In this document: positions 1 through 64,000 of the stretch, piece by piece
Layout of the letters: each line of letters opens with the position of its first letter
Numbering within the stretch: the first letter of the stretch is position 1
Origin: an uncultured Pseudomonadota bacterium
GTDB taxonomy: Bacteria; Pseudomonadota; Gammaproteobacteria; Burkholderiales; Thiobacillaceae
Direction of reading: 5' to 3'
NCBI GenBank assembly: GCA_903835655.1
Contig: CAILNT010000007.1
Location: 62,001-126,000 of the forward strand
Length of the DNA stretch: 64,000 nt
The notes under the pieces: model-generated
Database searches by the model: none
Told to the model about the DNA's origin: nothing
The model's input: the letters and a program-made list of their open reading frames with translations, nothing else
Program-made: the position numbers and the translations under genes

Positions 1-704
1 CATTGCTCCCGCCCTTGCAAAAACGCCTGTCCATGTACATCCTGCGCGCCAAGGTCAAGGCGCGCGACGCGAGCGCAGAGTGGGTACGCCTGGGCCTCTC
101 CGGCCCTGGCTCCGCGGCACGGGTGGAGGCACTGCTGGGACGGGCCGTATCGGCGGGCATCATGAGCATGGCACACGGGGACACCGCCTTCGCGATTCGC
201 CTGGGCGATGAACGCTTCGACCTATTCGTCGCCCCGGACGCCGCGCGGGCTGTCTGGTCCAACCTGGCCGGCACGCACCACCCGGTGGGCGCGCCGGCCT
301 GGGACTGGTTGCTGGTCAATGCCGGCGTTCCCGCCGTGCAACCCGCCACACAGGATCATTTCGTGCCGCAAATGGCGAACATGGAAATCCTGGGGGGCGT
401 CAGTTTCAACAAGGGCTGTTATCCCGGCCAGGAAATCGTGGCACGCAGCCAGTACCTGGGCAAGGTGAAGCGGCGCCTGCACCTCGCCCATGTCGAGGCA
501 CTGGCCCGCGCCGGCGACGAACTGTTCAGCCCGGATCTGGCTGATCAGGCCGCCGGCCAGATCGCCAACGCGGCCCCGGCACCCGGCGGCGGCTTCGACG
601 TCCTGGCCGTGGTCCATGACAGCAGCGTCGAGGCGGGCGAGGTCTGCCTGGGCAGCCGCGACGGCCCGAGACTCGCCTTCCGCCCCCTGCCCTACCCGGT
701 ATAA
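1..704 (+). CDS. ygfZ: YgfZ/GcvT-fold folate-binding protein (5' truncated by window)
   Basis: The reading frame is open to the left window edge, so the N-terminus is missing; about 233 residues are visible of a family usually near 320-340. The YgfZ signature KGCYPGQEIVARSQYLGKV is present around bases 411-470, including the conserved cysteine. YgfZ proteins have a GcvT-like fold, bind tetrahydrofolate and support maturation or repair of some Fe-S enzymes in the cytoplasm. The gene is convergent with the next minus-strand gene, with only 15 bp between them. The family call is firm; the true start lies outside the window. Confidence 0.93.
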   Translation, partial: LLPPLQKRLSMYILRAKVKARDASAEWVRLGLSGPGSAARVEALLGRAVSAGIMSMAHGDTAFAIRLGDERFDLFVAPDAARAVWSNLAGTHHPVGAPAWDWLLVNAGVPAVQPATQDHFVPQMANMEILGGVSFNKGCYPGQEIVARSQYLGKVKRRLHLAHVEALARAGDELFSPDLADQAAGQIANAAPAPGGGFDVLAVVHDSSVEAGEVCLGSRDGPRLAFRPLPYPV

Positions 705-711
705 AACCGGG
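695..711. terminator. Small hairpin between convergent genes
   Basis: CCCGGT and ACCGGG arms with a 5-nt A-rich loop sit across the ygfZ stop codon. There is no long T-run, so this is only a weak candidate for a shared terminator. Confidence 0.3.
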
Positions 712-719
712 CGGGCCGC

Positions 720-1853
720 TTATTTGGCGGGTTGTTGCTTCAGGAACATCTGCAACAGGGCTGCCGGGTCGATCGCCTGCGGGCTGGCGGGCACCGCTTC
801 CACCGGTGCCTGCGTGGGCGACATGAGAGGCGTGGAAGCCGTGTCGGCTGAGGTGGAAGCCTGAGGCATGGGGGGGAAGAATCCTTCTACCGATTGCGCG
901 GGCTGGCCGGACTGCGGTGCCTGGACCGGATTGACCTGTTGGAAGGGATTGAACTGTGAGAAGGAGGGAGACTGCGGCTGTGCCGCGGCGGGCTGCTGGA
1001 ACGGCAGGAAATAGGGCTGGCCGGACTGCTGCGCCTGGGCCGGATTGACCTGTTGGAAGGGATTGAACTGTTGGAAGGAGGAAGGCTGCGGCTGCGCCGC
1101 GGCGGGCTGCTGGAACGGCATGAAGTAGGGCTGGCCGGACTGCGGTGCCTGGGCCGGGTAGGCCTGTGAGTAGGGATTACCCTGCGGGAAGTAAGCAGGC
1201 TGCTGCTGTGCGGCAGGCTGCTGGAACGGCATGAAGTAGGACTGGTCGGACTGCGGCGCCTGGACCGGGTAGGCCTGCGAAAAGGGGTTGCCCTGTGGGA
1301 AGAAAGAAGGCTGCTGCACCGCGGCGGGCTGCTGGAACGGCATGAAGTAGGACTGGCCGGACTGCGGCGCCTGGACCGGATAGGCCTGCGAAAAGGGATT
1401 GCCCTGCGGGAAGGGGGAAGGCTGCGGCACCGCGAAGAAGCCGGGCCGTTGCTGGGCGGAGAAGGGCAGCGCGGGCATGTTCGGGATGGACGGCGTAAAG
1501 CTGGGCATGCCGTAGCCCGAGGGCGCAAAGCCCGGTAAAGAAAAGGAAGGCTGCGATCTTTGCTGGAAATTGCCACCGAAGGGCCCACCCGCGTAGGAGT
1601 TGCCAAACGGATTTGAATAGCCCAGCACGCCTGGCGCCATCTGCAACGCCGGACCGCCCAGTGCGCCGATTGCGGCCAGGCCGCCCAGGCTGAGCAGGGG
1701 ATTGGACAGCGGATTGAATCCACCATTACCGCCGTAACCCGCGAAAGGATTGAACGAGGGCGTCGGCGCCATCATGGCGAAAGGATTGTTCTCGAAGCCA
1801 GCCTGGGCCGCGGATGCGACGACAGCGAGGAATAGCGGTGCTAGGCGTTTCAT
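720..1853 (-). CDS. Secreted Pro/Gln/Phe-rich tandem-repeat protein
   Basis: A 377-residue protein with a clear signal peptide (cleavage likely after AAQA, residues 15-18). Residues about 20-145 are Gly/Asn/Pro/Phe-rich; residues 148-320 are four and a half tandem copies of a 37-38-residue unit (FPQGNPFSQAY, then QAPQSGQ, then YFMPFQQPAA). The last 50 residues are Ser/Thr/Pro-rich and end in a short amphipathic stretch (PAALLQMFLKQQPAK). I recognise no family. The composition suggests a disordered periplasmic or extracellular polypeptide. It is the last gene of a minus-strand run behind the rhodanese and DUF302 genes, so a common role with them is possible but unproven. Confidence 0.75.
   Translation of the reverse strand: MKRLAPLFLAVVASAAQAGFENNPFAMMAPTPSFNPFAGYGGNGGFNPLSNPLLSLGGLAAIGALGGPALQMAPGVLGYSNPFGNSYAGGPFGGNFQQRSQPSFSLPGFAPSGYGMPSFTPSIPNMPALPFSAQQRPGFFAVPQPSPFPQGNPFSQAYPVQAPQSGQSYFMPFQQPAAVQQPSFFPQGNPFSQAYPVQAPQSDQSYFMPFQQPAAQQQPAYFPQGNPYSQAYPAQAPQSGQPYFMPFQQPAAAQPQPSSFQQFNPFQQVNPAQAQQSGQPYFLPFQQPAAAQPQSPSFSQFNPFQQVNPVQAPQSGQPAQSVEGFFPPMPQASTSADTASTPLMSPTQAPVEAVPASPQAIDPAALLQMFLKQQPAK
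900..1412 (-). repeat. Tandem coding repeats, about 111-114 bp each
   Basis: Four full copies and one partial copy of a 37-38-codon unit inside the Pro/Gln-rich protein gene. Copies start at residues 148, 185, 222, 260 and 298. The first three share QGNP(F/Y)SQAYP and the last two share QFNPFQQVNP, which points to two rounds of duplication. Confidence 0.85.
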
Positions 1854-1931
1854 GGAGATCTCCAGGATGTCGAGACAGGAGACCGGAAGGTCCCCTGTCG
1901 GCCGTTCAGAGCCGGTGCGGCAGTCTGCCGA

Positions 1932-2624
1932 TTACAGGTCGCCGTTGGCGGCGGCCTTCATGATGATGTCCATCTTGTCACGGATGTCCTTGGCATACTC
2001 CATCAGCTTGTCAGGCGCCCCCATCTTGCCGGACAGGGAGTCCAGCCAGGAGGTATTCCAGTCCAGGCTCAGCACCCAGATATTCTTGTCGGCATCTTCC
2101 ATGATGGCGATGCGGCAAGGCAGGTAGACGATGGCTTCCGGTGCGTACCTGAGAATTTCACGGCCGGCGGCGATATCGCAATAGTGGTACACCTCCATGC
2201 GCGGCGCTTCCATGTCGCCCAGTACCGCCTGGATGTCCTTCCACATCGGGCTTTCGCCAACTTTCTTGAAATTGAGCTTGTTGGCACTCAGTTCCATGGA
2301 GGTCTTGACGTCATCGAAAGTCAGGCCCTTCTTGGCCGGATACTTGATGGCCATAAGGTTCATGACGTCCTTCACATCCATGCTCTTGACCATACCCAGC
2401 ATCGGCATGATCTGCTTCATCAATTTCGCCTTTTCTTCCGGCGAAACGGTGTGGGACATTTCATACGGGCGCTTGCCGCGACCCGCTGGGGAAACCGGCA
2501 GCGTAAGCGGACCGACGGAAAGCGGAACATTGGCCAGATAGGGATTGGCGGCGGGTGCCTGCTGGGCGACGGCGGGGACGCTCAGGGTCAGGGCTAGGGC
2601 GGTGATCAGGACGCTTTTTTTCAT
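1932..2624 (-). CDS. Exported DUF302-domain protein, paralogue A
   Basis: A 230-residue protein with a signal peptide (cleaved after AVAQ or AQQA). Residues about 100-200 fit DUF302: a TFDDVKTSMEL helix, the VYHYCDIAAGRE segment and the strand YLPCRIAIMED followed by IWVLSLDW. Two conserved cysteines are present (HYC and LPC). The start is supported by GAGGAG upstream of the ATG. It is a tandem duplicate of the next gene upstream (roughly 70% identical by eye). DUF302 proteins have no settled function. The company of a periplasmic rhodanese in an apr/sat organism suggests sulfur metabolism, as inference only. Confidence 0.85.
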   Translation of the reverse strand: MKKSVLITALALTLSVPAVAQQAPAANPYLANVPLSVGPLTLPVSPAGRGKRPYEMSHTVSPEEKAKLMKQIMPMLGMVKSMDVKDVMNLMAIKYPAKKGLTFDDVKTSMELSANKLNFKKVGESPMWKDIQAVLGDMEAPRMEVYHYCDIAAGREILRYAPEAIVYLPCRIAIMEDADKNIWVLSLDWNTSWLDSLSGKMGAPDKLMEYAKDIRDKMDIIMKAAANGDL

Positions 2625-2741
2625 GTGTGACTCCTCGTAAAAACCGATGGGTAGTTATTTGCTAAAGCGGTGAAACGATGCCAGCCGGTTCAGGACCGGG
2701 ATAAATCCCCACGCCGGAACCGGCACGGGGCGACTTGCCAG

Positions 2742-3446
2742 TTACAGATCGCCGTTGGCTGCGGCCCTCATGATGACGTCCATCTTGTCGCGGATGATGA
2801 CCGCGTAGTTCCACAACTTGTCCGGAGTACCCATCCTGCCCGCGACGGAATCCATCCAGGCGGTGTCCCAGTCCAGGGTCATGACCCAGATGTTCTTGTC
2901 GGCGTCTTCCATGATGGTGAAGCGGCAGGGCATGTAGACGGCAGATTCCGGGGAATATTGCAACATTTCCCGGCCGACCGCGATGTCGCAGTAGTGGTAG
3001 ACCTCGATGCGCGGCGCGTTCATGTCGCCCAGCACGGCCTGCATGTCTTTCCACATCGCGCTCTCGCCCACTTTCTTGAAGTTGAGCTGGTTGGCCTTCA
3101 ACTCCATGGACGTCTTCACATCATCGAAAGTCAGACCCGGCTTGGCCTTGTACTTTATGGTCATCAAGTTCATGACATCCTTGAGGTCCATGCGCGTACC
3201 CATCTTCATCATGGGCATCATCTGCCGCATCATGGCAGCCTTTTCCGCCTGCGGTACGACCCCGGACATCTCGTAGGGGCGGGTGCCACGACCGCTGGGA
3301 GACACCGGAATGATCAACGGACCCGCGGAAATCGGCACATTGGCCAGGTAGGGATTCGCGGGGGCGGGGTCCGCGGCCAGGGCCGGAACCGCCAAGCCGA
3401 ATGCCAGGACGGCGAACAACGTTTGTTTCAGGCTGCTGCGTTTCAT
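2742..3446 (-). CDS. Exported DUF302-domain protein, paralogue B
   Basis: A 234-residue protein beginning MKRSSLKQT with a signal peptide (cleavage after ALAA). The ATG at 3446 is preferred over an in-frame start 54 bp upstream because AGGAAGG precedes it and the signal peptide begins there. The mature sequence is collinear with paralogue A: ANPYLANVP, GRG.RPYEMS, FDDVKTSMEL, VYHYCDIA, YMPCRFTIMEDADKNIWV, ending AAANGDL in both. The pair shows recent tandem duplication followed by divergence. It lies between the rhodanese gene (35 bp away) and paralogue A (117 bp away), all on the same strand. Confidence 0.86.
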   Translation of the reverse strand: MKRSSLKQTLFAVLAFGLAVPALAADPAPANPYLANVPISAGPLIIPVSPSGRGTRPYEMSGVVPQAEKAAMMRQMMPMMKMGTRMDLKDVMNLMTIKYKAKPGLTFDDVKTSMELKANQLNFKKVGESAMWKDMQAVLGDMNAPRIEVYHYCDIAVGREMLQYSPESAVYMPCRFTIMEDADKNIWVMTLDWDTAWMDSVAGRMGTPDKLWNYAVIIRDKMDVIMRAAANGDL

Positions 3447-3480
3447 GTCTATTCCTTCCTCGTAAAAACGAGTGTGCTTG

Positions 3481-4125
3481 TTACGGTTGCTTGGGCGCAA
3501 CCGTGCTCAGGCCCAGAATTTTCCAGTCCTGCATCCCGCCACGATACCACTTGAGTTTGTGCGCTGGATAACCCATGGCCAGCAATTGCTTGATGTTGGT
3601 GGGAGATTGCCCGCACCAGGGACCGTTGCAGTACAGAACCAGGGTCTTGGCATTCTCGAAATTCCACAAGCTGCCCTGGCGTGCGGCGCCAAAGCGCAAA
3701 ACCAGGGTTTCGGCTATTTTCTCCGTATCGCTATGGGCAGGATGCAGTTCCTGCCAGGGAATGACCACGGCCCCGGGGATGACGCCTGAACGCAGCGGCC
3801 AGTCGCCGTCGCGCGAATCGATGACCATGAAGTCCTTGCCGACTTTCTTCAGGTAGTCGATCAGTTCCAGTTCGCCTATGGTCTCCACCCCGGGAGCGAT
3901 CTGCATCGGCTGGATGCAGTAGGGGGGACAAGGCCGCGAGGTGAGCGAGTAATCCGGGTCGACCATGTTGTCCGGATCCGGATTCCGCTCGATGCTCACC
4001 TTCCTGCCCTGATGCAGCACTTCCACCGTTTTCACGGCCGCGGTGATGTTGACCGTTTTTTCGTTGGCGAGTGCGGGAGGCAACCCGAACAGGACGAGGA
4101 TTGCCGCGATGAGCATTGCTTTCAT
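3481..4125 (-). CDS. Periplasmic rhodanese-like protein
   Basis: A 214-residue protein with a signal peptide (cleavage after ALA, residue 20). A rhodanese domain covers about residues 85-205: FMVIDSRDGDWPLRSGVIPGA corresponds to the usual D-R-x(n)-H/S-G-x-I-x-G-A motif. The active-site loop is CNGPWCGQS, with the nucleophilic Cys expected to be the first one; the second cysteine in the loop is a feature of a periplasmic subgroup. Rhodaneses carry sulfane sulfur as a cysteine persulfide. An extra CPPYC motif precedes the domain. GGAGAG precedes the ATG. It is followed by the two DUF302 genes, and dolP lies 35 bp upstream. Confidence 0.87.
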   Translation of the reverse strand: MKAMLIAAILVLFGLPPALANEKTVNITAAVKTVEVLHQGRKVSIERNPDPDNMVDPDYSLTSRPCPPYCIQPMQIAPGVETIGELELIDYLKKVGKDFMVIDSRDGDWPLRSGVIPGAVVIPWQELHPAHSDTEKIAETLVLRFGAARQGSLWNFENAKTLVLYCNGPWCGQSPTNIKQLLAMGYPAHKLKWYRGGMQDWKILGLSTVAPKQP

Positions 4126-4160
4126 GTCGTCTCTCCGTTAACAGGACATGCTGGGGCGCT

Positions 4161-4730
4161 TCAGTCGATGTACTCGAACACCTTCACCACCTTGACGACC
4201 CCGCTGGACTTCGCCGCAATGTCGGCGGCGGCATCGCCCTCTTCGTGCTTGACCAGGCCCATCAGGAACACGGTATGCGCCTCGGTGACCACCTTGACAT
4301 GGTTGGCGCTGAAGCGGCGATCATCCAGGAAACGCGCCTTGACCTTGGTGCTGACGTACGAGTCGCCGCTGCGCGCCAGGATGGTGCTGACGCTGGAGAC
4401 GGCGATCTCGTCCTGGACCTCGCGCACGTTGGGCACTTCCCTGACGATCTGCTCGACCTTGGCGCGGGCGCCGGCGTCGACCGCTTCGCCGGTCAGCAGG
4501 ACACGGCGGTTGAAGCTGGTGACGTTGACATGCACGCCGTCCTTGTAGGTATCGTGGATACGGCCGCTCGCCTTGAGTTCGATTTCCTCGTCCGTCAGAT
4601 AGGTGGCGGTGGTGCGGCGATCATCGGCCATCAACGCGCCGGTTCCCATGCCTACGGCTACCAGGGGAAAACAACCGCCCAGGTTGACGAGGGCTGCGCC
4701 CAGAAGGGCCATCGATAAAAGAGTACGCAT
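4161..4730 (-). CDS. dolP: BON-domain outer-membrane lipoprotein DolP (YraP/OsmY family)
   Basis: A 189-residue lipoprotein with a lipobox ending LGGC near residue 20, followed by two BON domains (about residues 45-115 and 122-189). The typical BON motifs are HVNVTSFNRRVLLTGE and VREVQDEI in the first, and VKVVTEAHTVFLMGLV in the second. DolP binds anionic phospholipid at the outer membrane and supports membrane integrity. It starts directly after diaA/gmhA (3 bp gap), with its GGAG Shine-Dalgarno around the diaA stop. The yraN-diaA-dolP order matches the enterobacterial cluster, which supports the call. Confidence 0.92.
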   Translation of the reverse strand: MRTLLSMALLGAALVNLGGCFPLVAVGMGTGALMADDRRTTATYLTDEEIELKASGRIHDTYKDGVHVNVTSFNRRVLLTGEAVDAGARAKVEQIVREVPNVREVQDEIAVSSVSTILARSGDSYVSTKVKARFLDDRRFSANHVKVVTEAHTVFLMGLVKHEEGDAAADIAAKSSGVVKVVKVFEYID

Positions 4731-4733
4731 GGT

Positions 4734-5300
4734 TCAGGCTCCTAACAGTAAATAATCGATGCCATCGCACAGGCTGTGGATGGCGCGTAAATGCAGCTCC
4801 CGCGTACGCGCGGCGGACAGGTCATGGGTGCAGATCACGGCGTCATCCTCCCACAGGGCCTCCGCCAGCTGGCCGCCGTCGCCGCCGGCCAGGACGACCA
4901 CGGCCATGCCCTTGTCGTGCGCGCAGTGCAGGGCGGCCAGGAGACCGGGCGCGTTCCCGCTGCCGGAGATGACCAGAAGCACGTCTCCGGCATGGCCCAG
5001 GCTTTCGATCTGGCGCGGGTAGGCTGGGCCGGCTTCTTCCATCGGCGCGAAACGCTCCAGCGTGATCGCGGCCAGGCCTGGGCGCGATTGCTGATGCTGG
5101 TGGGTCAGGAGGGAAGTGAACAGGCTGGCCAGATCGAGACTGCCGGCTTGTCCGCAGGCGAGGATCTTGCCCTCGCGCATCAGGCTGGCCACCATCAGTT
5201 CCGCCGCCCGGGCGATCGGCTCGGAGAGTTGCGCGGCCGCGCCTCGCTGCGCCTCAAAGCTGGCGAGATGAAGCGCATGGATGTGATCTTGCAAGGACAT
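4734..5300 (-). CDS. diaA: SIS-domain protein, DiaA/phosphoheptose isomerase-like
   Basis: A 188-residue SIS-fold protein with KILACGQAGSLDLASLF (phosphosugar-binding loop) near residue 45 and LLVISGSGNAPGLL near residue 108. Length and context (yraN upstream, dolP downstream, rsmI divergent) match DiaA, the DnaA-binding initiation factor. GmhA (sedoheptulose-7-phosphate isomerase) is the sister family and cannot be excluded from sequence alone. No lipopolysaccharide heptose genes are adjacent, which favours DiaA slightly. Confidence 0.85.
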   Translation of the reverse strand: MSLQDHIHALHLASFEAQRGAAAQLSEPIARAAELMVASLMREGKILACGQAGSLDLASLFTSLLTHQHQQSRPGLAAITLERFAPMEEAGPAYPRQIESLGHAGDVLLVISGSGNAPGLLAALHCAHDKGMAVVVLAGGDGGQLAEALWEDDAVICTHDLSAARTRELHLRAIHSLCDGIDYLLLGA

Positions 5301-5336
5301 GGGGCGCGAGTATAACCGCCCCCCACGTCGCCACTC

Positions 5337-5669
5337 TCACGCCCCCATCACCGCGCGCAGCCACTCCAACCGACCGCCCTGGATCAGCACGGCGTCGAAG
5401 CGGCAGGCCGGATCGATGCCGTGGCGGGCGAGATAGTGCCTTGCGGCCAGGAGGATGCGCGCCTGCTTGGTCGCGGTGATGCTCGACAGCGCGCCGCCGA
5501 AGGCATTGCCGGCGCGTTCACGCACTTCCACGAACACCAGGCAGGCGCCGTCCTCCATGATCAGGTCGATCTCGCCGCCGCGACAACGGTAGTTGCGCGC
5601 GACCAGGCGCAACCCCTGCGCCGCCAGATAATCCGCCGCCGCCTGTTCCGCTTTCACGCCCTTGTTCAT
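5337..5669 (-). CDS. yraN: YraN family (UPF0102) nuclease-fold protein
   Basis: 110 residues with the UPF0102 pattern: N-terminal [34 protein letters not shown] and [19 protein letters not shown] and the following K correspond to the E-x(n)-D-x(n)-E-x-K core of the restriction-endonuclease-like fold. The molecular function is not established. It leads the minus-strand block and is divergent from rsmI, with about 50 bp between the start codons. Confidence 0.92.
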
Positions 5670-5720
5670 GGTGTCGGCCCGTTTTCGCTACACTGCCCCA
5701 AGCTTACCCTCGCCGCCCTC

Positions 5721-6617
5721 ATGTTCGACATCCCCCAATCCGCGCGCCCCGGCGCCCTGCACATCGTCGCCACACCGATCGGCAACCTGCGCGACCTGAC
5801 CCTGCACGCGCTGGACGTTCTGCGCACGGTGGATCTGATCGCCGCCGAGGACACCCGCACGACCCAGGGCCTGCTCTCCGCCTACGGCATCCAGGCGCGC
5901 CTCACCCCCCTGCATGACCACAACGAGCAGATCGCCTCCGCCCGACTGGTGGCCACACTCCAGGAAGGCAAGAGCGTGGCCTACGTCTCGGATGCCGGCA
6001 CGCCTGGCATCTCCGATCCTGGCGCCGGCCTGGTGGCGGCCGCGCGAGCGGCAGGCGTGACCGTGGTACCCATCCCGGGCGCCTCCGCCGTGGCCACCGC
6101 CCTGTCGGTGTCCGGCCTGGAATCGCCCTGGCTGTTCTACGGCTTTCTTCCGGCCAAGCCGGCGGGCCGGCGCCGGGCGCTGGAAGACCTGCGCGATCTG
6201 CCCTACGCCCTGGTACTCTACGAGGCGCCGCACCGCATCCAGGAGACCGTGGCGGATCTTTGCGCGCTGTTGGGAGGCGAGCGCCGCATCCTGTTCGCGC
6301 GCGAACTGACCAAGCGCTTCGAGCAGATTCACACCTGCCCATTGGCTGCGGCCTCGGCCTGGCTGGAAGCGGACGCCAACCACTGCCGCGGGGAGTTCGT
6401 GCTGGTACTGGATCCACCCGCGGCACGGGAAGACGACGACGACGCAGAAACCCGGCGCGTGCTTGCCGTGCTGCTCCAGGAACTGCCGCTGAAACAGGCC
6501 GCGCATCTGGCCGCGCGGCTGACCGGTGCGCGCAAGAACAGCCTCTACCGACTCGCGCTCGAAATGAAACAGGACGGAGACCAAGATGACTTCGACGCTG
6601 AAAATAACGCGGCCTGA
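5721..6617 (+). CDS. rsmI: 16S rRNA (cytidine-1402-2'-O) methyltransferase RsmI
   Basis: 298 residues from ATG 5721; the frame is open 300 bp further upstream, but the conserved [15 protein letters not shown] begins immediately after this start. Tetrapyrrole-methylase fold: TPIGNL.D.T.RAL near the N-terminus, [28 protein letters not shown] and VVPIPGASA. RsmI methylates C1402 of 16S rRNA in the ribosomal P-site region. The C-terminus overlaps pyrC by 32 bp in another frame. Confidence 0.96.
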
Positions 6618-7614
6618 CGACTGGCATGTGCACCTGCGCGATGCCGCCATGCTCGCCGCCGTTCTGCCCGACACTGCGCGGCAATTCGCGCGCGCCCTGG
6701 TCATGCCTAACCTGAAGCCGCCGGTGCGCACGCTGGCGGACGCCGCGGCCTATCGCGACCGCATCCTGGCCGCCTTGCCCGAGGGCGCGCGCTTCACGCC
6801 CCTGATGACCCTGTACCTGACCGACAACACCGCGCCCGAGGAAATCCTCAAGGCGCGGGCCAGCGGTTTCGTTCAGGCGGTGAAGTATTACCCGGCCGGT
6901 GCGACCACCAATTCGGACGCGGGCGTGAGCGACATCGGCCGCGTCCAGGGCGCGCTCGAAGCCATGCAGGAGGCGGGCCTGCCGCTGCTGCTGCACGGCG
7001 AGGTGACGGACCCGGAAGTGGATGTGTTCGACCGCGAGGCAGCCTTCATCGCAACCGTCCTGGAACCCCTGCTCCTGCGCCTGCCGCGATTGAAGATCGT
7101 GCTGGAACACATCACCACCCGGCAGGCGGTGGAGTTTGTCGCCGCGGCGCCCGCCAATGTGGCGGCCACCATCACCGCGCACCATCTCCTCTACAACCGT
7201 AACGCCATGTTCTCCGGTGGCCTGCGCCCGCATTACTACTGCCTACCGGTGCTGAAGCGCGAATCACACCGTCAGACGCTGATCGAAGCGATCCGCAGCG
7301 GCAGCCCGAAGTACTTCCTGGGCACGGACAGCGCGCCGCACGCCAGCCCGAGCAAGGAAAGCGCCTGCGGCTGCGCCGGCATCTACACGGCTCACGCCGC
7401 CATCGAACTGTATGCGGAAGCCTTCGAGACGGCTGGCGCCCTGGACCGGCTGGAGGCGTTCGCGAGCTTTCATGGCGCGGATTTCTACGGCCTGGAACGC
7501 AACCGCGAAACCATCACTCTGGTGCGCGATCCGCACCTACTGGCGAGCCAACACGCATCCGGCGTGGTGCCCTTGCGCGCGGGGGAAAGCGTGAACTGGC
7601 GGGTGAGCGGCTAA
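6586..7614 (+). CDS. pyrC: Dihydroorotase (class II PyrC)
   Basis: 342 residues, the usual length for homodimeric PyrC. It shows the zinc-binding HVHLRD near residue 16, the carboxylated-lysine motif [11 protein letters not shown] near residue 103, [14 protein letters not shown] and the C-terminal GTDSAPH aspartate motif. It interconverts carbamoyl-aspartate and dihydroorotate in pyrimidine synthesis. It begins inside the end of rsmI, so the two are probably co-transcribed. Confidence 0.97.
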
Positions 7615-7639
7615 GTCGCGCCAAAGCGCCGGGTATGGC

Positions 7640-8014
7640 TCATTCCGGAGTGCCGGGCTCGACCCGCGGCGCGTGGTGCTTGACGTCGCCGCGCTGCGTC
7701 AGCGCGTAGTCTTCCAGGCGCCGGCGGGCCGCGTCGAAGGCATCGCGGATGGCGACATAGACGTCTTCGTGGGCCTGGCTTTGATGATGATGGCCGCGTG
7801 TGACCAGCAACTCTCCGCCGGGCATCGTCAGGTCGATACTCACGTGGAACAGCTTGCCCTGGCGCTGGTGCTCGTGCGGAGCCTCGACGACGACATGGCA
7901 GCGAACGAGCTGGTCGTGGAGCTGTTCCAGCTTGGCCACCTTTTCCGCGATGCGGGCCTCCGCGGCGGGTGAGGCCTCCATGTGGCGGAAGGTGATTTCG
8001 AGTGGGATACGCAT
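7640..8014 (-). CDS. hpf: Short ribosome hibernation factor (HPF/RaiA family)
   Basis: 124 residues from ATG 8014, chosen over an in-frame start 24 bp upstream because GGAG lies about 10 bp before it and MRIPLEITFRHME is the family N-terminus. The fold pattern is visible: EARIAEKVAKLEQLH, CHVVVEAP, FHVSIDLTMPGGELLVTRG and AIRDAFDAARRRLEDY. There is no C-terminal dimerisation domain, so it is a short-type factor that binds the 30S subunit in stationary phase. It is convergent with pyrC and probably last in a pcm-orf-hpf run. Confidence 0.85.
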   Translation of the reverse strand: MRIPLEITFRHMEASPAAEARIAEKVAKLEQLHDQLVRCHVVVEAPHEHQRQGKLFHVSIDLTMPGGELLVTRGHHHQSQAHEDVYVAIRDAFDAARRRLEDYALTQRGDVKHHAPRVEPGTPE

Positions 8015-8090
8015 GATCGCTGCTCCAGGGTTGGACAAGTTTGGACGGTCAACAACTGCGATCGAGGGGCGGCACGCTGCCGCTACATGG

Positions 8091-8552
8091 TCATGACGGA
8101 TGGGCGTGGGCCCGGCTGCTGAATCGCTGCATCAACGCCAGCGTGGCCTCGTACTTCGGACGAACCGGAGAGTCCGCGGGAATGCTGTTCAGTGCCTGCT
8201 TGAGTTCGCCGGCCAGTTCCGCCATGTTGGCCAGTTCCTGCGCCTGAGCCTGCGCCTGCTCCTGCTTGTCGGTCAGCAGGGTGGGTGGCGGCGCTTGCCG
8301 GGCCTCTCTGATTCTACGGCGCAAGTTATCCTGCGCATGTTCGGCGATGCTGTAGGCGGCTTGCAGGCTGACGAACTTGATCAGGAACAGCAAGGCCATG
8401 ATGCCGATGGAGAGATTCAGGTGGAACCTGGCGGAGTCGAAATCACGCGTCAGCATATCCAGCAAGCCCAGCATGAATGCGACGGCCGACAACACACCTG
8501 CCAGCAAGGTGGCTCTTTTGTCAGGCACCAGCAATAGCAGTATTCGATTCAT
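8091..8552 (-). CDS. Small inner-membrane protein with cytoplasmic coiled coil
   Basis: 153 residues, no family recognised. Two hydrophobic helices (about residues 12-33 and 46-66) are followed by a charged Ala/Gln/Glu-rich helix (residues 70-130, with QEQAQAQAQELANMAELAGELKQ split over two heptad stretches) typical of a coiled coil. It lies between pcm and hpf on the same strand with gaps of 81 and 76 bp. The long reading frame and gene-like context support coding; the role is unknown. Confidence 0.65.
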   Translation of the reverse strand: MNRILLLLVPDKRATLLAGVLSAVAFMLGLLDMLTRDFDSARFHLNLSIGIMALLFLIKFVSLQAAYSIAEHAQDNLRRRIREARQAPPPTLLTDKQEQAQAQAQELANMAELAGELKQALNSIPADSPVRPKYEATLALMQRFSSRAHAHPS

Positions 8553-8633
8553 TCCCCCACCCAGGCAGCGACCGACGGCACGCGAGACTCATGGCGAAGA
8601 CTAATGCAGGACGCCGCCATACGGAATAGCTGT

Positions 8634-9317
8634 TTATTCCAGGGCACCCCGGGCCGCCGCGCCGCCGGTCAGCGGCACGAACACGACCGGCAGGACGGTT
8701 TCCCGGCTCACGCGTCCGTCGGTGTCTTTCCGCAGCAGCTGCAATTCCTGGCCACCGTAGCGCGGGCCCAGTGGAATGAGCATCCTGCCGCCGGGTTTGA
8801 GCTGTTCGATCAGCGCGGGGGGAACCTCTGGCGCCGCGGCGGTGACGATGATGGCGTCGAAGGGCGCGTGTTCGGGCCAGCCTTCGTGGCCGTCGCCCTG
8901 GCGCACTTCGACATTGCCCAAACCCATGTCACGCAAGCGCTCGCTCGCCCGCCTCGCCAATGGCGCGACGATTTCCAGCGTGTACACCTGGCAGACCAGT
9001 CTCGCCAGCAGTGCCGCCTGGTAGCCCGAACCCGTGCCGATCTCCAGCACAACATCCTCCGCTTTCGTTTCGAGCAACTCGGTCATCAAGGCGACGATGT
9101 AAGGCTGCGAGATGGTCTGCCCATGGCCGATGGGAAGAGGCCGGTTGATGTATGCCGCCGGCCGCAGCGCCCCGGGCAGGAAGGCATGACGCGGCACCGC
9201 CGCGAAAGCTTCCAGCACGCGCGGGGAAAGCACAGCACGGCCGGTATGCCCGCGGGTCTCGCTCACCTCGGCGCGGATTTCGTCGAGCAGGAATCGCATC
9301 TCTTCCTTTGACATCAT
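8634..9317 (-). CDS. pcm: Protein-L-isoaspartate O-methyltransferase
   Basis: About 227 residues from the tandem ATGs at 9317/9314, with GGAGGG 5-8 bp upstream. SAM-binding motif I is VVLEIGTGSGYQAALLA; PLPIGHGQTISQPYIVA is the family signature upstream of it; FDAIIVTAAAPEVP and LKPGGRMLIPLG follow. The enzyme initiates repair of isoaspartyl residues in aged proteins. It is divergent from the small acid-shock-like gene. Confidence 0.95.
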   Translation of the reverse strand: MMSKEEMRFLLDEIRAEVSETRGHTGRAVLSPRVLEAFAAVPRHAFLPGALRPAAYINRPLPIGHGQTISQPYIVALMTELLETKAEDVVLEIGTGSGYQAALLARLVCQVYTLEIVAPLARRASERLRDMGLGNVEVRQGDGHEGWPEHAPFDAIIVTAAAPEVPPALIEQLKPGGRMLIPLGPRYGGQELQLLRKDTDGRVSRETVLPVVFVPLTGGAAARGALE

Positions 9318-9417
9318 GGCGGCCCTCCCACTCCTCAATGTAGGCCAGGCCGGGTAGGCAGCGGCGGGGTATCGCTCGACTCCGGGAGGAAAAATCTCAC
9401 CCCGAAAAAAATTCCGC

Positions 9418-9434
9418 CTTAAGTGTTCGTTAAG
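9418..9434 (+). promoter_or_regulatory. PmrA/QseB-type direct-repeat operator
   Basis: CTTAAG at 9418 and GTTAAG at 9429 form a direct repeat with an 11-bp period, the geometry of PmrA/QseB boxes. It lies about 70 bp before the small exported protein gene and about 350 bp before a response regulator of exactly this family. Binding is inferred. Confidence 0.5.
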
Positions 9435-9502
9435 TCTTTCCCCGGAGAATAAGCTTCAGCCAAGCGCTGATGCCTGGCGCAACCGACCACCTAGGAGCTC
9501 CA

Positions 9503-9709
9503 ATGAACAAGACCCTGATCGCCCTGCTCGCCGCCGTTTCCATGTTCGCCTTCGGCGCTGCCCAAGCCGCTGACGCCCCTGCCGCCGACGGCGCCGCCAA
9601 GCCCGCCGCCGAAGCCAAGCCCGCCAAGGCCAAGCACCACGCCAAGAAGGCCAAGAAAGCCAAGAAAGCTGACGCGCCTGCCGCCGAAGCCGCCCCCGCC
9701 GCCAAGTAA
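9503..9709 (+). CDS. Small exported Ala/Lys-rich protein, acid-shock (Asr)-like
   Basis: 68 residues from ATG 9503 with AGGAG upstream. A signal peptide (cleavage after AQAA) is followed by a very biased mature part: Ala/Pro/Asp, then HHAKKAKKAKKA, then Ala/Pro/Glu. Composition, size and export resemble enterobacterial acid-shock protein Asr, though there is too little complexity to prove homology. It is a single-gene unit between a PmrA/QseB-type box and a strong terminator, next to the two-component genes that may control it. Confidence 0.7.
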   Translation: MNKTLIALLAAVSMFAFGAAQAADAPAADGAAKPAAEAKPAKAKHHAKKAKKAKKADAPAAEAAPAAK

Positions 9710-9730
9710 TCGGCGCTGCGAGCTTCAAGA

Positions 9731-9759
9731 AAAAAGCGGGGTTCGCCCCGCTTTTTTTT
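9731..9759 (+). terminator. Rho-independent terminator
   Basis: AAGCGGGG and CCCCGCTT arms with a TTCG tetraloop followed by a run of eight T. It ends the small acid-shock-like gene. Confidence 0.95.
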
Positions 9760-9787
9760 CGTCTGACGAAACCGGGATAATGGCCGC

Positions 9788-10465
9788 ATGAAACTCCTCC
9801 TGGCTGAAGACGACCCGATGATCGGGGCGAGCGTGGTGCGTGGCCTGAAACTCGCGGGTTTCGTCGTCGATTGGGTACGTGACGGCCGCGCCGCTCGAGC
9901 GGCGCTGGACACGGGCAGCTATGGCCTGCTGCTGCTCGACCTGGGATTGCCCCTGCTCGATGGTGTCGCCCTGCTCAAGGAACTGCGTCGTGGCGGCAGT
10001 GACGTACCGGTGCTGGTGGTGACCGCGCGCGATGCCGTCGCGGACCGCATTTTCAGCCTCAACCTGGGCGCCGACGATTACCTGATCAAACCGTTCGATC
10101 TAGATGAACTCATCGCCCGGATCTACGCTTTGCAACGCCGCCAGGTGGGAAGAAAGCAGCCCGAAATGCGACTGGGCGCACTGTGCGTCAATCCGCTCAG
10201 CCGCGAAGCCCGCATGAACGACAAGCCGCTGGCCCTGTCGCAGCGAGAATTCTCCCTGCTCGCCGCCCTGATCGAGAAGCCGGGCACGGTGCTCTCACGC
10301 GAACAACTGGAAGACCGCCTCTACGGCTGGGATGAGGAAGTCGCCAGCAACGCCGTGGAAGTGCATCTCCACAATCTGCGGCGCAAATTGGGCGTGACCT
10401 GGATCCGCAACGTCCGCGGCGTCGGTTATAAGCTGGTGGAGCCCGCACCCGAGGTGAGCCGTTGA
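9788..10465 (+). CDS. OmpR-family response regulator (QseB/PmrA-like)
   Basis: 225 residues: receiver domain 1-115 with the acidic pair EDD (7-9), phosphoacceptor D51 (LLLLDLGLPLLDG) and K101 (YLIKPFD); winged-helix domain about 128-220 with LSQREFSLL and NAVEVHLHNLRRKLG, ending VRGVGYKL. This is the QseB/PmrA group. Its TGA stop (10463-10465) directly abuts the inserted miniature element. Removing the element would join the stop to the kinase start as an overlapping TTGA, so the pair was originally translationally coupled. Confidence 0.93.
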   Translation: MKLLLAEDDPMIGASVVRGLKLAGFVVDWVRDGRAARAALDTGSYGLLLLDLGLPLLDGVALLKELRRGGSDVPVLVVTARDAVADRIFSLNLGADDYLIKPFDLDELIARIYALQRRQVGRKQPEMRLGALCVNPLSREARMNDKPLALSQREFSLLAALIEKPGTVLSREQLEDRLYGWDEEVASNAVEVHLHNLRRKLGVTWIRNVRGVGYKLVEPAPEVSR

Positions 10466-10466
10466 A

Positions 10467-10700
10467 CCTTGAGTCCTCAGTTGAACACGCCCGAGTGAGC
10501 GTCTGGCGAGTCGTCCGGCAAGGCGCGACGACGCGCATGGTCGCTCCCTGCAAGGAGAAGCAACGCAGCCAGACGGCTCGCCAGATGTGCAATCGGGTGC
10601 GTAGCGGATTCACCCAGAAGGTGGGCATGATCGAAGGCGAAAATGCTAATGTTCATGAAACCTCTCGGGGGGAAATGAGCGCTCAACTGAGGACTCAAGG
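10467..10700. mobile_element. MITE-like element, copy 1 (234 bp)
   Basis: Perfect 18-bp terminal inverted repeats: CCTTGAGTCCTCAGTTGA at the left and its complement TCAACTGAGGACTCAAGG at the right. The element is flanked by identical 5-bp TTGAA at 10462-10466 and 10701-10705, i.e. a target-site duplication. No transposase is encoded. It matches a second copy at 31943-32175 in inverted orientation along its whole length with scattered mismatches. It separates the response regulator stop from the kinase start. Confidence 0.88.
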
Positions 10701-11996
10701 TTGAATTCCATACGCAGCCGCCTCCTGGTCTGGCAGATCACCGCGCTTTTTCTGACCGGCATCCTGGCCAGCCTGATCGCTTATCTGCTGGCCTGGGATG
10801 CGTTCAACAGCCTACGCGACAACGGCCTGGAACAGATCGCCTATTCCGTGGTGCGCCACGGCATCGAGTATGACAACGACGAGGACGTGCGCAACGACCA
10901 CGGCCAGTTCGTCAGCCAGATTTGGGGCGCGGATGGCGCCCTGCTGTATTCCTCGCTCGACGATGGTGGGCCGCCGCGCCAAAAACCGGGCCTGCACGTC
11001 GTCGTCTGGGAGCGCGCGGAATGGCGCGTTTATTCCCTCATAGAAGGCGGCCTCACGATTCAGGTGGCGACCACCTCGGCCAATCGGGCGCGGCGTTTCG
11101 CCTCCATCGCGCCCTGGCTCCTGCTGCCGCTGGTCGTGCTGGTGGTCGTGCTGGGCCTCCTGATACGCGCGGCGGTGACCCGCGCCCTGGCCCCACTGGA
11201 ACTGGTGCGTAACGAGATCGGCCAGCGCGGCGTGCAAAGCCTGCACGCGCTGGATAGCCGCCATTTGCCCGATGAAGTCGCGCCTCTGGTCGACACCCTG
11301 AATGACCTGCTGGTGCGTCTGGACCAGGCACTGGTCTCACAGCGCCGCTTCATCGCCGATGCCGCGCACGAGCTACGCACGCCACTCACCGCCGTGAAGC
11401 TGCAAGCCCAGATCGCCCGCCGCGCGAACAGCGAAGAAGAACGCGACGCGGCCCTGACGCAACTGTCCAGTGGCGTGGACCGGGCCGCTCATCTGGTCGA
11501 TCAGCTACTGGGCATGGCGCGCCTGGAGCCGGCCTCGCGCCAGGCCGTGTTCGCCCCACTCGCGCTGGATGCCCTGGCCAAGCAGGTGGTCGCAGACTTT
11601 TCCACCCTGGCCGAAGCGCGCGACATCGATCTCGGCGTCGGCGAGTGTCAGCCGCTGACCCTGGTCGGCCAGACCGACAGCCTGCGCATGATGCTGGGCA
11701 ACCTGGTCGACAACGCGGTGCGCTACACCCCCAGTGGCGGCCGCGTGGATGTGGACCTGCGGCAGCAGGATGGCATGGCCCAACTTTCCGTCGGCGATAG
11801 CGGCCCGGGCATACCCGAAGCCGAGCGCGAGCGCGTGTTCGAACGTTTCCAGCGCCTGGCGGGGGCCGACATCCCCGGTAGCGGCTTGGGGCTAGCCATC
11901 GTCCGTCAGGTCGTGAACCTGCACGGCGGTGTGATTCGGCTGGGCGATACCCCAGGAGGTGGGCTCCGGGTCGACATCAACTTGCCACTGGGTTGA
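10701..11996 (+). CDS. Sensor histidine kinase (QseC/PmrB-like)
   Basis: 431 residues: TM1 about 11-33, a periplasmic sensor region 34-135, TM2 about 136-158, linker, dimerisation helix with phosphoacceptor H223 (AAHELRTPLT), N-box LVDNAVRYTP, G1 DSGPGIPEA and G2 GSGLGLAIV. The start is TTG at 10701, exactly at the right end of the miniature element, whose terminal GAGGA lies 7-8 bp upstream and can act as Shine-Dalgarno. The partner is the response regulator just upstream. Confidence 0.93.
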   Translation: MNSIRSRLLVWQITALFLTGILASLIAYLLAWDAFNSLRDNGLEQIAYSVVRHGIEYDNDEDVRNDHGQFVSQIWGADGALLYSSLDDGGPPRQKPGLHVVVWERAEWRVYSLIEGGLTIQVATTSANRARRFASIAPWLLLPLVVLVVVLGLLIRAAVTRALAPLELVRNEIGQRGVQSLHALDSRHLPDEVAPLVDTLNDLLVRLDQALVSQRRFIADAAHELRTPLTAVKLQAQIARRANSEEERDAALTQLSSGVDRAAHLVDQLLGMARLEPASRQAVFAPLALDALAKQVVADFSTLAEARDIDLGVGECQPLTLVGQTDSLRMMLGNLVDNAVRYTPSGGRVDVDLRQQDGMAQLSVGDSGPGIPEAERERVFERFQRLAGADIPGSGLGLAIVRQVVNLHGGVIRLGDTPGGGLRVDINLPLG

Positions 11997-12045
11997 CGCT
12001 CAGTACGGTTAACATCGCCGCATTGGTCGCAGCCGAGCCTAGCCC

Positions 12046-14889
12046 GTGCTAAATACACCCTATCTGCAATTCCTCGACGCCCCGCCGGACACCGGCCTGC
12101 TTTACCTCGGCAGTTACGACCCCCGGCTGGTGTTTCTGTCGGTCCTGATCGCCGTATTCGCGGCCTATGCCGCGTTCGACGTAGCCGGACGGATCGCTTC
12201 CAGCCCTTCGCGCGCGCAGGCCGCCTGGTGGACCGGCGTCGGTGCCCTGGCGATGGGTGGCGGCACCTGGGCCATGCACTTCATCGGCATGTTGGCATTC
12301 ACGCTGCCCTGTGGCGTCGGCTATGACCCCGGCATCACCCTCCTGTCGGTCCTGCCGGGCATCCTGGCCAGCGCTGTCGCCCTGCGCGTAATCAGCCGCC
12401 CCAAGGTAGCCCCGCTGACCTTGCTAGTTGGCGGTCTGCTGCTCGGCACTGGCATCGGCACCATGCATTACGCGGGCATGGCCGCTTACCGCCTGGACGG
12501 CCTGGTGCGCTACGACCCCACGCTGTTCCTCGTTTCCCTGGTAGTCGCCGTGCTCCTGGCCTTCCTGGCGCTGTGGATCCGCGACGGCCTGCGGGGTCGC
12601 GTGCCCCCGCGCTGGCTCGCCCTGTTGAGCGCCCTGGTCATGGGCGGGGCCGTGTCCGGCATGCATTACACGGCGATGGCCGCGGCCTACTTCATCAGCG
12701 ATGGCCGCCCGGATGTCGCGGACTCGGGCCTTTCCGCGAGCTTCCTGGCGATCTGGGTGAGTATCGTCACCACCTTGTTGATCGGCCTGGTACTGGTCGC
12801 CGCGACGGCGGGGCGACAGCGCGACCTGGCGCGCCGCCTGCAAAGCAGTGAGCAGCGCATCCGCCGCATACTCGACACCACCCAGGAAGGTTTCTGCATG
12901 ACCGAGCTCGAACAGGAGCGGGTGGTGCAGGCCAACCCCGCCTTCGCGCGCATGCTGGGGGGAAGGATCGAAGACATCGTCGGCCGCTCCCTCTATGACT
13001 TCGTCGATAAGGACAACCGCGCCATCCTGGTGGAACAGAGCGGCCGGCGAGCGCTGGGCGAGCAGTCCGTTTACGAGATGACACTGACACGGCTGGACGG
13101 CGCTCAGATACCCTGCCAGTTCAGCGCCACCCCGAGCCATGACGAAGAGGGGGTCCGTCGCGGCGCTTTCGCCCTGGTCAGCGACCTCTCCGCCCGGCTT
13201 GCCCATGAAATCTATGTGCGCCAGGTCATCGCCATGGTCGAGAGCACCGCCGAGGGCGTGATGCAGGTCGATCTTTCCGGCCGCATTCGTTCGGTCAATC
13301 CGGCATTCAGCGAAGTGACCGGCTATTCTGAAGCGGAGTCCCTCGGGCAAAGCCCGGCCTTTCTCAAATCGGGGCGGCACTCGGAGGTGTTCTATCGCGG
13401 GATGTGGCAGGAGCTGTCCGACAACGGCCAGTGGCGCGGCGAAATCTGGAACCGGCGCAAGAACGGCGAGGTTTACCCGGAATGGCTCACCATCAACGCG
13501 GTGCGCAATGCCGCCGGCACGGTGCAAAGCTATGTCGGCGTATTTTCCGACATCAGCAACATCAAACACTCCGAGGCGGAACTGGAGCGCCTGGCGCACT
13601 ACGACCCGCTCACCAACCTGCCCAATCGCACCTTGCTGCATGCGCAGCTGGCCCATGCGCTGGATCGATCGGCGCGTCACAAGGAAAAAGTGGCGGTCAT
13701 GGTGCTCGACCTGGATGGTTTCAAGACCGTCAACGACAGCTTGGGCCATCCCGCCGGTGACCTGTTGTTGCAATCCATCTCCGCTCGCTTGCAGGCGCTG
13801 CTGCGGCGGGAGGATCTGGTGGCGCGCCTGGGCGGGGACGAATTCGCGGTCATCATCGAAGACGTCGGCCATGGCAACAACCCCGGGCTGATCGCAGAAA
13901 AAATCATCCAGGCTGTGGCCGAGCCTCTGGAACTGAACGGCCATGGCGCGAGAGTCACCGCCAGCGTCGGCATCGCCATCTTCCCGGACGACGGCCGGGA
14001 CACCACCAGCCTGTTGCAGGCGGCGGACATGGCCATGTATGCCAGCAAGCAAGCCGGCCGCAACACCAGCCGCTTTCATCACCCCGAGATGACCCGCGCC
14101 GCGCAGCAGCGCCTGGTGATCGAGCATGGCCTGCGCCGTGCCCTGGCACGGGATGAGCTGGAAGTCTGGTTCCAGCCGCAATTCCGACTCGACACGGGCG
14201 GCCTGATCGGCGCCGAGGCCCTGGTGCGCTGGCGTTCGCCGGAACGCGGCCTGGTTCCGCCCAACGACTTCATCCCTCTCGCCGAAGAGACCGGCCTGAT
14301 CCTGCCCCTGGGAGAATGGGTGTTGCGTCAAGCCTGCCGTCACGCGGCGGATTGGCGGTCACGCGGCCTGGAAGCGGGTTCGATCTCGGTCAATGTCGCG
14401 GGGCCCCAGGTCGAGCGCGGCGATTTCTTCGCCATCGTCGAGTCCGCCCTGCGGGATACGGGCTGGCCGGCCACGCGCCTGGAGCTGGAAATCACGGAAA
14501 GTTTCCTGCTGCGCAACGCGGAGCAGGCCATGGCGGTGGTGGAGCAGTTGTCCGGACTCGGGGTGAAGGTCGCCATCGACGATTTCGGAACCGGATATTC
14601 CTCGCTCTCTTACCTGAAGTTTCTGCGCGTACACAAGCTCAAACTCGACCAGAGTTTCGTGCGCGACCTGCCCCAGGACCACGACGATGCAGCCATCACC
14701 CGCGCGGTTATCGCCCTCGGCCACAACCTTGGTTTCGAGGTGATCGCGGAAGGCGTGGAGAGCCCGGCGCAACGCGACTTTCTTCGGCAGGAAGGCTGTG
14801 ATCAGTCCCAGGGCTATTTCTACAGTCGACCGCTGCCCGCCGCGGAATTCGAAGCCTGGCTGCGCACCCGAAACGACTCGCCCAACTGA
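12046..14889 (+). CDS. MHYT-PAS-PAS-GGDEF-EAL membrane regulator
   Basis: 947 residues from GTG 12046. The N-terminal seven-helix MHYT domain (about 20-260) shows the repeated signatures TWAMHFIGM, GTMHYAGM and SGMHYTAM, thought to bind copper and sense a diatomic gas. PAS domains cover about 265-375 and 385-510. The GGDEF motif is intact at residues 596-600, and the EAL domain has EAL at 724-726 with DDFGTGYSS and KLDQSFV. Both catalytic domains look competent, so it may make and/or break c-di-GMP. The last codons and the stop overlap a solo end of the miniature element. Confidence 0.92.
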   Translation: MLNTPYLQFLDAPPDTGLLYLGSYDPRLVFLSVLIAVFAAYAAFDVAGRIASSPSRAQAAWWTGVGALAMGGGTWAMHFIGMLAFTLPCGVGYDPGITLLSVLPGILASAVALRVISRPKVAPLTLLVGGLLLGTGIGTMHYAGMAAYRLDGLVRYDPTLFLVSLVVAVLLAFLALWIRDGLRGRVPPRWLALLSALVMGGAVSGMHYTAMAAAYFISDGRPDVADSGLSASFLAIWVSIVTTLLIGLVLVAATAGRQRDLARRLQSSEQRIRRILDTTQEGFCMTELEQERVVQANPAFARMLGGRIEDIVGRSLYDFVDKDNRAILVEQSGRRALGEQSVYEMTLTRLDGAQIPCQFSATPSHDEEGVRRGAFALVSDLSARLAHEIYVRQVIAMVESTAEGVMQVDLSGRIRSVNPAFSEVTGYSEAESLGQSPAFLKSGRHSEVFYRGMWQELSDNGQWRGEIWNRRKNGEVYPEWLTINAVRNAAGTVQSYVGVFSDISNIKHSEAELERLAHYDPLTNLPNRTLLHAQLAHALDRSARHKEKVAVMVLDLDGFKTVNDSLGHPAGDLLLQSISARLQALLRREDLVARLGGDEFAVIIEDVGHGNNPGLIAEKIIQAVAEPLELNGHGARVTASVGIAIFPDDGRDTTSLLQAADMAMYASKQAGRNTSRFHHPEMTRAAQQRLVIEHGLRRALARDELEVWFQPQFRLDTGGLIGAEALVRWRSPERGLVPPNDFIPLAEETGLILPLGEWVLRQACRHAADWRSRGLEAGSISVNVAGPQVERGDFFAIVESALRDTGWPATRLELEITESFLLRNAEQAMAVVEQLSGLGVKVAIDDFGTGYSSLSYLKFLRVHKLKLDQSFVRDLPQDHDDAAITRAVIALGHNLGFEVIAEGVESPAQRDFLRQEGCDQSQGYFYSRPLPAAEFEAWLRTRNDSPN

Positions 14890-14899
14890 GGAATCAAGG
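14883..14899 (+). repeat. Solo 17-bp end of the MITE-like element
   Basis: CAACTGAGGAATCAAGG is identical to the outer 17 bp of one end of copy 2. It contains the TGA stop of the MHYT gene and the GAGGA Shine-Dalgarno for the ATG at 14900. No partner repeat is seen nearby, so it is either a relic end or a coincidence. Confidence 0.5.
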
Positions 14900-16354
14900 A
14901 TGGACGAACTCATCCCGCTCGTCAGCGAACCCGTATCCACCGAGGCCGCCGACCCCCTGGCCACACCCCTGTCCGCCCTATTGCGGCACGGCCCCGTCAC
15001 CTGTTCGCCGGCAAGCCCGGTGCGCGAAGCGCTGGCGCGGATGCGCCAGGAAAATGTGGGCTCCATCCTGCTCACCGATACCGAAGGCGCTCCGGTCGGC
15101 ATGTTTACCCTCAAGGATCTGCGGGATCGCGTAGCCCTCGTCACCTGCGACGTCGAGCAGGCCATTCAAGGCGTGATGACCCCCGCTCCGTTCTCGCTGC
15201 CGGACACCGCGACGGCCTTCGAGGCGGCACTGGCGATGGCGCGGCATTCCATCCACCACGTGGTGGTCATGCACGCGGGCCGGGTGGCGGGCGTGATCTC
15301 GGAAAAGGATCTGTTCGCCCTGCAACAGGTTGGGGTCTCCGGCATCGCCACCGCCCTTTGCCAGGCGCCGGACCTGGCTGGCCTGCAAGCCGCCGCCAGC
15401 GACATCCGCCGCCTGACACGCAATCTGATGGCGCAAGGCGTGGGTGCGGAGGCACTCACCCGCCTGATCTCCCAGCTCAACGACGGGCTCACCGAACGCA
15501 TCCTGAACCTGACCTTCGCCGACCTGAAAGGAGTGACCTGGTGCTGGCTGGCACTGGGTTCGGAAGGCCGCTTCGAACAAACCCTCTTTACCGACCAGGA
15601 CAACGGCCTGATTTTCGTCGCGCCCGAGGGCGAAACCGCCGTGCTGCGCGAGCCCCTGCTGGCGGCCGCGCGGCGCGCCAACGAGTGGCTGGATGCCTGT
15701 GGCTTTCCCCTGTGTCGTGGGGAAATCATGGCCAGTAATCCAAAATGGTGTTTGTCGCTGGAGGAATGGCAACATACCTTCGCCGACTGGATCTTCCGCG
15801 GTGATGCCCCGGTGCTGCTCAATGCCAACATATTCTTCGACTTTCGCCCGCTCGCCGGCGATCCCAGTCTGGCCGCGGGTCTGCGTGCCTGGCTGGGCGA
15901 CAGGATCAAGGGAAACCGCCAATTCCTCAAGCTGATGGTCCGCAACGCCCTGGGCAATCGCCCACCGCTGGGTCTGGTGCGCGCCTTCGCCGTCGATGGC
16001 GAAGGCGCGGATGCCGGCAGCATCGACTTGAAGCTCCATGGCACGACTCCATTCGTCGACGCCGCGCGCATCTTCGCCCTGGCCGCAGGCCAGGAAGAAA
16101 CCGGCACCGTGCCGCGCCTGCGCACCACCGGCATCGCCTGGAAGATCGAAGAGACCGAAGCCTGGGTCGCCGGTTTCCTCTTCATCCAGCAGATGCGCCT
16201 GCGGCTGCACCAATCGCAGATCGAAGGGCAGTTGCCACTGAGCAACCGCCTGGTTCCGGAGACACTCAGCGGCGTGGAACGCCAGGCGCTCAAGGAAGCC
16301 TTTCGTCAGGCAAAAAAAATGCAGGGGCGGCTAGACCGACTCTTCCAGTTTTGA
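14900..16354 (+). CDS. CBS-pair / DUF294 putative nucleotidyltransferase
   Basis: 484 residues from ATG 14900. Two CBS motifs cover about residues 20-140 (VGSILLTDTEGAPVGMFT and HHVVVMHAGRVAGVISEKD). A DUF294 nucleotidyltransferase-like domain follows, with LGSEGRFEQTLFTDQDNGL around residue 220, the GSxxR...D-x-D pattern of GlnD-type enzymes, and then the DUF294 C-terminal helical domain. The family usually sits beside DUF485/acetate-symporter genes, as here, and is presumed to sense adenylates and control transport or acetate metabolism. Its substrate is unknown. Confidence 0.88.
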   Translation: MDELIPLVSEPVSTEAADPLATPLSALLRHGPVTCSPASPVREALARMRQENVGSILLTDTEGAPVGMFTLKDLRDRVALVTCDVEQAIQGVMTPAPFSLPDTATAFEAALAMARHSIHHVVVMHAGRVAGVISEKDLFALQQVGVSGIATALCQAPDLAGLQAAASDIRRLTRNLMAQGVGAEALTRLISQLNDGLTERILNLTFADLKGVTWCWLALGSEGRFEQTLFTDQDNGLIFVAPEGETAVLREPLLAAARRANEWLDACGFPLCRGEIMASNPKWCLSLEEWQHTFADWIFRGDAPVLLNANIFFDFRPLAGDPSLAAGLRAWLGDRIKGNRQFLKLMVRNALGNRPPLGLVRAFAVDGEGADAGSIDLKLHGTTPFVDAARIFALAAGQEETGTVPRLRTTGIAWKIEETEAWVAGFLFIQQMRLRLHQSQIEGQLPLSNRLVPETLSGVERQALKEAFRQAKKMQGRLDRLFQF

Positions 16355-16457
16355 GCGCCCACAGGGTGCCCATCGTTTTCCAGACATCTAGAGCGCATCC
16401 GGCTCCAATTTGTGCGCATCATCGCCCCCCATCGCTTACTATCCGCAATGTCCGCGT

Positions 16458-16476
16458 GGTAAGCGGGCGCCTTACC
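16458..16476 (+). promoter_or_regulatory. Inverted repeat ahead of DUF485-actP
   Basis: GGTAAG and CTTACC arms with a 7-nt spacer lie just upstream of the GAGGAG ribosome binding site of the DUF485 gene, so a hairpin here could affect initiation. The function is not known. Confidence 0.3.
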
Positions 16477-16498
16477 TTTCCTTTGAGGAGACCTACGA

Positions 16499-16816
16499 AT
16501 GGCAAAAACCGAAATGAACTGGGCGGCGATCGATGCCGATCCGCGTTTCCAGGCGCTGCATCGCAAGAAAACCAAATTCCTGTGGACGCTGATGACCATC
16601 TCCATGGTCTACTATTTCCTGCTGCCCATCGGCACGGCGTATTACTCCGACCTGTTCAAAATCAAGGTCTGGGGATCGGTGAACGTCGGCCTGGTGTTTG
16701 CCCTGTCGCAGTTCATCGTGGCCTGGGCCATCGCCTGGATCTACGCCCAGCGCGCAAACAGCGAATTCGACCCCATGGCTCAGGCAATCATCAATGACGC
16801 CCACAACATCAAATAA
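16499..16816 (+). CDS. yjcH: DUF485 small membrane protein (YjcH-like)
   Basis: 105 residues with two transmembrane helices (about 30-50 and 63-83) and the DUF485 ending WIYAQRANSEFDPMAQAI. GAGGAG precedes the ATG. DUF485 proteins are the small partners of ActP-type symporters, and here the symporter starts 10 bp downstream. Confidence 0.93.
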   Translation: MAKTEMNWAAIDADPRFQALHRKKTKFLWTLMTISMVYYFLLPIGTAYYSDLFKIKVWGSVNVGLVFALSQFIVAWAIAWIYAQRANSEFDPMAQAIINDAHNIK

Positions 16817-16826
16817 AGGACGCGCC

Positions 16827-18836
16827 ATGAATCTGAAATCATTCCTCGCCTTCGCGGCCATGGCTCTCGGCAGCACATCCTGCTTCGCCGAGGGCGCGGT
16901 AGCCGATGAGTACAAGGCCATGACCTTCATGGTGTTCGGCGGCATCATCGCCCTAACCATGTACATCACCTGGTGGGCCTCCAAACGGGTGCACTCCGCC
17001 AACGAGTTCTATGCGGCGGGACGCTCCATCTCCGGCATGCAGAACGGCTGGGCCATCGCCGGGGACTATCTCTCCGCCGCCTCTTTCCTGGGAATCGCCG
17101 GCCTGATCTCCCTCTACGGCTACGACGGCTTCATGTACTCGGTGGGCTTCCTGGTGGCCTACATCACCGTCTTGCTGGTGATCGCGGAACCTTGCCGCAA
17201 CATCGGCAAGTACACCCTGGGCGACATCCTGGCCTTCCGTAACAACCCCAAGGCCTCGAAGACCATCGCCGCTGTCTCCACCATCACCGTCTCCATTTTC
17301 TACCTGACCGCGCAAATGGTCGGTGGCGGCGTGCTGGTGAAGACCCTCATCGGCATCGACTATGAAGTCTCGGTGATGATCGTGGGCGTACTGATGCTGG
17401 CCTACGTGGTGTTTGGCGGCATGGTTGCCACCACCTGGGTACAGATCGTCAAGGCCATCCTGCTGGTGATCGCCTCCTTGATCCTGGTGGCCCTGGTCTG
17501 GGCGCCCTACGGCTTCAGCCTGCCCGGCTTCCTGGACGGCGTGATCCACAACGAGGGTGTGCAAGGTCAGGTGCGTAAACTCATCGGCACCGCGGCGGCC
17601 AACATGAGCGCCGAAGATCTCGGCCAGCGCTTCCTCGAACCGGGCTTGTTCCTGAAGAGTCCCATCGACCAGATCTCTCTGGGGATGGCGCTGGTACTGG
17701 GTACCGCAGGTCTGCCGCACATCCTGATGCGCTTCTTCACCGTGCCCAACGCACAGGAAGCCCGTAAATCCGTGGTCTGGGCCATGGCCATCATCGGCGG
17801 CTTCTACGTCCTGACCCTGTTTCTGGGCCTGGGCGCGGCGATCAAGGTCGGACCCGCCAACATCGTCGCCCTGGACAAGGGCGGCAACATGGCGGCCCCC
17901 ATCCTGGCGCAATACCTGGGCGGCGGTGCCGATTCGGTGCTGGGCAACTTCTTCCTGGCCTTCGTCGCCGCCGTAGCCTTCGCCACCATCGTCGCGGTAG
18001 TCGCCGGTCTGGTTCTGGCTTCCGCTTCTGCGATGGCGCACGACATCTACGTCGGCGTCATTCGCGGCGACCATGCCACACCGGACGAGCAGGTCAAGGC
18101 AGCGCGCATTTCCTCGGTCATCGTCGGGGTGGTCGCGATCATCATCGGCATCGCCGCCAAGGGCCAGAACGTCGCACACCTGGTGGGCATGGCCTTTGCC
18201 GTGGCAGCCTCGGGCAACCTGCCCGCCGTGCTTCTGACGCTGTACTGGAAGCGTTGCAACACCGGCGGCGTGGTGCTGGGCATGCTGGTGGGCTCGTTCT
18301 CAGCCATCGCGCTGGTGATGGCCTCGCCCAACATGACCTACCCGAAGGCAGTGATCGCCGACGCGAAAGTGGTGTTGGAAGGCGCACCCGCCAAGGAGGC
18401 GGTGCCCGCGAAGGCCAGCGCAGGCTTCGTCTGCGAGTTGTTCGCCCTCTGCCAGAACGCCGTGCCCGCGAAGCCCGCGGCTGAGGCCAAGGCGCCGCTG
18501 CCCATGAAGCTGGCGAAGCTGCAAGCCTCCATGGCCACGCTTGCCGACCCTGCTGCGCTTGCCAAAGCGAAGAAGGATGCAGGCAAGATGGAGAAGGAGA
18601 TCAAGAAGGCGCAGGAAGACATGAAGAAGATGGAAGGCCAGACCGCCAGTCTGACCGGTCTGGAGAAGCCCTTCTTCCGCCTCAAGAACCCCGGCCTGCT
18701 CTCCATCCCGCTGGGTTTCCTGATGGTTATCCTGGGCTCACTGCTGTACCGCGACAAGCGCGCCGAGGACATGTGGGACGAACTCTACGTGCGCCAGAAC
18801 ACCGGCATCCAGGCAGAAGGCAGCAGCGGCCACTAA
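16827..18836 (+). CDS. actP: ActP-type sodium:solute symporter with a long hydrophilic insertion
   Basis: 669 residues from ATG 16827. A cleavable or retained N-terminal hydrophobic segment is followed by about 13 helices of the SSF family; FYAAGRSISGMQNGWAIAGD and LSAASFLGIAGLI are typical of acetate/pyruvate permeases. Residues about 505-610 form an Ala/Lys/Glu-rich hydrophilic stretch with likely coiled coil (KAKKDAGKMEKEIKKAQED) before the last helix. E. coli ActP has no such stretch (549 residues). The long form fits the VC2705-like subfamily. The substrate is probably acetate or another small carboxylate. Confidence 0.9.
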   Translation: MNLKSFLAFAAMALGSTSCFAEGAVADEYKAMTFMVFGGIIALTMYITWWASKRVHSANEFYAAGRSISGMQNGWAIAGDYLSAASFLGIAGLISLYGYDGFMYSVGFLVAYITVLLVIAEPCRNIGKYTLGDILAFRNNPKASKTIAAVSTITVSIFYLTAQMVGGGVLVKTLIGIDYEVSVMIVGVLMLAYVVFGGMVATTWVQIVKAILLVIASLILVALVWAPYGFSLPGFLDGVIHNEGVQGQVRKLIGTAAANMSAEDLGQRFLEPGLFLKSPIDQISLGMALVLGTAGLPHILMRFFTVPNAQEARKSVVWAMAIIGGFYVLTLFLGLGAAIKVGPANIVALDKGGNMAAPILAQYLGGGADSVLGNFFLAFVAAVAFATIVAVVAGLVLASASAMAHDIYVGVIRGDHATPDEQVKAARISSVIVGVVAIIIGIAAKGQNVAHLVGMAFAVAASGNLPAVLLTLYWKRCNTGGVVLGMLVGSFSAIALVMASPNMTYPKAVIADAKVVLEGAPAKEAVPAKASAGFVCELFALCQNAVPAKPAAEAKAPLPMKLAKLQASMATLADPAALAKAKKDAGKMEKEIKKAQEDMKKMEGQTASLTGLEKPFFRLKNPGLLSIPLGFLMVILGSLLYRDKRAEDMWDELYVRQNTGIQAEGSSGH

Positions 18837-18854
18837 GCTTCTGCACCGCGAATA

Positions 18855-18882
18855 CCCCGGCCTGGCCCAGCCAGGACCGGGG
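18855..18882 (+). terminator. Hairpin after actP
   Basis: CCCCGG-CCTGGC and GCCAGG-A-CCGGGG arms with a 3-nt loop and one bulge. It is a strong stem but is followed only by GCGGCTCTTCC, so it is a probable but T-poor terminator. Confidence 0.6.
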
Positions 18883-19688
18883 CGGCTCTTCCTCCCCATC
18901 CCGCCCGCGGGAGAAGGGGGTGGGCGGTCATGATGGTTTGCACATCTTGATGCCATGAACGGCGGCCGTGCCCTATCGCCAACATCGCGGGACACCTCAC
19001 GTTTTCCATTCTGACCCTGCCTACCGCGCAGTTGAGTCGGTTGCAACAATGACCGACACATCCCACCTGCCTCAAAATACCCTGCATTTCTCGGCGCCGG
19101 GAAGGATGTAGGCAAACCCATTGATTCCGTTCGTGGTGACCCTGTCGAACCATGAACGAAGTCGATAGTTCTGCGGCTATCTGGTCGAGCAATAGAGGCG
19201 CATATTTGCCAGTGTCCCCACTGTTCGCGGAACACTCGATCTTGCCAAAATCAGCATAAAATGGGCAGGCGCCTTCACTTGCATTCGTTGGCGTGAGGGG
19301 ACGAGCCTGACTTCCCAGCCAGGTCAGCCCGGAGGCTCCACCTCGCTGTTGCCACACCTGTGATGCTGTGATGTTCAGGTCACGGAGAACCGCGAGATCA
19401 AGGACGATACGGGGGGTAGGCAACTGGAATCGGCGACTTGTGGCCGACTGCCCAGCGCCGGGTAGGGGGAGCAGTCCGTCAACTACGGTGACACAGCGTT
19501 GGTTGTAGACCGTCAGTCCGTGGCTGCCATCATCGCAGCAATCGGGAGGCTAACCGGCAATACCGATCTGCCAAACGAATTGGGGCTGCCGGATATAGTT
19601 GGGAGCGGCAGGGATTCACATGGGACCGGGTGGTGGAACAGACGATCCAGATTGCGTCTGATCATTTTTCGGCATGAGGTGCGAACAT
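18883..19688. other. 800-bp region with no convincing gene
   Basis: Reading frames here have no family match, no ribosome binding site and include palindromic repeat sequence; the longest (minus strand, ending near 18833) crosses the actP terminator. The stretch holds one copy of a 50-bp repeat at 19116-19165 and looks like decayed accessory DNA at the left edge of the variable region. Confidence 0.6.
19116..19165 (-). repeat. 50-bp REP-like repeat, copy A
   Basis: Contains TCCGTTCGTGGTGA and CTGTCGAACCATGAACGAAG. It is nearly identical, in opposite orientation, to 20730-20779. Sequences of the type TTCGACAGGCTCA...GAACGG are widespread palindromic repeats in betaproteobacteria. Confidence 0.75.
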
Positions 19689-20699
19689 ATGCATATATGG
19701 AATGACCACGAATCCCCATGCGCTGACCTGTCAAATCCTTGCCTCTGCATGAATGCGAGCCGGATTGTGCCGACTTTCCTTGTGCTCCTGCTGCTTATGC
19801 TTGGCGTGACCGCTTCGAGTTCTGTCCTGGCCATGGAGAGTTTTCTGCCGGACAAGCAGGAAATACTCATGATGCCCATGCTTTGTCGCTGGATGTATGG
19901 AGCCCGAGTCGGCCTGGACCCGTCGCTCATACCGCAAAGCGTTCCCATGGATACAACGGGGTGCACCCGCTTCCACTACTACTGCGATGCCAATACCGAT
20001 CTGGTGCGCGCGGAAATGGCGATGTACACCAATCCAGGCGCGGCCAGATTCAAACTGAACAGATCGATCGAGACGCTCGAAGGTCAGATTGCATTTCATA
20101 ATACGGAACCCTGCTCCAGATATCTGCTATCCGACATAAACTACACTCTGGGCCATGCTTTTTCATTGATGGCCAGGATCACAAAATCCTCCGTCTATTA
20201 CATCAAAGCCATACAGCCACTCAACAAATCCATAGAATTAAACTCCGGGGACATGAGGCCCTATCAAGCACTGGGAGAGATATACCTGGAAACCGGCCAG
20301 CGCGACCACGCGGAAGAAATGATCTATAAAGGCCTGCAAATCAATCCGCAGTCCAAGGCGCTGTTGCGCATGTACAAGAAGGTAGGCAGCAAACGACCGC
20401 TACCCACGGTGATTCCCGGCGCCGCCGAACCCTCTGCTCGCAAGGATGAAGTGACCATAACCAACAACCCAGAAAAACCTGGCTCAGGCATAAACAATTT
20501 GGAAGCGACAAGCGGCATTGCCAATACAAAACCCGGCCCGCAGAAAATAGATTCGATCAGTCCTGTGCAGGACATCAAGCACGGAGGCTGCCGCTTCTGC
20601 CCCGATGACACAAACGCGAAAGGCAATCAAGGCAATCAAGCGACAGTTCCAACTCCAGGCAAAGTGGGTAACGATCCCTATTGCCGTTTCTGCCCATGA
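19689..20699 (+). CDS. Exported TPR protein with two C-terminal CRFCP motifs
   Basis: 336 residues from ATG 19689, preferred because GAGGTG lies 7 bp upstream; ATG 19749 is an alternative that gives a more usual signal peptide (MNASRIVPTFLVLLLLMLG). The mature part has a Cys-containing N-terminal region (MLCRWMYG, GCTRFHYYCD), then TPR-like helices (YYIKAIQPLNKSIELN, YQALGEIYLETGQRDHAEE). A Pro/Asn-rich linker leads to a C-terminus where GGCRFCP and PYCRFCP occur 30-odd residues apart, the second being the very end. I do not recognise the family. The paired CxxC motifs could bind metal or haem, be redox-active, or be a sorting tag. Confidence 0.75.
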   Translation: MHIWNDHESPCADLSNPCLCMNASRIVPTFLVLLLLMLGVTASSSVLAMESFLPDKQEILMMPMLCRWMYGARVGLDPSLIPQSVPMDTTGCTRFHYYCDANTDLVRAEMAMYTNPGAARFKLNRSIETLEGQIAFHNTEPCSRYLLSDINYTLGHAFSLMARITKSSVYYIKAIQPLNKSIELNSGDMRPYQALGEIYLETGQRDHAEEMIYKGLQINPQSKALLRMYKKVGSKRPLPTVIPGAAEPSARKDEVTITNNPEKPGSGINNLEATSGIANTKPGPQKIDSISPVQDIKHGGCRFCPDDTNAKGNQGNQATVPTPGKVGNDPYCRFCP

Positions 20700-20729
20700 T
20701 TCGAACATCCTGGGAAGCGCTGATTCATT

Positions 20730-20812
20730 CGACTTCGTTCATGGTTCGACAGGCTCACCACGAACGGAAGCCATGGGTTTTCGTTCGGCCTGAGCTTATC
20801 GAAGGATTTAAT
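20730..20812 (+). repeat. REP-like palindromic repeat, copy B
   Basis: TTCGACAGGCTCACCACGAA followed after a short loop by the imperfect complement TTCGTTCGGCCTGAGCTTAT. The first 50 bp match copy A at 19116-19165 in inverted orientation, so the two copies bracket the TPR gene. Confidence 0.75.
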
Positions 20813-20884
20813 CATTGGTTCCCGATAATATCGATGTTTTCTTTAACAAGGACATGGTCAGGGAACGAATCTAAGATCTGTTCA

Positions 20885-20950
20885 GGATGCACTGATTTAT
20901 TCGTCATGCCCGCGCAGGAACGACGAATCCTATTTATTCAGTGCTTCCCT
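20885..20950. repeat. Second palindromic repeat upstream of the glycosyltransferase
   Basis: Inner arms TTCGTC and GACGAA, outer arms GCACTGATTTATT and AATAAATAGG-like sequence ending CAGTGC. A related GCGCTGATTCATTCG occurs at about 20717. Probably a non-coding repeat or the ends of a small element. Confidence 0.5.
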
Positions 20951-20969
20951 CACTCGTGGTAGGTGTCCG

Positions 20970-22202
20970 GTGACGAATTTACCGAGCTATGCCGTATTCG
21001 CAGGCACATCCGGCCGATGCGGTTTGGGCGTTCACACCATAGACTGGGTACGCCCCCTGGCGGAAGCCGGTTACCCCGTCACGCTGATCGCATATGACAA
21101 AGACTTCTTTAGCGCTTACCTCAAGGACAGCCCCGTCCGTGTTGTGCATCTTCCCTTGCCGGATAGCGGCACTTTCCAGGAAACCTTCAGAGCATGGTCC
21201 CGGGCGCTGAAGCCGTATCCTGCTCAACGTGCGGTTCTGACTCGAGGCGTAGGTGGTTCGTGTTCACTCTCCGTCCTGGCTGCACTGCGCTATCGTTACC
21301 CCCGTCTTTACACGATTGAGCATGCAATGGCCAATCTACCGCAGATCGCCTGGGGAAAGCCGGAGCTTGAACAGTCACCGCTTCGCACTGCGCGTAACAA
21401 GCTGGCAGCCTGGTTGGTAGACCGATCCATCTCCGTTGCCGAATGCACCAGACAGTCCGTGATTGATCAATACGGATTTCCGGAAAACAAGATCGTGACA
21501 TGCCATAACTGGGTCGATGTTGACAGGTTCAAGCCGGACAGGGAAACACGTGCGCGTCTGCGCGCCGAGTATGGAATCGATGAAAATGCCTTTGTGATAG
21601 GCTTCGTTGGCCGGTTGGTGAAAGAAAAAAGAGTGGATGTCATCATCAATGGATTCGCCGAATTCATGGCTTCGACAACAAGGGAGTCTCATCTTGTATT
21701 GGTCGGCGCCGGCATGACGGATGCCTTGCGTGAACTGACCACAGAATTAAAACTAACCGACCGCGTGCACTTCGTCGGCATGGTCAGCGACACGGCCCCC
21801 TGGATGAGTGCCATAGACACGTTGATCTTGGCCAGTGATTCGGAAGCATTTCCTTTGGTAGGTCTCGAAGCCATGGCGAGTGGTGTCGTTTTTCTGGCTC
21901 AGCCGGTGGGAGGAATCCCGGAGTATGTCGAACATGGTGAAAACGGCTTCCTCGCAAACATGGGCACATCGAAGCAACTCGCCGTCCTGTGGCTCAAGAT
22001 TTCCAACATGGCACTGGATGAGAGAATGCGAATTCAGGCAAATGCGCGACGCACGGCGGTTGAATACTTCCGGCCCGAAGTGAATTTATCCAGATTCCTG
22101 GAGACACTGGATGCACCGGTAGCCGGTGATTTTTTGCGCGGGAAGGAAAGCAACGATGGGAAATCAGGGAAAACAACAACCCAAGCGGCCCGGATGGATT
22201 AA
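20970..22202 (+). CDS. Glycosyltransferase family 4 (GT-B fold)
   Basis: 410 residues from GTG 20970. The C-terminal half has the GT4 donor-site pattern: VIGFVGRLVKEKRVDVII, LVLVGAGMTDAL, VHFVGMVSDTAPWMSAID and the EAFPLVGLEAMASGV E-x7-E motif, then GGIPEYVEHGENG. The N-terminal half is the acceptor domain. It probably adds a sugar to a surface glycan from a nucleotide-sugar donor; specificity is unknown. First of three plus-strand genes in the accessory region. Confidence 0.9.
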   Translation: MTNLPSYAVFAGTSGRCGLGVHTIDWVRPLAEAGYPVTLIAYDKDFFSAYLKDSPVRVVHLPLPDSGTFQETFRAWSRALKPYPAQRAVLTRGVGGSCSLSVLAALRYRYPRLYTIEHAMANLPQIAWGKPELEQSPLRTARNKLAAWLVDRSISVAECTRQSVIDQYGFPENKIVTCHNWVDVDRFKPDRETRARLRAEYGIDENAFVIGFVGRLVKEKRVDVIINGFAEFMASTTRESHLVLVGAGMTDALRELTTELKLTDRVHFVGMVSDTAPWMSAIDTLILASDSEAFPLVGLEAMASGVVFLAQPVGGIPEYVEHGENGFLANMGTSKQLAVLWLKISNMALDERMRIQANARRTAVEYFRPEVNLSRFLETLDAPVAGDFLRGKESNDGKSGKTTTQAARMD

Positions 22203-22231
22203 TTGGTTGTAATTTTATAAAGGGCTCCAAG

Positions 22232-22978
22232 ATGGGCAGCATTGTCAGCAAACATTATTGGGAAAAAGGCTATTCGGAAACGAAGCCGCAAATTCATTCA
22301 CAAAAGAATGATGTTGTGAGATGCTGGATTGAGAAGCATGTACCTGCGACCGAGGCAGGCCAACAAAAGTCTGCCATAGAAATTGGTTGTTACCCTGGCC
22401 GGTATCTGTCAGTGCTGGGCGATTTAGGATATATTGCCAATGGAATTGATTTCTGCAAACAAGTCGAAACGCTTGCGGCCAGCTTCAAAAAATCGGGCTA
22501 CCGTGTCGGCGAGTTCTGGGAAGAGGATTTTGAAAAATTCCAGACCGAAAGAAAATTTGATGTTGTTGCCTCTTTTGGGTTCATTGAACATTTCTATAAT
22601 TTCGAGGATATTGTTCTGAAGCATGCAGCGTTGGTCAACCGCAATGGGTGTCTGGTGCTTGAGGTGCCTAATTTCTATGGTGCATTTCAGAACTTTCTTC
22701 ATCGCAATTTCGATAAGGAAAATCACAGTAGACATTTCATTCCCGCCATGAATATTGAATTATTGGCAGAAAGCATTGATCGAATAGGTTTTGATATTAT
22801 ATACAAAGGTTATTTTGGCCCGGCTGATTTCTGGACGGAGCACCAAGAAAGGGGGCTACTCCAGAAATTATTGCTGACAGCAATATATTCATTGCGTCCG
22901 GTCTTCAAGAAGATGCTTCCCGCGGATCGCCGCATGTACTCTCCATTTGCCGGCATTGTGGCACGCAAGCGCTCCTGA
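22232..22978 (+). CDS. SAM-dependent methyltransferase
   Basis: 248 residues, Rossmann-fold class I: motif I AIEIGCYPGRYLSVLGDLGY near residue 48, then FDVVASFGFIEHF (motif II/post II) and LVNRNGCLVLEVPNFYG. Such enzymes often methylate sugars in glycan clusters, which fits its neighbour. The gene is markedly AT-richer than the flanking core genes, a sign of horizontal acquisition. Confidence 0.87.
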   Translation: MGSIVSKHYWEKGYSETKPQIHSQKNDVVRCWIEKHVPATEAGQQKSAIEIGCYPGRYLSVLGDLGYIANGIDFCKQVETLAASFKKSGYRVGEFWEEDFEKFQTERKFDVVASFGFIEHFYNFEDIVLKHAALVNRNGCLVLEVPNFYGAFQNFLHRNFDKENHSRHFIPAMNIELLAESIDRIGFDIIYKGYFGPADFWTEHQERGLLQKLLLTAIYSLRPVFKKMLPADRRMYSPFAGIVARKRS

Positions 22979-23267
22979 CCAGCAATTCCATTACACCCTT
23001 GAATAGCGCAGTTAACCCCACGGCCCAAACAAGATACGCGGCGATAAACCTTTCCCCCGCTGAAGAACCATCGCCTCACCTAGCCAGCCAACCCGGCCCG
23101 ACAGGGCAATTAGTAATCGCACCCATCCACTGCGGGGTGATGGACCGGTAGCTTTCTGACAAGGCAACACAGGATCACTAATGCGATGCGCGGACAATAT
23201 TACCTACCGGTTTTCGTACCAGGCGTAGAGGAGAGTTGTATGCTTTATGTGCACGGAGTTTGTTTGC

Positions 23268-24185
23268 ATGTTTTATAACTTCCAGGATAAACTCAGGCGC
23301 CTTAGATTCTATCTTTCAGTTCGTCAAGTATTTTCGACGGCTCCGATTGGCGTTGACCAGTACAGTCCCATTGCACTGATGACCCAGTTGCAACACAAGG
23401 ATGTCCTGCTCGCGATCATCGCATTCAAGTCTTTCGTTGCGCGCATTCCAGTCAATGCATTCTATGTCCTCAACGACGGCTCACTGACACCCAGTGATTT
23501 TTATTTGTTGCGCCACCACTTTCCCGGCCTGACATTCTTGCGTATGGAGGATGCAAAATCTGAATTTTGTCCGACAGGGGGCTGTTGGGAGCGACTGCTT
23601 TCCATATCCAGCCTGATCAGGAATCACTATGTCATCCAGTTGGATAGTGACACGCTTACCCTGGGCGACATTCCAGAAATATCCGCATGCGTGAAGGCGA
23701 ATCAGTCATTTGTGATCGGCACCTGGGACGGACAGGATTTCGAGTCCATGTTATCGCGCCAAGCAACGGCTGCCGGGTTGGCAACCAAAGCCGAAAAACC
23801 GCCCCATATTCAACTAACCTCGGAGGCGAGTTTCAATAGTCTCGACCGGTTTCAGACATTGAAATATGTACGTGGTTGTGCCGGTTTTTCCGGCTTCGCC
23901 CAAGGGAGCTTTGACCGTTCCTTTGTCGAGGCCATTTCCGCGCAAATGCTCAAGGCGCTGGGAAATCGTTGGCGTGAATGGGGGAGTGAACAAGTCATGT
24001 CTAATATCGTTGTTGCGAACAGCCCTAGCGCACGAGTTCTACCCCACCCAAAATATTGCGATTGCACCAGAATCAACCCAAAAGAGACGGTGTTCATCCA
24101 CTTCATCGGGAGTTGCCGGTTTATGGGTGGCACCTATGCCCGGATGGCACAGCAGATGATCCATCGACTTATGATGGCCAGATAG
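23268..24185 (+). CDS. Putative GT-A glycosyltransferase (DxD motif)
   Basis: 305 residues from ATG 23268, which has GGAG 9 bp upstream; an in-frame ATG at 23247 is possible. NAFYVLNDGSLTPSD and HYVIQLDSDTLTLGDIPE resemble the nucleotide-sugar fold with a DxD metal site, as in GT8-like enzymes; the C-terminal VFIHFIGSCRF is the kind of His-bearing loop such enzymes carry. A SD-like GAGGAG at 23228 is best spaced for an out-of-frame ATG at 23240 that would encode only 12 residues. Substrate unknown. Confidence 0.7.
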   Translation: MFYNFQDKLRRLRFYLSVRQVFSTAPIGVDQYSPIALMTQLQHKDVLLAIIAFKSFVARIPVNAFYVLNDGSLTPSDFYLLRHHFPGLTFLRMEDAKSEFCPTGGCWERLLSISSLIRNHYVIQLDSDTLTLGDIPEISACVKANQSFVIGTWDGQDFESMLSRQATAAGLATKAEKPPHIQLTSEASFNSLDRFQTLKYVRGCAGFSGFAQGSFDRSFVEAISAQMLKALGNRWREWGSEQVMSNIVVANSPSARVLPHPKYCDCTRINPKETVFIHFIGSCRFMGGTYARMAQQMIHRLMMAR

Positions 24186-24242
24186 CGATGTAACCCACCT
24201 CAGGAGGGCAGGCGTGTTGAAGACGCACTGGCGAGGCCTTCC

Positions 24243-24304
24243 CTGTAGCGCTGGCATCCTTGCCGGCGTCTTTGAAAACAGCCGGCTGCAAGCCGGCGCT
24301 ACAG
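24243..24304. repeat. REP-like inverted repeat between convergent genes
   Basis: CTGTAGCGCTGG...TTGCCGGCG and GCCGGCTGCAAGCCGGCGCT with ACAG form an imperfect palindrome of the CTGTAGCGCCGGC type. It lies in the gap between convergent glycosyltransferase genes and could also terminate transcription. Confidence 0.7.
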
Positions 24305-24370
24305 AGCCGCGATTATTTCTCTCTGAATCAACGGGTTGAAGTGTGCTTCCTGAGAATCTGTCTAGATGCC

Positions 24371-25258
24371 CTACATCTTGCCTGTGATCATTGCCAGCAT
24401 CAGCGACAACACCAGACGGCCGCGCTGGAATGGAGACAGCCACAGCGCTTGCAGCAGCCAGACCAGCGCCTGTAAACGCGCCCCCGAGCGATAGGCGCCC
24501 TTGGCATAATCGCTCAGCGCCCCGGCACAGGCGGCATGCCAATAATAACCACGCCTGTCCAGTGACAGCAGGGTACGGTTCTTGCGAAACGAGGCCAGCG
24601 TCGCGGCGCACATGGCAGAAAGGTCACCGCTGACGCTGCCCGGCGTGCGCACCACCACGGTAAGGACTTCCGGGATGCAAGCGTAGGCGGTCCGCGCCGC
24701 CAGGCGTATCCACAGATCGGGGTCCTCGAATCCGCGCAGACACTCGTCGAACCCGCCCACTTCCAGCAGCAACTCGCGCCGTGCCAGTACCCCTGAAGTG
24801 GAGCCACTGACCGCCGCGCTGTGTATGAAGAGCGTCTCCAGCAGCGGCTCTTCATGGCAGCATGGCCAGTCGCGTACCGCTTCACCCTGTGGGTCCACGA
24901 CGCTGGTGGCTGTAGAACAGAAGCCCGTGGCCGGCTGTGCATCCAGCAGGGCAACCTGGCGTGCCAGTTTTTCCGGCCGCCAATAGTCATCGGCGTCGAG
25001 AAACGCCACATAGCGGCCCCGCGCCTCGATCAATCCGCGATTGCGGGCGACGGAGGGGCCGCCGTTAGCCTGACTCAGCACGCGCACTTGCGCGCCATAA
25101 GCGGCCATGACCTCCAGGGTTTCGTCAGTGCTGCCGTCATCGACCACGATGATTTCCAGTTCCCGCCAGGTCTGCGACAGCACACCGTCGACCGCGCGAC
25201 GAATGCAACTGGCGGCATTGAACGCGGGAATGATGACGGAAACGAGGGATGGACTCAT
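24371..25258 (-). CDS. Glycosyltransferase family 2
   Basis: 295 residues: VSVIIPAFNAASCIRRAVDG at the N-terminus, EIIVVDDGSTDET, NGGPSVARNRGL and the catalytic DxD in VAFLDADDYW, all standard GT-A/GT2 features. The C-terminal 80 residues are hydrophobic or basic and may touch the membrane. It is on the opposite strand from the preceding glycosyltransferases and 105 bp downstream of the sulfotransferase, with which it may form a unit. Confidence 0.92.
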   Translation of the reverse strand: MSPSLVSVIIPAFNAASCIRRAVDGVLSQTWRELEIIVVDDGSTDETLEVMAAYGAQVRVLSQANGGPSVARNRGLIEARGRYVAFLDADDYWRPEKLARQVALLDAQPATGFCSTATSVVDPQGEAVRDWPCCHEEPLLETLFIHSAAVSGSTSGVLARRELLLEVGGFDECLRGFEDPDLWIRLAARTAYACIPEVLTVVVRTPGSVSGDLSAMCAATLASFRKNRTLLSLDRRGYYWHAACAGALSDYAKGAYRSGARLQALVWLLQALWLSPFQRGRLVLSLMLAMITGKM

Positions 25259-25363
25259 TTCAATATCGTGGAATATCCACTCGTAGAGGCGAACGATGTC
25301 GTGCCAATGCGGCCGATGGATACGAGGCTGAAGCCGCTCCTACTAGCCACGCCCACACCGATA

Positions 25364-26368
25364 TCAATCATCCGTCTCATAACCCATCTCCGCCATGAGC
25401 GGCCGGATCATCGGCAAGATGCGCTCGATGGCTTCGGGGTTGTGGTCTTTCCACTTCTGCTTCTTGGGTGCGCCCTTGACGATGCTGGTGGGGCGCCGGT
25501 TCAAACTGGCGCAGCGTTCGCGTATTACCTCCGTAAAGGGCAGATCGAGCCGGGCGAAGGCCTGCTCGAACATCTCAACGGAACGCAGGAACAAGTCCTC
25601 GTAGCGCAGATGCACCCATTGTTCTGCCGGAATCGACCGTTTTGCCTCCAAGGCAAGACCATTGGCGCAGATCCACTGGTACGCGCACACCTCTTCCAGG
25701 CTGGCTTGGTTGTAGGCCCGCCATCCGGGCGGCAGGAAGAAATGCCACTCGGCGAACTCGCCGGAATTGATCGCTACCGGCTCAGGGGAGGGGCCGAAGA
25801 ACTGACTCAGGCCAAAGCCGCCATCGGTGCGACCATGACGCCAGCCGTCCATCATGGAACTGATGTTGTCGCGACCGTCGCGCTGAATGAAAACGAAGCG
25901 GGCCTTGGGAAACAGCGCGTACAGGTATGGCAGGCGCAGCGTGTTGATGCAAGTCTTGTCCAGCACCCGGCCCACACCCAGTCGCTGAAAGTAGAAACGC
26001 AGTGCTGCGGCGCGATGTTCCGGTCTGGCCTGAGCGGAACCCGCCGCCTCGGACTCCCAGCCATTGTTGAGTGGCCCATAAAGTCCGTCCCAGAAGTCCG
26101 GGAGTTCGTAGCCAAACTTGAGCAACTGCGGCGCGGCCGCCAGGGTCTCATAAGTTACCGTGGTGCCGGAGCGAGAACAGCCCACCAGAAAGATCGGGTC
26201 GGGCTGTGCCGGATGCGCGATGTCCCAAGCCCATCCGCGTACAGCGTGGCGCAGAGCGCGCAAGTTCTTGGCGCGGATTTCCGGATCGAGTAGTTTGGTG
26301 AGATTGCGAATTTTTGGCACTCGGCTAACCGGGAAGGAAGGAATAGTCAACGCTCCCATTCTAACCAT
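25364..26368 (-). CDS. PAPS-dependent sulfotransferase
   Basis: 334 residues. The 5'-phosphosulfate loop is IFLVGCSRSGTTVTYETLA near residue 58, and the 3'-phosphate motif RFVFIQRDGRDNISSM near residue 150 has the conserved Arg and Ser. The family transfers sulfate from PAPS to hydroxyls of sugars or lipids; with glycosyltransferases beside it, a sulfated surface glycan is the likely product (inference). Confidence 0.88.
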   Translation of the reverse strand: MVRMGALTIPSFPVSRVPKIRNLTKLLDPEIRAKNLRALRHAVRGWAWDIAHPAQPDPIFLVGCSRSGTTVTYETLAAAPQLLKFGYELPDFWDGLYGPLNNGWESEAAGSAQARPEHRAAALRFYFQRLGVGRVLDKTCINTLRLPYLYALFPKARFVFIQRDGRDNISSMMDGWRHGRTDGGFGLSQFFGPSPEPVAINSGEFAEWHFFLPPGWRAYNQASLEEVCAYQWICANGLALEAKRSIPAEQWVHLRYEDLFLRSVEMFEQAFARLDLPFTEVIRERCASLNRRPTSIVKGAPKKQKWKDHNPEAIERILPMIRPLMAEMGYETDD

Positions 26369-26930
26369 CCGTGGTCACCTGACCGAACTGAGTCGCCTAT
26401 ACGGCCGGTACATCACTCTCGCGCCCTGTTTCACAGTTTTCTCGACCCTCACCAGCCTTGATCGCTTGGGCAAGCCATTGCCCGACGCCCGACTTAGTGT
26501 GAACGTCGCAAAGCGACGCACGAAGTTCCCCTCTCCTTTCGGGAGATGGGTTGGGACAGCCAGAGACTTGACCGACGTATTCTGGCGGCCTAGTCGGTTG
26601 GCTGATAGTTCCATTGGTGAGGGAAACGGGCATGTCCAGACGTTCATCATCCGCGGGCGGCTTACTCGTCATGCCCGTTATACTGGCTGGGGGCGTGTCC
26701 GCACTATGACCTGTGTAGTTTGGTCACCCCCGTGGCCGGCGATTTTGACTTTCCGGACCGGCAGCACGTATAGTCTCCCCATGAACCAGAATCAATCTTC
26801 TTCCCAGCGACTGTGGAAATGGCAAACATCCATTTCCGCGAGGGCATTCATTTAATTCATTGAGGCAAACGCGGGTCTCCCGCGATAGCCCTACCCTGCC
26901 GGACGACCCGCATCACTCGATAGGGTCGTC
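26369..26930. other. 560-bp non-coding region with repeat debris
   Basis: No convincing gene. A hairpin CCCCTCTCC-TTTC-GGGAGATGGG lies at about 26528-26551. Short frames on both strands lack start signals and family features. Probably decayed accessory DNA between the sulfotransferase and the EamA transporter. Confidence 0.55.
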
Positions 26931-27848
26931 ATGACAAGTAACAACACACTCGCAATATCGAACCGACCGGCATTGCTCGGTTTCGGACTCGCGCTGTTTG
27001 CCGCCATCGGCTTTTCCGGCAAGGCCATCCTGGTCAAACTCGCCTACCAGAACGGGGTCGATGCGGTCACGCTGCTGGCGTTGCGCATGGCGTTTTCCGT
27101 GCCGGTATTCCTGATTGCTGCATGGTGGAGCGACCGGCAAGCGGCTCGCATCACGCCACGAGACTGGGCCGCAATCGTCGTGCTGGGCTTGCTGGGTTAC
27201 TACTTGTCCAGCCTCCTGGACTTTCTCGGGCTCCAGTTCATTTCCGCCGGGTTGGAGCGCTTGATCCTGTTCCTCTATCCGACGATGGTGGTGGTCCTGA
27301 CCACGCTGATGACCAGGAGGCGCTTGCATCGCAGTGAACTCACTGCCCTGGCGCTCAGCTATGGCGGCATCCTGTTGGTCTTACTCCACGACCTGAACGG
27401 CATGCGCAAAGGTCTCTTGTTGGGCGCCTTGCTGGTATTCGGCAGCACCCTGACCTATTCGAGTTACCTGATCGGCGCGGGTCGGGTCATCGCCCGTATC
27501 GGCGCCATGCGCTTCACCGCCTATGCCATGCTGGTGGCCAGTGCAGCGACATTGATCCAGTTTGGCGCCACCCACCCGCTGCTGGATTTCAGGCAACCCT
27601 CGCGGGTCTACGAACTGAGCCTGGTCATGGCCGTATTCTCGACCGTATTGCCGGTGTTCATGCTCTCCGCCGGGATACGTCTGATCGGTTCCGCGCAGAC
27701 CTCGCTGATCGGCTCGATCGGACCGGTGTCGACGATCTTCATGGCCTGGCTATTTCTCGGGGAGGTAGTCACCTGGATGCAAGTCATCGGTTCGTCGTTG
27801 GTGCTGACGGGTGTGCTCTCCGTGACACTCCGGCGGTCATCACGTTGA
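26931..27848 (+). CDS. EamA/DMT-family transporter
   Basis: 305 residues with about ten hydrophobic helices in two EamA repeats (residues 15-150 and 160-300). SGKAILVKLAYQNGVDAVTLLALRM in two parts and GSIGPVSTIFMAWLFLGE are typical of the repeats. An inner-membrane metabolite exporter; the substrate is not predictable. Confidence 0.9.
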   Translation: MTSNNTLAISNRPALLGFGLALFAAIGFSGKAILVKLAYQNGVDAVTLLALRMAFSVPVFLIAAWWSDRQAARITPRDWAAIVVLGLLGYYLSSLLDFLGLQFISAGLERLILFLYPTMVVVLTTLMTRRRLHRSELTALALSYGGILLVLLHDLNGMRKGLLLGALLVFGSTLTYSSYLIGAGRVIARIGAMRFTAYAMLVASAATLIQFGATHPLLDFRQPSRVYELSLVMAVFSTVLPVFMLSAGIRLIGSAQTSLIGSIGPVSTIFMAWLFLGEVVTWMQVIGSSLVLTGVLSVTLRRSSR

Positions 27849-28107
27849 AGTTCTCCCCCATCGACGCCGATGCTGTTGCGGCCATCCACATGCCGGTAAC
27901 CTGTGCCGCTAGGACCAGGGGGCAAAGATTGCAGGTTCTCCATGGCGCTGACGTGGGATCGCATCCGTTGTGCGGCCCACTGTACCTTGGGCGGGACATC
28001 CGGTTGCGGGTGGCCAAGTCGATTGCCTCTTCTTCGATGATGAAGTTATTCTTGCCGCCTAGAATGGATGATCCAGTCCAACAGCCTCATTCTGATGGCG
28101 GCATAGA

Positions 28108-28383
28108 TCAGCTGGTGGACAAGTAGTTATGCACCACCAGCAGAAGTTGTACCTCGTCGCTCTTGACGCAGTAAGCCACGATATAGGGATATTTCTGGAT
28201 CACGAATTCCCGGCTGCCGGGAAGCCGGCCTGGGCGCCCACTCTCGGGTTGCGTTGCCAGAATTTCAACCTCTCGGCGGATTTCGCCTACGACACGACGA
28301 GCAGCCTCCGGATTATCTCTCGCGATGTAGCCGTGGATTTCCCGCAGGTCGGCGAGGGCCTGGGTCAACCAGCGCAAGCGCAT
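28108..28383 (-). CDS. parE: RelE/ParE-superfamily toxin
   Basis: 91 residues from ATG 28383. The ParE pattern is clear: LRWLTQALADLREIHGYIA, the A-A-R-R-V helix, PESGRPGRLPGSRE and IVAYCVKSDEVQLLLVVH. The start overlaps the antitoxin stop (TGATG), so the two are translationally coupled. Members of the superfamily either cut mRNA or inhibit gyrase; this sequence is closer to ParE. Confidence 0.88.
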   Translation of the reverse strand: MRLRWLTQALADLREIHGYIARDNPEAARRVVGEIRREVEILATQPESGRPGRLPGSREFVIQKYPYIVAYCVKSDEVQLLLVVHNYLSTS

Positions 28384-28607
28384 CAATCGCCCAGCGTGGT
28401 AAAGAACTGGCTGACTTCCTGATCGCTGACGAAACCGCCCCGGTCGGCGGACTCCATGCGCTGGCGCAGGATTTCGGCGTATTGGGCATCGCTGTTCAAA
28501 TAATTGGAGAGCGCTTCACTGATGATGTCCGCTTCGGGGCGTTGCGTTTCGCTTGCCAGGCGATGAAATCGCTCCAGCAGGCTGTCTTCAATCGCGATCA
28601 TGTTCAC
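28383..28607 (-). CDS. parD: Antitoxin of the ParE-like module
   Basis: About 74 residues starting from GTG 28607 (GGAGAG 5 bp upstream) or the ATG two codons later. MIAIEDSLLERFHRLASETQRPEADIISEALSNYL, read in parts, has the shape of a ribbon-helix-helix DNA-binding domain, and the acidic tail (ESADRGGFVSDQEVSQFF) would cover the toxin. It precedes and overlaps the toxin gene by one base. Confidence 0.8.
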   Translation of the reverse strand: MNMIAIEDSLLERFHRLASETQRPEADIISEALSNYLNSDAQYAEILRQRMESADRGGFVSDQEVSQFFTTLGD

Positions 28608-28702
28608 GGCGTCTCTCCATTCTGTGTGATCCGCGTCAACGGCAGGGCGGACCACATTTCCCCGGTTGTAACGTTGCTGTTCTGCCCCCGCCGCCGCCCA
28701 TG

Positions 28703-28996
28703 TCAGGCCGGCGCGAACTGGATATTGACGGTCTTTCCCAGAGCGGCAGCGGCGCTTGCCAGGGTGGTCAGTGTCAGGCTGGGGTCTGTCTCGTCCAGCA
28801 GGCGATTCAGGGCTGCACGGCTGGTGTGCATGCGCTTGGCCAGTTCGGTTTTCGTCATTTGCTGTGCCTTCATCTCTTCGCCGATCTGCCAGGCAATCAC
28901 TCGCTTGAGCGCCACGGCGGTGGCTCCCTCTAGCGTGGCATCTTCATTCAGGAAATCGTCGAAGTTGCTGCCGATGTTATTCATGCTCACGTTCAC
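28703..28996 (-). CDS. higA: XRE-family antitoxin (HigA-like)
   Basis: 97 residues; a helix-turn-helix covers about 42-75 (QMTKTELAKRMHTSRAALNR followed by LLDE). The N-terminal half (NFDDFLNEDATLEGATAVALKRVIAW) is typical of antitoxins paired with Gp49-like toxins. It overlaps the end of the toxin gene by 4 bp (ATGA), giving the toxin-first order of hig modules. Confidence 0.88.
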   Translation of the reverse strand: MNVSMNNIGSNFDDFLNEDATLEGATAVALKRVIAWQIGEEMKAQQMTKTELAKRMHTSRAALNRLLDETDPSLTLTTLASAAAALGKTVNIQFAPA

Positions 28997-29334
28997 CTCC
29001 TTCTCAACTGCTTCAAGCGGTCGCGCGCCAGGTCCAGGTCAGGCTTTGGGGTGGCCTGCTGCTTCTTGATGAAGCCATGCAGCAGCAGCATCGTTTGGCC
29101 TTCCAGTACAAACAGTACACGAGCGATACGGTTCTCCAGCTTGATGCGAACTTCCCAGATGTCGCCGCCCAGGTGGCCCACCAAAGGCATACCCAGCGGC
29201 CACCCGAATTGAACTGTCTTGATGTCCTCGCCTATGGTTCTGCGGTCTATCGCCGGCAATTCCTTCAGCCACTCCCTGACCGGCTCGGTGCCGGCATCGG
29301 TGCGGAAGAAGCGAACATCAAGAATGGGTTGCAT
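28993..29334 (-). CDS. higB: HigB/Gp49-like toxin (DUF891)
   Basis: 113 residues: VREWLKELP near the N-terminus, HLGGDIWEVRIKLENRIARV and LLHGFIKKQQATPK, the signature run of phage-derived Gp49-like RelE-fold toxins, which cleave ribosome-bound mRNA. It is the upstream gene of the pair. Confidence 0.9.
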   Translation of the reverse strand: MQPILDVRFFRTDAGTEPVREWLKELPAIDRRTIGEDIKTVQFGWPLGMPLVGHLGGDIWEVRIKLENRIARVLFVLEGQTMLLLHGFIKKQQATPKPDLDLARDRLKQLRRR

Positions 29335-29464
29335 GAGTCGAGCGTATCAATATTGGTACGAATGAGCAAGCCCGGAGATGAGCGAGCTGGACGGATTGAG
29401 CGACAGCGAAGCCCATCATTTCCCTTTGCTGCATTCGGGGACTCGCATGATGAAACGCACTGTA

Positions 29465-29535
29465 GGAGCGGGCTTGCCCGCGATTTTCCATGTTCGTGTG
29501 CGTGAGACGTTATCAATCGCGGGCAAGCCCGCTCC
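29465..29535. repeat. REP pair: 21-bp perfect inverted repeat
   Basis: The arm at 29465-29485 begins GGAGCGGGCTTGCCCGCG and the arm at 29515-29535 is its exact complement, with a 29-bp spacer. This is the GGAGCGGGCTTGCCCGCGA type of REP known from pseudomonads and others. Confidence 0.9.
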
Positions 29536-29601
29536 GGCTGTCGTTTCTTGTAATGGATCCGGGTTCATGGCGTTGTGGTGAGTGGGTCAGGTTCTTGAAC
29601 T

Positions 29602-30702
29602 TCACAGTATCAGCGATGCCAGTTCATTGCCGACTTCACCCTCGGCAACGGGTTGCTCCGTTTCCACCTCCATCTGCTCCAGCAACACCCGCCAATCCGC
29701 CGTTTCATTCTGTTCCAGCACCGCCAGCAGTCCCACGAAGGCCTTGATGGTGGTGGGCGGGGTGCGGAAGGTGGCTTCGCCCAGGCGTTGTTCGCTGTGG
29801 GCGATGAAGGCGGGGATGCCGGCCTCCGGCAGTAACTGCGCTCCGGCACCCTGGTAGACCTGGCTGAGTTTGAGCAGCAGTTGGGCGAACTGGTCGCGGC
29901 TCAGGTTGTCGAGGCGGATGACCGGGCCGCTGAGGTCGATCTGGCCGTCGCGGGCGAAGGGGTTTTCCATCAGGCGCGATTGCAGGGCGGGGTAGATGTA
30001 CAGGCCTCGGCGTGGGTCGCTGAGGAATTCCGGGGTGCCGCCGAGGACGAAGCCCAGGCCTTCGACGCTGCCCTGTTCCAGGTCGTTGAGGATGCGCAGG
30101 ATTTGTTCGTAGTTACCGTTGCGCGCCTGCGGATTGGCGAGTTTGTAGAGGTTGACCAGTTCGTCCAGGCAGATCAGCAGGCCTTTGTAGCCGGCCAGGC
30201 GGGTGAAGCGGGCGAGGAGCTTGAGTTGGTCGTAGAGGGCGGCGTCGTTGATGATTTCTCGCACGCCGAGGGCGGCGCGGGCGTCGGTCTTGGCGCTGAA
30301 TTCGCCGCGCAGCCAGCGGATGGCATTGGTCTTGAGGGTGTCGTCGTCTTTCTCGTAGGCGTGCCAGTAAGCGGCGATGACGCTGGCGAAGTCGTAGCCC
30401 ATGACCAGTTCGGAGAGGGCTTCGAGCCTTTCGTGGATGACGTCCTCGGGCCTGCGCTCCGCCTTGCGCGCTTCGGCCAGGGCGGTGGTGATGAACTTTT
30501 CCACCACGGTGTTGAGCGCACCGCCTTCCGTCTTGGTGCGGATGGAGAGGTTATGTGTTGCGGCCCGCCTGGATGTGGCGGGCTCCGGTGCGCGGGGTGA
30601 CGCCGGAACGCAGGGACTGGACGAGGGCGTCGCGCTCGCGCGGGCGCAAGGTAGGCAAGGTCACGGCGTCGAGGCGGGCTTCTGGCGGAAGCCCGATTGT
30701 AT
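29602..30702 (-). pseudogene. brxD: BrxD-like ATPase (DUF2791) with internal deletion
   Basis: The C-terminal part reads openly from about 30560 to 29602 and is unmistakably DUF2791: LLICLDELVNLYKLANPQAR, ILRILNDLEQGSVEGLGFVL, GGTPEFLSDPRRGLYIYPAL. The N-terminal part is in another minus-strand frame (about 30702-30565) and reads LPTLRPRERDALVQSLRSGV then TPRTGARHIQAGRNT before a stop. In intact relatives a segment of about 60-70 residues with the Walker A motif lies between these blocks. Here the second block resumes directly with HNLSIRTKTEGGALNTVVEK. The gene has therefore lost its ATP-binding loop and its frame. BrxD belongs to type 2 BREX phage defence and related clusters; no other BREX gene is in the window. 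Confidence 0.85.
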
Positions 30703-30902
30703 GCGCAAGCCGACGTAGGCGAGTACCTGATGCCCACCGCGCAGGTAACGGCCAAGGCCATCAGCTAAACCGCATCGATTGTATACTTGCACGTTGATGT
30801 GTGACTGCTTGGTGTGTTGGCCAATTTTGCATTTGCTCCAGGACGGGGAGATTCCTACTCCCGGCCTGGTCGTGGGCAGTCTGGAATACGCAATCCACAC
30901 GG

Positions 30903-31532
30903 TTACGCGCCGAACCACATGCCCTTGAGCCCCTTGACGATAAACTCCACGGCGATGGCCGAGAGCATCAGGCCCATGATGCGGGTGGCGATGTTGATGC
31001 CGGTGGTGCCCAAGGCATGGCTGATCGGCAATGCGGAGCGCAAGGTGAGCCAGACGGCCAGAGCGGCCAACCAGATCTCGCCTATCAACAGTGTGTGCAT
31101 CCAGGAGAGATCGCGAAGGGCATAGATGATCGCGGTGCTGATGGCGCCGGGACCGGCGAGGAGGGGAATTGCCAGCGGCACCACAGCGGTATCCACCTTG
31201 TCCTGCGCCTCCGCCCCTTCCATTTCCGTGTGACGCGCCCCACTCATCTTGGCGTGCATCATCGACACGGCCATGAGGAGGATGAGCAGGCCGCCGCCGA
31301 CGCGAAAGGAATCGATGCTGATCCCGAACAGGTCGAGGATGCGTTGCCCCAGCAAGGCCGCCACGCTCAACACCATGCCTACGGCCAGCGCAGTGCGGCG
31401 GGCGTGGGAGAGTCGCTCCCGCTCGCTTTGCGCCTGCGTCAGGCTGATGAATACAGGGACGGCGAGCATCGGATTGAGGATGACCAGCAAGCCGATGAAC
31501 ATCTTCACATATTCGTGCCATTCCATCGTCAT
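30903..31532 (-). CDS. MarC-family integral membrane protein (UPF0056)
   Basis: 209 residues with six hydrophobic helices. FIGLLVILNPMLAVPVFISL and VVPLAIPLLAGPGAISTAI are the repeated N-P and P-x-GPG signatures of MarC/YhgN. The function of the family is unsettled. The unusual acidic loop SGARHTEMEGAEAQDKVDTA separates the halves. Confidence 0.9.
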   Translation of the reverse strand: MTMEWHEYVKMFIGLLVILNPMLAVPVFISLTQAQSERERLSHARRTALAVGMVLSVAALLGQRILDLFGISIDSFRVGGGLLILLMAVSMMHAKMSGARHTEMEGAEAQDKVDTAVVPLAIPLLAGPGAISTAIIYALRDLSWMHTLLIGEIWLAALAVWLTLRSALPISHALGTTGINIATRIMGLMLSAIAVEFIVKGLKGMWFGA

Positions 31533-31557
31533 GGGGGAAGGCGACCGTCCAGGGTGT

Positions 31558-31896
31558 TCAGGGGTGGCATTTGTAGATCAGGAATGTACGCTTGCCAATA
31601 TCCAGCCTTTCTCCCGCCACGACGGTGTCGCCACCTTCCTCGACGGCGCCGTTGCGCGCCAGTTGCAGCAGGTTGACATCCACGTCCGTAATCGTTCGAC
31701 TATAGATTCCGACTCGCGAAACCACGTTGACCGTGGTCTTACCGATGTGCTGACAGTCGGAGACCCGGTTCGCTTCGGCCAGCGTCACCCGGTCCGACCC
31801 AGGCTCAAGCTGGATCAGGCTGTCGGCGCAGCCGCTGAGCACGGCAAGCAGCGGGGCCAATACGAAGGGGGAAATAAAATTTTGTTTGGCGCGCAT
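31558..31896 (-). CDS. DUF4156 lipoprotein
   Basis: 112 residues: a signal peptide with lipobox LSGC, then the DUF4156 pattern of CQHIGKTTVNV, LLQLARNGAVEEGGDTVV and a C-terminal cysteine. GGAG precedes the ATG. Family function is unknown; it is structurally reminiscent of small envelope-stress lipoproteins. It follows the second miniature element. Confidence 0.8.
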   Translation of the reverse strand: MRAKQNFISPFVLAPLLAVLSGCADSLIQLEPGSDRVTLAEANRVSDCQHIGKTTVNVVSRVGIYSRTITDVDVNLLQLARNGAVEEGGDTVVAGERLDIGKRTFLIYKCHP

Positions 31897-31942
31897 GGTG
31901 ACTCCCTGGCTTGGGGACCCAGGAGAGGGTCACACCCTTGAT

Positions 31943-32175
31943 CCTTGATTCCTCAGTTGAGCGCTCATTTTCTTCCGTGAGGCCCCATGTATATCGAGGA
32001 TTGCGACTTCGATCACGCTCACCCTTTGGGTGAACCCGCTATGTACCCGATTGCACGCCTGGCGAGCCGCCTGGCCGCGTTACTCCTCCTTGCGGGGAGC
32101 GACCATGGCATCGTCGCGCCTTGCCAGACAACTCGCCAGACGCACACTCGGGCGTGTTCAACTGAGGATTCAAGG
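31943..32175. mobile_element. MITE-like element, copy 2 (233 bp)
   Basis: Terminal inverted repeats CCTTGATTCCTCAGTTGA at 31943-31960 and TCAACTGAGGATTCAAGG at 32158-32175 pair at 17 of 18 positions. Identical 5-bp TTGAT flanks at 31938-31942 and 32176-32180 are a target-site duplication. The sequence aligns to copy 1 in inverted orientation over its full length. No transposase is encoded. Confidence 0.88.
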
Positions 32176-32433
32176 TTGATCGCGTTCCCGTTGGGAGCCA
32201 AAAACATCGGGGATGGGCCGTCACAGTGGGCAGTGGTCATTCTGACTCAACCCGACGGACAGAAATTATCATCCGGCCACAGATTGGTCACAGACTCTGA
32301 AAAAATTTCCCTGACGTTTTGTCCGGATAGTATTTCTGTGAGCAACTAGGGGCCTTATTCGGACCAGTTTATCTGCCGGTCTGGTCGATCATCCGGTAGG
32401 CGATAGCCGTGAATAAACCGTAACTGCTTGATT

Positions 32434-32510
32434 TGGTGCGGTCGACGGGACTCGAACCCATGACCCTCGGCTTCGGAGGCCGATACTCTATCCATCTGAG
32501 CTACGACCGC
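32434..32510 (-). tRNA. tRNA-Arg (anticodon CCG)
   Basis: Read on the minus strand: acceptor GCGGTCG pairs with CGACCGC, the D-arm is AGCTCAGATGGATAGAG, the anticodon loop CTCCGAA presents CCG, the T-arm contains GGTTCGAGTCC, and the terminal CCA is encoded. The full cloverleaf is satisfied over 77 nt. It decodes CGG and marks the right edge of the accessory region. Confidence 0.96.
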
Positions 32511-32560
32511 ATTTGTCTGGAACTGCTAGGAGACCGGGTCATTTTACCCTGCTTAGGGTG

Positions 32561-32615
32561 CATGACGTCCGATTTCGGGGGCCGATACTCCATCCATCCG
32601 AGCTACGACCACCTT
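32561..32615 (-). pseudogene. Decayed partial duplicate of tRNA-Arg(CCG)
   Basis: GGCCGATACTC-ATCCATC-GAGCTACGACC and flanking bases match the 5' half to variable loop of the neighbouring tRNA gene at roughly four positions in five, offset by 102 bp. The T-arm and acceptor 3' strand are absent, so it cannot fold as tRNA. A tandem duplication or an integration scar are both possible. Confidence 0.75.
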
Positions 32616-32747
32616 GCCCCGTCAGGCCGGGTAGGCATCGGCCACCCAAACCACTGCGCGAAGGGTAGCACAGCAACCTTCCGGTTGGCAGGGCAATGCA
32701 CTTATAATCGCGCGGTCCATCCACTTGCCTCAGGTTAAGAGCTCGCC

Positions 32748-33524
32748 ATGTCTGATCACATCGAAATGACCAAAACCACGCCCAAGGACTTTCTGTTGGC
32801 TACGCTGGGCGGCTTGTTCGCGCCGGGCCTCGCCATATTTCTCATCGTCATGTTAGTGCTGGGCGTGCTCGCGAGCATGGGTAAACCCGACGCCGCGCCG
32901 ATGGCCGACAAAGCGGTGCGCGAACGCATCCAGCCTTTTGGTGTTTCCGTCGCGGTGGACCCCAATGCGCCCCACACCGACCGCACTGGGGAGCAGATCT
33001 TCAACGACGTCTGTTCCGGCTGCCATGGTTCCGGCGCGCTGGGTTCGCCCAAATTCAAGGATACCCAGGCCTGGGGCAAGCGCATCGCCCAGGGCTTCGA
33101 TACCCTATTGACGCATGCCCTGAACGGCTTCAACAAGATGCCCGTGCGCGGCGGCGAGCCCGACCTCTCCGACCTGGAAGTCGCACGCGGGGTTGCCTAC
33201 ATGACCAATGCCGCCGGTGCGCACTTCGAAGCCAGCCTGAAGAAGGAAGCCGAGCCCAGCGCCTCGGACCTGGCTCGCGGCAAGGTCGTGTACGCCGACA
33301 ACTGCGCTTATTGCCACGACACCGGCCTGACCGGCGCCGAGAAGCTGAAGGATGCAAAAGCCTGGGCGCCGCTGCTCAAACTGGGCAAGGATTATCTCTA
33401 CACCGCAGCGATCAAGGGCAGCTTTGGCGGCCCGGCCAAGGGCGGCAACGACAAGCTGTCGGATGCCGACACGCGCACGGCGGTGGATTACATGGTCGGT
33501 CAGGTGCGCACCGCAACGAAGTAA
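32748..33524 (+). CDS. Membrane-anchored dihaem cytochrome c (cytochrome c5-like)
   Basis: 258 residues: an N-terminal membrane anchor about 20-45, then two class I cytochrome c domains with CSGCH (about residue 89) and CAYCH (about residue 187). Each is followed by a distal Met candidate (NKMPVRGG in domain 1; domain 2 is less clear). It probably carries electrons in the periplasm between sulfur-compound oxidation and a terminal oxidase or nitrate reductase. A TATAAT-like -10 lies at 32703-32708, and a terminator follows at once, so it looks monocistronic. Confidence 0.9.
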   Translation: MSDHIEMTKTTPKDFLLATLGGLFAPGLAIFLIVMLVLGVLASMGKPDAAPMADKAVRERIQPFGVSVAVDPNAPHTDRTGEQIFNDVCSGCHGSGALGSPKFKDTQAWGKRIAQGFDTLLTHALNGFNKMPVRGGEPDLSDLEVARGVAYMTNAAGAHFEASLKKEAEPSASDLARGKVVYADNCAYCHDTGLTGAEKLKDAKAWAPLLKLGKDYLYTAAIKGSFGGPAKGGNDKLSDADTRTAVDYMVGQVRTATK

Positions 33525-33541
33525 GGTTGGCCGACAGACGC

Positions 33542-33568
33542 AAAACGCGGCCGAGGCCGCGTTTTTTT
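33542..33568 (+). terminator. Rho-independent terminator
   Basis: AACGCGGCC and GGCCGCGTT arms with a short loop, then seven T. It ends the cytochrome gene. Confidence 0.95.
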
Positions 33569-33682
33569 CGTCTGCATCCTTATTGCCCACACCCCCGATG
33601 AGGCTCCGGCGCTGCACCGGTCAGGCACCACCCACGAGTTGGATTCGCGTTGGGGCCTGAAAGCCGACCGACCCATAGGGCG

Positions 33683-34633
33683 TCAGCCGCAATCCTTGGT
33701 GCCGCAACTGAGATCGCCCGAACGACCCGGGTCGCTGTACTTGTCTTCCTCGACCTGGTCGCGATTGGCCAGGTATTCCTCGCGCATTTTCTCACCCTTG
33801 GCCTTGAGGCGGGCCGTGCGGGCTTCGTAGGCACCTGGCTGCTCCGCGAGAAATTTCTCGCCGAACAGTGCGTGCTTGAGGAAGTTGTAACCGAATTCCA
33901 ACAGCGCATCGTCGTCGGCCAACAGTACGGCCATGACGTCCATGGGGATTTCATAACTGCGATTGAAGGAATCGCTGGAGACGAAGGCGCGGAAGCGGTC
34001 GATGTCGTAGCTGGCCATGAAGAACAGCTGGTTGGAGACGGCTGGCGGCTTGCCGATGCCGGGGCCAGCGGATTTGCGCTTCAACACCAGTTGCCGCCAG
34101 CCGCGCCCCTTCTCGTCGTAAACATCGACGCCCTGTTCCTGGCGGTATTGGTCGATGGTCATGAAACGGGGTTCCTGGTGGCCGAGACAGTGGGCTTCCT
34201 GCACCAGGGCATAGACGGTGCGGTCGGTGAATTCCTGCTGATTGCGCATCGACAGGAGAGCGACGGGATAGTAGCGGCAGGCTGTAGGGCGATCCTCGTA
34301 GACGCCGCAGCCTTCGGGCTTCATGAACTGGCAGGCGGTGCCGCCCTCGACCGGGCGGAATTTCACACCCGGCATGCCGTCCTGATCCATTTCATAGGGA
34401 ACGGTGTATTGCTTAAGGAAGTCGCCCGAGGAAATCTCCATGCGATTTTTCAGGCGCAGGATGTCGTAGGGGGTCAGCGTGATGTCGATGTTGGCGCAGC
34501 ATGCATTCCAGCAGCCAACATCGCGATGGCAGCGGAACTGGATGACCTTGTCGCCGTCGAGCATGTTGGGCGTGACCGGACTCAACTCGAAAGGAGCGTC
34601 CTGTGCCAGATTTTTGAATTGGGTTTCGTCCAT
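33683..34633 (-). CDS. YkgJ-family zinc/iron-chelating cysteine-cluster protein
   Basis: 316 residues from ATG 34633 (GAGG 6 bp upstream; an in-frame start 21 bp earlier lacks one). Cysteines run as FRCHRDVGCWNACCANIDI, then CQFM..EGCGVYEDRP.ACRYYP, the CxxxC...CC and C-x(n)-C-R-x-Y-P pattern of YkgJ/Fli. The C-terminus adds LSCGTKDCG. The family is presumed to bind iron or zinc. It lies downstream of aprBA on the same strand but beyond a strong terminator. Confidence 0.88.
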   Translation of the reverse strand: MDETQFKNLAQDAPFELSPVTPNMLDGDKVIQFRCHRDVGCWNACCANIDITLTPYDILRLKNRMEISSGDFLKQYTVPYEMDQDGMPGVKFRPVEGGTACQFMKPEGCGVYEDRPTACRYYPVALLSMRNQQEFTDRTVYALVQEAHCLGHQEPRFMTIDQYRQEQGVDVYDEKGRGWRQLVLKRKSAGPGIGKPPAVSNQLFFMASYDIDRFRAFVSSDSFNRSYEIPMDVMAVLLADDDALLEFGYNFLKHALFGEKFLAEQPGAYEARTARLKAKGEKMREEYLANRDQVEEDKYSDPGRSGDLSCGTKDCG

Positions 34634-34734
34634 GATCGACCTCGTAAAGTGCAAAACAGAAAAGCCTAGATGGGGAGCAAAGGCGCATTCGCAAGTGCGC
34701 TTGGGAATGGACCCTGCGAGGGCTCGCCAAAATG

Positions 34735-34769
34735 AAAAACCGGGCGCCTTGTGAGCGCCCGGTTTTTTA
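34735..34769 (-). terminator. Bidirectional-looking terminator after aprA
   Basis: AAAACCGGGCGC and GCGCCCGGTTTT arms around a short loop, with A- and T-runs at both ends. It is placed 15 bp after the aprA stop. Confidence 0.95.
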
Positions 34770-34783
34770 GCTACAGCACCCGA

Positions 34784-36817
34784 TTAGTGGGGGGCGGCGG
34801 CCTTGAACAGCTTGGACTTGTCCACCAGATCGACGTGGGCACGCTTGAAGTTGGTCCACTTCTGCGTGGTCTTGTCGTAGATGGAGTTGCCGAAACACTT
34901 CCAGTTTTCCTCATCGACGAAGTTCTTGTCGGTGCGGTAGTAGAAGCCGGGGTAACGGCTTTCTTCACGGAACTGGATGTGCTTCATGTGGGCTTCCGCC
35001 GTCAAAATCCGGTGGTAGTTTTCCCAGGCGCGCAGGAGTTCGTGCAGGTCTTTCGCACGCATCTTCATGGCGTCTTCTTTCAACATGTTCAGCTTGTCTT
35101 CTGCAACTTCCAACATCTTGTCGTTGGTGTTGTAGTAGGTCGCCACGCCGGCAACATACTCGTCCATGATCTTTTGCAGACGGAACTGCAACATCTTGGG
35201 CGTGATGTAGTTGGGGTTGACGTCGATGGCCGTGCTGTAGTCCTTGAACTCCAGGTAGGTACGAACCGGGCGATAGATGTCTTCGACCAGCTGTTCCACG
35301 GAGGTGTCCAGCTCGACCTTCACGTCCTTGTTGTCGAGGCAGTACTTGACCATGGCCTTGGCAGCCAGGCGACCTTCGGTATGCGAACCGGAAGAGAACT
35401 TGTGGCCGGCAGCACCCACGCCGTCACCGGCAGTGAACAGACCCTTGACGGTGGTCATGCCGCGATAGCCCCAGTTCCAGCCGGAAGGCAGGTGTGCGGG
35501 GATCTTGCCAGCATCGGCGTGCAGTTCGGTGGTGGGGGCGCCCAGGTCGGTCGGGCCGGAGGTCCAGATGCCGCAGCAGCCGGAGTGTGAACCCAACAGG
35601 TAGGGCTCGGTGGGCATCAGCTCGGAGTTCTTCTTCTCGGGCTCGACGTTCTCACCCACCCAGATGCCGCACTGGCCGATACACATGTCCAGGAAGTCTT
35701 CCCAGGCTTCGGCTTCGAGGTGCTTCACTTCGCGCGGGGACAGGGTGTCACGCAACTTGCCCAGGGCCGTCACGGTGTCCATCCAGATCGGGCCGCGGCC
35801 TTCCTTCATTTCCTTCAGCATGACGTGGTTACGCAGGCAGGAGGCGGGAACGGCAGCCTGACCGTACGGGGGGTACTGGTCCAGCATGGCCTTGTTCTTG
35901 GTCAGGTAGTCTTCGCCGTAACCGTTGGTGGCGCGAGCCTTGAACAGCAGGAACCAGGCGCCGACCGGGCCGTAACCGTCTTTGAAGCGGCAAGGCACGA
36001 AGCGGTTTTCCATCATGGTCAGTTCCGCGCCGGCTTCGGCAGCCATGGCGTAGGTGGAACCGGCATTCCAGACGGGGTACCAGGCGCGGCCGGTGCCTTC
36101 ACCGACGGAACGGGGACGGAAGATGTTCACACAGCCGCCGGCGGCCAGCAGGATCGCCTTGGCCTTGTAGATATGCAGGGTGTGGTTACGGGTGGAGAAA
36201 CCGACGGCACCGGCGATGCGGTTCTTGTCGTTGGCATCGTTGATCAGCTTGACAATGAAGATACGCTCTTCGATGCGGTCCATGCCGAGGGCTTTCTTGG
36301 CGGCTTCAGCAACGATCCACTTGTAGGATTCGCCGTTGATCATGATCTGCCACTTGCCGGAACGCACGGGCTTTCCGCCGTCCTTCAGGGAGGGCAGGCC
36401 TTCGCCGATGGCGGCGGCGCCGTCATGGCGTTCGCCATTGGCGTCGGTTTTCCAGATGGGCAGGCCCCACTCTTCGAACAGGTGCACGGAATCGTCGACG
36501 TGGCGGCCGACATCATAGGCCAGGTCGTCACGGGTGATGCCCATCAGGTCGTTGGCAACCATGCGGGTGTAATCGGCGGGGTCCTGCTCGGTGCCGATGT
36601 AGGTGTTGATCGCGGACAGACCTTGAGCCACGGCGCCGGAGCGGTCCATGGCGGCCTTGTCGACCAGCTTGATCTTCAGGTCGACGCCTTGCTCAGCTTT
36701 CGCGGCATCGGCCCAACGCATGACTTCGTAAGCGGCGCCACAACAGGCCATGCCGCCGCCGATCATCAGGATGTCGACTTCTTCCTGGATGACATCGGGA
36801 TTTCCAAATTCAGCCAT
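34784..36817 (-). CDS. aprA: Adenylylsulfate reductase alpha subunit AprA
   Basis: 677 residues. The FAD-binding fumarate-reductase/succinate-dehydrogenase-type fold is opened by VDILMIGGGMACCGAAYE, followed by DRSGAVAQGLSAINTY and ILLAAGGCVNIFRPRS, all characteristic of AprA. The enzyme interconverts sulfite plus AMP and APS in the cytoplasm; in sulfur oxidisers it runs toward APS. It is the second gene after aprB (25 bp gap) and is closed by a terminator. No aprM or qmo gene is adjacent, so the electron acceptor partner must be elsewhere. Confidence 0.98.
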   Translation of the reverse strand: MAEFGNPDVIQEEVDILMIGGGMACCGAAYEVMRWADAAKAEQGVDLKIKLVDKAAMDRSGAVAQGLSAINTYIGTEQDPADYTRMVANDLMGITRDDLAYDVGRHVDDSVHLFEEWGLPIWKTDANGERHDGAAAIGEGLPSLKDGGKPVRSGKWQIMINGESYKWIVAEAAKKALGMDRIEERIFIVKLINDANDKNRIAGAVGFSTRNHTLHIYKAKAILLAAGGCVNIFRPRSVGEGTGRAWYPVWNAGSTYAMAAEAGAELTMMENRFVPCRFKDGYGPVGAWFLLFKARATNGYGEDYLTKNKAMLDQYPPYGQAAVPASCLRNHVMLKEMKEGRGPIWMDTVTALGKLRDTLSPREVKHLEAEAWEDFLDMCIGQCGIWVGENVEPEKKNSELMPTEPYLLGSHSGCCGIWTSGPTDLGAPTTELHADAGKIPAHLPSGWNWGYRGMTTVKGLFTAGDGVGAAGHKFSSGSHTEGRLAAKAMVKYCLDNKDVKVELDTSVEQLVEDIYRPVRTYLEFKDYSTAIDVNPNYITPKMLQFRLQKIMDEYVAGVATYYNTNDKMLEVAEDKLNMLKEDAMKMRAKDLHELLRAWENYHRILTAEAHMKHIQFREESRYPGFYYRTDKNFVDEENWKCFGNSIYDKTTQKWTNFKRAHVDLVDKSKLFKAAAPH

Positions 36818-36842
36818 TTCTATTACCTCTTGTTTAACCGGA

Positions 36843-37316
36843 TTACTTGCGGAGCAGTTCGGCGGGGTTGCCAGGACGGAAGCCGCCTGTCACGTCACGG
36901 GTAAACGAACCGGTGACTTCGATGTCGGCCAGCTTGGGCGAAGGCTTGCCGCCGTAGCAGTCGATGGAACCCTCGGGGGTGGTGCGGATCGGGAACTTGA
37001 AACGCTTCAGCACGCCATTGCGGAACTTGATGGTCCACATGATGGAGTCGGAGCCACGCAGGGGCTGCACGGAGCCGCCCAGGGGCACGACGTCGGCGTA
37101 GTGGCGGCACTCGATGGCTTGCTGCGGGCAAATCTTCACGCAGGAATAGCACTCCCAGCACTGCTCGGGTTCCTGGTTGAAGGCGCGCATGGCGTGGCCG
37201 GTTTCGGAACCATCACGGTCCAGTTTCATCAGGTCGTGCGGGCAGATGTACATGCAGGCGGTCTTGTCTTGACCCTTGCAGCCGTCGCACTTGTCGGTAC
37301 GGACGAAGGTAGGCAT
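36843..37316 (-). CDS. aprB: Adenylylsulfate reductase beta subunit AprB
   Basis: 157 residues with two [4Fe-4S] clusters: C-x2-C-x7-C-x3-C in CDGCKGQDKTACMYICP and C-x2-C-x2-C-x3-C in CWECYSCVKICP. A C-terminal tail wraps the alpha subunit in known structures. It passes electrons from AprA FAD to the membrane. GGAG precedes the ATG, just after a perfect 14-bp palindrome. Confidence 0.98.
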   Translation of the reverse strand: MPTFVRTDKCDGCKGQDKTACMYICPHDLMKLDRDGSETGHAMRAFNQEPEQCWECYSCVKICPQQAIECRHYADVVPLGGSVQPLRGSDSIMWTIKFRNGVLKRFKFPIRTTPEGSIDCYGGKPSPKLADIEVTGSFTRDVTGGFRPGNPAELLRK

Positions 37317-37327
37317 TCATTCACTCC

Positions 37328-37341
37328 TTGTTAGCTAACAA
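37328..37341 (-). promoter_or_regulatory. 14-bp palindrome at the aprB ribosome-binding site
   Basis: TTGTTAGCTAACAA is perfectly palindromic and abuts the AGGAG of aprB. It could be an operator or a structure limiting translation. Confidence 0.45.
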
Positions 37342-37453
37342 TCCGCGCTCATCACGCGGCCCATTCAGGAACCTGAGCCCAACCAAGGCCTCGGCGTATC
37401 GCGAATCCGCTTCCGGCGGGCTCGATTCCGAATTTCTTATAGGCTGGTGGCTT

Positions 37454-37482
37454 TCATGAACGCGCTTCGGGCGCGGTCATGA
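37454..37482 (-). terminator. Strong hairpin between sat and aprB
   Basis: TCATGA-A-CGCGC and GCGCG-G-TCATGA arms with a 5-nt loop and one mismatch, 15 bp after the sat stop. There is no T-run, so it may be an attenuator or mRNA stabiliser rather than a full terminator. Confidence 0.5.
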
Positions 37483-37496
37483 TTGCCACTTGCCAC

Positions 37497-38714
37497 TCAA
37501 GCCGCCGAATGACCCTTGAGCTCAATCTTGACGTTCTGTTCTTCGGTCAGAGTCGCGTAGTACTTCTGCAAGACCTTGGCGACCTCGGGACGGCTGAACT
37601 CGACCGGCAGATCCTGGCCTTCTGAAAGCATCGAACGCACTTTGGTGCCGGACAGCAGGATGCGGTCATCCTTGGTGTGCGGGCAGGTGCGCTGCGAGGC
37701 CATGCCGCCGCACTTCTTGCACCAGAAGGTCCAGTCGATGTTCATGTTCTTGGTTTCCAGCGCGTTGGCGGGAATCTCATCGAAGATCTTCTGCGCGTCG
37801 AAGGGGCCGTAATAGTCGCCGACGCCCGCGTGGTCGCGGCCGACGATCAGGTGCGAACAGCCATAGTTCTGGCGGAACAGCGCGTGCAGCAGGGCTTCGC
37901 GCGGGCCGGCATAACGCATGTCCAGGGGGTAGCCAGCCTGGATCACGGTGTTGGGTGCGAAGTAGTTTTCGACCAGCACGCTGATCGCCTCGGAGCGGAC
38001 TTCGGCGGGGATGTCGCCCGGCTTCAGGGCGCCCAGCAGGGAATGAACCAGAACGCCGTCCATGGTTTCGATGGCGATCTTGGCCAGGTACTCGTGGGAA
38101 CGGTGCATGGGGTTGCGCGTCTGGAACGCGGCAATCTTGGACCAGCCCAACTTCTCGAACAGGGCACGCGTCTCGGCGGGGGTCATGAACTGGTCGCCGT
38201 ACTCTGCCTTGAACGTGCCGGTGGACAGCACCTTGACCGGGCCGGCCAGGTTCACCGGGCCCTGGTCCATCACCATCTTGACGCCGGGGTGAGCGATGTC
38301 CGTGGTCTTGTAGACCATCATGCACTCGTGGCCCTTGTCGATGCCGTAGATCTCGGTGACCTTCATTGTGCCCATGATCTCGCCGTTCTCGCCATTGACC
38401 AGGGCGATGTCCTGACCCAGGCTGAGCGTACCGGCCGTGGCAGTATCGGTGGACAGCGTCACGGGGATAGGCCAGAACAGGCCGTTCGCCATCTTGTAGC
38501 CGTCGCACACGCCAGCCCAGTCCGCATGGGTCATGAAGCCATCCAGCGGGGTAAAGCCGCCGATCCCCATCATGATCAGGTCGCCGGTTTCACGGGAAGA
38601 CATCTTCACCTTCGGCAGGCTCTGGGCGCGGGACAGTTCGGCCTCACGAGACACACCTTCGAGCAACAGGGGCTTCAGTTCACCACCACCGTGGGGTTTG
38701 ACGAGACGGGACAT
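37497..38714 (-). CDS. sat: Dissimilatory ATP sulfurylase
   Basis: 405 residues from ATG 38714 (AGGAG upstream; the frame is open 339 bp further but without family sequence). Active-site motifs are [14 protein letters not shown] (Q-x-R-N-P and HxxH), [11 protein letters not shown] and [12 protein letters not shown] zinc-type cluster [15 protein letters not shown] is present, as in other homo-oligomeric dissimilatory enzymes. It converts APS plus pyrophosphate to ATP and sulfate, conserving energy from sulfite oxidation. It is transcribed toward aprB, which starts 180 bp downstream. Confidence 0.97.
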
Positions 38715-38800
38715 GGGGACTCCTAAAAGGGTTGAAGAACAGACTGGGCTGGTATTGGCCGGCGAGGATAGCACCGGGGTTGAAGTCACCCTAATCAGAC

Positions 38801-38818
38801 TTATTTGTTTGTAAATAA
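38801..38818 (-). promoter_or_regulatory. AT-rich inverted repeat in the sat upstream region
   Basis: TTATTT and AAATAA arms around TGTTTG-type spacer sequence, followed by a run of T, in an otherwise GC-rich 298-bp gap between flgL and sat. A second perfect palindrome, GTGTCCGGACAC, lies at 38880-38891. These are candidate promoter/operator elements for sat; no clear -35/-10 pair was assigned. Confidence 0.45.
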
Positions 38819-39012
38819 ATTTTTTTTGGGACAAAGGGGTCGTAAATGCCGGGTGCTGGCGGCACACGGGCCGTGGCAGGTGTCCGGACACACTGCCAGG
38901 GCATAAATCCCCTCTATGGAAAGACACTCCCGCGACCACGGCGACGGCTTGACGCGCGACAATTCCCCACGTTTCGCCTGGGGGCGCATCGAACCAGCGG
39001 GCCAGCCACCGC

Positions 39013-40041
39013 CTACATGTAATTGAACATGGACAGCTTCGAGGTCTGGGCAAAGGCCGTCATGGCGGCCTGCAAACTGGTTTGGCGGGTTTGCATCTCG
39101 ACGATGGCCGCGGCCTGATCGACCTGGGTCAAGTCGCTCAAGGCATTCTGACTGACCGTCATCCGGCTCTTGGTGTTCGCCTGGGTGTCGCTGATCTGCA
39201 CCTGAGCCACCGCTACCCGGCTCTGTACCGTCTGTAGCGTACTCAGCGCGGTATTGACGGCACCGGCGGCCACACCCATCGCTTTCTGCACCTGACTGCC
39301 GGTCAGGTTGGGGTCGGAGAGGGCGATGGCCATCTGGTCGATCGCCTGGAACACATCCTTGGTGCCGACCGGCGTGGTGGTATAGGTCGGAGGGATGGTC
39401 GCGGGAACGACCGCGGCGGAATAGGGTATCGACACCGGGCTGGAAAATTGGATCACATTCTGCAGGTTGTCGCTGACTTGTACGCTGCCGCCATTGGAGA
39501 TGTTGGCCGAGCGCACGCCTTGAGAGCTCAACTGGGGGCCGTCGGCCGTGCCGGTGTAGGTCGTCGCCTGGGTGGCAGCGATCGCGGGGTAGGTCATGGC
39601 GTTCTGATACGGTTGGGTATTGCTGTTGCTGCCGGCGAAGAGATAGTTGCCCGAGGTATCCTGACTGTTCGCATAATCCTTGATCTGCATGTAGTAATTC
39701 ACCAGGGTCGTCGCCTCCTCCTTTCGCTGCGCCTGGGTCATGTTGCCGGTAGCGGTCGTGAGTAACTGGCTCACGCCTTGCAACGCGCTCTGCATCCCCT
39801 GTAGCACGGTACTCTCCTCGCTCAGGGTCTGGTTCGCCTGGGTCTGGTTGGCCATATATTGCGTGTCGCGGGCGATGCTGCTGGACAAGGTCATCGCTTG
39901 CCGTGCCGCGAGCGGATTATCCTGGGGCGAGAGGTATTTCTGGGTGCTGGCGATCTGCTGGTTGAGACGAGCGATGCTGGACTGATTGTCCATGATGCCC
40001 GGCAGGCTCGACGTAGTGAAACTAAGGCTGCTGATACGCAT
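39013..40041 (-). CDS. flgL: Flagellar hook-filament junction protein FlgL (HAP3)
   Basis: 342 residues, flagellin-like ends: [20 protein letters not shown] at the N-terminus and a C-terminal helix ([20 protein letters not shown] then [13 protein letters not shown]). The middle holds the exposed domain ([16 protein letters not shown]). It is the last flg gene, 10 bp after flgK. Confidence 0.95.
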
Positions 40042-40051
40042 GGTTCACTCC

Positions 40052-41986
40052 TCAGGGACTGATGGCGAGGATGGAGGCAAACAGGGTGCTGGCTACGGAC
40101 AAGGCCTTGGCTGCGGCCTGATAGGCCTGCTGGTAACGGATCAGATTGGCGGCCTCCTCGTCCAGGTTGACGCCGGAGAAGGATTGCTGCGCCTGTGTGG
40201 CCTGAGTCTTCAGCGTGCTGTAGGTCGTGCTGTTGAGCGTGGCATTCGCGGCGGAAGTCGCCACGTCGCCGACCAGTTGGGTCGCGCCCCCCCCCAGCGT
40301 GGTATTGCCGTTATCGAGGAGCTTCGTGGTTTGCAGCGCGGCCAGGGCCGAGATGTTGCTGTTGTCGCCTGACCCCGGCTGGTTCACCGTGAAGGCATCG
40401 CCATTGGCGGGACTCCCGCTCATGACCAGGCTGACGCCGTTGAAGCCCAGGGCCTGTGGGCCGGGCGAGGTGTACGCGATATTCGCCACGGGGGGCGCAG
40501 CGCCACTCACCGCGAACTGCCCCAATGTGCTGTCATAGGTGAGCGTGACCGGAGCCGAAGCCGTCAAGGCCGACAAGCCCGTAGCGGATAACTGTGTAGC
40601 GGTGAGCGTGGCCGTGCCGGTGTTGCTCGCGGCGGCACCCGTGGTCAGACTCGCCGTGGCGATCTGACTGCTACTGCCAAGCTGCGTCGTCATGCTGGCC
40701 GCGTAGTCCTGAATGTTGAGCGACCAGGTATCGCTGGAAGAACTGGGCGCGGGCGTTCCCGCTGTGATGCTGAAACCCTGCGCCACCCCGTTGATGCTGA
40801 ATTCCGTCCCCGCCGACTGGGTATCCGACCCTGCCGCACTGGTCAGTGTGTACTGGCCGGTCCCCGCGTTGTACGTCACCGCGAAGTTGCTATTCACCAG
40901 CGCGTTGCTGGAGAGCTGGATTCCGATCGCATCCGTAGTCGTTCCAGTCGGTTGCACCACGCCGCTGAAGAAATTACTCCCCGCCTGCATCGTCTTGCTC
41001 GTCGCATTGTAGTAAGCCCCGCTGGCCTGAACCTGGTTCACCGCCGCGCCGATGGACACCGCGAGTCGGTTCAGGTTGGCCATGGCCGGCTTCACCACAC
41101 CTTCCCGCGAAGCCATCCAGCCGCCCAACTCGCCGCCGCTGATCTGGCTGCTCCCCAGGGTGATCTGGGTGCCCGAAGCGTTCAGCTGCGGCACCAGGGA
41201 GGGCGGCTGGGTGTTGGAGGTATCGTTGGGGTCTGGCGTCGCGGTCAGCTGATTGACCTGGCTGCCCGATACCAGGGCCTGACCATTGCCGATGTAGACA
41301 TCGATCTGGCCATTGCTCTGCTGCGAGGTGGTGGCATTGACCAGGCTGTTCAGGCTGGCGACGGCCAGGTTGCGCTGGTCGAGGAGATCATTCGGCGGCT
41401 GGCCGTTCTGGGCCTGCAAGCTGGTGATGTTCTGATTCAGGGTGGCGATCTGCTGGGCATAGGTATTGATCTGCGCGGTCAGGCTGGTCACCGCCTGGTT
41501 GCTGGCCGTGAGTTGTTGTTGCAGGGAATCGTACGTAGTGCTGATCTGATTGCTGAGCGATTGTCCGCCGGACAACAGAGCCTGGCGCGCGGCGGCGGAA
41601 GTCGGGGCATTCGCCACTTCGTTGGCGGCACTGAAGAAGGCATCGATCTGGTTGGACAAGCCGTTGGTGCTACTCCCCAGGAGAGAATCGACCTGGCTGG
41701 CCTGAGTAGAATAGGTCTGATAGTAGGACAGCTGGGATTGGTTGGTCTGCACCTGGTTGTCGAGGAACTGGCTATACACCCGCTGCACCGAAGCAACCGC
41801 CACGCCGTTGCCGATCCAGCCGGAGCTGCTGTAGGCCGGCGCCTGCGACGCATAAATCGCCTCCTGACGGTTGTAACCCGGCGTGTTCGCGTTGGTGATG
41901 TTCTGCTGAGTGGTGAGAAGACCGGCCTGGGCCGCGTTCAAGCCCGAAAGACCGTTTCCTATCAATCCAAGTAATCCGGACGACAT
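40052..41986 (-). CDS. flgK: Flagellar hook-associated protein FlgK (HAP1)
   Basis: 644 residues. The N-terminal GNGLSGLNAAQAGLLTTQQN with NTPGYNRQ is the rod/hook/HAP signature; the C-terminal SGVNLDEEAANLIRYQQAYQ closes it. The usual length is about 550-650. It has its own sigma-28-type promoter overlapping the end of flgJ. Confidence 0.96.
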   Translation of the reverse strand: MSSGLLGLIGNGLSGLNAAQAGLLTTQQNITNANTPGYNRQEAIYASQAPAYSSSGWIGNGVAVASVQRVYSQFLDNQVQTNQSQLSYYQTYSTQASQVDSLLGSSTNGLSNQIDAFFSAANEVANAPTSAAARQALLSGGQSLSNQISTTYDSLQQQLTASNQAVTSLTAQINTYAQQIATLNQNITSLQAQNGQPPNDLLDQRNLAVASLNSLVNATTSQQSNGQIDVYIGNGQALVSGSQVNQLTATPDPNDTSNTQPPSLVPQLNASGTQITLGSSQISGGELGGWMASREGVVKPAMANLNRLAVSIGAAVNQVQASGAYYNATSKTMQAGSNFFSGVVQPTGTTTDAIGIQLSSNALVNSNFAVTYNAGTGQYTLTSAAGSDTQSAGTEFSINGVAQGFSITAGTPAPSSSSDTWSLNIQDYAASMTTQLGSSSQIATASLTTGAAASNTGTATLTATQLSATGLSALTASAPVTLTYDSTLGQFAVSGAAPPVANIAYTSPGPQALGFNGVSLVMSGSPANGDAFTVNQPGSGDNSNISALAALQTTKLLDNGNTTLGGGATQLVGDVATSAANATLNSTTYSTLKTQATQAQQSFSGVNLDEEAANLIRYQQAYQAAAKALSVASTLFASILAISP

Positions 41987-42007
41987 GGCAACCTCCTGTT
42001 GCTATCA

Positions 42008-42035
42008 ATATCGGCGTTCTGCCGAGAGTTCTTTA
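42008..42035 (-). promoter_or_regulatory. Sigma-28 (FliA) promoter for flgKL
   Basis: Minus strand TAAAGAAC, 12 nt, GCCGATAT. The -10 is 7 of 8 against GCCGATAA; the TAAA to GCCGATAT spacing is 16 nt. It overlaps the flgJ stop codon and precedes flgK, as expected for late flagellar genes. The flgM promoter in this window has the same spacing and -10. Confidence 0.8.
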
Positions 42036-42428
42036 AGCGCCCGAGAGGGTCACTGGGTCACCGCCGCCGCGCAAGGGCGCGACTTTCACCGTAGTGGCGG
42101 CCTGAGCGGCAGCGGCGGGCTCGGCGTATTTCTCCATGCTCTTCACGATCATGTCGGCGAAACCCAGGCCGCGTCCCTTGGACAACTGGCTGGCCCACTG
42201 CTGGTCGAGGAGGTCGCGGTAGAGCTTGGCACCCTCGCCGCTGTTCATGGGATCGTCGTCCTCGGAAAACTTGGTCTCGCGCATGGTCTTCAACATCTGG
42301 CCTACCATCAGCGCTTCGAACTGCTGTGCCGCCGCGCGCAGAGCGCCCTTGTCGCCCGAGGCCGCGCGAGCCTTGAGTGCCTGGGCGCCGGACACATCGA
42401 CACTGAGGGATTCCGCGCGTGCGAGCAT
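42033..42428 (-). CDS. flgJ: Rod-binding protein FlgJ, single-domain form
   Basis: 131 residues covering only the rod-scaffold domain: LRAAAQQFEALMVGQMLKTM, then FSEDDDPMNSGEGAKLYRDL and GLGFADMIVKSM. The C-terminal muramidase domain of enteric FlgJ is absent. Its ATG overlaps the flgI stop by one base (TGATG). Confidence 0.92.
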   Translation of the reverse strand: MLARAESLSVDVSGAQALKARAASGDKGALRAAAQQFEALMVGQMLKTMRETKFSEDDDPMNSGEGAKLYRDLLDQQWASQLSKGRGLGFADMIVKSMEKYAEPAAAAQAATTVKVAPLRGGGDPVTLSGA

Positions 42429-43519
42429 CAGATGATCTCCAGGTCGGCTTTGAGCGCGCCCGCGGCCTTCATGGCCTGAAGGATGGAGAGCAGATCCTGG
42501 GGAGTCGCGCCCAGGGCGTTGAGGGCCTTGACCACTTCGTTGAGCGAGGCCGTGGCTGGCACCGACATCAATTCGCCCTTGTCGCTCTTCACCTGCACGT
42601 CCGCCTTAGGAGTGACCGCGGTCTGCCCACCCGAGTTTGCATTGGGCTGTGAAACCTGGGGGTCGGACGAGATGGTGACCGAGAGGTTGCCGTGGGCGAT
42701 GGCGCACTTGTCCACGTTCACCAACTGGTTCATGACCACCGAACCGGTGCGCGCGTTGATGATGACCTTGGGCGTGCGTATGCCGGGATTGAGGCTCAAG
42801 TTTTCCAGTTGCGCGATGAATTCGACGCGCTGCCCCGGGTCCACGGGCGCCCTCACCTGAACCACGCGCGCATCGAGCGGCATGGCCAGCCCATGGCCCA
42901 GGCCGTGTTCGATGGCTTCCGCCACTCGGCTCGCGGTCGTGAAATCGGCTTCCTTCAACTCCAGGATGACGAAATCGCCCTTGCCGATATGCATGGCAAC
43001 GGCGCGCTCCACCGTGGCGCCATCGGGGATGCGCCCGGCGGAGAGATGATTGACCACCGTGGAAGAGCCACCCGAAGAGGCGCCCGCGCCTCCCACCAAC
43101 AGCGAGCCCTGGGCCATCGCGTAGATCTGTCCGTCCGCGCCCTTCAGCGGTGTCATCAGCAGTGTGCCCCCGCGCAGGCTCTTGGAGCCACCCAGGGCCG
43201 AAACGGTCACGTCGATATTCTCGCCCGGGCGGATGAAGGCGGGCAGGGAAGCCGTCACCATGACCGAGGCGGTGTTCTTGCTGGTAAAGACCGCACCCGG
43301 AGAAAGCCCGAGATTGGTCATGAGATTGTTGAGGCCTTGGCCTGTGATCGCCGAGGTGTCGCCGGTGTTGTCCAGGCCCACCACCACGCCGAAACCGAGC
43401 AACTGGTTGGTGCGGACGCCGTCGATGGTGACGATGTCCTTGATCCTTTCCGCCTGGGCGGAAACGAAGGGAAAGGCCGCGAAGGTACAGACGAGCAGTA
43501 TTTTGGCAAGGGGGGTCAT
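42428..43519 (-). CDS. flgI: Flagellar P-ring protein FlgI
   Basis: 363 residues with a signal peptide (cleavage after VSAQA), then ERIKDIVTIDGVRTNQLLGF and GVVVGLDNTGD. GTLLMTPLKGADGQIYA and DVQVKSDKGELMSVPATASL are family sequence. It forms the periplasmic P-ring in the peptidoglycan layer. Confidence 0.97.
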   Translation of the reverse strand: MTPLAKILLVCTFAAFPFVSAQAERIKDIVTIDGVRTNQLLGFGVVVGLDNTGDTSAITGQGLNNLMTNLGLSPGAVFTSKNTASVMVTASLPAFIRPGENIDVTVSALGGSKSLRGGTLLMTPLKGADGQIYAMAQGSLLVGGAGASSGGSSTVVNHLSAGRIPDGATVERAVAMHIGKGDFVILELKEADFTTASRVAEAIEHGLGHGLAMPLDARVVQVRAPVDPGQRVEFIAQLENLSLNPGIRTPKVIINARTGSVVMNQLVNVDKCAIAHGNLSVTISSDPQVSQPNANSGGQTAVTPKADVQVKSDKGELMSVPATASLNEVVKALNALGATPQDLLSILQAMKAAGALKADLEII

Positions 43520-43526
43520 GGCACGC

Positions 43527-44201
43527 TCAGAACGGCACCAGGGTCAGGAAAAACCGGGCCAGCGAGGTGCTGACCTGGGCCATGTCCAGGCTTTGTGTGC
43601 TCTTGGACTCGAACTGCGCGTCGGCGATCTGGGTGGAATTGATGCTGTTGTTCGCACTGATCAGACGCGGATTGACCACACCGGCCAGGCGTATGTATTC
43701 ACTGCTGCTATTGATGGAAAGCTGCTTCTCACCGGCCACGTTCAGGTTGCCGTTGGGCAGCACCTCGGTGACGGTGACGGTGATGGTGCCGGAGATGGTG
43801 TTGGCGTTGCCGCGGTTATCCGTGTTTTCCAGCTTGTTGTCGGCGGCCGGCGACCAGGTAGTCGCGCCGATGACGTTGCTATGGCCCAGCAGCGTAGGCG
43901 AGGGAATACTGACATTGCCGCTGACCTTGCGTTCGTCCGTGGTGCTGGAGGTGCGCTTCGCATTCATGTTCTCCACCAGGTTGACGGTCAAGGTATCCCC
44001 CACCTGGTGCGCGCGCTGGTCTTCGAACAGGGCGACGGACATTCTGGGTCGGGCGTGGCCCGCCTGAAAGATGGCGCCGCCGTTGTCCACCGCGATATCA
44101 GGCGCGGCAGGACGTATCGAGAGCGGCTGCTTGATCTTGGTATCGGGCGCGGTGGCGCACCCGGCCAGAGCGACGACGACGAAAATCAACAGGGTTTTCA
44201 T
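43527..44201 (-). CDS. flgH: Flagellar L-ring lipoprotein FlgH
   Basis: 224 residues from ATG 44201, chosen because AGGAG precedes it and MKTLLIFVVVALAGC is a lipoprotein signal ending at the lipobox. SVALFEDQRAHQVGDTLTV, LPNGNLNVAGEKQLSIN and YIRLAGVVNPRLIS are FlgH hallmarks. It forms the outer-membrane L-ring. Confidence 0.96.
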   Translation of the reverse strand: MKTLLIFVVVALAGCATAPDTKIKQPLSIRPAAPDIAVDNGGAIFQAGHARPRMSVALFEDQRAHQVGDTLTVNLVENMNAKRTSSTTDERKVSGNVSIPSPTLLGHSNVIGATTWSPAADNKLENTDNRGNANTISGTITVTVTEVLPNGNLNVAGEKQLSINSSSEYIRLAGVVNPRLISANNSINSTQIADAQFESKSTQSLDMAQVSTSLARFFLTLVPF

Positions 44202-44218
44202 GGCGGCTCCTTTCATGC

Positions 44219-44998
44219 TCACATCTGCGTCAGCTTCTGCAGCATCTGGTCCGAGGTGGTGATGGCGCGAGAATTGAGCTCGTAGGCGCGCTGAGCGATG
44301 ATCATGTTCACCAGTTCCTCCGCCACGTTGACATTGGAAGACTCGGTAAAGGTCTGGTTGAGCACGCCCAGGCCGTTGGTCCCAGGGGAGTTGATCTGCG
44401 GCGTGCCCGAGGCCGCGGTTTCCTGATACAGGTTCTCACCCTGGCTTTGCAGTCCGGTCGGGTTGACGAAGGTCGCGAGCTGGATCTGCGGCAACTGGGT
44501 CGTGGTGTTGCCGGGCAGGGTCACGGTTCCGGTTCCGTCGCGGGCGATGGTCACCGAGATGGCGTTGGACGGGACCGAGACATTGGGCAAGAGGGGATAG
44601 CCGCTGGAGGTGACCAGCATGCCCTGGCTGTCGGTCTGGAACGAGCCGTCGCGGGTATAGGCCGTTGTGCCGTCGGGCATCTGGATCTGGAAGAAGCCGT
44701 TGCCATTGATCGCCAGATCCAGAGGATTGTTGGTCTGGGTCAAACTGCCCTGGCTGAACAGGCGTTCGGTCGCCACGGTGCGCACGCCCACGCCCAGTTG
44801 CAGGCCGGACGGGAGTTGCGTCTGCTGCGACGACTGCGCGCCTGGCTGGCGCAGCGTCTGATAGAGCAGGTCTTCAAACACCGGGCGCGTCTTCTTGAAG
44901 CCGGTGGTGGAGACGTTGGCGAGATTGTTGGAAATCACGTCCATCTGGGTCTGCTGGGCGTCCATGCCGGTACGGGCAATATGCAAGGAGCGGATCAT
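44219..44998 (-). CDS. flgG: Distal rod protein FlgG
   Basis: 259 residues, nearly the standard 260. The N-terminal [20 protein letters not shown] with [15 protein letters not shown] is the rod signature; [16 protein letters not shown] and the C-terminal [20 protein letters not shown] complete it. Confidence 0.97.
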
Positions 44999-45013
44999 GA
45001 TATTTCCTCAAGT

Positions 45014-45757
45014 TCAGGCGTTGGCAGTGAGCACCGCGTTGGCGCTGGTGTCGTTGTCCTGGGCTACGCGCAGCACGCGCATATTCATCTCGAACTGGCG
45101 CGACAGGCTAACCATGTTCACCAGGGCCTCGGCGGGGTTGACGTTGCTCGCTTCCAGCACGCCGGACGCCAGGGTGACGTTGGCATCGGTGGGGGCCGGC
45201 TGACCGCTGGCCAGGCGAAACAGGCCATCGTCGCCGTGTACCAGGTCGGCTTCCGCTGGGTTGGTCAGCTTGAGCCGGCCGACGACGGTGACGGCGCTGA
45301 GGTTTTGACCGAAGGGCACGGTGGACACGGTGCCGTCCCGGCCTATCGTGACCGTCTGATCTGGCGGCACCGAGATGGGCCCCGCGTCGCCTTGAACGCT
45401 CAAGCCCGTCGCGGTCTGCAAGATGCCGTTCTGGCTGACTTGAAGGTGGCCGGCGCGGGTATAGGCTTCCTTGCCATCCGCGCCCTGCACCGCCAGCCAA
45501 CCTGGCCCACGCAGCGCCACGTCGAGCGGCTGGCCGGTCTGCTGCAACACCCCTTGCGTGAAATCCGTGCGTGGCGTGGTTTCCAGAACGAAGGCGCGGG
45601 TCTTCGCGCCCTCGCCCACGACCGGCAGGGCACGGAACACATTGAACTGCTGGCGAAAGCCCTGGGTGGAGACATTGGCCAGGTTGTTCGTCACCGCGGC
45701 CTGCTGCCGCATCACCTCGCGCGCGCCGGTCATGGCGATGTAGATCACACGGTCCAT
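45014..45757 (-). CDS. flgF: Proximal rod protein FlgF
   Basis: 247 residues starting [34 protein letters not shown] and GQPLDVALRGPGWLAVQG are typical. The C-terminal NVNPAEALVNMVSLSRQFEM fits FlgF. It is downstream of flgE after a 106-bp gap that holds a palindromic repeat. Confidence 0.96.
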   Translation of the reverse strand: MDRVIYIAMTGAREVMRQQAAVTNNLANVSTQGFRQQFNVFRALPVVGEGAKTRAFVLETTPRTDFTQGVLQQTGQPLDVALRGPGWLAVQGADGKEAYTRAGHLQVSQNGILQTATGLSVQGDAGPISVPPDQTVTIGRDGTVSTVPFGQNLSAVTVVGRLKLTNPAEADLVHGDDGLFRLASGQPAPTDANVTLASGVLEASNVNPAEALVNMVSLSRQFEMNMRVLRVAQDNDTSANAVLTANA

Positions 45758-45791
45758 TCAGTTCGCCCCACGCGATGCGGCTGTAACATGG

Positions 45792-45821
45792 CCGTCATTC
45801 CTGCTTTCGCGGGAATGACGG
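45792..45821. repeat. Palindromic repeat in the flgE-flgF gap
   Basis: CCGTCATTCC and GGAATGACGG arms with a 10-nt spacer, a common betaproteobacterial repeat of the CGTCATTCCCGCGAAAGCGG type. Within the operon it could form a strong mRNA hairpin. Confidence 0.85.
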
Positions 45822-45863
45822 AGGGTACGGAAGGCGTGTCGCATTAATTACGCCCGGTGCTCA

Positions 45864-47408
45864 TTACAGATTCACCAGCGTCTGCATGACGGTGTCCTGA
45901 GCCTTGATGGTCTGCGCGTTGGCCTGGTACATGCGTTGCGCGACGATCAGGTTCACCAGTTCCGAAGTCAGGTCGACGTTGGACGACTCCACCGAGCCGG
46001 ACTTCAGCGAACCCAACACGCTGGAGCCTGGCGCACCGGTGTTCGGGGCGCCAGCCGCCTGGGTCGCCGCCCACTGGTTGTCACCCAGCGCCAGCAAGCC
46101 GTTCGGGTTGAAGAAGTTGGTCAATAACACCTGCCCCAGGGGCAGCGTCTGGCCATTGGTGTAGGTCCCCGTCACCATTCCGGTCGAGGAGACGCTGAGG
46201 CTGGAAAATGAGCCCTTGGCATAGCCGTTCTGGGTGGTGGAAGAAACCCCGGAGGTACCCGCATACTGGCTCAACTGCGTCAGATCCATACTGAATATGG
46301 GCATGGTTCCGGCGGGGGTGGTGGCGCTGGTACTAATCGGTGGCATGGCGGTATTCGCGGCCGCGACCAGGGTTGCGATGTGCACCGCAGTGGCGCCCGC
46401 CGCCGAAGCCGCAGTCACCGCGGCGGTCGCGGCGGCATTGGCGGCGGCCAGGTCGGTCTGAGCCGTGGCCAGATTCACGCCGTCGATAATGGCCCTGGCC
46501 AGGGTGTTATTGGCCACGGCCGCAGCCACCGCGGTCGAAGCCACGGCCGCAGCCTGTGCCGTGCTCGCGCCGTCCGTGACCACGGCTGCCGCCGCCGTGG
46601 CCGCCGCTGTGGCGTTGGCGCCGGCCGCATTGTCGTTGAACGCGGTCACGGCGCCGTTTGCGCCGAAGCTGATCGTGGCGGTGGTGGAACCGGCGATCTG
46701 GGCATTCGCAGGCAGCACCTGCGTGCCGCCGATGTACCCCGCCACATTCCACTGTCCCGTCGCGACTTTCTGGAAATACAGGGTCATGGACTGGGACGCC
46801 CCGCTGGGATCGTAAACGGTCACGGGGGTGGAGTAGTTGTAAGTGGTCGGGTTGGCCGGATTGATCGCGGTCGCCGCTGCGGGAGCACCCAGCGCCGCGC
46901 CGTTCGGCGGGGTACTGGTCGAATCCAGGTTGGCGATGATCGCCGCACCCGAAGTCATGGTCGGAGGCAAGTCCTTATAGGTCACCTTCAGATCCACGGG
47001 CGCACCGCCGATGATCTGCCCTCCGACGGCCAGATTCCCGGTCAGATTGCGCCCCGCGCTATCGACGATGTAGCCGTTCTGATCCATCTGGAACTGGCCA
47101 TTGCGGGTATAGGTAGTGACGCCATTCTGGCTCATCTGGAAAAAACCATTGCCGCTGATCGCAAGATCCAGTGGGTTGTTGGTCACGCTGATGTTGCCCT
47201 GATTGAACTGCTGCGCCACCGCTGCCACCTTGGAGCCTATGCCCACGGACAGGCTGCTGACACCGTAGACCGAGGCGGCGTAGACATCGGCGAATTGCGC
47301 CGTGCTGGACTTGAAACCCACCGTCGAGGCATTGGCGATGTTGTTGCCGATCACGTTCAGATTTTGCGATGAACTGCTAAGCCCGCTCAAACCCTGGTCG
47401 AAGCCCAT
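45864..47408 (-). CDS. flgE: Flagellar hook protein FlgE with an Ala-rich insertion
   Basis: 514 residues against about 400 in E. coli. The ends are canonical: GFDQGLSGLSSSSQNLNVIG with NNIANASTVGFKSS, and SNVDLTSELVNLIVAQRMYQ. Residues about 262-362 form an Ala/Thr-rich stretch (AAGANATAAATAAAAVVTDG and similar) placed between FGANGAVTAF and IFSMDLTQLSQYAG, which are normally close together. The hook surface domain is therefore extended by about 95 residues. Confidence 0.95.
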   Translation of the reverse strand: MGFDQGLSGLSSSSQNLNVIGNNIANASTVGFKSSTAQFADVYAASVYGVSSLSVGIGSKVAAVAQQFNQGNISVTNNPLDLAISGNGFFQMSQNGVTTYTRNGQFQMDQNGYIVDSAGRNLTGNLAVGGQIIGGAPVDLKVTYKDLPPTMTSGAAIIANLDSTSTPPNGAALGAPAAATAINPANPTTYNYSTPVTVYDPSGASQSMTLYFQKVATGQWNVAGYIGGTQVLPANAQIAGSTTATISFGANGAVTAFNDNAAGANATAAATAAAAVVTDGASTAQAAAVASTAVAAAVANNTLARAIIDGVNLATAQTDLAAANAAATAAVTAASAAGATAVHIATLVAAANTAMPPISTSATTPAGTMPIFSMDLTQLSQYAGTSGVSSTTQNGYAKGSFSSLSVSSTGMVTGTYTNGQTLPLGQVLLTNFFNPNGLLALGDNQWAATQAAGAPNTGAPGSSVLGSLKSGSVESSNVDLTSELVNLIVAQRMYQANAQTIKAQDTVMQTLVNL

Positions 47409-47421
47409 GTCGATTCCTTTA

Positions 47422-48078
47422 TTAGAAGATTTGGATGATCTGACTCATGCCAACCGTACCCAGGTTGGACAACTGCACGTTCAGTCCACTGCTGCCGCTG
47501 GAGACACTTTGCACCTGCGCCAGGGAATAGGGAGTAGCCGTCACGGCGGTGCCCGCCGCGGTCGCCGCCACCTGGAAGTTATAATTGCCCACGGCCTGAG
47601 CGTTGCCCGAGGCATCCTTGCCATCCCAGGTAAACTGGGCCAAGCCGGCGGGCTGGCTTCCCAGGCTCAGGCTACGAATCACCGTCCCCGCGCTGTTCAG
47701 GACGTTCACGCTCACCTGATCCGCCGCGGACGCCAGATTGACGCCACCGGCCGCGCCCGCGCTGCCCAGGTTCAGGACACTGCCTTGGGCCAGAACATTC
47801 TGGCCGATCAGGGAAGCGCTCTGCATCATCTGGCTGGACTGGAGCTGGCTGACCAGACCGGTCACCGTGCTATTCAAGTCGGTGATCCCCTGTACCGTAG
47901 AGAGCTGCGCCAGCTGGGTGGTGATCTGGGCGTTGTCCATCGGGTTCATGGGATCCTGGTTTTGCATCTGGGTGATCAGCAGCTTAAGAAACTGATTGCT
48001 CGCGGCGGTGACGCTATTGCTTGCGCTGGCGCTGGTACCGGTCGTGGTGCTGGTGTTCTGTACGGCGGCGACGGTCAT
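47422..48078 (-). CDS. flgD: Hook-capping scaffold protein FlgD
   Basis: 218 residues: NQFLKLLITQMQNQDPMNPM, DNAQITTQLAQLSTVQGI and the C-terminal FTWDGKDASGNAQAVGNYNF with a FLgD Ig/tudor-like region. It caps the growing hook and lies between flgC and flgE. Confidence 0.96.
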   Translation of the reverse strand: MTVAAVQNTSTTTGTSASASNSVTAASNQFLKLLITQMQNQDPMNPMDNAQITTQLAQLSTVQGITDLNSTVTGLVSQLQSSQMMQSASLIGQNVLAQGSVLNLGSAGAAGGVNLASAADQVSVNVLNSAGTVIRSLSLGSQPAGLAQFTWDGKDASGNAQAVGNYNFQVAATAAGTAVTATPYSLAQVQSVSSGSSGLNVQLSNLGTVGMSQIIQIF

Positions 48079-48090
48079 GGTTCGCTCCTA

Positions 48091-48504
48091 TCAGGTTTGG
48101 GCTACGGCCAGAGTTTTCAGCAACAGGCTCTTGGTCGTGCTCATCACTTCGGCATTGGTCTGGTACGAGCGCGAGGCCGAGATCATGTTCGTCATCTCCT
48201 CCACCGGGTCGACGTTGGGATAAGCCACATAGCCCTTGGCATCGGCGAGCGGGTGCTTGGGGTCATAGACCAGGCGCGCGGGCGTGGCGTCTTCGACCAC
48301 TTCCTTCATGCGCACGCCCTGCGCCCAGGGCGCATCCTTGCTCATCGCGACCGACTGGAACACGACCTGCTTGGCCTTGTAGCCGCCGCCGGTGGAGGAA
48401 TGGGCGGAATCGGCGTTGGCCAGGTTGGAGGCGACCGCGTTCAGGCGCATGGACTGCGCGGTGAGGGCGGAGGCGGCGATCTGGAAGACGTTGGTCAGGG
48501 ACAT
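48091..48504 (-). CDS. flgC: Proximal rod protein FlgC
   Basis: 137 residues: [47 protein letters not shown] and a C-terminal helix. Length and motifs are standard. The gap to flgB is 5 bp. Confidence 0.97.
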
Positions 48505-48509
48505 GGCGA

Positions 48510-48917
48510 TTACTGGTTGGCGACTGCCAAACCGAGCGTCTTGAAGGCGGACGTGGCGCGGTCGAGCAGGAACTGGTAGTGGATGGAGTTCTCCGTGAAG
48601 TTGGCGCGCTCCACGTCCATGTCCACGGTATTGCCGTCGAGGCTGGGCTGCACGCTGGAGCGATACTTGATCTCGCCATTGGCCGTGCCGCCCGCGCCGC
48701 TTGCGGCGATATGCATCCCCGAAGTACGCGTGAGCTTGAGCGCTCCACCGGCTGCCCCCATCGCACTGCTCAGGGCGCTGGAGAAATCCAGGTCGCGCGC
48801 CTTGTAGTTGGGCGTGTCCGAGTTGGCGATATTGGCGGCCAACACCTCCTGCCGTCGCGCCCGAATATTCAGCGCGGTCTGGACGAAAGCGAGGTCATTG
48901 TCGATCTTGCTCAGCAT
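48510..48917 (-). CDS. flgB: Proximal rod protein FlgB
   Basis: 135 residues from ATG 48917 with AGGAG 8 bp upstream; the frame is open further but lies over the sigma-54 promoter. Motifs: [20 protein letters not shown] and [20 protein letters not shown]. It is the first gene of the flgB-L operon. Confidence 0.97.
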
Positions 48918-48943
48918 GATGTGGACTCCTGTGGAGCCTACAT

Positions 48944-48960
48944 AGCAATGAACGTGCCAA
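48944..48960 (-). promoter_or_regulatory. Sigma-54 promoter of the flgB operon
   Basis: TTGGCACGTTCATTGCT on the minus strand matches the -24/-12 consensus TGGCAC-N5-TTGC exactly. It is 27 bp before the flgB start codon, leaving a short leader with the Shine-Dalgarno. It implies control by a FleQ/FlrC-type activator encoded elsewhere. Confidence 0.9.
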
Positions 48961-49028
48961 CAAATAACGGCGAGAGACCTACAGCGAACGGCGGCACCCG
49001 GCACCCGCCACTCGTTGCTCCCGGCAAT

Positions 49029-49049
49029 AATTGCCGCCCAGCGGCAATT
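49029..49049 (-). terminator. Perfect hairpin at the end of the diguanylate cyclase gene
   Basis: AATTGCCGC and GCGGCAATT arms with a 3-nt loop, immediately after the stop codon and followed by TATT on the minus strand. A probable terminator. Confidence 0.75.
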
Positions 49050-50708
49050 TCAGCCGCATTCCACCCGGTTTCTGCCGGCCGCCTTGGCGCGGTACATGGC
49101 GGCATCGACGCGGGCGATCAGGGCCGCCTGGGTTTCCTCCAGCGCGCGTTCGGCGACTCCGGCGCTGAAGGTGATCAAGACCTTGTCGTTGGCGTGCAGG
49201 AAGAACTGGCGAGTGAGTTCGCGTTGCAGACGCTTCAGCGTCTTCTGCGCCTCGTCCAGATGGGTGTTGGGCAGGACGATGAGGAATTCCTCGCCGCCGT
49301 AGCGCGCCAGGGAATCGGTGGGCCGCAGGAAGTCGCGCACCACGCGGGTGAGGTGTTTGAGCGCCTCATCGCCAGCCTGGTGGCCCAGCGTATCGTTGAG
49401 TTTCTTGAAATGGTCGATATCCAGCAGCGAAATCGACATCGGCGCACCCAGGCGGTCGGCGCGCGAGGCTTCGCGGGTGATGGCCTCGTCCAGGCCGCGG
49501 CGGTTGAGGGCGCCGGTCAACTGATCTTCACGCACCAGGTTGGTGACCTGCATCAGCTCCGCTTCCAGGGCATGAATGCGCTCCTCGGCCTGCTCCGCCT
49601 GGGCGCGCGCATCTTTCAATTCACCGTGGCTGCGCCGCAGCGCATGGCGCATGCCGTCCATGTCGGTGGTCAGTCCTTCGATCACCGAGCTCAGTTCGCC
49701 GATATCGCTGGCCTGGCCGATCTGCTCCGAATAGACGCCGATCCGCGCATGGTAGCCATCGGCGTCGTCCGACATGGCGCCGATCCGGTCGATGAAGGTG
49801 GCGATGAGGGAACGCAGCTTCTCCTTGGCGTCGTCCAGGTTGCCCTTGATCATGCCTTGCTTGAACACCAGTTCGCGCAAGCCCAATTCCGCGCCATGCA
49901 CCGCATCCGCGGTGAGCTTGCCGTCGATCAGGGAATGCATGGCGGCCATCTGCCCGGAGAACCAGGCTTCATCGCCCACCAACTCGCCCATGTTGAGGAA
50001 CAGCAGACCGACGAGACGGCGCAGGCCAGCCGACAGCTCGTGGTCGTCCTCGGCGCGGATCACCAGTTCGCGCCAGACCGCGGCGAGCTCCTCGAAATGC
50101 GCGGCGCTGGCGGCGTCGCTGGTGGCGAACGCACCGGACAATTGTTGCGCGCGTTCCCCCAGATCCGGCCAAGCCTTGGAGCAACTCTCCGCCAGCACCC
50201 GCAGATTTCCTACCAGAGACTGGCGCAACGGCGGCCATGAGTCGGCCACGAGCACACCGGCTTCCTTCCGTTCATTTTCAAAGGCGCAGTGGGGCGCGCT
50301 GGTAGCCGCGGGGGGCTGCGCGAGCGCCGGCTCGATCCTGTCGTCCAGCGCGGCGCTGCCGCCACCGGATTCCGACCAGGACCGCGCCAGGCCGGTCAGT
50401 TTTTCGAACAGCTGTGAACTGTCATGACCGAAATTGATCAGCACGCGCTCCAGCATCTCGCGCTTTTTCGATGGCGTGAGCCCGGTCTGAAATGCCTCCA
50501 TCTGCTTCATCAGCGGTCGGATCGCATCCGCCCAGCGCAACTCGGGCTTCACCACTTCCGCTTGCGCCGAGTCGACTTTTTCCTGCTTCCCGCCGGCCAC
50601 CTCGGCATAGGCGCGCTGGAAATTGTCCGGCGTCGGCGGCAAACGACGCGTGCCCAGCAGGCGAATGGCCGCGCGAGCGATATCAGCAGGTTGTTTTGGA
50701 CGTTCCAT
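49050..50708 (-). CDS. Diguanylate cyclase (GGEEF)
   Basis: 552 residues. The last 170 are a GGDEF domain with GGEEF at 471-475 and an RxxD inhibitory site (RPTD) five residues before it, so it is catalytically competent and probably product-inhibited. The N-terminal 360 residues are helical and soluble with no recognised sensor, and a coiled coil (AEQAEERIHALEAELMQV) precedes the catalytic domain. It is divergent from flgA, so it likely tunes c-di-GMP in connection with motility. Confidence 0.93.
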   Translation of the reverse strand: MERPKQPADIARAAIRLLGTRRLPPTPDNFQRAYAEVAGGKQEKVDSAQAEVVKPELRWADAIRPLMKQMEAFQTGLTPSKKREMLERVLINFGHDSSQLFEKLTGLARSWSESGGGSAALDDRIEPALAQPPAATSAPHCAFENERKEAGVLVADSWPPLRQSLVGNLRVLAESCSKAWPDLGERAQQLSGAFATSDAASAAHFEELAAVWRELVIRAEDDHELSAGLRRLVGLLFLNMGELVGDEAWFSGQMAAMHSLIDGKLTADAVHGAELGLRELVFKQGMIKGNLDDAKEKLRSLIATFIDRIGAMSDDADGYHARIGVYSEQIGQASDIGELSSVIEGLTTDMDGMRHALRRSHGELKDARAQAEQAEERIHALEAELMQVTNLVREDQLTGALNRRGLDEAITREASRADRLGAPMSISLLDIDHFKKLNDTLGHQAGDEALKHLTRVVRDFLRPTDSLARYGGEEFLIVLPNTHLDEAQKTLKRLQRELTRQFFLHANDKVLITFSAGVAERALEETQAALIARVDAAMYRAKAAGRNRVECG

Positions 50709-50765
50709 GTCAGCATCCGGGAAATGTTCGACAATTCTAGCTTCTAGTCACCGCGCAAACCGCTC

Positions 50766-51455
50766 ATGTTCCTGGTCCGTACCCTCCTGTTTTTCGCTCC
50801 CTGGGTAGCCTTTGCGGGCGACTTGCCTCAAGACATGCAACTTCTGCGCCGACTCGGCAACACCTGGCTGCAACAGCAAGCGGCACTGGCCTGGCCGGAC
50901 ATCCAGGCACAAGCACAGACCGGGGCGGCGGACGAGCGGCTGCGCCTGCCCTCCTGTCGCGACCTCGTTTTCGTCCTGCCGCCCGGCGCCCGCCTCGGCA
51001 ATGCCGGCAGCCTACAGGCGCAATGCACTGCGCCGGCCAGGTGGAGCTTGTATCTCGATTATCACCTGCGCCTCTCCGGCCCGGCGCTGGTCGCGAGTCG
51101 CGATCTGCCGGCTCACACCCTCCTGGACGGCCGCGACATGGAACTGCGCGACATCGATTTCGAGCAGTCACCCAGCGCTTATCTGAACAACCCGCGCCTG
51201 GCCATCGGCATGCGCAGCGCGCAGCCAGTGAGGGCCGGCCAACCGCTGCTGGCCGCCTCACTGTCGCGGCCCCCGGTCATCAACGCCGGGCAGCGTGTGC
51301 GCATCTTCGTGCGTGGCGAGGGTTTCAGCGTCAATCAGGATGGCAATGCGCTCAATACGGCCGCGACAGGCGAGACGGTTCGGGCGAAAACACATAGTGG
51401 ACGCAGCGTCCAGGGGATCGCCCAGGAAGATGGCAGCATCCTGGTGCAACCCTGA
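50766..51455 (+). CDS. flgA: P-ring assembly chaperone FlgA
   Basis: 229 residues with a signal peptide (cleavage after AFA). The SAF-domain pattern is present: ALVASRDLPAHTLLDGRDME, RLAIGMRSAQPVRAGQPLLA and the C-terminal VNQDGNALNTAATGETVRAK. It is periplasmic and required for FlgI ring assembly. Divergent from the diguanylate cyclase with 57 bp between starts. Confidence 0.94.
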   Translation: MFLVRTLLFFAPWVAFAGDLPQDMQLLRRLGNTWLQQQAALAWPDIQAQAQTGAADERLRLPSCRDLVFVLPPGARLGNAGSLQAQCTAPARWSLYLDYHLRLSGPALVASRDLPAHTLLDGRDMELRDIDFEQSPSAYLNNPRLAIGMRSAQPVRAGQPLLAASLSRPPVINAGQRVRIFVRGEGFSVNQDGNALNTAATGETVRAKTHSGRSVQGIAQEDGSILVQP

Positions 51456-51499
51456 GCTTCCCTAGCCGGCCCTTACGCTATACGCCTAGTCATTATTGC

Positions 51500-51527
51500 T
51501 AAAGCTTGGCGCCTGGCCTGCCGATAT
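51500..51527 (+). promoter_or_regulatory. Sigma-28 (FliA) promoter for flgMN
   Basis: TAAAGCTT, 12 nt, GCCGATAT; the -10 is 7 of 8 against consensus. It lies 29 bp before the flgM start. The spacing equals that of the flgKL promoter here. Confidence 0.82.
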
Positions 51528-51555
51528 AGCGAACATCCCCGAGGAGGAATCCGTC

Positions 51556-51867
51556 GTGAAAATTGACAGCGCGCTCCACTATGCCACCAGCGTCCAGTCC
51601 AAGACCGTGAAGTCGAAGTCGTCCCGAAACGGGAGCAGGGCTACGACTACCACGGTGCTAGGCGACAATGTCGAGCTGACAGGCACTTCCTCGCGCATGA
51701 GTGAACTGGAAGCGCAGCTGGCCGACCTGCCCACCACAGATGCTGGCAAGGTGGAGGTCATTCGCCAGGCCATCGCCGACGGCACCTTCAAAGTGGACGA
51801 GGAAGCTGTGGCCGACGCCCTGGTGCAAGAGACCGTGGAACAACTGCGGCACAAGCAGAACCGATGA
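51556..51867 (+). CDS. flgM: Anti-sigma-28 factor FlgM
   Basis: 103 residues from GTG 51556, which has GAGGAGG 7-8 bp upstream; earlier in-frame codons lie inside the sigma-28 promoter. The C-terminal half matches FlgM: VELTGTSSRMSELEAQLADL and VEVIRQAIADGTFKVDEEAV. It holds FliA inactive until the hook is complete and it is exported. Confidence 0.93.
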   Translation: MKIDSALHYATSVQSKTVKSKSSRNGSRATTTTVLGDNVELTGTSSRMSELEAQLADLPTTDAGKVEVIRQAIADGTFKVDEEAVADALVQETVEQLRHKQNR

Positions 51868-52310
51868 ACCCCATGACACAACTCGACGCCCTGGCATGCG
51901 AACTGGGCGCCTTCATCGACCTGCTGGAGCAGGAGTCCGCGGCACTGGCGGGCAATCAGGCCGATAACCTGGCCCCTCTGATCCAACAGCGGGAATGTGC
52001 GAATCTGCGCCTTACACGCCTCTGGCAGGCACTGGCTCTCGACATGGGCCTGGCCACGAACGCCAGTCTGACGGCTCTGCGCGAGCGCTGCCAGCCCATG
52101 GCCCCAGAGCACTGGCAACGTATAGAAGAGAAAACGCGCCACGCCGACTGGATGAACCGCCTCAATAGCCGCCTCATCGACGAACAACTAGTGCGCACCC
52201 AACTCGCCATTCAGGTACTGCGTAACGCCGCGGGTGGACGCACACTCTACGGGGCCGATGGACGCGTAAGTGAATCTCTCAACCATAACCGGAGCATAGA
52301 TAGCGCATGA
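51864..52310 (+). CDS. flgN: Flagellar export chaperone FlgN
   Basis: 148 residues, all helical, with the FlgN pattern: LGAFIDLLEQESAALAGNQA near the N-terminus and LNSRLIDEQLVRTQLAIQVL in the C-terminal helix. It overlaps flgM by 4 bp (ATGA). The usual clients are FlgK and FlgL. Confidence 0.88.
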   Translation: MNPMTQLDALACELGAFIDLLEQESAALAGNQADNLAPLIQQRECANLRLTRLWQALALDMGLATNASLTALRERCQPMAPEHWQRIEEKTRHADWMNRLNSRLIDEQLVRTQLAIQVLRNAAGGRTLYGADGRVSESLNHNRSIDSA

Positions 52311-52516
52311 ACACCCTCACACTTACCGTTACCGGCATGAGCTGCATGGGCTGTGTAAATTCCGTCAAGAGCCTGGTGGGCGCCCTCCCCTGCATTGTCG
52401 ATTGCAACGTGGATCTGGCGTCGGGCCGGGTGGAGGTGACGCATGACCCCGTCCTGGCGGCACCGGATGCGATACGCTCGGTCATCAACGATGCCGGCTA
52501 CCGGGTGAACCCCTGA
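52307..52516 (+). CDS. copZ: Heavy-metal-associated (CopZ-like) protein
   Basis: 69 residues, a single HMA domain with the GMSCMGC metal-binding motif (M-x-C-x2-C) near residue 10 and VTHDPVLAAPDAIRSVINDA in the second half. It would bind Cu(I) in the cytoplasm. It overlaps flgN by 4 bp (ATGA), so it is translationally coupled to a flagellar chaperone, an unusual place for a copper chaperone; no copper ATPase is adjacent. Confidence 0.9.
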   Translation: MNTLTLTVTGMSCMGCVNSVKSLVGALPCIVDCNVDLASGRVEVTHDPVLAAPDAIRSVINDAGYRVNP

Positions 52517-52586
52517 GTGGCACGATTGCTCCGGACATGCATCGTCGTTATCCTCGCACCCGCTCAACCATCTGGACGTAGCCGAA

Positions 52587-53999
52587 ATGTCACTGTATCC
52601 CGTCATCCTCTCCGGTGGCTCCGGCACCCGCTTGTGGCCCTTGTCCCGCGCCGCGTTGCCCAAGCAACTTCTGCCCCTGGCCGGCGAGAACACCATGTTG
52701 CAGGAAACCGTGCTGCGACTGGCCGGCCTGCAGGATGCGGGTGCCCCCCTGATCGTGTGCAACAACAATCATCGTTTTCTGATCGCGGAGCAGATGCGCG
52801 ACATCGGTGTGGCCCCTCTGGGTATTTTTCTCGAACCCGTCGGGCGCAACACCGCGCCAGCAGCGGCCGTCGCCGCCATGCACCTGCTCAAGCAAGACGC
52901 CACCGCGGTCATGCTGCTGCTCCCCGCCGACCACCTGATACGCGACGTACCCGCATTCCACGCCGCCATCGCCGAAGGGATGAAGGCCGTGGCCGACGGC
53001 CGCCTGGCGACCTTCGGCATCGTCCCGGACGCCCCGGAAACCGGATATGGCTACATCCAGCGGGGCGCCGCCCTCGCCTGCGGCAGCGCGCACCAGGTGG
53101 CGCGCTTCGTGGAGAAACCGAGCATCGAGAACGCCCGGCTATTCCTGGCCTCGGGCGACTACCTCTGGAACAGCGGCATGTTCCTGTTCTCCTGCAGGCA
53201 ATTCCTGGACGAACTCGGCGAGTATCGCCCCGACATCCTCTCCGCCTGCGAGCAGGCCCTGGACCAAGGCCAGCACGACCTGGACTTCTGCCGCCTGGAC
53301 AACGCCTTCGCCGCCTGCCCTTCCGACTCCATCGACTACGCGCTGATGGAGCGCACCCGGCACGCGGCCGTGGTTCCGACCGACATCGGCTGGAACGACA
53401 TCGGCGCCTGGTCCGCACTCTGGGATGTGGGTGAGAAGGACGCGCAGGGCAACCTCAAACGCGGCGACGTCTTCCTCGAGGGTGTGAGCGACTCGCTAGT
53501 GCGCGCGGAATCACGCATGGTGGCCGCCATCGGCGTATCCAACCTGCTCATCGTGGAAACGGCGGACGCCGTGCTGGTTGCCGACAAGTCCCACGCCCAG
53601 GATGTAAAAAAAGTCGTGGACTATCTGAAAGCATCCGGCCGTAGCGAACACGAATTCCATACCCGCGTATTCCGCCCCTGGGGTTGGTACGAAGGCATCG
53701 ACATGGGCGACCGCTTCCAGGTAAAGCGCATCTTGGTCAAGCCAGGTGAAAAGCTCTCCCTCCAGATGCACCACCATCGCGCGGAGCACTGGATCGTTGT
53801 CTCCGGCACCGCCCGCGTGACCCGCGACGGCGTCGAAGAATTGCTCTGTGAGAACGAATCCACCTATATCCCGCTGGGCACCACCCACCGCCTGGAAAAC
53901 CCGGGCCGCATACCCCTGCAACTGATCGAAGTGCAATCCGGCTCCTATCTGGGCGAAGATGACATCGTGCGCTTCGAGGACATCTACCAGAGGGGTTGA
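52587..53999 (+). CDS. manC: Mannose-1-phosphate guanylyltransferase / mannose-6-phosphate isomerase
   Basis: 470 residues, the length of bifunctional type II enzymes (ManC/AlgA/XanB). The N-terminal nucleotidyltransferase has PVILSGGSGTRLWPLSRAAL, FLEPVGRNTAPA and VARFVEKPS; the C-terminal cupin has FRPWGWYEGID, KRILVKPGEKLSLQMHHHRA and EHWIVVSGTARV. It makes GDP-mannose for surface polysaccharides. It could supply the glycosyltransferases of the accessory region. Confidence 0.96.
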   Translation: MSLYPVILSGGSGTRLWPLSRAALPKQLLPLAGENTMLQETVLRLAGLQDAGAPLIVCNNNHRFLIAEQMRDIGVAPLGIFLEPVGRNTAPAAAVAAMHLLKQDATAVMLLLPADHLIRDVPAFHAAIAEGMKAVADGRLATFGIVPDAPETGYGYIQRGAALACGSAHQVARFVEKPSIENARLFLASGDYLWNSGMFLFSCRQFLDELGEYRPDILSACEQALDQGQHDLDFCRLDNAFAACPSDSIDYALMERTRHAAVVPTDIGWNDIGAWSALWDVGEKDAQGNLKRGDVFLEGVSDSLVRAESRMVAAIGVSNLLIVETADAVLVADKSHAQDVKKVVDYLKASGRSEHEFHTRVFRPWGWYEGIDMGDRFQVKRILVKPGEKLSLQMHHHRAEHWIVVSGTARVTRDGVEELLCENESTYIPLGTTHRLENPGRIPLQLIEVQSGSYLGEDDIVRFEDIYQRG

Positions 54000-54154
54000 T
54001 GAGTAAACGCGCCGCCAGCCCGCCACGCCGTCCCCGCGATCCGCTTGCACGCGCGTCTCGCATGGATTTCAAGCCGGCGTTGAAATTACGCTGGCGTGAG
54101 AGGCGGGTGGAAGTCGCGCCACTGCCCGACCCGGAATCGAAGCCTAAGGACTGA
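53999..54154 (+). CDS. Possible 51-residue basic protein coupled to manC
   Basis: ATG 53999 overlaps the manC TGA by one base and reads 51 codons to TGA at 54154: MSKRAASPPRRPRDP at the start, DFKPALKLRWRERRVEV in the middle and an acidic end. Very Arg/Pro-rich, no family recognised. The last 11 bp overlap the end of the convergent radical SAM gene. Coupling to manC is the main support; it may be spurious in GC-rich DNA. Confidence 0.4.
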   Translation: MSKRAASPPRRPRDPLARASRMDFKPALKLRWRERRVEVAPLPDPESKPKD

Positions 54155-54992
54155 CCCTGACCGCCAACCCCAGAGTCTCAACTCTCCGCGCCAGGTCACG
54201 CAACCAATCGTCAGACAGCGCGCCAAGGCGCGCCTCCTGGGCCTGCAATGAAGGCCGCGCCAGTCCGTAGAGCAGCACGCCTTGCAACGGCACAGCTTCC
54301 CGCACAGCGCGCGCGAGCAGTCCCTGCCAGGCATCCACCTCGGCAGCCGATGGTGCCGCGCCGTCCAGCGCGAACATGCAGGTCTGCATCCAGGTCGGAC
54401 ACAGGCTGGACGCGATTTTGAGTCGCTGGTAATGCTGCTCGGGATCGCATTCCGTGGCGTTCACCAGGCGCAGCCCCGCGCGCGTGGCACGATCGAACTT
54501 GAACCAGACTTCTCCCGCGCACTCGGCCATCGCCCGCAAACCCTCCCGGACGTAGGCACGGCCTAGCAGGCTGCCATTGGTAATCAGCCGCAGCCTGATG
54601 CCAGCCCATGGGTTGAGTTCGTTCAACACCCGGGCAATCAAGGCTACGACGGCGGGAAATTCAGGCGCAGAGGTCGGCTCACCGTTACCTGATAGGGCGA
54701 TATCCGAGAGCCGCCGCATGCCCTCGGGGACCTGATCGGCAAGGAAATCACCGTGCAGAATCGCGCCCAACATCTGCCGCAATTCCACTTCCAGCAAGGC
54801 CAGGTCGATCGCCGGTGGACCGCCGCGCTTCAAGTTCGGAACCTGGCAATAGATGCAGCCCCAGTTGCAGGCGTTGTTGGGATTCAGGTTTACACCCAGG
54901 GAAACCCCACCAGAGCGCCGCGAGACCACTGGATAAACGTAGGTGAGGCCAGCGACATCGCGATCGTGGTTACGTGTGGACAGCAAAGTCAT
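54144..54992 (-). CDS. Radical SAM protein
   Basis: 282 residues from ATG 54992. The cluster motif is CNWGCIYCQVP (C-x3-C-x2-C), preceded by GGVSLGVNLNPNN; LSGNGEPTSAPEF and RLITNGSLL are further radical SAM hallmarks. It resembles the standalone radical SAM proteins often annotated without function. The frame extends upstream over the mutY start, but conserved sequence begins only after 54992. It is divergent from mutY, with 25 bp between starts. Confidence 0.88.
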   Translation of the reverse strand: MTLLSTRNHDRDVAGLTYVYPVVSRRSGGVSLGVNLNPNNACNWGCIYCQVPNLKRGGPPAIDLALLEVELRQMLGAILHGDFLADQVPEGMRRLSDIALSGNGEPTSAPEFPAVVALIARVLNELNPWAGIRLRLITNGSLLGRAYVREGLRAMAECAGEVWFKFDRATRAGLRLVNATECDPEQHYQRLKIASSLCPTWMQTCMFALDGAAPSAAEVDAWQGLLARAVREAVPLQGVLLYGLARPSLQAQEARLGALSDDWLRDLARRVETLGLAVRVSP

Positions 54993-55017
54993 GAGTGAAT
55001 TCTGGCACACTTCATGC

Positions 55018-56067
55018 ATGCAATCCGAACTGCTACACGACTTTGCGCCTCGCCTCATCGCCTGGCAGCGAGACCATGGGCGAGACTCACTCCCCTGGCA
55101 CGGCACGCAAGACGCCTACCGCATCTGGCTGTCGGAAATCATGTTGCAGCAAACACGGGTGGAAACCGTGATTGACTATTACCTACGTTTTCTCGCACGC
55201 TTTCCCGACGTAACCACCCTGGCGCGCGCGCCCGAGGAGGCGGTCATGGCGCACTGGGCCGGCCTGGGCTACTACAGCCGAGCGCGCAACCTGCATGCGG
55301 CGGCCCGGCAGATCGTGGACACACAGGCCGGGTGCTTTCCGACGACCTTCGACGGCCTCCTCCAATTACCCGGTGTTGGCCGCTCCACCGCCGCCGCGAT
55401 CGCCGCGTTCGCCTATCGGCTACCCGGCGCCATCCTCGACGGCAACGTCAAACGAGTACTCGCTCGCGTGTTCGCCATCGACGGCTGGCCGGGAGAAAAG
55501 CGAGTGGAGGCTGGTCTTTGGAACCTGGCCGAAACGCTATTGCCGGACGCCGCTGGTATCCGTGCCTACACACAAGGGCTGATGGACCTGGGCGCGACGC
55601 TTTGTACCCGTGCCCGCCCACGCTGCCCCGCATGTCCTTTCGGCGACACCTGCCTGGCCAGGAAACTGGGCCGACAGAGCGAACTCCCGCGCCCGCGGCC
55701 CAAGAAAACCCTGGCGAAAAAGAGCACCGCCATGTTGATCCTGCTGCATGGCGACGAAATTCTGCTGGAAAAACGCCCGGCCCCCGGAATCTGGGGGGGG
55801 CTGTGGAGCCTACCGGAATTTCCCATCGATGCGGATCCGGCCCATGCCGCCGCGGTCCTGGGATATCACGCTAATGAAGTCCGCAAGAGGCCCGCGTTCG
55901 AGCACGGCTTCACCCACTTCCAACTGCATATCCAGCCCTGGCTGCTTCTGGTGGAGCGCCCACTCGTCGCCGCTGAAGCCGTGCACCTCTGGCTGCCTCT
56001 TGCGGACAGCGAGCGCGCGGCACTGCCCGCGCCGGTCAAGCGTATCGTCAGGTCCCTGTCGGAGTAA
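55018..56067 (+). CDS. mutY: Adenine DNA glycosylase MutY
   Basis: 349 residues from ATG 55018. Helix-hairpin-helix LPGVGRSTAAAIAAFAY with the catalytic Asp in ILDGNVKRVL, N-terminal EIMLQQTRVETVI, and the [4Fe-4S] loop C-x6-C-x2-C-x5-C (CTRARPRCPACPFGDTC). A C-terminal NUDIX-like domain (LLEKRPAPGIWGGLWSLPEF) recognises 8-oxoG opposite A. It removes adenine mispaired with 8-oxoguanine. Confidence 0.97.
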   Translation: MQSELLHDFAPRLIAWQRDHGRDSLPWHGTQDAYRIWLSEIMLQQTRVETVIDYYLRFLARFPDVTTLARAPEEAVMAHWAGLGYYSRARNLHAAARQIVDTQAGCFPTTFDGLLQLPGVGRSTAAAIAAFAYRLPGAILDGNVKRVLARVFAIDGWPGEKRVEAGLWNLAETLLPDAAGIRAYTQGLMDLGATLCTRARPRCPACPFGDTCLARKLGRQSELPRPRPKKTLAKKSTAMLILLHGDEILLEKRPAPGIWGGLWSLPEFPIDADPAHAAAVLGYHANEVRKRPAFEHGFTHFQLHIQPWLLLVERPLVAAEAVHLWLPLADSERAALPAPVKRIVRSLSE

Positions 56068-56068
56068 A

Positions 56069-56096
56069 AAAAACGCCGACCCGGGTCGGCGTTTTT
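56069..56096. terminator. Bidirectional Rho-independent terminator
   Basis: AAAAACGCCGACC and GGTCGGCGTTTTT arms are almost perfectly symmetrical with A- and T-runs on both sides. It serves mutY on the plus strand and the ribosomal operon on the minus strand. Confidence 0.95.
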
Positions 56097-56111
56097 GCGT
56101 GGCCGAGCAGC

Positions 56112-56492
56112 TTATTCGGCGACGGCAACTTCTTCCGCGCGGTCGACCATTTCGATCAGCGCCATGGGCGCATTGTCGCCCTGGCGAAAACCGAACTTGA
56201 GTATACGCAGGTAGCCACCGGGACGAGCCAGGAAGCGGGGGCCCAGATCATCGAACAACTTGACGACCATGTCACGGTCGCGGAGTCGATCGAATGCCAG
56301 GCGACGATTCGCCAGGCTGGGTTTCTTACCCAGGGTAATGAGGGGTTCAACAACCTTACGCAGCTCCTTGGCCTTGGGCAGCGTGGTCTTGATCACCTCA
56401 TGCTTGAGCAGGGCATTGGAGAGATTGCGCAACAGAGCCGCGCGGTGGCTGCTGGTGCGGTTCAGTTTGCGATGTGCGAGACGGTGGCGCAT
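56112..56492 (-). CDS. rplQ: 50S ribosomal protein L17
   Basis: 126 residues: [40 protein letters not shown] and [20 protein letters not shown]. Last gene of the operon, 15 bp from the terminator. Confidence 0.99.
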
Positions 56493-56512
56493 AGTGTTTT
56501 ACCTAATAGAGA

Positions 56513-57505
56513 TCAGGGTTTCTCAAGGCCGTGAGGCGGCCAGTTCTCAAGCCTCATGCCGAGAGTGAGCCCACGGGCAGCCAGTACGTCCTTGATCTCA
56601 TTCAAGGATTTGCGGCCCAAATTGGGGGTCTTGAGGAGTTCTGTTTCGCTGCGTTGAATCAGGTCACCGATGTAATAGATGTTCTCGGCCTTGAGACAAT
56701 TGGCGGAACGCACGGTGAGTTCGAGTTCATCGACAGGACGCAACAGGATAGGATCGATCGTCGGTGAGGAAGGTCCTTTCGCACCGACTTCAGCGATGGT
56801 GGCAACCCCCTTGAGATCGGCGAAGGAAGCCAGCTGTTCTATCAGCAGGCGTGCAGAGTAACGCACCGCTTCCGCCGGCTCGATCACGCCATTGGTCTCG
56901 ATCTCGATGATGAGCTTGTCCAGGTCGGTGCGCTGTTCCACGCGTGCCGACTCGACGCTGAAGCTGACCTTCTTCACAGGACTATAGAGCGCGTCCACCA
57001 TGATCACGCCAACCGGGCGAGATTCGTCGGAAAGGATGCGCGTGCTGGCAGGCACGTAACCGCGCCCACCCTCGACCTTGATCTCCATCTCCAGGTTGCC
57101 ACCCTTGTTGAGGTGGGCAATCACATGATCCGGATTCAATATCTCGACATCGTGGCCAGCCTGGATATCTTTGGCGGTAACGACGCCTTCGCCGGATTTG
57201 TTGATGGTGAGCAAAGCCTCGTCACGGCTGTTGAGCTTGACGGCCAGACCCTTCAAATTCAGCAGGATGTCGACGACGTCTTCCTGCACCCCTTCGATCA
57301 CGGAGTACTCGTGTACAACACCCGCGATGCGCACCTCGGTGGGCGCATAACCGCGCATGGAGGACAGCAGGATGCGACGCAGGGCATTTCCCAGCGTGTG
57401 GCCATACCCGCGCTCGAATGGCTCGAGCGTGATACGAGCCTGGCGGGGGGAGATGCTGTTGACCTCAACGATGCGCGGTTGCAGCAAATCACCGGTGTTA
57501 GACAT
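56513..57505 (-). CDS. rpoA: RNA polymerase alpha subunit
   Basis: 330 residues. The N-terminal domain has [20 protein letters not shown] and [20 protein letters not shown]; the C-terminal domain has [20 protein letters not shown] with [13 protein letters not shown]. The usual length is about 325-330. Confidence 0.99.
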
Positions 57506-57533
57506 ATTTCGCTTCCTTCAGAGAACCAGGCAA

Positions 57534-58160
57534 TTACTTGGAATAAAGTTCAATCACCAAGTGCTCATTGATCGTGGGAGGCAGTTCTGCGCGCAGCGGC
57601 ATCGCCTTGTACGTGCCCTTGAGTGCCTTGGCATCCACTTCCACCCATTCGGGGAAGCCACGGCTCGCCGCGGCTTCAGCGGCAGCCTTGATGCGAAGCT
57701 GGTTCTTCGCCTTTGCGGTCACCTCGACCACATCCCCCGGCTTGACTTGATATGAAGGGATATTGACGCGCCGGCCGTTGACCAAAATGGCGTTGTGGCG
57801 GACCGCCTGGCGAGACTCGGTGCGTGAAGCACCAAAACCCATGCGATAGGTTACGGTGTCCAAACGCGATTCGAGCATCTGCAACAGGTTCTCGCCGGTC
57901 ACACCCTTGCGCCGATCGGCGGCAAAGTAGGTCAGACGGAACTGGTGCTCCAGCACGCCATAGATACGACGTATCTTCTGCTTTTCGCGCAGCTGGCCGC
58001 CGTAGTCCGAGACGCGCATGTTCTTGGCGCCGTGCTGGCCTGGCGCCTGGTTGCGGCGCTCGATGGCGCATTTATCACTGAAACATTTTTCGCCCTTGAT
58101 AAAGAGCTTCTCGCCTTCACGGCGACACTGACGGCATTTGGGATCGAGGTTGCGGGCCAC
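57534..58160 (-). CDS. rpsD: 30S ribosomal protein S4
   Basis: 208 residues with the S4 domain ([37 protein letters not shown]). The N-terminus keeps three cysteines (CRQC and KCFSDKC), suggesting the zinc-binding type. Primary 16S binder and translational regulator of the alpha operon. Confidence 0.99.
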
Positions 58161-58174
58161 TTATGCTCTCCTGC

Positions 58175-58567
58175 TTAGATACGGCGTTTCTTGGGCGGAC
58201 GGCAGCCGTTATGCGGCATGGGCGTCACGTCGGAGATGCTGGTGATCTTGTAACCAAGGCCATTCAGCGCACGCACCGTGGAATCACGACCCGGGCCGGG
58301 GCCCTTGATGCGCACTTCCAGATTCTTCAGACCGAACTCCAACGCCATCTTGCCAGCGTTTTCCGCGGCCACCTGGGCGGCAAAGGGCGTGCTCTTGCGT
58401 GAGCCCTTGAAACCCGCGCCACCTGCGGTCGCCCAGGCAAGTGCATTGCCCTGACGGTCCGTGATGGTCACGATGGTGTTGTTGAAGGATGCGTGAATGT
58501 GCGCGATACCTTCAGCGACATTCTTCTTAACTTTCTTGCGCGCACGCGCTGCACTAGCCTTGGCCAT
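58175..58567 (-). CDS. rpsK: 30S ribosomal protein S11
   Basis: 130 residues: [36 protein letters not shown] and the C-terminal [19 protein letters not shown]. Standard length and ending. Confidence 0.99.
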
Positions 58568-58579
58568 GTCGTCTACCTG

Positions 58580-58942
58580 TTACTTCTTGTTCTGCATCTG
58601 CTTGCGGGGGCCCTTACGGGTACGGGCATTGGTCCGGGTACGCTGGCCGCGCATCGGCAGACCCTTGCGGTGGCGAACGCCACGATAACAACCCAGATCC
58701 ATCAGGCGTTTGATGTTCATGGTGATTTCGCGACGCAGGTCGCCTTCTACCGTGAACTTGGCTACGCCGTCGCGGAGCTTCTCGATGTCCGCATCGGTCA
58801 GATCCTTGATCTTCTGGGCAGGATTCACTCCTGCGCCAACGCAGATGAGACGCGCGCGCGTGCGGCCGACTCCGTAGACCGACGTGAGCGCGATCTCGGC
58901 GTGTTTATGATTTGGGATATTTACCCCAGCGATACGGGCCAT
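58580..58942 (-). CDS. rpsM: 30S ribosomal protein S13
   Basis: 120 residues: [40 protein letters not shown] and a basic C-terminus. Standard length. Confidence 0.99.
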
Positions 58943-59009
58943 CTACTAACCCCCAACAAACTAAAACGGAAAATTATAATGAACCAGCCCGCCTATTGGC
59001 AAGCTGAAA

Positions 59010-59123
59010 TCAGCCTTGACGCTGCTTGTGGCGGGCTTCGCTGCAAATTACGCGAACCACACCCTTGCGACGTACGATCTTGCACTTACGACAAATCTTC
59101 TTTACAGAGGCTTGAACACGCAT
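59010..59123 (-). CDS. rpmJ: 50S ribosomal protein L36
   Basis: 37 residues from ATG 59123: [17 protein letters not shown] then [20 protein letters not shown]. The zinc ribbon C11-x2-C14-x12-C27-x4-H32 is intact. It follows the decayed infA by 22 bp and precedes rpsM. Confidence 0.97.
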
Positions 59124-59145
59124 GTCCGGCTCCTTTATCTAACAT

Positions 59146-59351
59146 TCATTTCGCACGGTAGACGATACGGGCACCCGACTGGTCGTTGAGTGTGAGTTCA
59201 TCCGTGTTTTTCTCACCGCGGGCATGCACACAACGCAGCCCCGCGGAGACAACCCAAGTACTACAAGCCCGTTTTCCAGCTTGATGCGTTACGTCGCATT
59301 CGGCAGGTTCCCACTATCTCACCCGTGTCGGCATGGCATCGATCTTGCCAC
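59146..59351 (-). pseudogene. infA: Decayed infA (translation initiation factor IF-1)
   Basis: Minus-strand sequence between secY and rpmJ, where betaproteobacteria carry infA. One frame reads NLPNAT, stop, RIKLENGLVVLG, matching IF-1 NLPNATFRVKLENGHVVLG at all but three positions. A second frame reads DELTLNDQSGARIVYRAK followed by a stop, matching the IF-1 C-terminus. Between them about 50 bp replace the 63 expected for ISGKMRMHYIRILPGDK, and the start region is also ruined (GTGGCAAGATCGATG at the expected place). Total length 206 bp against 219 for intact infA. Multiple lesions rule out a single sequencing error. A functional infA must exist elsewhere. Confidence 0.9.
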
Positions 59352-59354
59352 GCC

Positions 59355-60680
59355 TCATCTGGCGATAAAATTACCACCCTTGAAGTTGGCCTTCTTGAGC
59401 AGGGACTCGTACTGGTGAGTCATGACATAGGCCTGAACCTGAGCCATGAAGTCCATAGTCACCACCACGATAATCAACAGAGAAGTGCCACCGAAGTAGA
59501 AAGGCACGTTCCAGTTGACGATCAGGAACTCCGGCAGCAGACACACCAGAGTGATGTAAGCCGCACCCACCAGAGTCAATCGTGTCATCACCTTGTCGAT
59601 AAAGCGCGCCGTCTGCTCACCCGGACGGTAGCCGGGGATGAACGCGCCGCTTTTCTTCAGGTTGTCGGCAGTTTCACGCGGGTTGAACACCAGTGCCGTG
59701 TAGAAAAAGCAGAAAAAAATGATCGCCGTGGCATAGAGCATGACATAAATCGGTTGGCCAGGCGCCAGCGCCGATCCCACGTCCTTAAGCCAGGTGAAGC
59801 CATCACGACTTCCGAACCAGCCAGCGATCGTGGCGGGGAACAGGATGATGCTGGAGGCGAAGATGGGGGGAATCACACCCGCCATGTTCAGCTTCAGCGG
59901 CAGATGCGAACTCTGTCCACCGTATACCTTGTTACCCACCTGTCGCTTGGCATAGTTCACCAGAATTTTGCGCTGGCCACGTTCGACGAACACGACGAGC
60001 GCGGTCACCAGCAGCACGGCGACGAACAGCACCAGTACCAGAGGTATGGAGAATGCACCGGTGCGCGTCAACTCCAGCGTGCCACCGATGGCGCGTGGCA
60101 GGCCGGCGGCGATACCGGCAAAGATGATGATGGAAATACCATTGCCCAGCCCTCGCTCGGTGATCTGCTCGCCCAGCCACATCAGGAACATCGTCCCGGC
60201 GACCAGGGTGATCATGGTGGTCAGGCGGAACATGATGCCGACGTCGAGCACCAGTCCGGGCTGACTCTCCAGCGCAATCGCAATACCCATGGCCTGAAAG
60301 GTGGCCAGTAGTACCGTACCGTACCGCGTATATTGGGTGATCTTGCGACGCCCTGCCTCGCCTTCCTTCTTTAGCGCCTCCAACTGCGGAGATACCACCG
60401 TCATTAGCTGGATGATGATGGACGCCGAGATATACGGCATGATGCCCAGCGCGAACACCGTGAAGCGCGAGAGCGCACCGCCGGAGAACATGTTGAACAT
60501 ACCGAGTATGCCGCCCTGCTGGCTCTTGAAGAGGTGCTCTAGCGTGGCCGGATCGATACCGGGAACGGGGATATGTGCCCCGATGCGGTAGACGATCAAC
60601 GCCCCCAGCAGGAACCAGAGGCGAGCCTTGAGGTCGCCCATCTTGCCGGACATCTGGAGTAGGTTGGCAGAACCGGCCAA
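59355..60680 (-). CDS. secY: Preprotein translocase subunit SecY
   Basis: 441 residues from TTG 60680 (AAGGA 7 bp upstream); the frame is open to 60791 but that part overlaps rplO. Ten helices; [40 protein letters not shown] and [19 protein letters not shown] are standard. It forms the Sec channel. A TTG start fits the spacing to rplO (13 bp). Confidence 0.97.
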
Positions 60681-60693
60681 GATGATTTCCTTA

Positions 60694-61131
60694 TCAGGCT
60701 TCAGCGATGCTGCCACCGGCAGCCTCGATGGCTGCGCGGGCGCCCTTGGTCGCACTGATACCGACGAGCTTGATGCCCTTGTCGATTTCACCCGCCAGAA
60801 TGACCTTGGCGCTGCGAGTCAGGTGAGGAACCAGGCCGGCTTGCTTCAGGACGAGCATGTCTATGCTGTCGACGGGCAATCCAGCCAAGTCACCAAGACG
60901 AACCTCGGCCTTGAACGCACGGTCCAGGGACACGAAGCCGCGCTTGGGCAAACGCCTCGCGAGTGGCATCTGGCCGCCTTCGAAACCCACCTTGTGGAAA
61001 CCACCGGCGCGCGATTTCTGGCCCTTGTGGCCGCGACCACCCGTCTTGCCCAGGCCCGAACCGATACCGCGGCCAGGACGCTTGCTGTAATGGGTGCTGC
61101 CCTCTTGGGGCTTGATAGTGTTGAGCTTCAT
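60694..61131 (-). CDS. rplO: 50S ribosomal protein L15
   Basis: 145 residues from ATG 61131, overlapping the rpmD stop by one base. [20 protein letters not shown] and [18 protein letters not shown] are diagnostic. Confidence 0.99.
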
Positions 61132-61322
61132 CACGCAACCTCGAATTTCACCAGGTAGTTGACCCGGTTGATCATGCCGCGTACGGCCGGGGTATCTTCC
61201 AGAATCACGCTCTGGTGCATACGCTTGAGTCCAAGGCCCTGGACGCTGGCGCGATGGGACTGTATGGTGCCGATCGGACTTCTGACCAGCGTCACCTTGA
61301 TCTTACCTTTGGCCTCGCTCAT
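61131..61322 (-). CDS. rpmD: 50S ribosomal protein L30
   Basis: 63 residues: [20 protein letters not shown] and [20 protein letters not shown]. Standard bacterial short form, coupled to rplO. Confidence 0.98.
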
Positions 61323-61325
61323 GGC

Positions 61326-61841
61326 TTACTCCAGGATTTCAGCGACAGTCTTGCCGCGCTTCGCAGCGATTTCGCTGGGCGTGCTCATCTGCGCCAGGCC
61401 ATCGAGTGTCGCACGGACGACGTTGTAGGGATTGGTGGAGCCGAGGCACTTGGCCAGAACGTTATGCACGCCCATGACTTCAAACACCGCACGCATGGCG
61501 CCACCCGCAATGATGCCGGTACCTTCGGAGGCGGGCTGGATCAGGACGCGAGAAGCGCCATGCCGGCCGATCACTGCATGATGGAAGGTGCCGTTCTTGA
61601 GCGAAACCTTGACCATCTTCCTGCGTGCCTCGTCCATCGCCTTGGTAACCGCGACCGGTACTTCCCGTGCCTTGCCTTTGCCCATGCCGACGCTGCCGTC
61701 GCCATCGCCGACCACTGTCAGCGCGGCAAAACTGAGGATACGACCACCCTTCACCACCTTGGTGACACGGTTGACCGAAATCATCTTTTCCTGAAGGCCG
61801 TCGCCGCGATCTTCCTGCTGCTGTTGTTGGGGTTTCGCCAT
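61326..61841 (-). CDS. rpsE: 30S ribosomal protein S5
   Basis: 171 residues: [31 protein letters not shown]-type loop here as [14 protein letters not shown], and [20 protein letters not shown]. Standard length. Confidence 0.99.
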
Positions 61842-61852
61842 GATCTTCTCGC

Positions 61853-62206
61853 TTAAAACTGCAAACCGTTCTCGCGGGCTGCTTCAGCCAGTGCCTTGAT
61901 ACGGCCGTGGAACGCGAAGCCCGCGCGGTCGAAAGAAACTTTCTCTATACCAATTTTCTTGGCCTTATCGGCGATGCTGGCGCCGATGACCTTGGCAGCC
62001 TCTACGTTGCCGCCGTTCTTGAGCTGGACACGCATGTCCTTGTCCAGAGAAGAGGCGGAACACAGCACGTGGCCGGCGGTGGCATCGATGAGTTGCGCAT
62101 AAATATGTGTGTTGGTGCGATGTACACACAGGCGGATTGCACCGAGCTCGGCAATCTTGGCGCGGGTTTTGCGCGCCCTGCGCAGGCGACGGAATTTCTT
62201 GTCCAT
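61853..62206 (-). CDS. rplR: 50S ribosomal protein L18
   Basis: 117 residues: [36 protein letters not shown] and the ending [20 protein letters not shown]. Binds 5S rRNA. Confidence 0.99.
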
Positions 62207-62221
62207 TGCAATCGGCTCCTG

Positions 62222-62755
62222 TTATTTCTTCTTGGTTTCTTTACGGACCACGACTTCGTCCGAATAACGCACACCCTTGCCCTTGTAGGGCTCGGGCTTG
62301 CGATAGGAACGCACATCGGCAGCAACCTGGCCCACGACCTGTTTGTCCATACCCTTGATCACGACTTCGGTCTGGGTAGGCGTCTCGACCTTGATGCCCT
62401 CGGGCATCATGTGTTCGACGGGGTGCGAGAAACCAAGCGTCAGGTTCAGTTTGTTGCCCTGGGCCTGGGCACGATAACCGACGCCCACCAGGGTGAGCTT
62501 GCGCTCGAACCCCTTGGTGACACCAGTTACCATATTGGCCAGGAGCGCGCGCGTCGTGCCCGACATGGCATGCGACTCCTGCGTGTTTCCGGTGTTCGCG
62601 ACCTGCAGAAAACCATCCGCATGGGTGACGCTGACCTGGCTGTACAAGGACTGCGTCAAGACGCCCAGGGGCCCCTTGACGGTAATGGCTTCGCGGCTGA
62701 GTGATATCTCGACGCCGGTCGGCACAGGTACTGGATTTTTAGCAACGCGGGACAT
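62222..62755 (-). CDS. rplF: 50S ribosomal protein L6
   Basis: 177 residues: [40 protein letters not shown] and [18 protein letters not shown]. Standard length. Confidence 0.99.
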
Positions 62756-62763
62756 TTTTTACC

Positions 62764-63159
62764 TCACGCCACAACGCAGAGAACTTCGCCACCCACACCC
62801 AGAGAGCGTGCTTTGCGGTCAGTCATCACGCCTTGGGAAGTGGAAACAATAGCGACGCCGAGACCATTCATGACGCGCGGCAGGTCATCACGACCCTTAT
62901 AGATTCGCAGGCCCGGACGGCTGACACGCTCGATCTTCTCGATCACGGGGCGGCCAGCGTAGTAGCGCAGCGCCACTTCGATCTCCGGCAGTCCATCGTT
63001 GGGACGAACCTGGAAATCCTCGATATAACCTTCGTCCTTGAGGACTTGGGCAATCGCTTTTTTCACATTCGAACACGGCATCTTAACCGTGACTTTCTCG
63101 ACCATTTGACCATTGCGTATGCGGGTCAACATGTCGGCGATGGGATCACTCATGCTCAT
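62764..63159 (-). CDS. rpsH: 30S ribosomal protein S8
   Basis: 131 residues (129 if the second ATG is used): [14 protein letters not shown] and the C-terminal [20 protein letters not shown] with [13 protein letters not shown] precedes the first ATG at a good distance. Confidence 0.99.
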
Positions 63160-63170
63160 ATATGCACCCC

Positions 63171-63476
63171 TTACCAGCTAGCCTTGACCACACCAGGGAT
63201 TTCACCCTTCATGGCGTACTCGCGGATCTTGTGACGGCACAGGCCGAACTTGCGGAACACGCCGCGCGGGCGGCCGGTCAACTGACAACGGTTGCGCAGA
63301 CGGCTCTCACTGGCGTTACGCGGTTGGGCCTGAAGTTTCAGACGCGCTTCCATGCGAACATCATCGTCTACATTGACATCGTTGATGACTGCCTTGAGCG
63401 CCGTGCGCTTTGCGGCAAATTTCTTCACCGTGCGGCGACGTTTGTCTTCACGGTTGATCAGTGCGAGCTTGGCCAT
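63171..63476 (-). CDS. rpsN: 30S ribosomal protein S14
   Basis: 101 residues from ATG 63476; the open frame upstream overlaps rplE and is not used. [24 protein letters not shown]-type loop here as [20 protein letters not shown], ending [11 protein letters not shown]. This is the long, zinc-free type. Confidence 0.99.
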
Positions 63477-63483
63477 CGCAACC

Positions 63484-64000
63484 TCAGTTCTTGAAAGGAA
63501 ACTTGAATGCCGACAGAAGCGCTTTGGCTTCTTCATCAGTCTTGGCGGTCGTGGTGACGGTGATATTCATCCCACGCAGAGCATCAATCTTTTCGTACTC
63601 GATTTCCGGAAAGATGATTTGTTCCTTGACACCCATGTTGTAATTGCCACGGCCATCAAAGCCTTTACCACCGATACCGCGGAAGTCGCGAATCCGGGGA
63701 ATGGCCACGCTGATCAGCCTGTCCAGAAATTCGTACATCCGTTCCCGTCGCAGCGTTACCATGCAGCCGACCGGGTAGTGGTCACGAATCTTGAAACCGG
63801 CGATCGACTTGCGTGACAAGGTCACGACAGGTTTCTGTCCGGCAATCTTGGACATGTCACCGACGGCGTGATCCATGACCTTCTTGTCGCCCACCGCTTC
63901 GCCAACACCCATGTTCAGGGTGATCTTGGTAATACGCGGCACTTCCATGACGGACTTGTAACCAAAGCGATCCATCAGCTGTTTGGCCACCGTGTCTTTG
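63484..64000 (-). CDS. rplE: 50S ribosomal protein L5 (N-terminus beyond window)
   Basis: The frame runs off the right edge ([20 protein letters not shown] at the visible start), with about 172 of the usual 179 residues present. [20 protein letters not shown] and [20 protein letters not shown] are diagnostic. Upstream genes of the operon lie outside the window. Confidence 0.99.

What the first reader, a model, noticed from the sequence alone, without database searches (positions are those of the whole stretch)
59146..59351. infA has decayed in place inside the ribosomal operon
The gap between secY and rpmJ is not spacer: it aligns to IF-1 in two different frames (NLPNAT, stop, RIKLENGLVVLG; and DELTLNDQSGARIVYRAK then stop), with a lost middle and a ruined start. 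IF-1 is essential in the bacteria where it has been tested, so a dead copy in the canonical locus implies that a second infA took over. The remaining identity is still high, so the loss may be recent in evolutionary terms.
Basis: partly seen in the sequence, partly recalled or inferred. Interest (0 to 1): 0.8.

Follow-up and report, generated by a model that had tools for sequence, protein, structure and literature searches.

The report
Dead infA beside a living paralogue
In this bacterium the usual gene for translation initiation factor 1, inside the ribosomal-protein operon, has rotted into a relic while a second, older copy elsewhere in the genome is kept, and related species show the same loss at several stages, so it is a clear example of a known way genes are lost.

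Summary
The 231-base gap between secY and rpmJ holds a broken infA (IF-1) at 59146-59351, minus strand. A DNA profile of 12 intact relatives finds it with E = 5.6e-22, the only significant hit in the window.

The interpretation also holds. The genome (99.98% complete) has one intact IF-1 gene, a divergent paralogue (infA2) on another contig. In the relics, changes spread evenly over codon positions; in infA2 of the same species nearly all are at position 3.

The loss is neither very recent nor unique. All 7 members of the window's clade whose locus could be read have lost constraint on infA1; 17 of their 21 indels are private. A second clade of the genus has gaps of 40-121 bases without detectable infA. 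In the family, infA1 was lost at least 4 times. The mirror case exists: one relative keeps infA1 while its infA2 decays, and two same-genus genomes show infA1 only.

This is reciprocal paralogue loss, a mechanism already described for this operon cluster (PMC8046335). My searches listed no report of this case. New example of a known kind, with unusually good snapshots.

The parts
59146..59351 (-). infA1 relic (broken IF-1 gene)
   Evidence: nhmmer E 5.6e-22, envelope 59352-59146; alignment to intact relatives
59256..59309 (-). relic piece matching IF-1 codons 16-33 (one stop inside)
   Evidence: tblastn 83% identity
59149..59217 (-). relic piece matching IF-1 codons 50-72, in another frame, followed by a stop at 59146-59148
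   Evidence: tblastn 70% identity; protein profile E 5.3e-5 for the piece 59149-59313
59130..59133 (-). GGAG, presumed ribosome-binding site of rpmJ, kept in 7 of 7 clade-A genomes
   Evidence: sequence; role inferred
59010..59123 (-). rpmJ (L36), intact
   Evidence: TIGR01022 66.5 bits
59355..60680 (-). secY, intact; exact start codon not determined (ORF runs to 60791)

Best explanation
The gap is a pseudogene of infA1, the IF-1 gene of the spc operon. The ancestor carried two IF-1 genes: infA1 in the operon and infA2 elsewhere. Once infA2 could supply enough IF-1, selection on infA1 ended near the base of the window's clade. Each descendant then gathered its own substitutions, frameshifts and deletions, while the flanking genes and the rpmJ ribosome-binding site stayed. 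In other lineages the same redundancy was resolved by losing infA1 completely, or by losing infA2 instead. Shown here: the relic, neutral-looking substitution in it, purifying selection on infA2, repeated and reciprocal loss. Inferred: that infA2 makes all the IF-1 of this cell, and that redundancy is what released infA1.
For: Profile match. Single intact infA2 in the genome, matching solved IF-1 structures over residues 1-72 (best E 6.6e-24). Codon positions 1/2/3: three path-disjoint relic pairs sum to 58/63/72 changes (G006-G010, G000-G016, G019-G022), against 11/5/88 in three path-disjoint intact pairs (G015-G020, G003-G009, G001-G011; pair counts, sums mine). infA2 in two of the same relic pairs: 1/0/24 and 0/0/13. 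Gap lengths in the genus: 249-260 intact (7), 231-247 in clade A (7), 121, 41, 40 and 40 in clade B. 17 of 21 indels in clade A are private and none is common to all 7. The tree needs at least 4 changes between intact and dead infA1 in the family. Mirror loss of infA2 in G053: 11/12/16 changes plus indels; infA2 not found in G001 and G003.
Against: No expression or protein data. Raw reads not seen. Of 18 genomes with a dead or absent infA1 locus in the family, infA2 was found in 15; the three misses (G028, G038, G045) are drafts of 80-91% completeness. In G045 the contig ends about 0.4 kb and in G028 about 1.8 kb before the place of infA2; for G038 no such break was shown. No shared disabling lesion explains the release in clade A: G017 still has a full-length frame with only its stop lost. 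Relics differ in how far they have gone (15 to 40 changes at otherwise invariant position-1/2 sites), so the time of release may not be the same in all.
Confidence: 0.94

Rival explanations
1. Sequencing or assembly error in an intact infA1.
For: The lesions include single-base deletions, and raw reads were not available.
Against: Position-1 and -2 sites that never vary in 12 intact copies are changed at 30 of 114 in the window, far beyond a few indel errors. Six relatives in the same clade have altered copies at the same place.
Confidence: 0.02
2. The remnant has been kept for another role: a regulatory RNA, a leader for rpmJ, or a short peptide.
For: The last 20 alignment columns before rpmJ are more alike among relics (0.89-0.93 identity) than among intact copies (0.63-0.64), though the relics also come from a closer clade. 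Two other 15-column windows reach 0.78 and 0.82 among relics.
Against: The best-kept stretch is the rpmJ ribosome-binding region. Elsewhere identity among relics is 0.34-0.82 by window, mostly below the intact set; no Rfam match reaches its gathering score; the folding energy is ordinary (z = -1.05). Clade B and g7 have lost most of the stretch.
Confidence: 0.03
3. A still functional, unusual IF-1 made by programmed frameshifting or readthrough.
For: Two recognisable pieces in different frames.
Against: Several lesions, no codon-position bias between relics, lesions mostly not shared between species.
Confidence: 0.01

Closest known systems
[quoted passage not shown] section 19 and some passages read)
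   Same: Genes of the cluster (there rpmJ, rpsN) are deleted where a pre-existing homologue lies elsewhere. [quoted passage not shown]
   Different: Here the lineage is betaproteobacterial, the gene is infA, and intermediate stages of decay and the reciprocal loss are visible.
infA2 of betaproteobacteria, e.g. Cupriavidus metallidurans CH34 (PMC2864759; one passage read)
   Same: A second IF-1 gene.
   Different: In CH34 it is listed as a second copy; here the divergent copy is the only intact one.
infA loss from plant plastid genomes (search listing with abstract starts only)
   Same: infA is reported lost or as a pseudogene in several plastid genomes.
   Different: There the replacement is a nuclear copy (recalled); here it is a paralogue in the same bacterial genome.

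Membership tests
Pseudogene of spc-operon infA (infA1) | Sits between secY and rpmJ, where relatives have infA1 | tested here: met
Pseudogene of spc-operon infA (infA1) | Significant homology to intact infA1 | tested here: met
   nhmmer E 5.6e-22
Pseudogene of spc-operon infA (infA1) | No full-length open frame; loss of codon-position constraint | tested here: met
Pseudogene of spc-operon infA (infA1) | No functional product | not testable with these tools
   needs proteomics or genetics
IF-1 (infA2 as functional replacement) | Scores over the curated IF-1 cut-off | tested here: met
   101.5 bits against 61.15; Pfam PF01176
IF-1 (infA2 as functional replacement) | Under purifying selection | tested here: met
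   1/0/24 and 0/0/13 changes by codon position
IF-1 (infA2 as functional replacement) | Complements loss of IF-1 | not testable with these tools
   needs complementation

The most novel reading that the evidence does not exclude
The two IF-1 proteins are not equivalent. The only intact IF-1 of this genome has M, Y and K where the best-matching solved IF-1 (recalled as that of E. coli; alignment) has H30, H35 and R41, and in some relatives infA2 sits beside cold-shock-domain genes. Repeated switching to infA2 would then mean that these lineages changed how initiation is tuned, rather than merely dropping a spare.
Probability: 0.12. Interest if true: 0.6.

Novelty: new member of a known kind. 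Interest (0 to 1): 0.4.

Why it matters
infA is regarded as an essential gene and sits in one of the most conserved operons of bacteria. Here its loss is caught at many stages within one genus, from full-length but unconstrained, through frameshifted, to gone, with the opposite paralogue decaying in a relative. That makes a natural series for asking when redundancy between IF-1 paralogues becomes complete, and it warns that a missing infA in the operon does not mean a missing IF-1.

Tried and rejected
IF-1-less genomes: three draft genomes of genus g7 (G028, G038, G045) showed no infA at all. A DNA search with the infA2 neighbourhood of their relative G058 showed contigs that end before the place of infA2 in G045 (about 0.4 kb short, just before a cold-shock gene) and G028 (about 1.8 kb short); for G038 only the cold-shock stretch and a weak 65% match were found. 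I take these as probable assembly gaps; that is not shown for G038.

RNA element in the gap: one sub-threshold Rfam match (19 against 35 bits, E 0.94) outside the relic; folding z = -1.05.

One loss against two in the genus: the LG+F+R4 tree separates clades A and B with weak support in between; the quick LG+G4 tree joins them at support 84, not starred. I therefore say at least 4 losses in the family, 5 in the other tree. Holding G041 with G023 and G034 is rejected (p 4.9e-80).

Shared first lesion: I looked for a common broken start or a common indel in clade A. An ATG is seen near the start in 6 of 7 (all but the window), and no indel is common to all 7; four are shared by some (G006 with G010; those two with G019; those two with the window).

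A promoter for infA2: no consensus sigma-70 site in the 651 bases scanned; inconclusive.

Scripts that failed or were superseded: one search used a wrongly framed infA1 query for its infA1 column (its gap lengths stand), one search used an option that gave no output; one search replaces both. (tblastx clustering of infA2 loci) was too loose to use and was replaced.

Literature: nine searches of an open-access library showed, among the papers listed, none on an infA relic in a bacterial spc operon. Most listings were capped at 8-20 of a larger number (for example 20 of 557), and subscription papers are not covered.

Full report
WHAT IS THERE. The window is bases 62001-126000 of contig C7 of a 3.67 Mb genome (99.98% complete). 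On the minus strand lie ribosomal-protein genes, secY, a 231-base gap (59124-59354), rpmJ, rpsM, rpsK, rpsD, rpoA and rplQ (gene names from the ORF translations). A DNA profile built from 12 intact infA genes that lie between secY and rpmJ in relatives matches the gap at 59346-59147 with E = 5.6e-22; the only other listed match has E = 0.043. Translated pieces match IF-1 codons 16-33 and 50-72 in different frames. Twelve bases of the coding span are missing (1+1+1+9 in the MAFFT alignment), a stop stands at reference codon 22, and the start has no ATG.

WHO DOES THE WORK. The IF-1 model TIGR00008 finds one match in the whole genome: C4:75248-75454, 101.5 bits, over the cut-off, no stops. A search with the intact infA1 protein of relative G014, up to E = 10, finds that gene, the two relic pieces in the window, and one more match at E 0.56. 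So no second infA1 was found. The C4 gene, infA2, lies tail to tail with surA and head to head with an EipA-family gene, has GGAG nine bases before its ATG, and matches solved IF-1 structures along residues 1-72.

HOW THE RELIC EVOLVES. In intact infA1 genes of the genus, changes fall mostly on codon position 3: three path-disjoint pairs sum to 11/5/88 changes at positions 1/2/3. In three path-disjoint pairs of relics they sum to 58/63/72 (pair counts; sums mine; paths judged on the tree). For infA2 in two of the same relic pairs the counts are 1/0/24 and 0/0/13; the infA2 of G006 is cut by a contig end, so its pair was not counted. The relics therefore look unconstrained while infA2 is strongly kept. 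The rpmJ ribosome-binding region at the end of the gap is the exception and stays alike among relics.

RELATIVES. The sample holds 61 genomes of the family, the window's included. I read the secY-rpmJ gap in 40 of them: 22 have an intact infA1; 18 do not. Of the other 21, one locus (L081, G060) lacked secY and was left out; in 9 (G002, G004, G005, G007, G008, G029, G035, G052, G055) the operon was not found or its contig ended; and 11 (G037, G039, G040, G043, G044, G046, G047, G050, G051, G056, G057) have an infA1-class match but were judged by the search alone. In the window's genus 18 genomes were readable: 7 intact (G001, G003, G009, G011, G014, G015, G020); clade A (G000, G006, G010, G016, G017, G019, G022) without constraint; clade B (G012, G013, G018, G021) with gaps of 121, 40, 41 and 40 bases and no detectable infA. 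Outside the genus, G023, G034 and G041 carry degraded copies, and the g7 genomes G028, G038, G045 and G058 have gaps of 18-43 bases. On a quick tree of 14 operon proteins the fewest changes between intact and dead is 4, or 5 if clades A and B are separate as in the other tree. Of the 18, infA2 was found in 15; the three misses are discussed under what was rejected.

WHEN. G017 has a full-length frame with no indel, but its stop is lost and its changes against G000 are 19/22/21 by codon position. Of 21 distinct indels in clade A, 17 are private, four are shared by two or three genomes, and none by all 7. Only 4 position-1 or -2 changes are shared by at least 4 of the 7 and absent from all 12 intact copies. 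So constraint ended on or near the stem of clade A, after which the species broke their copies largely on their own.

THE MIRROR IMAGE. In the 61 family genomes, 33 have an infA1-class match, and 7 of these 33 have no intact infA2 (G001, G003, G039, G046, G050, G056 and G053; re-searched). G003 is 100% complete and G039 92%; the other five are 81-89%, so some absences may be gaps. In G053 infA2 is visibly decaying: 11/12/16 changes by codon position against G032, with indels and a lost ATG. Either paralogue can thus be the one that is kept.

WIDER. The named-genome scan kept the best 80 of 576 confirmed loci. In 78 of these both secY and rpmJ were found. tblastn shows a full-length infA1 in the gap in 60, fragments in 3 (Chromobacterium aquaticum L122, Aquitalea aquatica L161, Massilia aurea L142) and nothing in 15, among them Acidovorax soli, Delftia acidovorans, Pseudacidovorax, Xenophilus, a Hydrogenophaga, a Polaromonas, and five gammaproteobacterial records. 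Whether those 15 have infA2 was not tested. Among one genome from each of 40 other families of the order, 5 had only a lower-scoring infA2-class match; in 4 of these 5 the operon was read and no infA1 was detected.

TAXONOMY. G027, of the same family code, is 86.5% identical over 9.3 kb to a Thiobacillus record and groups with it in the tree (support 100), so the family is probably that of Thiobacillus; this is inference.

INTERPRETATION. The mechanism is reciprocal paralogue loss: redundancy first, then decay of one copy. For this operon cluster the principle is in print: PMC8046335 (section 19 and passages read) explains deletions of rpmJ and rpsN by homologues elsewhere and infers infA in the operons of the proteobacterial ancestor. 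A second IF-1 gene is listed for Cupriavidus metallidurans CH34 (PMC2864759, one passage read). IF-1 is called essential in PMC13030852 (passages read). The searches listed no report of this relic or its series.

VERDICT.

Noticed in passing
L192 (G053), near one end: infA2 is decaying in a genome that keeps infA1, the mirror image of the window.
   Followed up: yes
L122, L161, L142: Chromobacterium aquaticum, Aquitalea aquatica and Massilia aurea records have fragmentary infA1 between secY and rpmJ.
   Followed up: partly
L115, L123, L132, L133, L139, L149: Records named Acidovorax, Delftia, Pseudacidovorax, Xenophilus, Polaromonas and Hydrogenophaga have short secY-rpmJ gaps (73-144 bases) and no infA1 detected there.
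   Followed up: no
L001, L163, L183, L194, L195: infA2 sits in different neighbourhoods in different clades: surA, phosphoglucomutase, cold-shock-domain genes, a release-factor gene; two sequence subtypes are visible.
   Followed up: partly
L001 infA2: The only intact IF-1 of this genome has M, Y and K where the best-matching solved IF-1 has H30, H35 and R41.
   Followed up: no
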